Shown here one piece after another: positions 1-64,000 of a stretch of DNA of 64,000 nucleotides. The position numbers and the translations under genes were made by a program. The notes below the pieces were generated by a model. It saw only the letters and a program-made list of their open reading frames with translations, was not told the origin of the DNA and searched no databases. The stretch comes from Ectocarpus siliculosus (Eukaryota > Sar > Phaeophyceae > Ectocarpales > Ectocarpaceae): NCBI GenBank assembly GCA_000310025.1, contig FN649758.1, forward strand, positions 3,636,440 through 3,700,439. Direction: 5' to 3'. Numbering within the stretch: position 1 is the stretch's first letter; each line of letters starts with the position of its first letter.

Positions 1-1371
1 GCCTCCTTCTTCGATGGATACCTTGGGCCTACTACTGGCAAATGAGGTGCATTTTTGGCATAACTGTGTGTGCTGTCGGTATATATGCTCAGCGAACGGG
101 GGCTGACACATTTACGCCGTCTGTGGCGTTGGACAGCTGGGCGTGCGGCGTGCGTGGGTGCGTTTCTTAGGTTAGCAATATGCTCAACGAGCGGGGTCCA
201 TCACGTTTAGGCCGTCTGTGTCGTTGTGTCCGTGTTTTTTTTGTCAGCGTCAACAGTGCTAACCGGCTGGCCGGCGAAAGGGTTTCAACAATATAAGCGG
301 CATTCAACCAACAACGTGGAACGCGTTTACTACTGTAGGCATCGAACTCTCCCGGCAACGGGGCTATGAAAGAGATTCAGCGATGGTGTCCCGCATCCGG
401 ATGCGAAGCACAAGCATGTACGTAGCACTACCGCTGCCCCTCTTTTTGTTCGAGCACCATACATGGCCGGCCGTGATTGGCGTATCATACTCCCTATCCG
501 ACATGCCGCTGCTGCCTTTTGAGCTCGCCACTTGCTTCAGCACGTCGTCCCTGCAATTTTTGTCTGGATCTCGCTCCACTAAACCCGTCGTTCAATGACT
601 GGTATTTCCAGCATTCCTCGGTGTTCGAGCGTGCCTGATGGACTGGCCCGGAAAGACAAGGTGGGGGCAGGCGATGTACTTCTCCCGTGTTAATACCGGT
701 GTCGATACGAGGCCCGCAGTTATCATACGGATAGCGCCCGCAGTTAAGAAAATATTGTTAAGAAATTGAGGCTCAACTTTCGAAGAAAAATAAGAAAAAA
801 GGGCTAAGAAACACCGTTCAATCTCGGCAACAACATAGGAAGCGCCCTAATAAGAAACGTGATGGTGCGATACCCCCAAGACGTACGAAACAAGGGGTAG
901 CTGGGGGAGCGTGTCCAGTAAGAAACGTCCCGCTGCTGCTCCTTCGGTGCTCCCTACCTGGCTGAAGAGTGCATGGTTTTTGGAGGGAGGAGAGTGGTAC
1001 TGCCATACATCGTGAACAACCACATGCTGTCCGCTGTAGTACGGGTTTGATGGCACTCGCCACCGCCTCTCTTGAGGGCTTGAAGAAAAGTGGATTGTCC
1101 TCAGAGATCAATAGATAGGCAGAAATGAGAAAATGCGAAGTACTTCTAAGAAAGAAGATGATCAAGAGGATGCGACAGTCCAAAGGAGTAAGAAATGCTT
1201 TTTAAGGAAATGGACGACTTTATAGGCAGGTCCTTCGACCCAAAAATAAGGGATTGAGGCTCGACCCGATGTTGACGTGCGTATCTGTACAGGGTACAGG
1301 TCACCGGAGCACATACATAATTTTTATTGCACAAGATCCTGTAAACCACAGACAGACACTGTTACGAGGAT

Positions 1372-1420
1372 AAATACAAAACACAAAAAGACTACCCATT
1401 CAAGGTACACCCACAGTCGA
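1372..1420 (+). repeat. Partial copy of the 26.6/28.2-kb inverted repeat
   Basis: This stretch matches the central part of the repeat arms at 26611-26773 and 28181-28343, including the shared run GACTACCCATTC and the shared run CAGTCGAACGGGATGTG. It diverges on both sides, so it is a truncated or older copy. It shows that the repeat is dispersed and not confined to the inverted pair. Confidence 0.7.
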
Positions 1421-2610
1421 ACGGGATGTGTTGGAGACACTCTCTTAGAGTGAAATAAAAGAAACAGCAATCAAGGGCGACGAGCGACGGAGCGATGATG
1501 GCGACTCGAGTAGAAATCGATACACAGAACAGAAGTGATCCGACAAAAAAAAAAAAAAATGCCGACGAACACGGGCAAGCGATATGGCGACGAGGAACTT
1601 CACGATTCATGAAGGCATGAAGGCTCAATGTTCCAACACATTTCTTCCCACCAAGCAACCATTTGGGCCTTTCTTGGTCAACCTTGTCTTTTACGAGGGT
1701 CACAACGTAGTGCGTTCTCCGGACCGTTCCTCGCGATTTATTTTCCGGGCCGGTCACCTTCCATTCCTCCGTTTTCCGTGCCTCTCACTTACCCACCACT
1801 CAATCCATTTCCATCGTCGCTGGATTTCGAGTCCACCGTAGAGGGCAGCCAGCTTGAGAAGGGACAGAGTTAGGGGCGAGCTTTCGCTGGCGAGAACACA
1901 CCACCAGCGCTCCGGGGAGTGCCGCTTCACCCGACCACAGAACAAGAGGTGGTTTCCGCGGGGTCCGCGGGACATACATGTGAGTTCACCTGCGATTAGT
2001 CCCACTTCCCTTTCAGAGCACGAGAGGGAGAGGAACATGCTGTAATTTTCTTCTCACCTCCGAGAGTACGCTGTAGAGAGCTCCCGCCTCATTGTGGTGC
2101 TCCTTGCGACGAGAGCTCGCAACAGGCAACTCGACGGAGTATAATGGTGAACGTAGGTGAAAGAGCACCGTCTTGTTCCTGTCTGTGTTATCGGGGGTCA
2201 TGATAATAATGTGCAAATTTGATCACGAAGAAAGATGATGAATACGTGGGTGCGTGCGTGGTGTCCACGCAATTCAGGGTAGTGTGTGAACCCCGGCTCA
2301 CCTCTCCCTGTGTGGTATGTTTTCTTCGGCCCACAGAAAGCATTTCCCGTGTGTCTGACCATGCCAGCGGATAGAAAGCACTCGGGTGGCTGAAGGGTTA
2401 ACGAGTCGAGTGCACCCTCCCCTGTCCCTCCCCTCCCCTCCCCTCCCCTGATTGTTAAGGGCGGCAGTCTGTCCACAGGAACGCGGACACTTTTTTTCTC
2501 TCTCTCTTGGAACACAAAAATAGTTACTCGCAACTTCCGAGCCTCGAATGATCGCATGAATCTGTCGTATGCTGTGGCGTGATTTTCTTGCCCCAGGCTA
2601 GCGCATGCGT

Positions 2611-2945
2611 GTTGTTGTTGTCTTCACATTAAAAACCGTTCCGATCTCTCTCTATCCAGTACCTTCGTATGTCCGTACTGATCCAACATTCGACGCGGTC
2701 GATTCCCGTGGTCACAGGTTAACTTACCCTAAAAAGGTTCTCTCAAATAAACTGGCCCCGAGGGGTCCGCAAGTCAATAGAAATCAACGACAGATATTCC
2801 GGAATCCTCCATTCCCTCTGTGCGCTATGCGAGGTATCAACTGAGACTAGCAGTCACTATCTATCATGGGCCGGAGAGAAAGAGGTACACCCCCGTGGTT
2901 CAATCTTGGTACTTCACAACGCAAGCAGAGACAAGGCCATCCGGC
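2611..2945 (+). repeat. Dispersed repeat, uninterrupted copy
   Basis: Its left part (about 2611-2740) resembles 10970-11107, with the shared blocks TTGTTGTCTTCACATT, CCGATCTCTCT and GACGCGGTCGATTCCC. Its right part (about 2757-2945) resembles 12631-12850, with shared GGGTCCGCAAGTCA and CGCTATGCGAGGTA. Here the two parts are adjacent, so this copy gives the unbroken arrangement. The family is not identified and no coding potential is evident. Confidence 0.7.
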
Positions 2946-4666
2946 ACAGAAAAGGAGAGAAAAAAAGAGAGAAAAAGAGAAAAAAGAGAAAAAATAAATA
3001 AACAAAGAATAAGAATTGCGTGTATGGCATTGCTAAGTCGCGAGGCTCTGCAGTCAGTACCGGATTGTCTTTCCTTGAAAAATAATGCCGCCGCATTAAT
3101 TCAAGTATATTGATTGTGGCCGAACTACAGTAGTAGACTCTATTGGACATACATGTCGTATCAGACGAATGTAGCGTGTAGCGCGTAGCGTGGTATGTGG
3201 CGTTGTTGCGCCGCAAATAATCTACAAGTCGTTTTTCGCCCTCGCCGTTCTCAACTTGGAACGAATGTTCGCGCGGATGTGATGACAGCATCTCAGTCGT
3301 GAAGAGCATGAAGAAACCGGACTGCTCGTATATGAACGCCTGTGTCGCCCCCCTTTCTCTGCCCGTTCTTTGTCGCTCTATCTTGCGCTCAACCCTCTCA
3401 TTTCCAGCGTTTGAGCACTCGGCCGGTTCCTCCCCCCTGTTCTTTTGGAAATAGCTGACGATGGCTGCATCAACATCTTCTCCTAACGTGACTGACGCAC
3501 TACTCGAACCAGGTGAGAAAACGATTCTTCCAGGTACCGTCGAAGATACTTGTCGAGAGTCGGGTGCCACTGGGTGGTGGTGTTTGCATTTGTTGCTGTT
3601 TGACGTGTTTCCTCCTGGGACTACTTGTTGGTGGACGCCCAAGAAGAGAGTCCACGGGTATATCCGCCAACGTCTATAGATGCGTCCACGAACCGGTTTG
3701 CGGATACATCCCTCCCATGGACTAGACTGCATGCTCACGTGCGCCTATTCGCCGGATGACGAAAACAGCCTAAACCCCAGCCTAAACCCCTAGTCTTGGG
3801 AATTAGAGCCCGCTTGACGCAAGCCACACATGGGGCACGTTGTTGATGCTCAATGCACAATGCTAAAAGGTTCGGGGTCTGTTTCGTTCAACCAACGCAA
3901 TTAATTTCGAAAACGCCATCCGTATGTAGACTATGTGCGTATTTTCCTAAAATACATCGGCGGGGGGTTCGGAATGCGTGTAGTTGCGGGGCAATCGAAA
4001 TTCTAAGTGTTACATGTGAAAAGAGGGAATCGTCCTCGATAGACGTTGGGAAAGTAGGCCTTCATGAAGGTAATCTTAAACAAGGTTGTTGAAACGACGG
4101 CTTGCTATCGGACGACGGCAAAGAGGACGCCCTGTTGTTCTGAAGCATGAGAAAGAATGTGGCGCGAGAGATCCAACACTTGCAAGTTGATTGTGTCGCT
4201 GTGCAAGCGCGGGCTAGGTACTCGTCGAGGGCTAGGACTAGGTGTGAGAACTCCCTCCCCCGACAGACGAACAGACGCCGGTTTATTGTTATTATATTTC
4301 GCCTGCCCCCTATTGAAGCTCTAAGTTCTCCCTGTTCCACGTGGCTTTCACAGATCCATGGCCGGTGTTGCGGCAACAGTGATGCTTTGGTTGCGGTCGT
4401 GTTTTTTCGGCGCTGGTTGTGGGTGGGCGTCATATGATATTGTACTTCGTATGTACCAGGAGCCCTTGCATCACTCAAAATTGCGCACCACGTTGGTGTT
4501 CCTGCCGCCGGACGTAGAACATGCTCTATCGCAAGATTCCTTCACGAAGGAGCGACGCAAAAAGCCGTATCGTGCCGCAAGACTCACCAAGCATTCAGGT
4601 TGGTGTTGGCGGTCCACAGCCCAGCCCGTGTATTTAACCACGTGTATCCAGAACGCATGAGTAGTA

Positions 4667-4725
4667 TAGAAGCCGAAATCAAACCATTGGACTAGTCAGC
4701 GCTGACGTTTTGATTTCGGCTTCTA
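4667..4725. repeat. Perfect inverted repeat (17-bp arms)
   Basis: The arm at 4667-4683 (TAGAAGCCGAAATCAAA) is exactly complementary to 4709-4725. The 25-nt spacer contains a second, smaller palindrome (GTCAGCGCTGAC). It could form a cruciform or RNA hairpin, or be a tiny foldback element. A third, weaker match to the arm lies near 4745-4760. No gene is adjacent that would make it a regulatory site. Confidence 0.75.
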
Positions 4726-5984
4726 CATAGCCTAGTCTAATTAACGGTTTGATTTGGGCTCCTTAGTCCGATAGCAAAGACGTTTTGAAACGACGCACAT
4801 CCCCCCAAAAAGGGAGATGTATCAACCGCAAAGACCCCCTCTTGCTTGTGCTTCTCGAGCCCTCAGCGCCGATGTTCGGGCTTGGTGTCGTGCTCCAGTG
4901 CGTGAGCTTCACAAAAGTGTTCGTCGTTCGTTTGTGTTCCATGGGTGCACCCCTAACAGCGCAAAGATGTGCCAAACCACACCGGGGAAAGGAGTCTCGC
5001 CCACGAGTACTTTTCTTCAGTTTTTTTCGGTGCCCCGCTTGATAGCACTGCACGGGGTGTTCTCCTCAACTTGAGACGTTCCTCTGACGAGGGGGGAATT
5101 GCATTATGGAAATACAGGACAGTCGATGGAGGCGCGAACAAAGACGTGGCCCAGAGGGTTGGCATCCTAGACTGCTGCAGGCCGTGGGTTCGACAGGGAG
5201 TGCCTGTACCCAATAGCGCGTTAGACACGACACCACCAGCAGCGTGTTCCTTCCTTGAGTTTTGCAATTCCATGTGAAGACGACGGACTCTGAGCAGAAT
5301 CCAAGAAACTGGGAGGGAATGGATAGCGTGATGAACACCCACGCGTCGTCGCTACCATACCCCCTAGGAGCTGGATGGAAGAATGACAAGCGTGTTCGCT
5401 CCTAACGCAGTGACCATTGCCGCGACGCACGCTTTACCCCGGCCCCTCCATTGGCACTGCTGCATTCTTCATCATCGCTTCGTGTTGCGACAGCAGGAGC
5501 GCTGTTCGAGGAAGGCTTGGCGCCAGCATCGACGTCGTCTGGCGAGTACGACAGAGACGTCTCACAGGCGGCGGCATCGCCCCTGAGCAGAAGGCTTCGA
5601 CGCGCGGTGCGATGATCCTTGCGAGCATACGGGGTCGCATCCGTGTTAGTATCCCTATTGGTATTTGCTTCAGGCAAGAGACCGTGTGCATGCAGGCCGC
5701 CCAAGTCGTCGTTTCGGATCATCGGCCGGAATCACGTTGTTCGCCGGTACCCATCAATGGACCGTGAAGTCCTCTTGAATATGCCCAAAGCACGATCTGG
5801 CGCACCACTTGACCCCCGTCGGTATGGTGGCTCTGCCGACGCGTACTTCGTACTCCGTATACACATGCACGTTACACTCCGCGCTCATCCATCGCATCCC
5901 TGTTGTAATTTCCCGTCGGCCATTTGTATTTCTCTCTTGTCCCCTCTCTTCGGCCGATCTTTGCTCGAATTAACAGCTTTCTAG

Positions 5985-7835
5985 GGGGATTGATCCAGCC
6001 GCGAGAGTTCGCTCCTTCAAGCGCAGCCCCGCGACTCCAAAGCCAGGGTCCGCCGATACCTCGCATATCTCGCCGCCTTCCGGGTTCTCTGCCGGGGGCT
6101 CCAACGTCGTTTCCGACGACGATGTAAGTCCGTTCTTTCGTTCCGCTCTGGAAAACATCCGAACTGTTGCTGCCGCTGAGGAAACTACCTTCACGGGCCC
6201 AGTCCAACGCTGCATGCGGTCTCTCTAACCCGTAGCACGAACGTTGGTTAAATTGACCACAAAGGTTTCCCCTCGCCGTCTTATGTTTCCAATCTACGAA
6301 AACAATGATCTGTTGTCGAGTAAATCGGCCCTTCCACCCGCAAACAACACGCGACCTTTCACCACCAGGTGTCCTCACAGGGAGAGGAAGAACGCGACTG
6401 GGAAACGATTGTGGGGCAGGATGGCATCAAACCGGCGATGGGGCTGACGTCTTTCCACTCGCAGAAACACGGCTTCCGACTTTGGGTCCAGCCCGACAGT
6501 GTGCCGGTGCGGTTCTTGCAAGACCAGCAGGCCTCAGGCCCGGTCAGAGTGGGCGACTTGTCCCAGACCGTGAGTTTGGAGGGTGGAGAACTGCAGGGGG
6601 TCTTGGAGGTAGAATGCCTCCCATGCGAGCGCCGGTTTGACGCGCCCTTGATGTTGGACTTCCTCGTCGACGGGGATAGCCACGGTGACCGCATTATTGA
6701 CTCCCACGGCAGGATTCAATACGAGGTGAGCTAGTAATCATCACCAGGGAGGAAGAACGTTTTCCCCTACGGGGAGACGTTGTTGGAGATGGGGAGCACC
6801 CATGAGATGCTGATGTCGAGAGCGTAGTCGAGATGTTGTGTGGATGCTCGGGTGGCTTTGGTAGACTGCCCGCCCGACATGAGCTTAGCAGAGGATGTTG
6901 CAGCAATGGCCATTTCAACAGCGACATCACGCGCTTTCGATTTCCCCCTTGGGACAGTCAGGTCTCAAAGCTAAAATGCCCGTATTCACGTGTGTCTCCT
7001 TGTTTACTGCTGCCCCCTGCCCCCCCCATGCCAAACTATCACTCAGATCCTTATCAAGGACTCTCACTCCGAGAGATGGATCAGGGACCCCGAGCCTTCG
7101 ATTCCGCTGGAGATCGTCCAGGATAACCAAGGCAAGGTTTACGTCAGAGCCCATGTCCTGCACTTCAGCTGTTGGGGGCTCTTCAAGACGAAACCGCTCG
7201 TATTTGGTCCTGAGCAATACCACACACAGACAATCCCCTGGGCGCAAAGAAGGCGGAATCAGAGCGTCATCAAGAACAATACCCCCGGGAGCGTGGACAT
7301 CCACATCTACGCCATGCGGATGTCCCAGTGGAGCGCCGCCCTGGAGTCTGTTAAGGCGGGGGTAGGGATAGAGGGCTTCCAAGGGAACTTCGAATTCACC
7401 GGGGACGTTCATGAGAACGTCAACCCTGCGGCCCTGGTCCCCCAGATGGTGACTATACCTTCCGGCCATAGCCACTGGATTGAGGTTCCGCGAGTGGGAG
7501 CTGGCTTCCGATCGAGCCGAAAGGCGGTGGTCATCATCGTCACGGAGTCCAACGACGAGAGCGGCGGCACGAGAGTTCGAATGGAGGCCGTGGAGCACCT
7601 CCGCAGCAAGACCATGCTAACGGTAACCTTACGTGTGTGCGAAGAAGGCAAGGTTATCGGGAGCCCCGCCGCCGCGGAATCGGGCGGCATTCTGTCGCAG
7701 GTAATGCGAGTCATCCAGAATCAGGTAAATGCCACGCCACACAACCCGCCTTCCACGGCGGCCAGAACCAACACGGCGACGGGCGCAGGTGCGGGGAGTC
7801 TGTTTGTTGCTTCCCCCGCGATTGCGGGAGTTTAA
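5985..7835 (+). CDS. ZU5-like domain protein (three exons seen, 5' end open)
   Basis: Exons read as 5985-6123 (strong GTAAGT donor), 6369-6725 and 7047-7835 (TAA stop). Both junctions fall in phase 0 and the frame stays open. The first exon is Ser/Pro-rich and acidic at its end (SDDD). The second and third together give a beta-rich segment with a cysteine-containing strand, the block APLMLDFLV, a later Trp and the terminal strand VLHFSCWGLF. That order resembles ZU5 domains, which end in a Val-x-His-Phe-Ser strand. ZU5 domains usually mediate protein-protein contacts in cytoskeletal or signalling proteins. The C-terminal 150 residues are not recognised, and the tail is rich in Ala, Thr and Ser. 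The start codon is not found: ATG 5779 is a candidate. A GTAAAT donor at 7724 could extend the gene past the apparent stop. The family call is by motif resemblance only. Confidence 0.6.
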
Positions 7836-10159
7836 GGCGTCGGCAGCTCTTCGACTGATGCGGGTCCTACAATCAGTGCTGCCGTTGTGACTGTGGTGGC
7901 AGTGTCCGAAGCCCATCAAAAGCCAGTCTCCACCATTGCGCTGCTGCATGAACTCAACCGAGTGCTTCCCACGCCCGCAAGTCGCTCCCGACGCTGCAGC
8001 TTCCAGTGCTGCAAAGGGTCGTGAAACGTACGTACGTTGCTGCTTGGAACGCTTGCGGAGCAACTTAGGTAGCGATTAGGTGCGGGTAGCCAAGCAATAC
8101 GGGGCTCTGTACCCACCGCGCCTGCACGAGTATCACCAAACCCCTTGTTGCGCATCAGGAACCCTGCTGTGGCCGCGGCGCACGCCAAGTGGGGTGCTGA
8201 TCGGTTTGGAATGGATTGATTTTACGGAGCGTCATTCTTCGATAAAACAGAACGAAGAGTGGTTGTATATGTGCAGTCATCAAAGGGATAGAGCCAAGCG
8301 TTTTTTTTTACCCAGTCCACCAGACCAAGTGTTGTTTGTGTACTACTCGCACCCAAGACCTGGGACATGCAGCAGGTCGAAAGTAGTTTTAATTTTCTGT
8401 TCTTCGTTCGGAACAATGATCGTGTTAGTCGATGTGATTCGGTGTCCTACTCGTGTTTCCCTCAGGGCTAGTGGGGGCCAAGCTACCAAGAGAGTTAGGC
8501 TCAACAGATAGTGGTTGATTGCTGTCCCCCCGTAGAATAGTTTAGACTAGGCACCTTTACTACTACTAGTGGTTTGCATCTGGCATAAGACGTGTCATGT
8601 GGCGACAAGGGAGTTGAGTGTTTCGGCATGACCGCCGGCGGCCTCCCGGATAGATATATTTGCATCTACGAACGACGATGAGGTTGAATGATTGTCAAGA
8701 ACAGTGGGCGCGATTGTGGGTGGCATGTTCCCAACATGTGGGCAATGAACGCAGCCCTACATATTTAACAACATCTTTGGCGTCGGAAAAATGTCTTCGA
8801 TTGCAGCATATGGCCGCGCGCGCGTGTGTGCGTGTTTCACAGGTCACCCTGATGGTGGCGAATCTGATAGTAGCAGAGGTTGTGGTTCGATTCTCTCTCA
8901 GGAGGGTTTCTCTGCCTACCATTACATACAGTGCAAAACAATCCTTTTCGTTTGGAGTACTCACACTTGGCCATCATGGTCGACGAGAGATTCTCGCAGT
9001 AAAAACTACCCCAAGTACCGCAGTAGGAGGTAAGATGCGGCGAACAGAAAAAAGAAAAAAAGTCCCTTTATGTGACCTCTACTGTGCCCCAGAATAAACG
9101 AGACACAATAAGAATGTAATCTACTTGTAGACTAGACGCGTAGATACCTCGGATCGCTCTGATCGGCACCCAGTATAAGGTGGCGGGGAGTTGCAGTCAG
9201 CGGGATAAAAACCTCAGCTGGATAAAACTACCTGTGCAAGAGGTTGGGCGACAAAAGTGTCCCGCATTCGATGCATCACCAGAAGAAGAAGAAGACCCAA
9301 CACCACCACGCATTCCTGCTGCTTCATCTGCTGCTCCTCCTGTGTGCAAACTCTATTCGTGGGCTCCTCCTTTTGGCCTGCCGCACCACAGGTAGGTATA
9401 TTCACGGCTTTCTTTCCTCCTGGAGTTCTTGCCTTGAAGTAACACATGTGAGCCTTGCAACAGGCTTCTCAGCAGTCCCTTCTGCCTGCTTGATGGCATC
9501 TACTTCCGACTCGTCCTTGTTGCGGGGGTTCATCAATGCTCAGGGGAATGCTTCGAAATCCACATCTATCATCCATCCATCCATCCGTCCCACGCGTCCT
9601 GCAAAGCGACAAGGTTAAGGTTCCTGCAAAGCCACAGTGTCACAGCAGAAGTGTTGGCCGTTGGATCCGCAACGAAGCAACGTAAATCATTTATGCGATC
9701 CGTGATGCCTCGTCCCAGGTACACCTGTTTACTATCTTATGCGGTATTGTGATTGGCCAAGGCTGACGGCTCCCACAGTCTCCCCAACCGACGTACGAAC
9801 GAGGTTGGTCTCACCGTCTCACGTCACCACCGGCAACCGGCAATATTCTGTTCCGCCGCAGCTTTCTGCGGGCGGCTAATTTCGGAAAGTAAAGGGTAGG
9901 GGGGCACGAAACCTGTTACAGACTGCTGTTGTTGTGTGGCCAGTTTTCTGTCATCTATCGGCAACAAACTAGTCTACCTCCGTTGGACCGCCTGGGCGGG
10001 GTGCGGGGTGGCGCAGTGGTCTGCAGTGATCCGTCCTGCCTAAGAGCGCGGAGGGTCTTCCTCCTATCGCAAAAGGTGTGTGTGTTGGTGTGTATCGGGT
10101 GCGGACGCAGGGAGCCGGAGGAGAAAATGTGCCTCTTTTTTATTGTGTGTTTTCGTCTC

Positions 10160-10161
10160 TC

Positions 10162-10234
<73 letters not shown>
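10160..10234. repeat. (TC)n microsatellite
   Basis: A nearly uninterrupted CT dinucleotide array preceded by a short TGTC tetranucleotide array. It explains the low-complexity frames on both strands. Confidence 0.95.
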
Positions 10235-10236
<2 letters not shown>

Positions 10237-10969
10237 TGCACCATCCACTCTGCTCTCTCCCCAACACACGAAACCGTCAGGTCGGGCGCCTACCTATCCA
10301 CCCATCGATGTGTTGTACGACAAAGCGCCGTGCGTTTTTTGTTCCTTTAACACATGGTTGTTGATGGTGCAGCAACGCATCTATGCACAAAGCCACAACT
10401 CGGCATATCCGTTGTTCTTAGAAAATGTGGTCTGAATCGCTATGCAGACGAAGTCGGTTTTATTATAGGTGGTGTCTCTGGTCTGCTTTCTGTAGGCCAG
10501 ACTACATGTAAGCTGGGCGCAAACCGGGGGCGAGAGAGTGGGTTTTGTGCGAAGGTGCTGCACGCGTGTATCTGCTATAAACAGACCGACCCTCGTGCAC
10601 AAGATCACCTGTGGTAGGACTATCGTGAGTGATTGTGCAGCAGTATGATTGAAGGCGGTGGCTTGATGGAGAACTACCTACTGCTGTTCGTAGCTGCTGT
10701 TCGTAGCTGATTGTTGTGAAGAAGAGGCACACAGCGGTTGCGTACCAATGGTTGCCGCGGCGTCCATCTACTACCACCTCGGACTCTTGCCACTCTATCG
10801 GCGTTACTTTGCGTGGTGTGCGGCCGTGCACACACGCGCACAGCTCTCCCATCGCGCGATTATTTGTTCTCATGACGAACTACACGTTGTAGTGCATACT
10901 TTGCTGTACATGCTGCTGTACACCTGATGTGATGAAGAATGTGTACATGTACGTTCATCGCCTTGGATG

Positions 10970-11107
10970 TTGGTGTTGTTGTCTTCACATTGTTCCGATC
11001 TCTCTACCCAGTACCTTCATCCGTCCGTAGTATCCCTATTTATTGTCTAGATATGCATCGATTGACGCGGTCGATTCCCTTGGTGACTGGTCACAGCCTA
11101 ACTTACG
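10970..11107 (+). repeat. Dispersed repeat, left half of a split copy
   Basis: This matches the left part of the repeat at 2611-2740 in the same orientation. The continuation is found only at 12631, so the copy appears to be interrupted by about 1.5 kb that contains SINE-like units. Confidence 0.65.
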
Positions 11108-11210
11108 CGCAGGCAAGAGTTTTATACACCCATGGGTACGCAAATACTCCGCAAATAGGCCATGCACAAATCGCGCCTTGGAGGATTTTTTTCTGGTGTC
11201 CATTCTTATC

Positions 11211-11334
11211 GAAGGCAAAGTACCGCAGGAGGGGAGGGTGGAGAGGGGCTCTTCTGTGTGACCACGGGTTGGAGTAAAACGGCACTATTATAGTGCTGTG
11301 AGAGCTGATTTCAAGTGAAGCAAAAAAAAAAAAA
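11211..11334 (+). repeat. SINE-like unit with poly-A tail (copy 1, headless)
   Basis: Shares the body GGAGGGGAGGGT, CTCTTCTGTGTGACCACGGG, CGGCACT and TTGAAGTGAAG-type blocks with the units at 12224 and 12429, and ends in a run of A. The tRNA-like head seen at 12224 is absent. 5' truncation with a 3' A tail is typical of retroposition. Confidence 0.75.
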
Positions 11335-12065
11335 GTCTTATTTTTTAGAAGGTACCCTCCCTTTGGGGGCGGTTGGCTTGTGACGACGGAAAAGCGTCCT
11401 CGTCAGTTGGACCAGTACGGACATTAGAAGGTACTGAGCGGAGACCGGAACGGTTTCTTATGTGAATGCAACAACAACAACAACCCTCGACAGACCAAAA
11501 GCACTACAATACCTGCAGTCAAAATATACGGGCAAAATGTTCCGAGGCTCGGACCCTTGCCCTACGCCTCTTCACGTCGTAGATGTGTCCCTTCAACCAG
11601 CGACCAGTTGATTTTCCAATCAAAGCAGTTCTAGCGCATATAAACACTAGGTGCTCTGCTTTGGCGGGGGCACGAAGCCGGCTAAACCCCTTACGCTAAC
11701 CCCAAACCCACCCGATAGGTGCTTTGTTGGCGCTGGGTGGCTCAGTTCTACGTTGGTGTGTCAGGATTGGCGCTAGGTTGGTGTTGACGGGAACACTCTA
11801 GTGCGTTACAGCCTGGATAGGTGCTACTGCTGTAGATTGGCGTTGATGGGATAAATCTAGGTTGATATTACCTGGATAGGTGCAAGGTTGGTCCCGACGT
11901 GGCTAGGTGCTAGGTTGGTGGGCCTTGGAGAAGGGCTAGGTCGCTCTAAGGTGGTAATAAACGGTTTTCGTGCAGGTCTGTACAGGCGGGACTGCCAAGT
12001 TGTGGGTGATTGGCTTATGTGCGTACCCGTGGGTGCATCGAATATGTTCCGCGTTCCGCATGTAT

Positions 12066-12128
12066 GCCGGTCTAGTTGGTATCCTCGGAACCTTCTAGAG
12101 GTCAGGTCAGGGGTTCGAATCCCGGCGT
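12066..12128 (+). repeat. tRNA-like sequence, probably a SINE head
   Basis: It contains an A-box-like block (GGTCTAGTTGGTATC) and a good B box (GGTTCGAATCCC) about 35 bp apart, as in Pol III internal promoters. The acceptor and anticodon stems do not fold convincingly, so I do not call a functional tRNA. A related sequence lies at 27852-27905, which favours a tRNA-derived SINE family. Confidence 0.5.
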
Positions 12129-12170
12129 AAGCGAGCTTTTCTCGAAAAAGTGAGTTTTTCTCTCGCTTCC

Positions 12171-12428
12171 ACTCCTGGCCTAGTGGATAGCGCTAGTTCG
12201 TGTGTACACAGAGGGAAGAGCGCTCCTGGCCAAGTGGATAGCGCTAGTTCGTGCGTACACAGAGAGAAGAGAGTGCTGAACTCTTCTCGCATTAAAAATT
12301 GAAGGCGAAGGACGGCAGGAGGGGAGGGTAGAGAGAGGCTCTTCTGTGTGACCACGGGTTGGAATAAACGGCACTAGTGCTGTGAGCGCTCATTTGAAGT
12401 GAAGAACAAAAAAAAAAAAAAAAAAAAA
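12171..12428 (+). repeat. SINE-like unit with duplicated tRNA-like head (copy 2)
   Basis: The head TCCTGGCC(T/A)AGTGGATAGC is present twice about 51 bp apart (12173 and 12224). The first resembles a tRNA A box. The body then follows and ends in a poly-A run of about 19 bases. The body matches copies 1 and 3. Confidence 0.75.
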
Positions 12429-12586
12429 GAGGGAAGAGAGCGCTCAACTCTTCTCGCATTATAAATCGAAGGCAACGTACCGCAGGAGGGGAGGATAGAG
12501 AGGGGTCCTTCTGTGTGACCACGGGTTGGAGTAAACGGCACTAGTGCTGTGAGCGCTGATTTGAAGTGAAGAAACCAAAAAAAAAA

Positions 12587-12630
<44 letters not shown>
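12429..12630 (+). repeat. SINE-like unit (copy 3) followed by an ATA/TAA array
   Basis: The body begins inside the head region (GAGGGAAGAGAG), repeats the body of copies 1 and 2, ends in a short A run and runs into about 15 ATA/TAA repeats. It lies directly after the A tail of copy 2, giving a tail-to-head pair. Confidence 0.75.
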
Positions 12631-12632
<2 letters not shown>

Positions 12633-12850
12633 GATCCGAAGGGTCCGCAAGTCAGAAGAATCAGCGACAGAAAGCCTACGCTGTAGCCTACAGTAGACGC
12701 CTAGACCCCGCCCGCCTCTGCCTAGTACACGCTATGCGAGGTAAACATAGACTGGAAGACCACATCACGGGCCTGGAGGGGTATTGCAGGTGTGTAATGC
12801 CCTGGTACTTCACAGAAGAAAAGAGAGACAGCCACCTGGAAAGGAAATAT
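12631..12850 (+). repeat. Dispersed repeat, right half of a split copy
   Basis: This matches the right part of the 2611-2945 repeat, with shared GGGTCCGCAAGTCA, CGCTATGCGAGGTAAA-like and TGGTACTTCACA blocks. It starts immediately after the SINE-like cluster. Confidence 0.65.
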
Positions 12851-14162
12851 AAGAAAAAAGAAAATAGATAATCTGGAGCTGTTAAGCGTCAGTCTCTCCG
12901 GCCTAACAATAGCCCTAAGTTCATTTTTGTCGCCGACCCTCTTATTCCGATTCCCATACCCTTGCCCGACCGTGTCTCAAAAGCCGATCTCGACCTAGGC
13001 ACACGTCAGGCGACATCCCGACCATGCCTTGGTGGGGCATCGTAATGAACCCCTAGACTACCGTGGCGACAAACAAACAAACAGAACAAACAAGACGAAA
13101 GGGCCACCAAAGGCACGTCATCGCTCGTGGGGAGTTGGTGCAATGGTGCAGTGAAGGAGGGGGGGGGGGGATTAGTCAATGAAGGTGTTCTTTCCGGCAC
13201 ATTCTGCGCCACTCGGTCCGCTGAAGTAATGAAGTATTATATTGTTGTTCGGACTCCGACAAAGCGTCGTTTTCTTCATTTACCTCTGTACCATGGAGTC
13301 TCTGCTGTTGTGCACGCCGTCAACGCAGTAGACCCATTTCCCCAGAAGCTTGTCAACAGCAGTATTAGTAGATTACACCAGTATAGGGGATTGGAACTAA
13401 GTAGCTGTGACAGGTCGTCAGCAGTGGGCCGCGAACGGTTCGGGCCAACATTAAGGTTTGCACACTTTTTCGGACTGTAGCTTCACCCTTTTGACAGCAC
13501 GGCCTCAGCAACGAATATGGGCGAGCCAAACGCGCATGCCGCTGCTTCATGATGTCCTCCACCGGAACGTGTGCTCCGATCGGGACTCCGCAACGCACAA
13601 GACCTTTCTTGAGCTACCCGCCGTGTCGCCTGTTTTTGTGTTGAATATGGACCGGTAGAATTTGTTTGTTGTCTTCGTTTGAGAGAAAGGTGCGTGGAGG
13701 CACTACTGTAGACTTCGCGATAAGCTGTTGGAAACAGTCCAGGAATGGTTTACTGCCGAACACTTCCCCGACTTGCCTCAAGTGTTTCGTGTGTGATTGC
13801 TGGGTTCTTTCTGGACCGTCTTCGAAGTACACGTAGTGGAGAAAATCGAGATCCGTCGGCCAGAACACAGCTCAGCAGAGGGTCCTTTACCAGGCAACAC
13901 AATCAACCTGTACTCGACTTGGTGACGTACTTCGAAGTCGGCCCAAAAATGATAGTAAAACAGGGGGGGGGGCGCCAGTCCCTCTTCGTCCATGTACCGT
14001 ACTGAAGCTAACCCCCCCTCGGCACGTCCGACAAGATTGACGGCAGCGGCAACGATTTGATTCCGCGCCTGATGATGATCCCCTTCCTTCCCTCCTTCCT
14101 TCTGCCGCGTGGTGTCGTGGTGTCAAATCCGCCGTCAATTCACCTGCTGGAGGTTCGCCGCG

Positions 14163-25317
<11,155 letters not shown>

Positions 25318-26610
25318 TTCCCTCCCTCCCGACGCTGTTCTTGCCGCACACGGTGGCTCCTGTTGGCGACTTCGAGCCCTCCTTAGTAGTAGTCGCCTAG
25401 TCTTCCGGTGCACTCTATAACGCCACGTTTCTTGCGGAGTGCGTGTCTTTGTTGGCAACTTGTGAGCGTGAACACTACAGCAGTACAATGTTTTGTTGTC
25501 GTCTTGTCTTGGCGCACTGTTGGGGTACATGTAGCACGCCTTTGGCGTTTGTCGGTGAAGTGCGTGTTGTTGTGTTGTTGATGGTGACTGACCCGTGCGT
25601 CGTGCTGTTGGGGGGAACCCCGTGTTTTAGTTCGTAGGTGCTTGAGGAGGGGGGGCAGTTTGCTCCTTGATTGTAGCACCCCATGTCGTACGCACGTTTG
25701 GTGCTGGATTCGGTCCTTGATTCCTCTCTTGCTTTGCATGTTCTCGGAGGCCGCGGAACGAAAAAGTGACTCCTCGAGAGTTTGGGGTCAGTTTGGCTCA
25801 GATTCTGTCGCCCCGCGTGCTCTTGGTTTTTGGTGATGGGTCTGGTCATGACTTCCCCGCGTGTTTTACGTCCTCCGGATCGCAAGGAATGTTTTGAAAG
25901 TAGTTCATGATAAGTTGTCTTTGTTATTGTTGTAGTGTGGGCACACGCTGGCTCGTAGATCACGTTCAGCCAACGTCGTGTGATAGTTTTGTTCTAGTGG
26001 GGCTCAGAGATAGTTTTGTCCTACATACGCAGCAACATACACCACGAAATATATCGTGCGCTTGATGCTACTTCCACGTTGTCGGAAAGAGGGTGCCCGA
26101 CAAGCCCCACTTCAGGAAGCTTGGAGATGCGCTCATGTGTGGTGGTGCTGTTGAGTCAACCTGCGGAGAGAGTCGTGCGCCCTGTGTACGGCTGCGGACG
26201 TGACAATATTCGCAGCTGGACGCGATGTTTTCTCAGAGAAGCATCACGACACCAATGCGCCCACGGTGTAGAAGATATTGCATGTGCGGTAAGAAAAACC
26301 CTGCTGCAGGTTCTGGGCGTGCGATGGTAAATGCGTGCCGTAAGTGACGTTTGGAAATATGAATTAATCTATGTGTGTTTTGGCGCTTTTTGTTACTACT
26401 GTCCTTGTAGTAGCAAGACTCATTGTAATAGCAAGACCAGAGGTGCTATGAAGCGCGCCAGCGAATTTCTGGTCTCAAGCAGTAATAGGCTAGGTTGGAC
26501 GTTAGTTGCAACGCCGGAAGGCGACAGACGCGATGGCAGATGGGGTGAGAGAGGGCCGGGGGTACTCGGGGAGGTCATGTTATTGGAGCACAGTAGAACA
26601 CGTCGGTCTC

Positions 26611-26773
26611 TATTAAGGAATAATAAATACACACACAGAAAGACTACCCATTCGAGATATACCCACAGTCGAACGGGATGTGGTGGAGTCTTTTCAGCGA
26701 GTGGAGGAAAGCCGGCTGGGTACTGGACTTATTTCGAGTCTTTTTAAGTCTATACACTGATGATTTATGTCAG
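26611..26773 (+). repeat. 163-bp inverted repeat, left arm
   Basis: Nearly identical to the reverse complement of 28181-28343, from TATTAAGGAATAAT to GATGATTTAT(G/T)TCAGT. The right side of the repeat differs at only a few sites (for example GCGAGTGGAGG versus GTGAGTGAAGG). The two arms enclose about 1.4 kb, and a truncated third copy lies at 1372. Confidence 0.88.
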
Positions 26774-26929
26774 TGATGCCAGCTGGTGCTAAGTACAAAA
26801 ACATCTGTATACATCATGGTGGCGGGGGGCGTCTATTGGCCGGTTTTGAATTCCCCCCTTCCTTTTCGTTGGAATAAATGTGGTATGTCGGCCTACCGCA
26901 CATGCGTCGGCGAATGGTTTAGGGGTACT

Positions 26930-27395
26930 ATTGTATCATGCGTGTGCGCACGAAAGACAAGCAGCACGTTTTCAGCTGCGGAAAATTCGCTGCGGATTCC
27001 GCTCGCATGGCCATAGCGGCAGCCTAGCTCGAATTTGGTTCGTGCACGAGCCTGTAAGAGAGGGACGTACGGGACCCCCGCAATTGCTCGACGCCGCAGT
27101 AACAAGGACACGTGGTGCAATAGTGTAGCAATATATGCGATGTGTCTGCCTGCTGCACGCACGTTGACGATTTGTTTTTGGGGAGATGTGTTATAATGCA
27201 TCTGCGCACGAAAGGCACTCAACACGTTTTCGGCTGAGGATGTTTCACCGCGGATTCTGCTCGCACGGCAAAACGGTTAACCTAGCTCGAATTCGGCTAC
27301 TTTCAAAGGCGTCAAGAGCGGGGCGTCCGGAACCCCTGCGATGGCTAGACACCGCAATCGCAGGGAGACGTGGTGCGATAGTGTCGTCAAGTGGC
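26930..27395 (+). repeat. Diverged tandem duplication
   Basis: Segments at about 26930-27130 and 27190-27395 align over their length. Shared blocks include GCGCACGAAAG, CACGTTTTC(A/G)GCTG, CGCGGATTC/GCGGATTC, CCTAGCTCGAATT, GGGACC/GGAACCCC and ACGTGGTGC(A/G)ATAGTGT. Similarity looks like roughly 65-75 percent by eye. Identity and coding status are unknown. Confidence 0.7.
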
Positions 27396-27851
27396 TCGAT
27401 TCAGAGAGAACGACGCCGCCACTCGTGCCCCCTAAAAGACTGTCAGTATCACCACCGACCTCACACGGTTGTTCCGCACGTCGAGAAATGCGCGGGATTA
27501 CTCCTTCGAATCAATGACGCGATGGAAGTTCCTTAATAGGGTTACCGTAAAAATCAAGAGCCGAGGAAGACGACCTTCGGCCTTGCACTTGGCGGTGAGA
27601 GGGCCTTGAAGAACGGGTGTGCCTTACTTCTGCAGCGAAAAAGCTGCAAGAAGGGTCGTCGCAGCATGGGTGTCCTAAGATAACCCGTCTGCTGGCACCG
27701 ACCAAGTAAATCGCCAATGAGTGAATTTCGTCTCGTTTTTATACGTCCGTAACATGTGCCACCTCGTACTTCTCGCCTGAGAGTCCAATGCAGCCCATCG
27801 CAGGTGTTATGGACTTCATTTTTCAAGAAGTATAGACGGCCACCGCGGAGG

Positions 27852-27905
27852 TCTAGTGGTATCCTAAGCGCCAGTCGCAAAGGTCGTGAGTTGGAATCCC
27901 GATGG
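27852..27905 (+). repeat. tRNA-like SINE head
   Basis: The block GGTCTAGTGGTATCCTAAGC, followed about 35 bp later by GAGTTGGAATCCC, resembles Pol III A and B boxes. It is also collinear with the sequence at 12066-12128 (GGTCTAGTTGGTATCCT followed by GGGGTTCGAATCCC). No complete cloverleaf forms. Confidence 0.5.
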
Positions 27906-27990
27906 ATGGGGTGAAAATTTTCAAAAATTAGAGGTGAAAGCGGAATATAGCTGAAAATGCTTTCGTGAGAACCAAAAATCGACGTTAGCA

Positions 27991-28033
27991 CCGTCGCCGA
28001 GGGAAAGGGACGGCTGGACCCTTCTCGCGACAA
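27991..28033 (+). repeat. Short dispersed repeat, plus copy
   Basis: The block GTCGCCGAGGGAAAGGGACG, followed by GCTGGACCCTTCTCGCGA, recurs as its reverse complement at 29183-29222 with a few differences. It lies about 90 bp after the tRNA-like head at 27852 and may be the body of the same SINE-like family. Confidence 0.65.
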
Positions 28034-28180
28034 AAACAGCATTCAGCACGCACCCCAGGATGAAGGTGGGGCACGAAATAAAAAAAGAAGAAAAATGCCC
28101 TGATGTTTACCCCCTCTGCGTGACCCCTGGTTGCCCCCTCCGTGTGACCCTGGATGGTTGTTGTACGAACATATAATATA

Positions 28181-28343
28181 CTGAAATAAATCATCAGTGT
28201 ATAGACTTAAAAAGACTCGAAATAAGTCCAGTACCCAGCCGGTTTCCCTTCACTCACTGAAAAGACTCCACCACATCCCGTTCGACTGTGGGTATATCTC
28301 GAATGGGTAGTCTTTCTGTGTGTGTTTATATTATTCCTTAATA
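28181..28343 (-). repeat. 163-bp inverted repeat, right arm
   Basis: Reverse complement of 26611-26773 with a few substitutions. See the left arm for the shared ends. The two arms plus the 1.4-kb interior could be a single foldback element or two independent insertions. Confidence 0.88.
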
Positions 28344-29182
28344 CTGAAATACGTGTATATAGTGCACGTCTCACCACCAAAAATGGGAGAACTGTCACTA
28401 CAGTAAATAGGAAACACAAGACCTACAGACGGATTCCTGCGGGCTGAGAAATCACGAGGTTGCAGCATTGATGCTGCTTTTCGGAAGATAAGTTCACTTC
28501 TTCAATCCAATGGGGAGCTTCGGAACACAACACCTGTACTGTAGACGAAGGAGGATCTTGCATCGGCAGCAAGACGTTCGTGTCCGCCAAATGAAAAGTT
28601 TCGAACTATTTCAGAAAATTGGGCAGAGCAGAGAATGCCAATATCGTGTGTACGCGAAAGATCCCGATACATGTATGTGTCGCAACATATAGTCTTGCAT
28701 GCATGCCACTGTAGGTACTGTATGGGAGAACCGTTCGATACGATATTCATTATACTGGTGCCCACATGTTCTAGATTTTGTGAAGATCCATGCTGCCTTC
28801 CAAGAGTTATCAAATCAAGATCATCACCCACGTCCCGCCCAACCCGCCCACGCTCAACCCCTCACTCATCACTCTCCTCGACACCCACTCATCGCCGTCC
28901 TTCCCGCTCCGCCCGCCGCACCGGTCACTCTCCTTCACACCACACAGCAGTTCCCGGCCGGAGCATCGACCAGCGGTGAGTTCACTCCTCCTGTGCTGTG
29001 TAAAGAGATTTGTGTGTGTTCGTTCCGTCTATTCTGGCGCCGGTTTACAGGCCTTTCGGCTTACACGTAGACTATACATATACCTGACGCATCAGCCGGG
29101 GTTACACAAGAGGAAGGTCACACATATTCTTGTGTTATTTATTGCCCACCTCTCCAACTGCGGTGCTTGCCTTAATTTCTAT

Positions 29183-29222
29183 CGCGAGAAGGGTCCAGCC
29201 ATCCCTTTTCCTCGTCGATCGT
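29183..29222 (-). repeat. Short dispersed repeat, minus copy
   Basis: Matches the reverse complement of 27991-28033, with shared TCGCGAGAAGGGTCCAGCC. It indicates a dispersed family in both orientations. Confidence 0.65.
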
Positions 29223-30416
29223 GAACCCGAAGGAAGGGTGTTTACTCACGACCTACGCAGATCGCGTTCCACTACAGGTTGCCGGGAACATATGATATCC
29301 CGGGAAAAAAGCCCTCTGGAGAGAGAATCGAACCCATGGGGCATTTCATATTCCCGATCGGTTTCCTGTGTGGGACAGGTTTGTAGCGTTCGCCTGGTCG
29401 CGAAGCACCTGTATGTAATCTGTTTCCATGTGAAGTTGGAACGGCGTGCGTACGTGTTAATCTCGTGAATTTATAGACTGTCGACAAGCCCTCGACTCAG
29501 TGTATAGACTAGCTTACAGACGGCCATGTCGACGTGTTAGAATCAACTCGGAGCACCACATCGATGCGCCTTCCTTGCTGATTGAGTGAACCTGTATGTC
29601 ACTCTATCAACCCAAGTTCTACTACTACAAAAAACCCAACAGCAGTACCAACCCAGGTTCGATTCAAACTACCGAACCAGAGCACTGATATGGTATAAGG
29701 TACCAAGCGTCCGGTCTCTACGCGCTCTTGATAATCAAGCAACATCAACCATGATTGTCTCCCATCAGCAGCCCATCGTTCAGTTGATGGGGAACCGAAA
29801 TATGGTTGCTTGAGCGATGACTCGGGCGTCTATCTTTCTCATCAACAACGACAGTTCATGTAGGGTGAAGCATCGCCCCCCCGCCCACTGCGTGCGGGGG
29901 GGGGGCATACGTCCAGCAGGTCTGCGAGAACGGTATAGGCGTGTGCTTCGCGTCTTGGATAATGCTGACAACCATATTGTTCGGGATCTCTCCACCATTT
30001 CATTTCGTGGGTAATGAAACTTCGTGTTAAGATCATTCGTTCGTCCCATACAACCAAGACGCGCGTCACTATTCAACTTTGCATTAGGTGGCAATATAGA
30101 TTCACATATCCCTTTTCTCGGGTAAGAATTTTGACGATAGCAACGACTGCATCATGATGTGCAGTACTGCAGGAAGAAGAAAAATATGGGACCAACAAAG
30201 AAGGAGATACACACGAACATACGTGGCCCCCATGGGGATGAAGTATCCGAAAGAAGAGAAGGCATTTTGTATGCATGAAATACGAAGTGCGTAACTACAC
30301 CTACTACCAAATGTAACATATTGTCTAGAGTGCGTGCGATATCTCTGGACATAATACTATAACTACTGTACACATAAGCTCTGGACATGCACTCTCGATC
30401 ATGCGGGAAAATATAC

Positions 30417-30460
30417 CAAATGATGACAACGCGTCGGGTCTCGTACCCGGCTGGCCTCTC
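30417..30460 (+). repeat. 44-bp inverted repeat, left arm
   Basis: Matches the reverse complement of 31262-31305 with only two adjacent mismatches. The core of 34 bp is exact and contains GTCGGGTCTCGTACCCGGCT. The arms bound an 801-bp interior just upstream of the cysteine-rich protein gene. Confidence 0.92.
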
Positions 30461-31261
30461 TTTTTGTAGGCAGTTACAGATAGAAGTCGACCCTACCGCC
30501 CGGGCAAATTCTTCGCGATAAATGCGCCGAGACTGTCACCTTATTCCCCAGTGCCGCGAGTCCGGGTCATTCTTTTAAAATCATGGAAGTTTCGTATTTT
30601 CAGTCGATACAGTACGTAGACTAGTGGGCGCACTTTTCTCTTAATATGTTCTTAAAGACTCGAAAAATAGGCCGGGGCGCACCAATAACACCAGGTTGTT
30701 CTATCCAATCCATCCTGACTCCATGAAACCTTTGAAAGTATGTTTGGTAAATACCGCACCGGGTGATCGTGCAATAAGGTCAAATAAGGGACAATTTAGC
30801 CCTAGTGAGCTCCGCTTTGTGTATCGCCGCCAAAGGTTCGAGCGACGTTAAAAATACTGTTAACGCTATTCTTGTTTCGGCGGATATCTGATCTGCTCAA
30901 TGCGGGCGATCAAACGGTCAAGATCTGCAAAAAAACCCAGGCTGTCCACCGCCGTCAAACTTGACGATACATACACAGAACGGAAGCCATGAGCGTGCCT
31001 GCAACGAGATCATATTCGCAAAACATGAGAGATATCATATTCACAGGAGGCCACGCGAACCGTGTAGCTTCACGCCGCCGTTATGTTGGCTCGTCCAACT
31101 CTCCCTTTCGTAGGACCGCTCTTCAACCCCGTATCTGTGCTCGCCCGAAATCGGATGGTTCACGTTGTATGACGAAACAACACGTTTTCGACCTCCATCA
31201 GCTGGCCTCTCCTCATACTTTCACGTGAACAATGCGAGGAACGTGCACCAGCCAAAAATTG

Positions 31262-31305
31262 GAGAGGCCAGCCGGGTACGAGACCCGACGCGTTGCTATC
31301 ATTTG
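31262..31305 (-). repeat. 44-bp inverted repeat, right arm
   Basis: Right partner of 30417-30460. It ends 95 bp before the ATG of the cysteine-rich protein gene, so the 30417-31305 unit makes up the gene's proximal upstream region. No clear target-site duplication is seen outside the arms. Confidence 0.92.
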
Positions 31306-31399
31306 AAGAATGAAGTTCGTTTGGTTGAAGCCCACAAGCCTCTTCTTCTGCAACCCTTGGCCTCGCGCGCCCGCTTCCTTGTCCAATCGGCAGAGAACC

Positions 31400-32556
31400 A
31401 TGAAGCAGGCGGCTCACATCATCAAGGCCGTCCTCGCCGTCTGCATCGGACCTCTGCTTCTGGCTCCCACTGTCTCCGCTAGGACCTCCTCAGCCTTCGC
31501 CGACGCCGAGAACTCGTTCTACGACTACAGCGGCGACGAATTTGAACGAGTCAAGAATTTCGACTTCAACCAGTGTGACTACAACACGTGGATGTGCTGC
31601 TGGGACGGCCGGAATGGACTAGCTGTAAAAGACAACACGGTAAGACGTGACAAAATGCCGTCCGTTTTCAGGGCGGCGCTTGCCACACATCCTCTGTATG
31701 TCGACTTCGTCGCGTTGAAAGAACCACAGGCTCGATGGGACGCCGTACCCCCCCACCACCAACAGAGATGATTCTCGCTGTTCGTATTTATATTCGGAAT
31801 TTTACAAATACATACCATGGTACATATCAATGCCACCATAGACAATAACACCCCTTCGACGTACGTCGTCACGCGCAAGCACAGGACGTTCATGTGAATA
31901 TTATGCTCAATTGCTGATGTTTTCTCCCGCATTTCTACGCGCAGGATGTCTGTAGCTACAGAGGCGAAGAGTTCCCAGGGGATTCCGAAGGGCCGGTGCA
32001 CTGCCACGGGTTTGTGTGGCCTGAGAACGCGAGCGACGACTTCATCAAATATTTGGCGCTAGACGTCGCTTTCATCAACCACGTGGACGAGAAGGCCTAC
32101 ACCGGAAAGTGAGTCTGCGCAGGTTATTTTGATGAGTGTGTGGTGAGTCGGGTCAACTACATTGAACGATACTTGCACCAGCAAACAGCAGGTAGGTGCG
32201 TGTTGCCCATTCTGGTCGAATCGTTCGATACCCAACAGTCCACCCACATGCGCCGCCCCTTCTGCGATACCCACACACATCTTGTTGACCCCCGGCCCCA
32301 CCCTCTCCGCCTCCCGCCATGTTTTTAACTTGTTCTCCAACCCAGCATTCCGGGGGCTCCAGTGTGCCACTGCTTGGAAGAGATGCCAGAGGTATCTCGG
32401 GCCGATTGCACCCAGTACAGGAAAGCTAATCTGGCCGGAAGCGACTTCATGGCGTGCTCGAAAAACGATCTCAGGCGCGCGTACAAGGAGTTGTACCCGA
32501 CTGGTCGCGGCCGAGACCTACTTGTCAAAAAGTGTGACAACCGTTACGGTATGTAG
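31400..32556 (+). CDS. Small secreted cysteine-rich protein (unrecognised family)
   Basis: Exons 31400-31639, 31945-32108 and 32346-32556 join in phase (0 and 2) to give 204 residues. The first 27 residues form a signal peptide: Lys, a hydrophobic stretch of about 15 residues, then VSA before the predicted cut. The mature chain has ten cysteines. Distinct motifs are QCDYNTWMCCWDGRNG, VCSYRGEEFPGD, VHCHGFVWPE, VCHCLEEMP and DCTQY. The even cysteine number and the signal suggest an extracellular or cell-wall protein held by disulfides. The His/Cys clusters could also bind metal. I do not recognise the family and assign no function. An upstream in-frame ATG (31310) would bury the signal peptide, so ATG 31400 is preferred. 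The final TACGGTATGTAG could be a splice donor instead of the stop, which would lengthen the C-terminus. Confidence 0.75.
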
Positions 32557-33754
32557 GTTCATTGGGTCTTCTGCTTGACGTGGTGCATAGACTAAGCCTG
32601 CGGCTGCTTGTTCCCAAGATGTGTTCGGAGGAAGACCTGCCGCAGTGGCGGTTGCCGTTGGTCTCCGTGTTTAGCACTGTTCCCCATGCTGGGTCTTTTT
32701 CCCCATGGCACGCGGGTTTCTGTTTTGTACTACTGCATGGAACTCGTACCGCTCATGATGGGACATGTACGTAGAGAACGTCTCTGTGGCAATATTCTGT
32801 ACACTTCGAGTTGCACCTTGTCGTAGGTAGCCCACAGGGTCGAAGGATAGTTGCCATACGGCATCGTAGCAGGCTTTCGTTAGAGCGGAAGAGAGAGAAG
32901 AGGCTTAGCTGAAAACGGGGCCCAAATTGGGGAGCAAGTGGGTGCAACTTCTTTGCGCTCCAGATATACCTGGTAAAACGTTGGGTGGGGGGAGGGGGGT
33001 GCTGCTGGGCATCCTTTGGACAACTTGGTGCACCGAACGTTTGTTCTGTTTGGTATTCCGTGTTGTTCGTGCCTCCTACAGTAGAAAGTGATATTGGTAC
33101 CTCGTTGCATGGTGCATGTTTATCTACTAAAGTATTTCATTAGTTTGTATTTGTTGAGTTTGTACTTGTATGTCGCCTGGATGGTTAGACCTTGCCTCCT
33201 GGGACCTGATATTGCGTCTAGGACAGGTAAAATCTTGGCGAACCGTACCTTTTGCTGCATCATATTCTGTATTGTAAGATTATTGTCGTCTACGCTGGCT
33301 GGTGCGATACCTCCTCGGACCTGTACTATTGCTCAGGCAAGGGTCGGTGTAATGGAGCAACTGGAAGTAGATTATGAGCTTGTTCGGCGCTTTGTCTCGT
33401 TCATGGTACGCTATGTGTCGCTGTCGCGTGGTTGAGTGCCGTGTGTTGGAATATTTGGCACTACCGTAGCTGCAGCATCAAGTAGCCAGTTTGACTAGTT
33501 CAAATATTGTCAATGTCGCTATGTCATGTCGTAAACTTCGAAGAATAAAATTCCGTGCGATATGCCATACTCACTCGTCGGAATAAGGAAACATAATGTA
33601 GTTGGGTGATGTTCTATGTTCCATGTCCAGATTATGCATAGTCTCGATTTCAACTAAATCAAACCAGTTGAGTTCCAGTAGCTCAGCCTTGCGTGCTTGG
33701 ATATATATGCATCGTCTAGTTGTCAGAAGTATCTCCGACTTGTGTGCGTGAAAG

Positions 33755-35480
33755 GATATGTACCGCCGCAAGTAACTCAGACATACATGCGTGCTTGAAT
33801 AAATGAAGATTTGTGTGCGCTCAGCAGGCGAATTTGGAAGTAGTTCAGTTGTTGAAGCTATATTCTGTGTTTTGTCGTACATCAGTTCAAGTAATCACTA
33901 GTGCTTGCAAGCAGTACTTTATGTGCATACGTGGCAAGTTCGAGAGCATGGTGTTGAAGTCATATTTTCCAGAAACAATTACCGTATCTTAGCATACCAG
34001 TACCGTATTTTGCACACGTGTGATTGGTCGTCGTTGTCGAATAGGTGTGAGTCAATGATTTCGAGGATGAGCGTCGCGCGCACTCGCCCCATCCTCTCAC
34101 TGGGGTTCACTAACCCTCTGTTTTTCTGGAGAAATCCACTTCTGAGTGGTTTCACTCTGTTTCTCTACATTCATGCTGGTCTCCAACTGATTAGGTAAAC
34201 TGCATTTCCACCAACCCATCTTCTTCTTCTTCGGACTTCCTGCGCACTCAGAGCCAAGCCTCTCGTACTAAGTCCCAGCGGCACAACGAGTGAGTTGGTA
34301 CGCCGCGCTGCAGCTGTACAGGATACGTACAGGCTCACACGCAGCCCTTGAGTTTGCATTTGACCTGTGACTATATATAAGAATGCACAATCGGGTGCTC
34401 TGCCTATGTGCTGTACATCATCAGTGGTCATTGCCGCATAGGTTGTGTTCTGCCTGCGCGACATACTGCACAGAGAGCACGCACAAACTCAAGAACAAAT
34501 TAGGACACTCGACAATCTACGACACCTCTTCGAGAACCGATACGCGACAATCGTTAACACCCTCAAGCCTACCCTCACTCCCAAGATGTGCGAGGATATG
34601 CACCGTCCCAAATAGCCAAGACTTGAGTACGGTGGCAAGTAATTCAGACTGTGCGTGCGTTAAAACGGACTCGTATGCATTCAGTAGCCGAATGTGTAGT
34701 TCAGTTGTTGGAGCCTGTATTCTACCTTTGTCATACGTCGGTGCAAGTAATCCTTGACGCTTGCAAGTACAGTTTTAAAGATGTGCGCGTACGTTGCAAG
34801 TTCGAGAGCATGATGTTGAAGTCATATATATCAGTAACGTATCTTCCCTTACAAGTGTACCGTACTCTGAACACGTGTGCATTAGTCGACGATGCTTGAT
34901 AGGTGTGATTCCATGGTTTTGAGGACGACCGCGCACCCGCCCCACCCCCTTACTCTGCTGGGGATCTCTGCCCTTTGTCTCTTTTTTTCTGGAGAGATCC
35001 ACCTCTTTTTTTTTTCCTGTTCACCCTGTTTGTCTACATTCATGCTGGTCTCCACGGATCAAGTCACTGTCTTTCAACCAAACCATCTTCTTCTCCTTCG
35101 AACTTCCTGCGAACTCAGAGCCAAGCCTCTCGTACCAAAGAATCCAGCAGCGCAAAAAAGTGGGTTTGTACAGGATACGTACAGATTTACACGCAGCCGT
35201 TAGTTTTGCCGTTCTTTGTCCTGAGACAATGAGATTGCACAAATGTGCTCTACATATTATTAATGAACAACATCAGCGGTCATTGCTGCATACGCACGTT
35301 CTGGCCGCGCGACACACGGCAGAGAAAGCACGCACCGCCTCCAGAATTCATGAGCGTGTTCGACACTAGTCAACAACAACTCTTTCGAGACGCGATACGG
35401 GACTATCTCCTCAACACCCACAAGGCAAGCGTACCTTCCCCAAGAATTGGCGCTCCTTACCTTTTTCCTGTTTTTTCTGT
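33755..35480 (+). repeat. Tandem segmental duplication, unit about 865 bp
   Basis: Unit 1 (about 33755-34620) and unit 2 (about 34620-35480) align end to end. Shared blocks occur in the same order and spacing: GTAGTTCAGTTGTTG (33840 and 34692), GCAAGTTCGAGAGCATG (33934 and 34795), TACATTCATGCTGGTCTCCA (34168 and 35035), CTCAGAGCCAAGCCTCTCGTAC (34248 and 35115) and GGATACGTACAG (34321 and 35173). Indels and substitutions are frequent, so the event is not recent. Neither unit shows a convincing gene. Confidence 0.82.
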
Positions 35481-35693
35481 TATTTGTTGGTTCCTCTTCT
35501 CCATGGTTCATGTATTCCAGTTGTGCAGTTGGTATACGTTGATTTTATATCGCAGTCTCTGGCTGGTTCCACCTTGCTTGCTTGCTCGGACCTATTTTTG
35601 CTGTTCCTGAGGTACCAGTAGTATGTGTTTGCTCGGCGAACAGTAGTAGTTACCTGATGCTGCATAGCCCTGTGTTCCAGTTCTACTGGTAGC

Positions 35694-35882
35694 GCATCGT
35701 AGGTTTGTTGTAGTCTAACTGGTTCGATAGCTCCTCGGACCTGCACTGCTGTTGAGGAGGCAAGCGTCGGCGCTGCAGCTGCAGGCGCCGCATCGTAGGT
35801 TTGTTGTAGTCTAACTGGTTCGATAGCTCCTCGGACCTGCACTGTTGAGGAGGTAAGCGTCGGCGCTGCAGCTGCAGGCGCC
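35694..35882. repeat. Tandem repeat, 96 bp + 93 bp, in frame on the minus strand
   Basis: Two adjacent copies run 35694-35789 and 35790-35882, identical apart from a 3-bp gap and one or two changes. Both lengths are multiples of three. On the minus strand they lie in an open frame (35480-35884), giving a 32/31-residue repeat with the core VRGAIEPVRLQQTYDA. No start context or introns confirm a gene. Confidence 0.85.
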
Positions 35883-38210
35883 ACCGGCGCAACATTTTAG
35901 GGGGGGTAAACTGAACCCCAAATGTGGTTCCAACAATGAACGAACCCTCTTCTTCGGCCTCTTCCTACTTCTTAGGGCTTGGCATGATTTACCTGTACAC
36001 ATAAGCACCTTCTGCCCGACCTTTGGCTGTTGTAGATGCGCAGGGAGCGAGACCTATTGTAGGCCTGCTGCCACATTGCATGATTGTCCTCGTTTCCCCT
36101 CTAGATACACACTTTTGTCTGTCCGTCGGGCGTGCCATCACGAGCTCTCACCACTTTCCAACACTCGTTGCTCAGCCAAAAAAAAACAATCGGCATGATC
36201 TGTGAGGTGTGTTTACTTTCTAAAAAGGGATGAAGGCGTTTGCGCTGAATAGCTGCATGTTTGCAAATTTGCCTCGATAGTTCGCAGTTCGCATACCGCG
36301 ACACACCATCGTGTTCCTTACCGCGGAGACACTGGAAAACAACACGTGGAATATAAACACCCGACCAAGGACTAGCGGGTGGCGCCGTTGTAGGCCGCAT
36401 CCGAAGGCACCTAAAACGTTTATCATGGCCGAGGGCAGAGAGAACGCGAACAAATGTGACAGTCCAGTCAGCGATTCCGCCGCACCGCAGCAAATCTTCT
36501 TTTTTACCTCGTACCGGCACCCCACCTCGCCCTTCTCACGTGGAAGTCGGCCCAGGTGGGTTTGGAGCAAGGACGGGGCGTCTTTGGCGCGAGATGTTCG
36601 GCCGGGCGCTCGTAAGAAGGGAAATCCCCCGGCGACAACACGGTACTACAGCCCATGTATGGATTGTTGGTCCTCGACGTCATTGATGGTTCATGTACAA
36701 GTAGTTGAGAAAGATATACAAACACAGAAAGGTAGTTCGCGGAAGGGGGGGAACAAGTAGGTTTCAAATTCTGTCTTCATTGGTTGTTACCTACCTCTGC
36801 CTTTGCTGCGTGGTGGTTGCATGCGAGGCAATGGTAAGTCGCTCTCGTGTTTTTGTATGGCCGCGGGTATGTGCTTGCCGTGACGAATGAACCCGGCCCC
36901 TTCGCTGCTGTGTCTTTCTCGCATGGGCGAACGTTGAGTCGCTTCGCAGAGAGAAGCTTTCGTGCATTCCATGAAGAATGCGGTCGGGCCCAATACGCAC
37001 TGGAGGCTATATATCATTGCTTTGTTGTCAAAATTCTCAAATCGACGAGGAGTGTATCCTTCAACAGCTTCAAGCGGCAAGAACAACAAACGAACCTCAT
37101 GCCGCTTACACTACCGGCATGGCGAGGCTGCTCAACCTAGACGGCCAAACAAGCTCTTTATCGTCATAAGAGGGTCATCCCCTCACCGCGTGTCATACTG
37201 TGCCAACTTACGGATCCAACTTCTGATGACCTCGTAATCCTCCCTTCACTTGCCGAACCAAGGCCGTGTCGCGACGTTTGGCCCTAGACTAAAGCTGTCA
37301 GTAGTGTGGGAGATTGGGCAAGGAGAACTTTTCACCAGCACTGCTGTGAACAGGCCTAGGGCGCTTTCTGTTTCTACATGGTCTAGCTCTGTCTTGCCCG
37401 GCATGGTCGAGCTCTCTCTCTCGCTCGGCAACGGCAGTTCACCTCAAAGACGGAGACGTCGAAGAAACTCTCTTACGCGGCGACGCGTTGTACGAAACAT
37501 GTGGATACCAGTTGAGTTCCGTGTACGCGATGGTACAATTATCTTCTTTCTAATATTCTTGGCGACGACAGATCATCTACATCTAGGCCCGCTCCACCTC
37601 GAGGGATACCAAAAGCGCGCTCCTCATAATATTTCAACTTATCATAGGACAAGTGCCAAATGGTTCAGAAATATGCTATTTGGACATCAAAATCTACGCT
37701 TGCACGTATGTACATCGAGGAGGTTTATCTCCCACAGCGCCTTCCCAACAAAGCAGCGCTCGACGCCGGAAACGCCGCTGTAGGTCAAAACCATGACACC
37801 AGAACAACTCGACGCACAACCTGAAGGACCCTGGTTGTGTCGACGTGCATACAGGCTGCCACCTGCTTGCCCCTTCAAAAGCCCCCTGTCGCGACGCAAG
37901 CAATAGGCGGGCTGTACCACACCCGCCTTTCTTCTCGCCCTTCCACATCAAGATCCTTCAGAGAAATCCAAGAGAGGCGCAGTACACCAGCGGCGCGCTA
38001 CGCCGCCACCCCTTCCCGCATCGGACTACCAACATCAGATTCAGCGACCACTAGGTGTTCTCTCTCAGCTCGGGGAGCCATACCAGGCGAGGTTTTCTGA
38101 CCGGCGGCGCAGGAAGCCTCGTCAAACCCAACATCTCCATTAAATGATCCTCAGAATGAAGACAGAATTCACTGCGTGAGTAGATAGGGTGCGTTCAAAA
38201 AGGGGGTTGT

Positions 38211-41200
38211 TCAACTCTTCCCGGCCTCACGCCTGGCTGCCTGAACAGTCTTCACCGCCGTATTGTAGTCCGGCCTGTCGGGGGTCGACGATAGCACTTT
38301 CGACTCCGCCGCACGCTGCCCCCGCTTTTCCGACTGGGCTGCCGAGACGACCTTCCGACAGTAAGGGTCCGTCCGGCGAACGCACACAGGTGGGTGGGTA
38401 TACTATGGCGAAAATAGTCTACAAAAAACAGAGCCATACCGGGAGAGGGAACCACACCGTGCTGTCATGCATGATCATGGGGGTGGGATCGGGGGTGGCC
38501 TTGTGGCCACGATTCTACAGTACATCAGTTCTATTGCAAACGGAAGATGATGACAGGGCGAGCGGGTGCAAAGGGCTAGGCAGAAACTATGTGAGGGTTT
38601 GACTTGACCTCTTTGCTAACCCATATATTCCTCATCGTCTGGAAAGGCAGGAGGCGGTGTGGCTTCCAACATGCACTGGGAACTCGGTACATCCGCAATA
38701 ACTGCCTCCGACCCCTGCCACGTACGGGACACGCAACGCTCAATTGCCTACGGCAAGAAAGAAAGACGGTCTCGTGTGGTTTTGACGCATTTGGCGGAGG
38801 TGTGCGTCGCAGGATAACACAGCCATTTATTGTATCTTGTGCCGATGGCCGGCCAGTGAACGCAGCAGCAGCTCCGCACGTCGCTCCAGAGCTAACCTAC
38901 GGCCCACCGCGCTGTCCTCGTCACATTGCAGGGCAACACAACCAATATTACAGAGCTTCCGTGAGGACCGGCGGCCGCAGCCCCCGGCTAAAGAGTGACG
39001 ACACCGTGCACTCCTCTTCCGTAGCAATTAGTGCGACTAACCTGCCAGTCTTCCGGCGCTCGCCGGAAAATCCAGCCCCCCGGGAGAGCCTTGAGGTAGT
39101 AAACCGTCTCGAACTTCTTGAGGAATCTCTCCTTGGCGTTGTACAGGCCGGGGAAGAAGATGCGCGGGTAGTAGCCTCCCCGAAGCTTGTTTTGGTCGTT
39201 GTCGTTGTTGTACCAATAGTCGACATCGCCGTCACCATTGCGAGAGGATGAGGAGGAAGAGGAGGAGCAGGCATGATTGCACCCAGGTAGGCGCACGTGT
39301 GTGTGAGTGTGGGAAGAAACGTGGTTGGTTTCACAGGTACCGTGTACGTAGAAGCGTCCTGGGGGGGCGGTGGGAAGGGACCCAATGGAGGCGTCGGCCA
39401 TCAGGTGCGACGGTTCGCTCCAAGGGCGAGCTGCCCATAACTAAGGCTGCCCGACCACCAACACAGACCCTTGTCTAAACCGGTTCGTAACTGTACCCGG
39501 GCAGGAGGTGGTCGTGGAGGAACACTCAGAGAGCGATACAGCGCGCGTCCACTATCGACCGAGCAATCGACCGGGGTACTCATGTAAACGCATGCCGTAG
39601 TCGGTGGAACAAAAGACCTCGCATCCCTAGGGACGGAGTAGCGATACGCCGGGTTGTTCGCTGGCCCACAAGGATGAACCAGAAGTTGGTTGGTCATCAT
39701 CCTCGCCTTTGCTGTGCCAGCTCAGATATCGTATTGGCCGTCTGGGCGGGGCAGTGTTTTCTTCGACGCCACCCTTCCAAGTCTCCGTCGCAAACGACAC
39801 GAGTGACATTATAGACAGGGGTGGCATGCACGCGAGGTCGGCAAAAAGGAACAATGCATATCCCAGGAAAAACAAAACACCTTGCCGAGGGAGGCCACCA
39901 TGCCTCGAAACATGTAAAACGGGGTTCGCCGTCTCGATAGCCCATGACGAGGATCGACCTCCCGCAGTTATTTGGAATCGGGGAACTGGTTCAATATTTG
40001 TGGTGGGTTTAAAAAAAAAACGACTTGCCATATGCTTATCTGTGGGTCGGCACTCTGCCGTTACCTCGTTTCTCGTCCTATCGCAGAGGAAAACACGAAG
40101 CTGGTGCTCGTGGCAAATGGCTGACTTCGGCGTGAACGACCAAACGGCTGCTATTTCTTGTATTTAGACCCTGGCATTGGTGGCACCTTGTCGAGGTTGC
40201 CGTTCAGCATGACCATGGGCACGTCCGGGCGAACCAGCGAGTCCAGCACGATCCACTCGTTCACGTCGAAGCCTGAACCACGAACGCACAAAAGGTGAGC
40301 AGTCAGCGCCCTAGAGACGTGAGCGATTAGGCGCAGCAAGAACAGACGGATGGAACGCGGGCTATGGAGGGAAAACAAAAACAAGCATTCGAGTGGCGAG
40401 AAATTAGTCGTGAAGCGGCAGGATGTGCGGGAGGGGCAGAAAGGGCCGCCGGCGGCGGACAGAAACGGGCACACAACAGGAGAGGTGCATCCTGGGCAGC
40501 GTGAGAAATGAGATTAACATACAACGGACACCACGACCGGGAGCGAAAGGGAGACAATAATACACGGGAAGCTTGCCGTACGTCTGTGTCCGAAACAATT
40601 ACGTTCGCTTCCTTCTCCTCCTCGTCATCGTGTGTGCCGTCGATGAACAGAACCGCTACGTATCCCTCTCGTTCCTGTTTTCGAGGAACATCCTCAAGCG
40701 AACCGACAATTCCCGCAACAAATGAGGACGAACGGAGAGGTTATCGGGGAGCTGGAAACAACCACGAGGCTTGCATTCTAGAGGTTTGCCTGCCACCCAC
40801 TAGTCGACGGTGAAACACCCTTACCGCCGGCCGTGGAGACCAAAAGAGCAAGGACGACAGCTGGACCAGGAGGCGTGTGGTCTCCCCAACATGCGGGGGG
40901 GGGGCGGGGCGGGCATCTACGGGCATTCATTTCCCACACGACACTAGGACAAGAACACGCCAAACACGCGCCACAAATCCAAGCGACTTTAGGCCCAAAC
41001 CACCTGCAGCAAGTAAATGCGTACCACACGTCAAAAATGTATGTGTCATCAGTCAGCGCACACGCAGCGGAGAACACACACACAAGCAAACCTGGGTTGA
41101 CTACGATCTGCATCTGACACTCCTCGTCCTTGAGGTCCTTGATGGCGGAGTTGATGCCCACGACCCGAAACGTGGTGCCCCCGTACGTGTTCTGTGCGAG

Positions 41201-44200
41201 TTCAGCCTGTCCTTTCCCGCCGCAGCACGGACACGGACACGGCCAGAACACGAAATAAAAAAAAGAAGATAGATACGACCATCAGGGTCTGCAAGATACT
41301 CGGGTTGACCCTGACGGGGGTAGCGTGGGTTCGCAAAAAGCAGTCCGTTGCCCCGTGCGATCGTCCTCACCGGTACAGCAGACCCCTCCTCAAAGCTGGT
41401 GGGTGGTGGTTCGTGGTTGCCAGGAGTATGCTGTTGCTGTCAATCTCTGTTGGCGCTCTGAACCCATGCATACAACTCTCGTAGATATGTGTTCGTGCCC
41501 CACGATTTGTCCAATCATGTATTCCGGCTGCAACAGTGAAATTGCTAAAGTCGAACAGACTTCCAGCCGCGCTCATGATCTCCCCATTATGCCAGGTTTA
41601 GGCACGAGACAACTTTCAAGCCATTTCGGATCCACACCCATTGAAGACTTCAAGAAAAATCTAGGATTTAGCCTAAACGATCACGAAAAAAAGAAAAAAA
41701 CTGTTTCTCTGGTTCTACATATAGGGATTAGCGAGAGGAACGGCTTTGGCGCCTTATATTTTGATCTCACGGTTGACAACCACGTGGTAAAGAAAACAAG
41801 CTGACCTCGGACATCCACCTCTATGTACGTGGGGAATCCCGAGAGCTGTCCAACTTCGCTGAGGTATTCGGACATCTACAGGAAGGCACCACCCGCTGTA
41901 AAGTGAAACACGATTTACCTACCCTATTTAGCAAGAGAACAGAAAAACGACAAAAAAAAAAGAAAAGAAAGCTCTCCGCGAGGAGATGCGCCTGGAGACG
42001 GGGGTGTTCGCCGGCAGTGTGGGACTTGGAACAGCCACCACCTGCCCGATCGAGAGAAAATGTACCTTTCATCTGGGAAGGCACTGCCACGTTGCTGCTG
42101 TGCTTGGACGATACATGTATCTGTTCTGTTGCGTCAGCCCAAGCAGCACGGCCAAAACTCTGTCCTTGTCTGTCGTGTGCTATCCCGAACATGAAAGCGT
42201 TCGTCATATCGGGCTCCGCGCGAGTACGCGATGGGCTCGAGGCAACAACGCACAGCTGGGGACAGGAACGCCCCCCGCATACTACGTGATGCGTGGGCAT
42301 TTGCCGCCGCACGCACTGTTCGAATTTTCGGACAAGACACGTCAGGAGAGCATGCCGCTTGCTGCAACATATATGGGCTCCAAGATATAAAGCAACAAGC
42401 GGACCCCCTGCTTCCCTCCCCCCGCCTAGAGCGGAACATACCTCTGCATCGTCCGGAAAGACCAGCCACAGCGCCTTGCCCATCCGCGCTGAGAACGACC
42501 GCGCTAGTTCCCGAGCGAAGGATCGGTTCGCATCCAGTGTCTTTATTAAGCATTCCATGTCGAAACATCACACGCAAGGAGTATGGAGTTAGAACATCGT
42601 CATCATATCTTCACGGTCCGATCAAGGATGCAGGAGTGTATATAGCATTGTTGTTCTGATGGGGTCAGACATTTGTTCCTCGCTTACCCACGTAGACACC
42701 CACGTGCTTCTGCTGGACGCCCGGCTAAACGGAGCGGAATATCAAACAGGCGCTGGACACACCAACCGGGTGTGATCCCATGACAATGTGCGAACTCGAA
42801 TCCATTCATTCGTACAGAATAATGGCATGTTGATGCAGCGTCTGTGCTCAAACTAAGGAGTAGGTGGAGGGGAGCATTCTCAACCATTTCAAAACTATTC
42901 GCCGGCAAGGCAGGCAGGTAGGGAAATGTGATTGCGCGGCAAGATACAACGACATCGGCCCGTCATGCGGAGAACTCAACCCCCAGCTACACTTCGTGTT
43001 GGTCCCGATTGGAGGACTTTCTTAGGGCCGTGCAGCAGAGGTACGAGCAGTTCCCGCAAGAGGTATTGTAAGCACGACATGATTTTTCCCGAAAAAACAA
43101 CTATGAAAAAAAAGTCAAAGGTTGCTGCTGGTTCATCCACCGAATGCACAACCCAATGCGCACCCTGTGATCGCAACCCATACGTCCAACAATTTCTCCT
43201 GCTCCGCTCATGCTGCGGTACTTCAGCCGAACCAGCACGCAAATTTTTTGTCCACGACTATCTCCAACCGACCAATTTCTACTGGTGGACAATAAAACGG
43301 GGAGGGGGGGGCTTTCTCCTGTATTACCCAGGTTTGTCGCGTCCAAGAAACACACCGACAACTGAATAGCGAAAAAACACAAGTCTACCAACAAATTGGA
43401 TTATACCTACAAACAGGCACGCTTCCATTAGAGTCGAGGAAAGCAAGAAAAACGCGTGCAACCTGCACGGGTACAACAAACCAGGGCTTGTGCTCTCACC
43501 AACGTGGTGCTAGAGAACTGGGGGACACAAGGTAAACACGGTCACCCACGACACACAACATCGGACCGTTTGCTCGGACGTGCCCGGCACGCAGGGCAAC
43601 CGAACGGGCCGCAACGCGATAGGGCCTCAAAGGTACGCGCGAGAATCTTACGCGCTGCAGCGTTCGGGTTTCCGCCACGGCGGCGTCCTCCCGCTGGACC
43701 TCACCTCCCCCAAAGAGATGTCCAGCTTACCCCGTACTGGCGGGAACTCCAGCTCGATCTGCGCGCGACACAAGGCGAACAACAACGGCTGTGGTTTTCC
43801 CGTGTAGCTTGGGGAGGGAAAGGAAGTCATGTAGAGAGGGAAATGAGCGGGGAATCTACGTATGACATGCACAACATCAAGACGTGAGAGGTGCCGCGGG
43901 GAAGTCTCGTGAGGGTGGAAAGTCGCGGGGGGGCTCAAGCTGCCACCATCACGGGAGAAGACGGAGGTCGTCGAGCAAACAACCTGTCGTGGCATCTTGT
44001 ACGGCGAGGGCAAGATCATTGGCATGGTGGGATACACCTCGGGCGAGGGAGGAGACTCGACGCAACGAACGGCGAATTGCCCGCCTGATCGATCACTGGA
44101 AATGGGGCACCGTCGACATGACGGTACGCTAATCAATATTGTTATCTGGATGTCTCGCTACACGCGTTTATTTCTGTGAAGCGTCTTCCAGTGCGGTTTT

Positions 44201-47200
44201 TTCTCTTGATCTTTGCTCGCCTCTACGCCACCAACCTAGAATTTCCTTCGCCAAACCCTCAACCATCTATCTGCGGAAAAAAAAAAAAAACATGTTGTCA
44301 TGAAGTGATTCGGCGATTGTTTCTCGCTGAGGCGTTCGTGTTCCCGTCATGTAGGCCGAGAGGAGGGCTCAGAAATTCCTGCACCCGACCCGAGCCTACT
44401 CCCGCTGTAGCGGCTGAGCATCATCCGCCGCCTGCTGTTCTGTGTGATGAGCAGCGCACCGTTTTTCGCGCGATATACCTCACAAAAAATCACGGGTTGG
44501 GTAACACCTTTCTCAGCTCGACTGCTCCACGTCAACCATAACTCCCAATGCACTGCTGTTGTTACCAAAGGCAAGCAGACATCTCAGAGTTGGGGTGAAT
44601 GGGACTCCGGAAAAAAACCGACATCACCTTTCCCCCAAGCCACTCAATATTCGCCGTGATGGTCAAGAACTTTCGAGAGAGCCAGAAATAAGTGCCTCCG
44701 TCCCAAGAGGCTACGACCTAGAAGCGACCCCAAGGCCGCTGTAGCTAAGCAAGCCGAGACCCGAGAGCCATCTCACCAGTTTAATTCCCGCGTTGATGGC
44801 GTCCTGTGTCGCCTCCGCCGTCTGCTTCTTCACCGCCGCGTAGGGGTCCTTGCCGCTGTGAAAAAGCAGGTAGAAGTACAATATAGCGATGCAGCCGCCA
44901 GCCGTCCGACGGGTGGGCGTATGAAACAAACGCCAAGACAACAGCAAAAGCAGCATAGCACACGAGAAGAGCACGGCGAGAGGCAGCGGGGCGGTGGCGA
45001 GAGTTGTCCACTACCTTAGTTTAGGATGTGGATATCATAGGTCTTTGCCCGCCGTCTTCGCTTGGAAGCCTAGGGTGTGCTGTATAGACTAGTTAGAATG
45101 CCTCTTAAGGTGCTGCAAAAATTGGCATCAAATTGTATTTCGGGCCGCCGGGGAGCTGAAGACCCTCTTTGGCAATTTGCCAATAAAGTGGGGTGCGCTC
45201 CGGGCGCCATGCTCTTGTGACGTGTGCGGCTGCTGGTGGTGGTGCGAAACGAGCACATACACATGTACATCGAAGATACCGTACATACGGGCCGGCAATG
45301 AAGAAAATACTCCGATACGATAGATGGAGAGGCACGAAAATTCAGGAAGCACAGCTCCGTGGTAGATCCTACACTGAGCCCTACTTCAATGCTACACCCG
45401 AAATACAATAATCTGCGCTGGACGGCCGTGGCGACGAAATAAAAAATTGGTCCTGGAGCCGGTAGCGACGCTTCCGTGTTACGGGCCCGTGCACCCGTAG
45501 TGCCGTATCGAGCGCGGCCCCCTCCACCTGCGTTGCAGCCCATGGAAAATGAAAATAATGTGCTGAGAAAAATAAACTGGGTACCTCCACAATTTTCCGG
45601 AACCCCTCTGAATTTTTGCTGCTCAGCCCACCCCAGGTCACCCTGTTAGCCACCACTGGTACTATTGGCACAGACCGCGGATCTCCATGAAACTGGCAGA
45701 CCAGTCCAACATAGTTCCAACATACGTCCGCAAGCAGTTTTCACGCCGTGATTTTGCTTCCAGCTCGAGATTTGCTTCATAATGCCGATCGATTGCTGTT
45801 GCGAACGCCCTGTTTTTCACCTCTCTTGGTGGAAAACTTCCGCAGGCCGTCGCGGTCCGAAAACGAGACTACGTCCTTCGTGACTTCGCCCCGCGGCAGA
45901 AGGATAACTACAGAACTCAGTGCAAAAAGCTAGAATCTTGGATCAGCATCATATCGCCCTCCATGGGCCAGCAAAGGTCACCTAGAATCGACACCTAACT
46001 GCCTCTAAACGCGAGTAGTTGGCAGCGGCGCAATTGTAGCTCGTGGAAAAAAAACAGCCACGTCTCCATTTTTATGTCCTCACGGAGCCTCTGGCCAGAC
46101 TTCGCAGCGCTGTCGCGGTCCAGAAAGTACATGAAAATCACTGGCGTTCGGGGCCAGTGTAGTTTGGGCACCACAGATTGCGATGCCGTGATGTAGAATT
46201 TTGGATCGGCACCGCAGCTAGAGTTGTGCTATCGTGTTTGTTGCCAGGAAAAAAAAAAACTTTTCTCCATGGGCTGCAACGCTGGTGCCTCGGGCCCGAT
46301 GAGCAGGTAAGTATTTGTCTACTGCTGTACGCCTTTCCGCTCAGAAACAATATCACGTAGCTAGTGTAGAGGTGAACATTTTTTTTGTGCCAATTTTCTT
46401 TGACTTGTTCATGGAAGAGTACAAACAGAGGCGCCCGCATCCTCTCCTTTTGGAAGCACTACTTGTAGCTGTTGGTGTCGGCCACTGACATGCGCCTGCC
46501 ACAAGTTGCATAAGATATCACACTCCCTGGGCCAACTTTCAGTTTTCAAAGCTTGGTTACTTGGCTGGGAAAGCACTGACGGTGCCGAAAATGGCAGCTG
46601 GAACCGTCCCATCAAGAGTTTTTCCGAGCACGTTTCGTTTGGCTTCGGCACCATCTTGGTCGAGGAGTACTGTAATCGAGCTTTCAAAATCGGTCCAGGG
46701 GGGGGGGGTGGTATCTTCTAAATGCAACCCCGGAAGGCTGCTTACAAAAAATCCCACCGAGTTGCACCTGAGCGTTGGTAAAGGACTGTTCACCAACAAC
46801 GCGTGAAGCTTATAAAGAACTTGGTGGTCATGCGATCGGAAAGAGTACAGACAATATTCACGACCGGTCAACGACGGACTCCGGCAAGCAACAGGATCAA
46901 GCGCGCAGGAATCATGAACGCCGTTTCTCATGCGAGCGTTCATGTCAGACAATTTCACCACAAGGCTGCAGCTGACATCCTGCAAACCATGCGCCAGCAG
47001 GATCAAAAGTAGTGAGCAGCTTTCACACCTCGGGATTTTGGTCAGACACTGCACTTGCTGCCGCTGGGGCCTTGGCTTCTCCCGTCGCGGCCTAGGCGCC
47101 GCCGCATCATACAAGCGCTGATGATATCGGGGGCTTCTCGGCAGTGGTGATGGAAGTGCAACAAAGGCCAATGCTGTCGATGCCACCACCAGCCCGACCA

Positions 47201-47255
47201 ACACTGCCGTCGCAACTACTTCCAGGCGAAGGCAATATCTCGTCATAATGCGCAT
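38211..47255 (-). CDS. DUF1995-family protein, predicted plastid-targeted (9 exons)
   Basis: Exons in gene order: 47255-47050, 44855-44777, 43758-43705, 42540-42442, 41875-41806, 41211-41092, 40272-40187, 39185-39042, 38402-38211. All phases agree and give 349 residues. DUF1995 proteins are plastid proteins in algae and plants; a plant member (LPA3) aids photosystem II assembly. Residues 1-30 form a signal peptide ending ALA before Phe-Val, the heterokont bipartite plastid pattern, followed by an Arg/Pro-rich transit-like stretch. The domain follows: DPYAAVKKQ...AINAGIKL, IELEFPP, a block NRSFARELARSF ending in FPDDAE, GFPTYIEVDV, QIVVNPG, EWIVLDSL with LNGNLDK, then GGYYPRIFFPGL, FETVYYLK and DWQ. 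Exon 1 is inferred across a 2.2-kb intron from its targeting signal and a phase match. The last exon is supported by phase and an open frame only, and its acceptor lacks a strong pyrimidine tract. The middle exons are secure. Confidence 0.86.
46672..46700 (+). repeat. Solitary fragment of the 47.6-kb inverted-repeat element
   Basis: The block AATCGAGCTTTCAAAATCGG followed by TCCAGGGGG matches the inner part of both arms of the element at 47627-47843. It lies in intron 1 of the DUF1995 gene. Confidence 0.7.
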
Positions 47256-48525
47256 GTCATGGACCAGAGCGTGTGGCAGGTGGCACTGCAGAGAGCGGAG
47301 CTTTCTTCGTCTTGGACCGAGCGCCTCTTGCAGAGCAAGCCAGACACAGCAGGACACGCCGGTCGTGCATACGCCAAAGCTGGCGAGATAAAAAGGTTCT
47401 CCAGCTGGAAAACGCCTCCCAGAACCACACCCTACAACGCCTCATTTGAATTGAACGGGTCACACCGCCGCAGCAACAACGGCTGCATCCGCTTGAGACC
47501 TATGGCAGCAGTAGCCGCGCACGTAAAACAGCAGCAGACAACCCACATGGACATGGATGATGTGGACGACGTAGTTTGGAAATGTTGCAGTGTAATCGAG
47601 GTACATTGATTTGCCAGTGCTAGTGTACCGTATACGACACAAGATAACACATCCCCTCGACCGATTTTGAAAGCTCGATTTATCAACAGCAGAAAGAGTC
47701 GCAGCGCCGAAAACGGGGGCGTTGAAGCTGTCTGGTCGAGAGCTCTCCGAAAGTGTATCGTTTCGTTTATGCATCTTCTTCGTCGTGGCGTAGTCGAGCT
47801 TTGAAAATCGGTCCAGGGGGTGTCATCTTGTGTCGTATACGGTAGTCGAGGACGTGTCTTAGTGTGTTTTAGGGGGGAGAGCGTGGTGGTGCGGCGCGGA
47901 TGTCATCCCAAATGGTCGCGGTTTTTGTGGTGGTCCGTGCAGCTGCTGCCTCCGTGTTGTGCGGACGGTCGACGTAGAGAAGAAAAGTTGGTTTGTATCA
48001 TATGATTCTTGGAGCATCATGACAACTGCCAACATGAACACGCGAGTACTTTCAAAACCGGAGAGCTCTAGGGAAACCGCATAAAATGTCAACGGGCAAA
48101 GAAGATACACCATCACGACGCCGAATCAAGGCTGCAACTTAATTCCAATGAGTGGTCATGATAAAGGGACCAGCGGTACTCTCATCCAACGCGCAAAAAA
48201 AAACTCAAAACATATCGGACACGGGGAAGAACGAAGACTCCGCGGGGTCGAGAGACTCTTGCCCCTCCACCCCTGCCACCCGGCAATGGTTTTCCAAGCG
48301 AATCCCCCTTCTCCTTGCTGCGGCGGGCCGGCTACCGAAGGAAATAATACCAATCCGACACAACAGATGCTGTTGGCAGACCCCCCAACACACGCAACAC
48401 ACATCCACACGCGCGCGCAAACCAACACGCGCCAACGGTAACAAAGCGAATGCAACGCCGAGTAAGGCATCGGCAACACGCTTTACATTTTCCTGACGTG
48501 TCCTACAGGTAAACGGTCTCCTCCA
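47256..48525. other. Spacer between the two minus-strand genes
   Basis: No coding exon found. It holds the inverted-repeat element at 47627-47843. It lies between the 3' end of the transposase gene (48526) and the 5' end of the DUF1995 gene (47255), so it must contain the DUF1995 promoter and the transposase 3' flank. Confidence 0.5.
47627..47843. mobile_element. MITE-like terminal-inverted-repeat element (217 bp)
   Basis: The outer ends ACCGTATACGACACAAGAT (47627) and its complement (ending 47843) are exact. The complementarity continues with gaps to about 58 bp per arm, including the CGAGCTTTGAAAATCGG-type block. The interior is about 100 bp and has no coding potential. No clear target-site duplication was identified. 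It could derive from a DNA transposon, but no partner transposase can be assigned from the ends. Confidence 0.65.
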
Positions 48526-51500
48526 CTACGGCGCACTACTACTTTTGTGTCGTTTGCTGGGCCCCGTTTGCTTCTTACGGGGCGGTGGTTGCAGACGCCC
48601 CAACTGAACAAGATGGGCGGTCGTCTGGAACGGTGGCGAAGCCTGCCCCCCCCCGCGACGAGAAACGTCCACGTTGTCCAGGGCACGAAACGGCAACGCC
48701 AAGCCCTCGGACGTGTGCGCCCCGTTGACGGGTGCCGCCTGGAAGCCGATAGGCGCGGCGCTGGTGGTGTCCGATCCTGCCGGAGGGTGGGACGCTCGGC
48801 GAACCCCCGTGGTACCGCTCGGCGAACCCGTAGCGAAACCAGCAGAGTTTACGCCCCCCCCTGCGCGCCCGTGGCCTGTCCCTCCGCCCCTGCCACCGCT
48901 TCGCCGGCCGCCGTTTCCACCGCCACCGCTTCCCTGGCTGCTGCTTCCAGGGTCACCCTTTTCCCCTGCCCGTCCTCTTCCGGTAGACCCCTTTCCCCCC
49001 CGGCCGCGCCCCCCCCGACCAGGGTCCCCGGCGTCTCCCTGCGGCAGGGCAGGGGTGGGCCGGGGGAGAGTTCCCGTGAACACCCGGCTCGTTGACTCGT
49101 CTCGTAACGACCGCTTCTCCACCTCGATTTGTTGCTTGGCGTGAAGCTTCATGGACTCCATCAAGCGTTGGATGCTCGCCACAGACGGGACCTCTTTGAA
49201 CATACCACCCAGCTCCTTCCCTAAGGCGACGCCGTTGGCGTACGCGTAGGCCGACAAGTTGGGTCCGGAGTGGGACGACACGATCGGACTGGTGTCGACG
49301 GGCGGCATCTGTCCGGTAGGCCCCGCAGGTCCCGTCAGCCCCGCAGCTCCGGTCGATAGCTTGGCAGGCTTAGCGGCCAGCGCTGCCATCGTCCATGACG
49401 TCTCACTGTCACGCCACCTTGGTGAAATGGTTGCTCCGTTGAATTGGGAGGCACGCTAGTACCACAAGGCCTTGATGGCGTGCGGGCAAAGTAGCCCGTA
49501 GACGAGCTGCCGCAGGCACGTGCAGAGGAAGAAGCCGTCCGGTCCAAGGGCGACGAGGTGACCGCACTCGGACGCCGTAGACATCGGTGTGATGCGCACC
49601 ACCGTGTGGACGTTCTGGTCACGAAGTAACTCCGCGAAGTGAGGCACGGATGTGCGGGACACCATGGAGACACCAGCGGCTTCGGACGTCGGTATTGAAG
49701 GGTCCACCAACTCTCCGGAGCCGGTGTCGTACGTGAGGTTCGCCTTCGTCGGGTCTGCCACCAACTCCTCGAACAGTCTCCGCGCCGCCTCTTCGTCACG
49801 CACGACAGGTATCGCCTCGTAACTGAGAGCCCCGAGGATCTGTGCTTCAGTGTCCTGCCAACACGGCATGCCCATGGGTAAGGGCGGTGTGCGACAGGGG
49901 GGGGGGGGGGTTCGGGAGGGAAGTCAGGTTCGGCATTGACATGAATACCAGCAGCGTCGTTGGTGCTGCCCACAAAGACTGATCGCCTTCCACAACTCGA
50001 AGGCAAGTACAACTCCATTACATAACCTTGTGCTATACAAGCGGGCACGCAGAAGTCGGGTTGGCGAGTGAAGGAAATGGGGGGAAAAGACACAACTCAT
50101 GGCCGCGTCGCTGTGACTTTCCTTGGTCAGGCACCGCATCTGAGGGGGGTACGGTTAGGTGTAATGGGGGAGAAAAAATCTGGGTCCGTCCATCGCCGCA
50201 AGCGAAGGCCGCCACAACTAACCTCCGTGGCGTGCTGGCTGCACTGCTCGTACTTCACTGCGTTCAGGACGAAGTTGAACGTTCGCAGGTGCTTGGTCCT
50301 GAAGCTTTCCACATACGAGTGTCCCTGCACAGCCACTCGGGCGACCGTTCCTCCCAGGTTTCGTCTAGCAAGCACGGGGCACAACGAGCAGAGCACTAAA
50401 CTTGTCAACCAAACGCGCCACAACACAACATGATGTAGAAATGCCGGCGACTATTAATGTATTGTTACTCTGGTTGTGTTTTGTCCCCGTCATTGCAAAG
50501 GATCTCTGGTTTGGGCCGCCTGGGAAGCCTCGAGTCCGTCGTGCATACGCACTACCGACGACATACCACCTCGCGAACGTTGAGTTGACCTCATCCACAT
50601 GCAACGGGCGTGCTTCCGCGTGGTTGGTCAATTGCTCTTTGTTGTCGAGAGGCGACCTACGAGACACGCACAAAAATTCAAATGCTACCACCTTCAAATG
50701 CTACCACCTTCCTTCTGAACAGGTTGCCAGAACTCAACCACGCAATGCGTCGAGGTCACTGGACCATGGGTTGCCTCAGCTGGTGTCGCAAAATATGTAC
50801 ACGCAAATGTCACAACCGGACGCCCACCTTTGGGTCCTGTTGATGTCATCCTGAACCTTGCCTAGGAGCGCTCGGCCGAGGTCGACCATGTCGCCCTTCC
50901 TGGTCACCAGCTTCTTCACCGCAGCATTCATCGACTCAACACGCTGCGTGGAGGCAATGCCGAGAGTGTGCAGCCCAGGGTGGACGTACGACGCCCATTT
51001 GCCAGCCCGCCTGTCACACGTTACGGGACGGCTCAAACTTAGTGGGCACGAGACGGACGACGTCACCAACTGACGGAACCTTCAAACAGAATAAACAGGA
51101 GAAAGGCATCGTCGACGGAGGAGGAGCAAGACTTCACGCGTCCGTGGCCTACTTAGCATCGGCTGTCATTCTAGTCGGTGCTTACCCTGTGCCGAAGATG
51201 TTCTTCTCCATGTACTCGTACATCTTGCTCTCCGGGGGCAAGAGGTCGAGGAGCGCCCCTTTACATTGCAGGAAATACTGCGAGAGTGACAAGTAACGGA
51301 GCACGCGACGGGATGAAAGAAAATGGACCGGGAGAAAGAAGGTGCCAAGGACCTTTCGTATGAAATAGACAAAACAAGGAGAGCGGGCCGTTGGGTGTAG
51401 CCGCACGCGGCGGCGACGATTCCCGCGCTTCTACGATCGCAGCTCTCTCAAGCGTTGGACAACACGGCCTACACCTGCAAGTGGAAGATCCGTGCGGAAC

Positions 51501-52987
51501 ATCACCCACGAAAAAAATGATTCAATGTCCAACCAAGATGGCTCACCTCCTCCGTTTGCGCGTACGCCGCTGCCTTGAAAAGTTGAAGAACCTGACCCAG
51601 GACACCCTTCTCAAGACCCCCCCCATGCTCCCGGATGTTCCCCATGGTGTGCCAGATGCACAACTTGTTCAGGGCCGATGGATAGACCTTCGCGATTGCC
51701 AACATCGCGGCTGCGTCACAGTCAGTGAAGACCACCTTATTCAACATTCGAGCACAGTAGACCGGAGGAAGTTCACCGCATGATCATGTCGTGTTCAACT
51801 AAATCGCGTTCAGTTCCTTTATTCTAACATTGACTGGCGCCATTTATGGGCGAGTGCATACTGTATTGCCTTGTCATACTTTGTTTTACCTCCGGGGTTC
51901 CTCCTTCGCAGAGCTGCTTGAACGACTCGAAGACGAACTCGAAGGATTCCGACCGCTCGTCTGACAGCAGAGCTTGCATCGCAATCTGGCTGTGGTTCTC
52001 CTTGTCCACCACGACTATCAATGCAAGATGGAACTTGTATCTGGTTGGAGGAGGCGTGGCACAACAAGCACAAGAAATGGACATGGCGTGCATGAGATCG
52101 TGGAGAAGGGACGTGGCATGCGTGAGATGGTGGAGAAGAAGATACCGTCGACACTTTTCTCGACAACAGTATTGCCCCCACAACTTGGGGTGCCAAGGGA
52201 CTTGAACAAAGAGCGTCTAACACTACACTCACATGTTCGTGTTGAACGTGTTGTCCTGGACGATGACGGAGTGGTATCGTACGGCGTTGTACTTCTGCTG
52301 CTGATATGCCCAGGCGATGGACGTGATGCGGCCCTGCTCGTCTGCCTTGAACCTCATGAAAGCCTCGCTCTGCTGGAGGTGCGAAACGAACAGCTGGGCG
52401 TCGTTGAACACTCCGTTGTCGGCCTTACGTTCTGCGTCGAACGCATCCCTCATGCTTCGCACCTAACGGAAACATGGACAACCCGGCAGTGAACTCGGTT
52501 AGGGTGTACTCGGACGAAAGCATGCAGACGAAACAAGAATGGTTTCAACGAAAATGCCGCCGGTTACATAATTCGTCATCACCCCACTTTTGGGCTACCC
52601 CCCGTTCCTCCCGTGGGTTTTTGTCGCTCGGCAACACGCCGATGGCTTTGTGAGCTCGACAAAAAGGTTGCCACTTTTTTCGCCTTGGTGTTTGTTAGCG
52701 GCAAACATGATGGTGGTCGAGTACATCATGGTGTGCGGGGTGGACAACCTTCACTCTGCGCAAAGGGGATGGTGGCACCACTTTCTGTTGAATTGGTCGA
52801 GCACCCTCAACGTATTGACACTGTCCTTACTGCTGTCTCTGGAAGAGTGCAGCACGAAAACAAATTCAGGGTTACTCGCAGCTGTCATCCTTAGCCCAAC
52901 ACGCCGCACACCCAGCAGGATGTAGCGGCACGCCCCATGCGACTCGGCGAATACCTCACGGTGCTTCGCGCTTGGTGATGTCACAGA
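48526..52987 (-). CDS. MULE-type transposase with SWIM zinc finger (9 exons, apparently intact)
   Basis: Exons in gene order: 52987-52805, 52462-52233, 52040-51890, 51735-51547, 51277-51186, 51010-50828, 50364-50223, 49854-49463, 49417-48526. Phases agree throughout, giving 817 residues. MULE transposases cut and paste DNA at terminal inverted repeats with a DDE-type active site. The family order is present: VIVQDNTFNTN (first catalytic Asp region), IYKFHLALIVVVD, LLSDERSESFEFVFESF, VVFTDCDAAAMLAIAKVYP (second Asp), LCIWHTMGNIR, GIASTQRVESMNAAVKKL (Glu region), and the SWIM finger CTCLRQLVYGLLCPH. The last exon is a Gly/Arg/Pro-rich tail of about 290 residues ending in a Lys/Arg-rich, nuclear-localisation-like stretch. 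If the final intron is not removed, the protein stops at 49456, right after SWIM. Exon 1 could start further upstream (ATG at 53221). Flanking terminal inverted repeats were not found, so a host-domesticated gene is possible. Confidence 0.87.
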
Positions 52988-54556
52988 CTGGTCCGGTGAC
53001 AAGCCGGCATGATTCCGTCCCGGCGCGCCAGCTCCCAGCCCAAAGACTATGCTAAGATGATACTTGTAGTCATCATAGTCTTTGTCCCAGTCCGCCAGCC
53101 CAAACCCAACACAGCAGCCAAAGCCCTCAGTACATGGCGGTGGCCTACTTGTAGTGGCCGTTAGAGTGGTACAGGAGTAGATGGATAAGAACTGCTGCTG
53201 TTTGCGCATCCGCTCTTTCACAAACCTTCATTGGAATGGTCTCGGTACGTCTCCTGTGTGTGTTGTGCAGTTTCCTGCTGTGTGCGTATGCCAACAAGCA
53301 GCGCGTGCCGTTCATTTCCGACATGATTCTGGAGACGTACAATATCTTTCACGAATCAAAAGATCTGTCACGCCAAGTCACGCTTGTTTTTTTACGGCAC
53401 ACACATACATGCATACATGCATGTTCCACGTTGCGAACCGCGACAGCTTCCCGCTCTTCCGATTGATTGCTGACCTTCCACACGCAACAAAAACACGACT
53501 GCAACTGTCTAGGAAAATCACGATCACTTGGCCGAACCCATCCGCCCGTTGCCTTGCCTGCTGGCTCCTGATGCTGTCAGTCAGTGCTGTGTCGTCAATG
53601 TAATACTTTTTTGGGTCTGTCTCTGCTGCAGGTTTCTGCAGGTGCAAAACTCTCTTCGCTCTGCTTGTTTTTTCGCTGCCTTATTGCCCTCCACACTGCT
53701 GCACGGTGTGGTGCCACATGGCCTGCCACCCACTAACGGCAGACGCGCGATCTCCAGTCGGGTGCCAGTCCTCCCGATATCCCGACAACAGAGTCGGTCA
53801 ACTGCGTTCAACGCACAAATGGGCTGCCGCCCCGTTGGAAACACATACTCTGGACACGAAGAGAAAATATCAAAATTACGGAACAATACTGCAGTCAGTC
53901 TGCCACAGGCGACGGACGGTCAAACGCATGAATCGCCACAAAAAAGCAGTGCATAGCACTTATTGCTGGTCCCTCCTTTGTTTCACTTCTGGAAGCAAAC
54001 ACCTCTTGGTAGTCTCTGCCTTCTATGTTGGCAGAGAGGTCGGGTTTGCGCGCGCGTCTACTGCTCTATAGACCTCCGCGCAGCTCATCGCAAGGATAGA
54101 CCCTACCGGCGGGGTCGCGAGATGGGAACGAACGAAAGCATTGATTGCGCCGCACCGTTTTTTGGTCCGCTGATGTTGGCAATATGTACCGTTGAGTTTC
54201 TTGTGGCCAGAACAAAACACCAAACAAACCCACAGCTGTGGCTGCTGCTCTTCTTCTGTACACACCACCCGCCACCCGCCCGGCACCAAACAAGCGGCAG
54301 CCCTTGCTCCCGGCAAAACTGCACACGCCCTCTCTCGCAGACAGTGGTCGTTCCAGGATAGCCATTGTACGCCGAGTTACTCAGCAGCACACCAGTGTCT
54401 GCTTCTCGTTCCTGCTGGGCAACCCGGATTGCTGCCTTCACATCATCAGGCACCCGACCAAAAAAGCGGTGCACCTTCCGTTGCGACGTCCGGTAAGTTA
54501 CTACTGTTGCAGGCACAGGAAACAGAGAAAAGGAGGATAGTAAATAGCCAGAGGGG

Positions 54557-54587
<31 letters not shown>

Positions 54588-56036
54588 GCACACGCAGGAG
54601 AGGCATAGAGACCTGCGGCTCTGACAGCTATTTTGTGCAGCGCGGTCCGACAATAGTGTTCCTGGTTTGATCCGCTTGGAAATTGACCGGTTGGGTGGCA
54701 GACAAGATACATTGGTTTGCAGACAACGTACATACGTACATACAGTACATGCAGACAAGATACATTGGTTTGCAGACAACGTACATACGTACATACAGTA
54801 CGGACGAGTGCATACGCGAGACAACGGTTTAAGGTAATGCCCATGCCTTGCGTGGTCTCTTTTGTACTTTCTGTGAGGTCCGAAGTTGCATGTGGATTTC
54901 TGCGGTAAAGTAGTCTAAGAGCTGGATTGCGTACGTTTAGATATGCCAGCAGTAAAAAGCCAGCAGTAAACTGCTACTGAAACTCACTGTGCTTAGACTA
55001 CCGACAGTGCCACAGCAAATACCCCGACTAGCGCACCGCCTCTCTTCGGGGCCGACTCTCTCTAGGGCCGCCAGCACTAAGCAAAGCAAGCAAAGGTCTG
55101 TGTCGCGAATTATGGAGGAGCGACACATGGCGTGTGTGCCCAGTAGAACCGTTGCCGGCACCTTGCTGCTGAAGACTGCAATTGCGGTTCGAAAAGGAAG
55201 GCAGGTCCACATACATTTTTTTTAATAATAAACAGCAGTGTATATACATACAGTATATTTTTTCAGAGACCAAATCTCCCCGACTTCTGGTCCCCCAAGA
55301 CATTGAATGGTGTGAGCTACTACCAGTAGCATTTGACTGGGTCTGTGACGACGCATAGAGCAGCGGATCGTGATTGGTATGGAGCCAGTTGTGCTGACTT
55401 GTTTTCGGACCGCAGCTGCAGCCTTCGAACATCACACCGCCCCACCAACAGATCAACGGGGTACAGTAGCGCATCTCTGCTCCATGATGTTCTCTGCTGG
55501 AGAAGAGATAGATCTTCTTTGATGTTGGGACTCTGCAAGCTGGATCGTCGTGTTGGAATCATCAAAAAACCCAATCCAGCAGTTTTCCACAGCAGTCGAC
55601 ACCCAGTGCGAAATCTATTCTGCTTTCGCGAAAAGGCGTCAGCCATATTCGCGAGTGTGCGCAATGTCAGGAGCGGCGCGAACGTCTGCTCTTGTTGCAC
55701 AGGTTTTTGCGACCACCGGGATTTTCGAAAACCGGGGTCTTTCTATCGAGTTCAGTTCGGCGAGCCGCAAGCAGTACAAGTGTACACATACCTGAGATCT
55801 CCCGTTACCATAACGCCAAATACCGCATCGATGTTCTCGTATTAGGAAAAATATAACAACCGAACATATTTTCGAGATAAAACCACAGCAGTCTAAATTA
55901 CGCGATGTGCTGCGTCTTTGTAGTGAGTGGAGGGAAAACGGCTGATTTTTGTTCTCGTATATCCATCTCGTCATTGCTCTCCGTGTGTCTTCTCTCTTCA
56001 TCCCCCCCACGCGTTCTTGTAGGCGTGGTTGCGGCA
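52988..56036. other. Intergenic between transposase and second oxidase gene
   Basis: No supported gene. Contents are a (GA)n tract (about 54555-54584) and a 52-bp tandem duplication (54699-54801). A plus-strand frame at 53236 begins with a signal-peptide-like sequence but soon loses any character. The last part precedes the second oxidase ATG and ends in a possible splice acceptor (TTCTTGTAG at about 56021), so an upstream non-coding or short coding exon is possible. Confidence 0.5.
54699..54801 (+). repeat. 52-bp tandem duplication
   Basis: Two copies (54699-54750 and 54751-54801) of a unit containing GCAGACAAGATACATTGG and GTACATACGTACATACAGTA. They are identical by eye, so the duplication is recent. 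Confidence 0.9.
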
Positions 56037-59000
56037 ATGTTTCTGCCGGACAGGAGGGCTAGCAATACCGACGACCTGGAAATGGGCAACCATACCAGGT
56101 CACCGTCGCTGGAATCCGGTTCAGCCCACGACGGCAGCAGCTTCAGCAGCAGCAGGTACGGCAAGAACAACCGCGGCGGCGACGGCCGTGCCAGACACCA
56201 CCGCACCCCGAGCTCCGCGGGCAACGTGGAGAGCACCCGCAGAGAACGCTCGACCCGTCGTGCCACCGACGGCGACGGCAGTGGCCGCGGCGCGCCCGGC
56301 CACGGCAGACGGCGCAGCGGCAGCCACGGCAGCCGCGGCAGCCGCGGCGGCGGCGGTGGCGGCGGTGTCGGTGGCGGCAGCCGGAGCTCCAGCCGGAGCT
56401 CCAGCCCGGACGGCGGCGACCGGAGCGGCCAAAAACACCGCCGCGGTGGCGACGGCAGCGGCAGCAGTCGGGCCAGAACCCTCGGAGCCGACACCGACAA
56501 TGACGCGGGAGGACTGCTGGAGGGAAGCAGCTACTCCGGCATGTCCGGGATGGTTGTCGTCGACCGCAACAACAACGACCGCGGCGCGTCCTCGAGAAAC
56601 ATCGGCGGCGCCGGGAAGAGCGCGAGTGGCCGCTCAGTGGGCGGCGGAGGCGGGCTTGGTGCCGATGGAGGTGGTAGCGGCATGGGCGGGGGGGGGCAGG
56701 AGCCCGCGGTGCAGAGGAACGGGTGCATGAAAACGTCGACGGCGTTGAAGCTGGTAAGCATATGTACGTGACGTGCGACGAATATGAATGAAGGCTGCAC
56801 GTTTCTTCACGAGATGCTTGCTCTCTTGATCATACTCGGGCCACCCACTGGCGTGTGTGTAGTCGGCTGCCTCATCCTTTAGCGCGCCGTGTGACCCTCC
56901 CGTGTATGTCCATCCGTTATCTTAGCTCTGACCTTTTTGAGAATCCCCCAAGCTCAGACCTGCCGCAGGGGCATTGGATCACGTGGTATGGAGATTTGAA
57001 TTTGAAGTGAAACTTGTCTTTGACGTGAAACGCTACTTCCGGCTGTGGTGGTTCGCTGCACCGCGTCGTGATTCCCATCCCTCACACCGCCTGCAGCCTT
57101 TATCTCTTTATCCTCCACCTTGACGCCCTCCGCCTGGCCCCTCGTCAAAGTTTTTGAGTGACCCCCGTCCTTTCTGTCCTTCGTTTTTTTTTTCCAACTT
57201 TCCAAACACCGCCAAAGATCACCCTGGCGATCGCGCTCCTCAACGTCGTGGCTCTGTGGGGGTGGCATTACGATACGCGGGCGGGGAGGCTGTGCTCGAT
57301 CAGGTGAGCAAAACCCGTGTTATCTATCCAACCGCCCCACGGGGGGGCGCGAATGATTGTGCCATGTTTTGTTGCGCGCGCCTAGTGTGCCGCACCGGTC
57401 AGGCGTCGAGAGATCAGGGTATCGTCGACACCCACTAACCGACGGTTTGCTGTGGTTCATGCTTGGACTGGGCGACCCAATTGTCGAAAACCGGATACGT
57501 CGTAGGCCTCTATAAGGCGGGTTTTAGCGGGTACCCGCCATATGGTGGGTGAATCTCTTGGCACAGATGGAATATGCAAGACGGCGGTTAATGCACACAA
57601 TAGTGCGGGTGCCCTGTACCATAGGGCGAGTGAATCGGTTGGCGCATACCCGCCTTATAGAGGGCCTACGACTGAACATGAAAAATAGTTGGCCCGCCGC
57701 GCGTGCCATGACCCACTAGAAACGACAGAGAGTCGACATCGCACGGTAGTGTCACGAGAACATCTTTTGTCGTACTTCGGTCCGAAAGGCAAGCAGGCAA
57801 CTAGCTCCTCGGTACGTTATCATTCGTACGTATGCTACAATTCCTGGGCGTCGACATGCTGTGTAGCAGTTACAACAGACCACGCGGACCATTGCCGGCC
57901 GATTGCCGAGTATTGTCCCGAACCGGTCATTTCGAGACGAAACCACCCGAGGACCACCGCCAGAATTGCCACGCGAAACAACGCGTTCAGCATGTCGTCT
58001 TTCATCGCCCCGGGGATGCCCGTATCGAACATTTCCGAAGGGAGACCACCTAATAGATTTCGTATCTGCTCTCGATTGTTTTTTCTGATGGTGGCGTATG
58101 TTGTAAGACACGTTCTTCGACCATATGATGTACTTGTACAACGACCATATGGTTTACAAGGAGCAGGAGAATGTGCAACCCTCATCGCGATAAAGTTTGA
58201 AGGCTGGAATCTCCGACGGGGTTGTTCTTGTGTGACCCTGGCTTGGACGCCCGAAAATGATCACGCACAAGAAGTAAAGGTGCCCACAGGCGTCCAGTGT
58301 GGGTTGCATGAAGGAAGAACCATCGGAAGTGGCAACGCAGGGTTGCAAGAAAGCAAGCAGAGAGCGAGATTGTGGCTGTGATAGATATACTTGTAGCAAT
58401 GCCAAGTGGTTGTAGGATTGTGTGGTACGTGGAATGTATTTCCAGGGTGTGCAAGGTACCCCTGTTGTATACTGCGTCGCCCCCTCATGGTGGTGCGTGC
58501 ACGCGTGCGTGCAGTCCATGTCTGTCCATGTGTCCATGTGTCCATGTTCGTTCATGTGTTCATGTGAGTCCATGTTTTTCATGTGAAGAAGAAGTCTATA
58601 CAACAAGCCCAGCACATCTTTCCTCCTTGGCGCGAGTTCGCCGAGTTGCCGACACCCTATTCAACACACGTCTTGCGACAAGCTACCCCCAGTTCGGATC
58701 ATCCTAACACGCTAGCGTGTGATATCACACGGGATCCCGAGGTGAGGTTAGCTATAAAAGGGTTCGGCTAGAGAAGTAGATCATGGAAGCCCTCGACCTC
58801 AGCAGCTTAACTGAAGAGGACCGCCAAGCATTATCGGCGCACATCAAAGAGGAAGTGGAGAGAGGAGTACAAGAAAAAATCAAGTTTACCGAAGAGAAGC
58901 GTCCCGCATCAGAGAGCGTGGACAAGCCCCCCGATGGAGGCGATCCCCGGCATGCTCGGCCGGCTGGAACAGCGTTAGACCCGCAACCTGAAGACCAGCC

Positions 59001-62000
59001 ACGATCGTTGGAGGACCGTCTCGTTGAGTCCTTCGCGCGGGCAATGCGGAGGACCAACACCCCGGGGGAAGAAACCAGGGAAGTCTTACCCCCTAAGGAC
59101 ACCATCCGTGTCAGTCCTGTATGTATTACATGTAGCCCCATTTACGGGTGTGTTTGATTCTAGTGGCGATGTCCAGGTTGGAGTACAGGTTTTTGAGAGC
59201 CAATTTCGAATGTTGTTGTAACACTGGAGATGCCGAGCAGCAACACCATCAGCATGCGCCTACTAAGGTCGTAGATCCGCTCAGGCACGTGATGATCTGC
59301 TCACCGTTTCACGTCTGAAGTGGTTTTGGTATATGCTTGCATGCTTGTCTTGGTCGATTTCGTTTGGGTGTGCTCCGATAAACCTACAGCACACCTTGTT
59401 GAGTTCTGCATACATACGCGTCATCATCAAGCACATGTTTTTCCTGAAAGGTACAGCAGTAGACCCATCAAAGGGCGTTCTTTTCTTGATAAGGTTGCCA
59501 GTGATCCACACAAAACTGCGAGGTTAAATGGATATTGAGTCACGTAAGGTTGCCAGTCACCCACAAAACTGCGAGGTTGTATGGCTACTACGCCACGTAA
59601 GGTTGCCAGTCACCCACAGAAACGGAAAGAATAGATGAGAGTGTCAGCGAATCCTAACCAAGCTGCTGCATATACCTTCTTGAGTGCTTTGAAGTTGATG
59701 GGAATATTTTGTCCCTCTTGTGTTAAAATATAGAGATTGATCTCCGACTCATTATTTTTGCGTTCACGTCGATAACGGGATATGCGAAGGCGTCATGAAT
59801 CTTTGCACCCTCTACCGACAATGAGTTGCGTGTTATGAACAGGAGTCTGTTGCATGTCCAGCGGTAGGAGTGGTAGGGGGATACACTTGGAAATTTGGTC
59901 AGGGGTCTGTGTAACTGACAGGACTACATGGAAATGATCTCCATTTCGTACCAGAACACTGTATGCACGAAAGCAGCGCAGTGGTTGCACACCAGTAAGA
60001 AGAAGATGTGTTGGGTTGTTGATCAGAAACACAGCTGTGTAAGCTCTAACATGGATCCAACATTGTTGTTTGCGTGACCGAGGAATAATTAACCTTGTCA
60101 GACAAATCGCAAGAATCGTTGTGTCACTTTTACGAAAGAGGAGTAATTAACCTCAGTCGTAGATTGGCGTTCGATTTGATAGGTAACCATGATGTCGTAC
60201 AGAATGCGAAAGACAACGGTCACTGCTGCGCAGAACAGGGGGCGTATTGCAAGGTATTCTCCCCAGCAGTGCCACGTGCTAAATTGACGCTTTGGGTGAC
60301 TGATTTTGCCTGTGCCTTTCCCTTTCGGATGCGCAATCTCCCCTGCACTGCCGAGTCAATCCCCCCGGAGAGACAGCTGCACCCACCCCACCCAGGCGGA
60401 TACGTGGCACCTGATGAAGCCTGAGCCGCGGCCATGCCAGCAGAAAAGGGTGGCCGCGGCAGAGGCGAGGGTGGCTACCGCGGGGAAGAAGCAGTGGCAG
60501 GAGGGATGGATGAAAGCGCTGGGGTTGATGGGCCGGCAAAAATACTTCGTGTGACCAATGGTGTGACTTTTCTTATTTCGTGTTCTCATTGTTTTGGCTT
60601 TGGTTTGTGGTGCTTCGGCTTTGTGTTTGGTCTTTTTGAGTAAGAAGTCGAGCCTGAACGAGTAGGATTTTATTTTCGAGGTTTTCACAGGATGTTTGGT
60701 TGTGAACAGCGATCACAACCTGAGGGAGCAGGTGGTAGAGGAGATTTTATTCTTGGAAAATTGGGATGCAGGGACTTTGAAGACCTCGAAGCAGACGTAC
60801 GCTGAAGAGTTGGGGATGGAGTTTGGGGTAGAGTACGGGAAGGAAATTCCTCTTCCTGTAGGGTTGAAGCTTTCAGAGTTTGACCAGGATGAAGAAGTGG
60901 TATCAAGGCCTTTTCGTGAGCTGATAGGATCATTGATGCGGCTGGCAACGCAAACGAGGCCAGATATCGCGAACGCAGTGAGAGCGGTAGCACGGTAGTG
61001 TGCTTCTTCCAAAGAAATTCATTGGAGAGCAGGTCTTGGTATTTTGGGGTATGTGGTAAGGACTAGTGACTTGGGTATTTCATTCAGGAGGGGTAGTGTA
61101 GCAGGGTTGAGCATGGAGGTGTTCGCAGACGCAGACTATGCAAGTAAGGCTGCCGATAGGAGGTCTGTGTCAGGAGGGTTGGTGATGTGTGGGGGGGGAT
61201 GTATTTCTTGGTTTTCAAGGACGCAGAAGTGCGTTACGTTAAGCACGACAGAGGCGGAGTATGTCTCTCTTGCGGATGTGATGAAGGAAGTGTTGTTTCT
61301 GAGGCAAGTATGGCGTTTCATGTTGCCGATATGCCGTGTATTCCGGTGTTCGAGGATAACCAGGGGGCTATTCAGTTGGCGCAGAACCCGATTAGCAACA
61401 GTAACTCGAAGCACATCGACGTAAGGCACCACTTTATCAGGGATTTGGTATGCAGGAAGGAGATTTCGATTTTTCACGTGGAATCGGCGTATCAACATGC
61501 TGACTTCCTCACGAAGGCACTTAACGTGGGAAATTTCGAGTTTCATCGTAACTTCGTAATGAGTATGGATTAATATTTTGATGTTTGGGTTTATTTTGTG
61601 TGTGATCAAACAACTAGGGCGGCAACATTTTGCATTTTTGCCTATGGATTTTCTCAATGGATGGTGTTCTAGGCTGGGGGGCAATTAGTTCACTGAAGCT
61701 CGAAGAAGTATATCTGATATGACCGGGGATGGGAATTGATGTCTAGCCAGTGAGGCTATTGTTCTGGAGTTGAGTTGACTTTCTGAGTTTATTTTCTTGT
61801 GTTTTGGAGTTCTTGAGGATCGAAAAAGACATGGCATGGTCACAAGCAGGGGGGCTGATAGATATACTTGTAGCAATGCCAAGTGGTTGTAGGATTGTGT
61901 GGTACGTGGAATGTATTTCCAGGGTGTGCAAGGTACCCCTGTTGTATACTGCGTCGCCCCCTCATGGTGGTGCGTGCACGCGTGCGTGCAGTCCATGTCT

Positions 62001-63795
62001 GTCCATGTGTCCATGTGTCCATGTTCGTTCATGTGTTCATGTGAGTCCATGTTTTTCATGTGAAGAAGAAGTCTATACAACAAGCCCAGCACATCTTTCC
62101 TCCTTGGCGCGAGTTCGCCGAGTTGCCGACACCCTATTCAACACACGTCTTGCGACAAGCTACCCCCAGTTCGGATCATCCTAACAGGCTGAGGCATTTT
62201 ACGTCTGGGACTAGAGGGAGGCGATTCTGCCCCTTGCCTCCTGAGCGACGACGTGAAGTCAATGGCGGGGTGAAATGGTCGCGTAGATCTATTGCCGCCC
62301 CCCACCTCGCCAGTGATGGGTCCTGTGGGAACAACTCTCGGCCCTCTCGAGGACGCGCGACCAAGAGGACGCGTGACCAGTGTTGTAACAGCTAAGGCAT
62401 GCAGAAGCTGAGTACGCCCCCCCCCCTACCCTTGTTTTCCCCCGGTTGCTGTACGTTGCCAATGCCAGGAGCCGGCGAGCGTGCGTGTCGTCCGGCCCCG
62501 AGATGGCCCTGATTTCGGTCGCGAGGCTGACAGCCGGGGCGCTGTTCCCGAGCATCTTCTTCTGCGTGCTCTCCAAGTGCTACGCCACGCGCTACCTCTT
62601 GCACCACAGCTGGCTGACCTTTATCATCGACTTCGAGCCTTCGCACAAGCTCCACACCTGTGAGTTTTTTGTTTGGAGGGCGCGTGCCCTCGATGCTTCC
62701 GCCGTTTTCGGCGTGTTTACAGCCCTGCGCCTTTGTAATCGGTCTCTCGCTCGCTCAAGGGTTGTCGCGAACCTCTCGGTAAGTTTCGTGGAAATTTCTT
62801 GGTGGTTGTGGTAGCGCTCGGTTCCGTTCGTGTCGGGGTTGGGGTTGTGGCGGCGGCGACAGTCTTTGGTTTTGGTAAGTAGGGCAAGGGGTGACGCGTT
62901 GTGATTCAGGTATAGGGCACAGACGGTGTTTCGCTGACCACTTTGGAGCATGTTCACGTCCAAAGCAGCTCCATTGTTCAACGAGTTTCTCGTGTCACAA
63001 GAACACAGGAAGGCATACCAGTAGGTTATCCAATCTTTTGGGGTTGTGTTTTTCCCATTCTCTAACCCTCTGTCTGCCTGTCTGCCTGTCTGTTTATCTC
63101 TCTCTCGCTCGTTCTCTCTCTCTTTCTCTTTGTCGACAGACTTCGGAGTGCTGATTCTGCTCTGCAGTGTCGTCCACAGCGTGTGTCACATCGCGGTCGG
63201 CGCCCTGCAACGCCGCGCGGACCACGCCTTCAAAGACGAGATAAACCGCTCGGGCCTGGTGGCTGTGCTGCTGCTCTTGCCGATAGCCCTGCCCATGACC
63301 ATGCGGTTGGCTAAAACAAAAGTGAGAAGTCGTTTTTCGTGCTGTCTTTGCTCTCTTTCGCGGATATCTCCCGGTATCGTCTTGGTTTCCGAGCGTTGTG
63401 ACACCCCAGGTCCCGCAAGAGGTTTACAGATCTGTGGCTCTAACCGGCTTTTCGCTGCCCCGTGTTGTCCCCGTTGTTTCGCACGTGATAACGAAACACC
63501 CCAGCTCACGTTCGAGGCGAGGAAGTACCTGCACCTGCTGTTCATCCCGTTCATGATTGCCGTCTGCTTCCACGGGAGGGCGCTCCAGATCCTGGGCGCC
63601 ATCCTCCTCGCGTGGTACCTGCTGGACCGCTTGTACTTCACTACCAAGATGTCAGTGTCGCCGCCTTAGGCACGTGTTCTAGTCCCTTTTCTTTGACTGG
63701 TGATTGGTTGCGCTCCTTCTAGCCGTCATTTTTTTTATTTTATTTTTCGAGGAAGCCATGCGCCTGGTCACGGGTGAAGAAGTAGTGGCGTCCCC

Positions 63796-63829
<34 letters not shown>

Positions 63830-64000
63830 TTTCGACGGGTTTCCGATGACACACCATGTTGGGGTCGTCCGCCGGCCTGTCCTTGAGGTGACGTGACGCT
63901 TGTTGGCGTCGGTGTACCGACAGTTCATGAGCGTCTTCCTTCGTAGATCCGTCTACGCACTCCAGCTTCTACCAACCCCCCCCCCCCCCCCAAATGGGGG
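56037..64000 (+). CDS. NADPH oxidase / ferric-reductase family flavocytochrome, copy 2 (5' part, runs off the window)
   Basis: Exons: 56037-56753, 57218-57303, 62469-62659, 63140-63321, 63505-63650. Phases are 0, 2, 1, 0, 2, as in copy 1. Lengths of exons 2-5 are 86, 191, 182 and 146, against 86, 191, 179 and 146 in copy 1. Exon 1 is a cytosolic Gly/Ser/Arg-rich tail of 239 residues, less repetitive than in copy 1, ending in the conserved TALKL just before the first membrane helix. The membrane core keeps the haem-type histidines (HKLHTYFG, VVHSVCH, YLHLLF, CFHGR). The FAD and NADPH domains lie beyond the window. After 63650 a GTCAGT donor follows. The next exon is not settled: the candidate near 63947 does not clearly continue the family pattern. 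Intron 2 is 5.2 kb because it contains a retrotransposon. Copy 1's intron 2 is 0.9 kb. Confidence 0.86.
57499..57672. mobile_element. Foldback (MITE-like) element in oxidase copy 2 intron 2
   Basis: The ends GTCGTAGGCCTCTATAAGGC (57499) and the complement of ACCCGCCTTATAGAGGGCCT (57648-57672) pair over about 24 bp with one gap. Inside, GGGTGAATCTCTTGGC is echoed by GGCGAGTGAATCGGTTGGC as a direct repeat. It has no coding potential. No target duplication is visible. Confidence 0.65.
58379..58709 (+). repeat. 5' LTR of the Copia element
   Basis: Starts TGATAGATATAC and ends ATCCTAACA. It contains a tandem cluster of GTCCATGT-type octamers. No match to a common tRNA 3' end is obvious directly after it; instead, a perfect 14-bp palindrome GTGTGATATCACAC lies just downstream. 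Confidence 0.95.
58754..58761 (+). promoter_or_regulatory. TATA-like box upstream of the gag-like frame
   Basis: TATAAAAG lies between the 5' LTR and the ATG at 58783, only 22 bp before that ATG. Retrotransposon transcription normally starts inside the LTR, so this position would be unusual if functional. It may be coincidental. Confidence 0.35.
58783..59157 (+). CDS. gag-like frame of the Copia element (short)
   Basis: A 124-codon open frame just inside the 5' LTR. The N-terminal part is acidic and predicted helical (SLTEEDRQALSAHIKEEVE), followed by a charged, Pro-rich stretch. Position and composition suggest the N-terminus of a gag protein. I see no zinc knuckle. It ends where the remaining gag would be expected, so it is either truncated by the internal deletion or an incomplete nucleocapsid. 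Confidence 0.55.
   Translation: MEALDLSSLTEEDRQALSAHIKEEVERGVQEKIKFTEEKRPASESVDKPPDGGDPRHARPAGTALDPQPEDQPRSLEDRLVESFARAMRRTNTPGEETREVLPPKDTIRVSPVCITCSPIYGCV
59491..59620 (+). repeat. 54-bp tandem repeat inside the Copia element
   Basis: The unit starts AAGGTTGCCAGT and recurs at 59491, 59545 and 59599 (last copy partial). It contains CCACA(CA)AAACTGCGAGGTT. It lies in the non-coding middle of the element. Confidence 0.88.
60696..61573 (+). pseudogene. Copia reverse transcriptase end and RNase H, disrupted
   Basis: Frame 60696-60998 holds the end of reverse transcriptase: SKQTYAEEL, then SLMRLATQTRPDIANAV, the typical TRPDI signature. It stops at a TAG (60996-60998) where the family continues in the same frame. 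The following frame (to about 61330) has the RNase H start FADADYASKAADRRSVSG and STTEAEYVSLAD. The family then continues in another frame with EDNQGAIQLAQNP and SKHIDVRHHFIRD, ending at 61573, so there is a one-base frameshift near 61325. Integrase and the catalytic part of reverse transcriptase are absent. It cannot make a functional polyprotein. Confidence 0.88.
61856..62186 (+). repeat. 3' LTR of the Copia element
   Basis: Appears identical by eye to the 5' LTR over all 331 bp. It is preceded by a G-rich polypurine tract and followed by the target duplication GGCTG. Confidence 0.95.
63797..63824. repeat. (GT)n microsatellite
   Basis: A short GT array in the intron after oxidase copy 2 exon 5. 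A poly-C run close to the window end (63977-63992) adds further low complexity. Confidence 0.92.

Follow-up and report, generated by a model that had tools for sequence, protein, structure and literature searches.

A non-autonomous Copia-type retrotransposon lineage and its candidate helpers in Ectocarpus siliculosus

Structure of the element

The stretch of 64,000 nucleotides analysed here (the window; C33:3636440-3700439 in an Ectocarpus siliculosus assembly of 189.5 Mb and 492 contigs) contains an LTR retrotransposon of 3.81 kb, all parts of which lie on the forward strand. Its two LTRs of 331 bp each, located at 58379-58709 (5' LTR, TGATAG...CTAACA) and 61856-62186 (3' LTR), are identical letter for letter and have TG...CA ends. 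On both sides, the element is bordered by GGCTG (58374-58378 and 62187-62191), which represents a perfect 5-bp target duplication. The initial annotation had described exactly this arrangement, and such near-identical LTRs, terminal dinucleotides and short target duplication identify an LTR retrotransposon. The 5' LTR is followed by a presumed primer-binding site, CGCTAGCGTGTGA, read from the sequence after the LTR (58710-58722), and the 3' LTR is preceded by the polypurine tract AGCAGGGGGGC (61845-61855), the last 8 bases of which adjoin most of the right LTRs read. A primer tRNA guessed from the post-LTR sequence was discarded, as a pattern search for the matching anticodon arm gave 0 matches. 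In the window as a whole, ARAGORN identified no tRNA, Rfam gave no match at gathering scores, and 10 of the 14 ORFs of at least 230 aa were without a Pfam match at E 0.01. The GC content of the window ranges from 0.486 to 0.616 in 2-kb steps. Genome-wide, 87 matches to the light-harvesting family PF00504 mark the host as photosynthetic.

The interior (58710-61855) is made up of a gag-like ORF, a stretch of about 1.5 kb in which no gene is recognisable, and a remnant of the pol end. The leader and gag start (58710-59252) are common to longer relatives of the element and include the gag-like ORF of 124 aa (58783-59157). Among 18 copies, this ORF exhibited no sign of protein constraint (8, 17 and 15 variable sites by codon position) and its end differed in eight. 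A stretch of 111 nt, comprising 20 nt of the LTR and 91 nt of the leader, folded no better than shuffled sequences (z -0.07) and, given this shuffle-level fold, palindromes in the leader carry no claim. The subsequent block (59253-60759) is absent from the read parts of the longer relatives. It overlaps with a module at 59207-60540, which is shared with short elements of a second family and contains a 53-bp tandem repeat (59490-59623) whose repeat number varies among copies. The broken pol fragment (60760-61575), defined by alignment to a longer relative on contig C25 and by a frame check, comprises the end of the reverse transcriptase (RT) and what we take, from its motifs, to be the RNase H region, which has no Pfam match. 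Comparison with the open frame of the C25 relative reveals two lesions in the fragment, an in-frame TAG (60996-60998) and the loss of 7 nt at about 61327/61328 (deletion site 61324-61328), which confirms the nonsense codon and the frameshift reported earlier. No Pfam domain was found in five ORFs of the element, that at 60095-60424 among them, at values up to E 1. Homology to the longer relatives verified that protease, integrase and nearly all of RT are missing.

Two named classes of short or non-coding elements were considered and rejected. TRIMs are very short, well under 1-2 kb, with little interior, and the element measures 3.8 kb. LARDs exceed 4 kb and have a long conserved non-coding interior; the window element is 3.81 kb long and its family keeps gag and pol remnants. 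Assignment to the non-autonomous LTR retrotransposons, a known kind, is instead well supported: the enzymes are absent, yet the element occurs as multiple insertions with target duplications of their own, and it has cis sequences in common, at the level of sequence sharing, with an enzyme-coding partner.

Copies in the genome

For each query, the best 40 candidates of the DNA search were scored (LTR 40 of 128, leader 40 of 58, middle 40 of 61, 3' part 40 of 269), and all counts are therefore lower bounds. All 40 scored candidates of the LTR query were matches. The most specific query was the module core (59961-60540), for which 40 of 41 candidates were scored, yielding 42 matches at 40 places (two places were split). 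At least 33 of these places are elements of the same family as the window element (family A), each with an adjoining family A leader or 3' part, and recurrence at this frequency shows that the interior did not arise by chance. The other seven belong to a second family (family B), each with the entire interior of a family B element designated L069. The 33 family A copies represent 31 insertions when C30/C76 and a tandem arrangement on C11 are each counted once, and single short copies other than the window element range from 3.66 to 4.52 kb. An additional family A copy (C33:3596472-3599882) meets an N gap before the module core. At C11:1972961-1975149, leader and 3' part are separated by about 500 bp with no module match among those listed; this copy has apparently lost the module.

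Longer relatives as candidate helpers

Nine long family A copies carry the leader (58710-59120) at 98.8-99.3% identity to the window and align to positions 58379-59252 at 92-95% with the LTR included. An integrase match (PF00665) without a stop was found in all nine (among the best 150 of 658 candidates). For the eight copies that were read at the 3' end, it is located between the leader and the 3' match, which is the Ty1/Copia order; the ninth copy lies on C24. The 3' part of the C25 relative (L102), the sole one aligned in full, covers window positions 60760-61855 at 97.6%, and in the other seven the 3' match starts at the same point (query position 160) at 95-96%. Long and short family A copies share a 5' segment of about 870 bp, which includes the LTR, and a segment of about 1.1 kb upstream of the 3' LTR. 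The eight long copies read at both ends measure 7.3-7.9 kb (for C489, as given by the positions of its LTR ends), exhibit 0 or 1 LTR substitutions and, except for that on C14, have perfect target duplications (7 of 8). The LTRs of the C25 copy are closest to the window LTR (about 94-95%), compared with 86-89% for the other long copies.

An open 3' piece of 422 residues in the C25 relative matches the RT domain of Ty1/Copia elements (RVT_2, E 3.7e-16), with PF00665 located upstream; the window element has no PF00665. The window fragment is assigned to pol because it aligns to this relative, and just the last 24 or so residues of the RVT_2 match fall inside the homology. The initial annotation had suggested that full-length relatives with an intact pol would identify a helper. 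This expectation was borne out for integrase in all nine long copies and for RVT_2 solely in the C25 copy; the 150 RVT_2 matches scored, out of 519 candidates, include none of the nine, and the pol fragment of the C489 copy contains a stop. Judged by sequence, the nine longer family A copies are likely candidates for the helper.

The replaced interior and a module shared with family B

The two points at which long and short forms diverge are 5.56 kb apart (computed by hand) in the C25 copy, where they enclose gag-pol sequence, versus 1,507 bp in the short form. The 1,507-bp block does not align to the read parts of the long copies. The short form is thus not the product of a plain internal deletion, as first supposed; 1.5 kb of other sequence has taken the place of about 5.6 kb.

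Most of this sequence recurs in family B. Window positions 59207-60540 align to L069:2896-4495, with an identity of 79% in the first part, 89% in the rest and 94% in the core (59961-60540). L069 (C11:1686000-1693500) contains a short LTR element with LTRs of about 353 bp that start with TATTAG and end with GATCA (ends determined by eye), a GCTCC duplication and an interior without a sense ORF of at least 120 aa. For the remaining stretch (60541-60759), the best local score against the 3' part of L069 was 33, obtained in a stretch of low complexity and compared with at most 30 in shuffles; the score against the C25 relative was within shuffles. The LTRs of the two families show no alignment above shuffles (score 17 versus a shuffle mean of 17.5). 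The family B LTR was found at at least 40 places (best 40 of 209 candidates) and, by position among the matches listed, forms pairs spaced by 1.2-1.6 kb (eight pairs), 2.8 kb (one) and 6.0-7.1 kb (six). An RVT_2 match containing one TAG lies within one of the long pairs (C18:4133739-4140089), so that family B, like family A, seems to occur in both a short and a long form.

Both families also resemble each other in their presumed replication signals. Family B exhibits a primer-site-like sequence, CGCTAGCGTATGA, at the same place after the LTR, as well as a polypurine tract, AGTAGGGGGGC. The LTRs of both families are followed by CGCTAGCGT(G/A)TGA, and their right LTRs are preceded by AG(C/T)AGGGGGGC. 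Such similar signals would allow the same machinery to copy both RNAs. These signals and the common part of the interior could also be taken to mean that the helper is family B, or another Copia family, and not the longer family A copies. However, the longer family A copies match the short ones throughout both shared ends and the LTRs of A and B are unalignable, which makes a helper from outside family A unlikely.

The presence of a 1.33-kb module in two families with unalignable LTRs suggests that template switching between co-packaged RNAs may have taken place. All 40 scored module places (33 in family A, 7 in family B) lie in A or B surroundings and no free copy was detected among them (41 candidates, 40 scored); family B LTRs are listed beside three of the seven B places, and one was read directly. 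As every scored place lies in an A or B element, the module might even be regarded as a selected non-coding RNA passenger, a retrotransposon satellite moved between two Copia-like families, although we consider this improbable. Such a passenger would be expected to improve packaging, dimerisation or copying of its carrier RNA. The shared module is the part of this system most worth following.

Independent insertions and the age of the element

LTR pairs were compared for 24 family A elements, the window element included. Twelve pairs are without substitutions: five of these are identical (window, C6, C169, C11 outer pair and C15:3465950) and seven have 1-3 gaps. Eleven pairs have 1-5 substitutions, and the C45 pair has 17 together with a degraded right LTR end. 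Perfect 5-bp duplications, which differ in sequence between insertions, were found for 21 of the 24 pairs, the exceptions being C94:110239, C45 and C94:122505. The copies on C30 and C76 are 99.5% alike and have the same flank; counting them once leaves 23 loci, of which 20 have perfect duplications. On C10, one copy is nested in an older family A copy and each has its own duplication. In the C11 tandem, a single CCTGT duplication encloses two interiors and three LTRs, the latter identical; a 100-base N gap lies in one of the interiors.

The initial annotation had also considered that the identical LTRs might reflect gene conversion or assembly collapse instead of recent retrotransposition. The occurrence of the same LTR sequence in several copies on different contigs and N gaps in some copies of the assembly would be compatible with this. 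However, the twelve substitution-free pairs have distinct flanks and duplications, so that the window element is no one-off, and the 1-17 substitutions of the other twelve pairs, together with the gaps in seven of the first twelve, argue against general homogenisation. The loci covering the window copy are free of N, and homogenised or collapsed LTRs are very unlikely. Multiplication by DNA-level duplication of chromosome segments did presumably occur once, as C30 and C76 share one insertion. As an explanation for the family, it is highly improbable: comparison of 26 5' flanks revealed one further overlap only, that of the nested C10 pair, and perfect duplications border nearly all of the pairs.

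Identical LTRs had been interpreted as the mark of a very young insertion. Mutation rates of 4.07e-10 substitutions per site per generation in Ectocarpus and of 1.22e-9 in a Scytosiphon cross are given in one study (PMC10254074). By the rule of three, zero differences in 331 bp correspond to a divergence below 0.009, i.e., to less than about 11 million generations at the Ectocarpus rate or 3.7 million at that of the Scytosiphon cross. The insertion can therefore be called very young only in relative terms, because LTRs can stay identical for millions of generations at brown-algal rates. If the host has such a rate, the window element merely belongs to that half of the family whose LTR pairs carry no substitutions, and, with so low a mutation rate, LTR identity is no proof of youth.

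Inherited lesions in the pol fragment

Lesions were scored against the open frame of the C25 relative in the 816-bp pol fragment, and copies with at least about 600 bp of the fragment covered were kept (29 short and 9 long rows). The short rows leave out four of the 33 module copies (C25:868, C489:360, C30:3377 and C5:518), for which coverage of the 3' part was too low. Eight of the long rows represent copies in which leader and integrase are present, and the ninth, C22, was assigned solely by the shared 3' breakpoint. The TAG of the window element is present in 14 and its 7-nt deletion in 11 of the 29 short rows, the window included in each case. Seven rows carry both lesions, i.e., the window and six further insertions (C6, the inner C10 copy, C15:1934, C24, C169 and C479), as the initial annotation had proposed for a search of the genome. 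Another seven rows have the TAG alone, four have the deletion alone (two of them in the C11 tandem) and eleven have neither. Some lesion in the fragment was found in 28 of the 29 short rows, C18 being lesion-free, versus one of nine long rows, that of C489.

Because they are common to insertions with different target duplications, the lesions predate the insertion of the window element. The TAG and the deletion were inherited through transposition, and this observation forms the core of the case. That the lesions arose after insertion of an element that was autonomous when it jumped, which the initial annotation had allowed for and which LTR identity alone, giving no date for the interior, would leave open, has next to no probability in view of the recurrence of this interior at 33 of the 40 places scored and of the stop and frameshift common to several insertions. 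The 7-nt deletion sits between two GCC repeats, and repeated loss by slippage is possible. By codon position, the pol fragment shows values of 44, 32 and 50 in the 29 short rows versus 11, 13 and 26 in the nine long rows; the direction weakly fits relaxed constraint in the short form, and this contrast is not leaned on.

Mosaic history of the short copies

In an alignment of 18 short copies, all four combinations were present for 2157 of 5995 pairs of informative sites. This four-gamete fraction of 0.36 exceeds the mean of 0.15 and the maximum of 0.21 in 100 recombination-free simulations on the best tree. The minimum count of recombination events, however, is 28, which is no higher than simulated (mean 29.3, maximum 43). 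Over the 742 positions of the 5' LTR and leader, the window element and C24 show no difference, but further in they differ at 16 compared sites. Recombination among co-packaged RNAs is likely, though not proven. In the pol-fragment tree, long and short copies are interspersed, with three changes between the forms. A clade of the short copies was recovered in 0% of 200 bootstrap trees, a single origin of the short form was not rejected (p-AU 0.10), and no fixed difference between long and short copies was present in the fragment (29 short and 9 long rows).

A model for the spread of the lineage

The window element is best understood as a member of a non-autonomous Copia lineage spread by retrotransposition, with a helper and an interior that originated by template switching, a reading to which we assign a probability of about 0.9. 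The shared replacement, stop and frameshift and the existence of longer relatives support the earlier proposal of a mobilised lineage that was probably copied in trans. In this model, an RNA would be made from the LTR promoter of the element. Packaging signals are normally located in the leader and gag start. The RNA would retain probable cis signals that the longer relatives also carry, namely the LTR ends, the post-LTR primer site, the leader with the gag start and the polypurine tract; these sequences are shared between both forms and presumably functional. Gag, RT and integrase would be supplied in trans by the relatives of about 7.3-7.9 kb. Reverse transcription would then regenerate alike LTRs, and integrase would create the 5-bp duplication, the footprint of which is visible. 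As no protein would be needed in cis, the pol remnant could decay while the lineage spreads, which agrees with the inherited lesions. The interior itself would have arisen through an exchange, most likely a template switch in particles of mixed content, in which about 5.6 kb of gag-pol gave way to 1.5 kb containing the module shared with family B.

Relation to known systems

In its section on LTR elements, a study of Ectocarpus lists sizes of 3.9 to 14.5 kb and describes two Copia families, Copia-N1_Ec32 and Copia-11_Ec32, with a single ORF partly similar to gag (PMC12477816). Compared by description only, these resemble the window family as brown-algal Copia elements with a single gag-like ORF. 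The Copia-N descriptions given there do not include a pol remnant or an inter-family module, unlike the window family, and the words “chimeric” and “template switch” do not occur in the main text (PMC12477816). In the literature listings searched, titles and opening lines of abstracts contained no description of a module common to two algal Copia families. With the named Ectocarpus families compared by description only, the family A short lineage, its candidate helper and the shared module are apparently new.

Similar relationships have been described in land plants. The degenerate Copia elements RLC_Angela of wheat and BARE2 of barley are reported to co-evolve with autonomous partners, which they are proposed to have changed through gene conversion or template switching (PMC9744471). 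The window family likewise is Copia with degenerate coding sequence, but differs from these as portrayed there in a defined 1.33-kb module that occurs in the short forms of two families whose LTRs cannot be aligned (PMC9744471). A helper-dependent set with a candidate helper in an alga would make retrotransposon parasitism amenable to study outside land plants and animals, and a module common to two families marks exchange between the RNAs of dissimilar retrotransposons. Athila elements form a Gypsy-type group. In Arabidopsis, new Athila lineages, non-autonomous ones included, are reported in outline to have emerged by recombination between distant families, and many non-autonomous members keep ORFs under selection, of which the window family shows no sign (PMC2410132). 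In Triticeae, complex elements with three LTRs are portrayed as the product of template switching (PMC1950507). The C11 tandem differs from these in that it is built of the non-autonomous form and has an N gap in one interior. In its three LTRs of identical sequence, its two interiors and its single flanking duplication, it nevertheless resembles the Triticeae elements and fits the template-switch product as outlined for them (PMC1950507).

A possible short signal common to both leaders

The leader of family A, the non-autonomous Copia lineage of the window, and that of family B, a second Copia-like family, both contain ACACGGGATCCCGAG (window 58727-58741 in family A; L069:2852-2866 in family B, L069 being the genomic slice C11:1686000-1693500), with a spacing from the LTR that differs between the two. 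Local alignment of the two leaders scored 33, as against a maximum of 26 in 200 shuffles. Judged from sequence, ACACGGGATCCCGAG might represent an RNA signal common to both families. The family B element at L069:2297-5419 is flanked by LTRs of about 353 bp, which begin with TA instead of TG, and the family apparently falls into size classes of approximately 1.2-1.6, 2.8 and 6-7 kb.

Variant copies of family A

At C11:1972961-1975149, about 500 bp separate the family A leader from the 3' part, and the genome matches listed include no match there to the module found in short elements of both families; this copy appears to have lost it. A single CCTGT duplication at C11:5346403-5354189 encloses two interiors, one containing an N gap, and three identical LTRs, the kind of structure that template switching should produce. 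At C10:4496474-4504011, an older short copy hosts a second one, each bearing its own target duplication. One insertion and its flank occur on two contigs at 99.5% identity (C30:3823112-3826927 and C76:183654-187469), representing either a second haplotype or a segment that is present twice in the assembly.

Other repeats in the window

An inverted repeat at 26598-28356 (177-nt arms, 93% complementary, 1405 nt apart) is perhaps a small DNA transposon. A 167-nt unit occurs twice in tandem at 12261-12594, with 88% identity between the copies. At 14509-14828 a 119-nt sequence is directly repeated, three copies in all, within a stretch open on both strands (14079-15278, plus; 14140-15174, minus).
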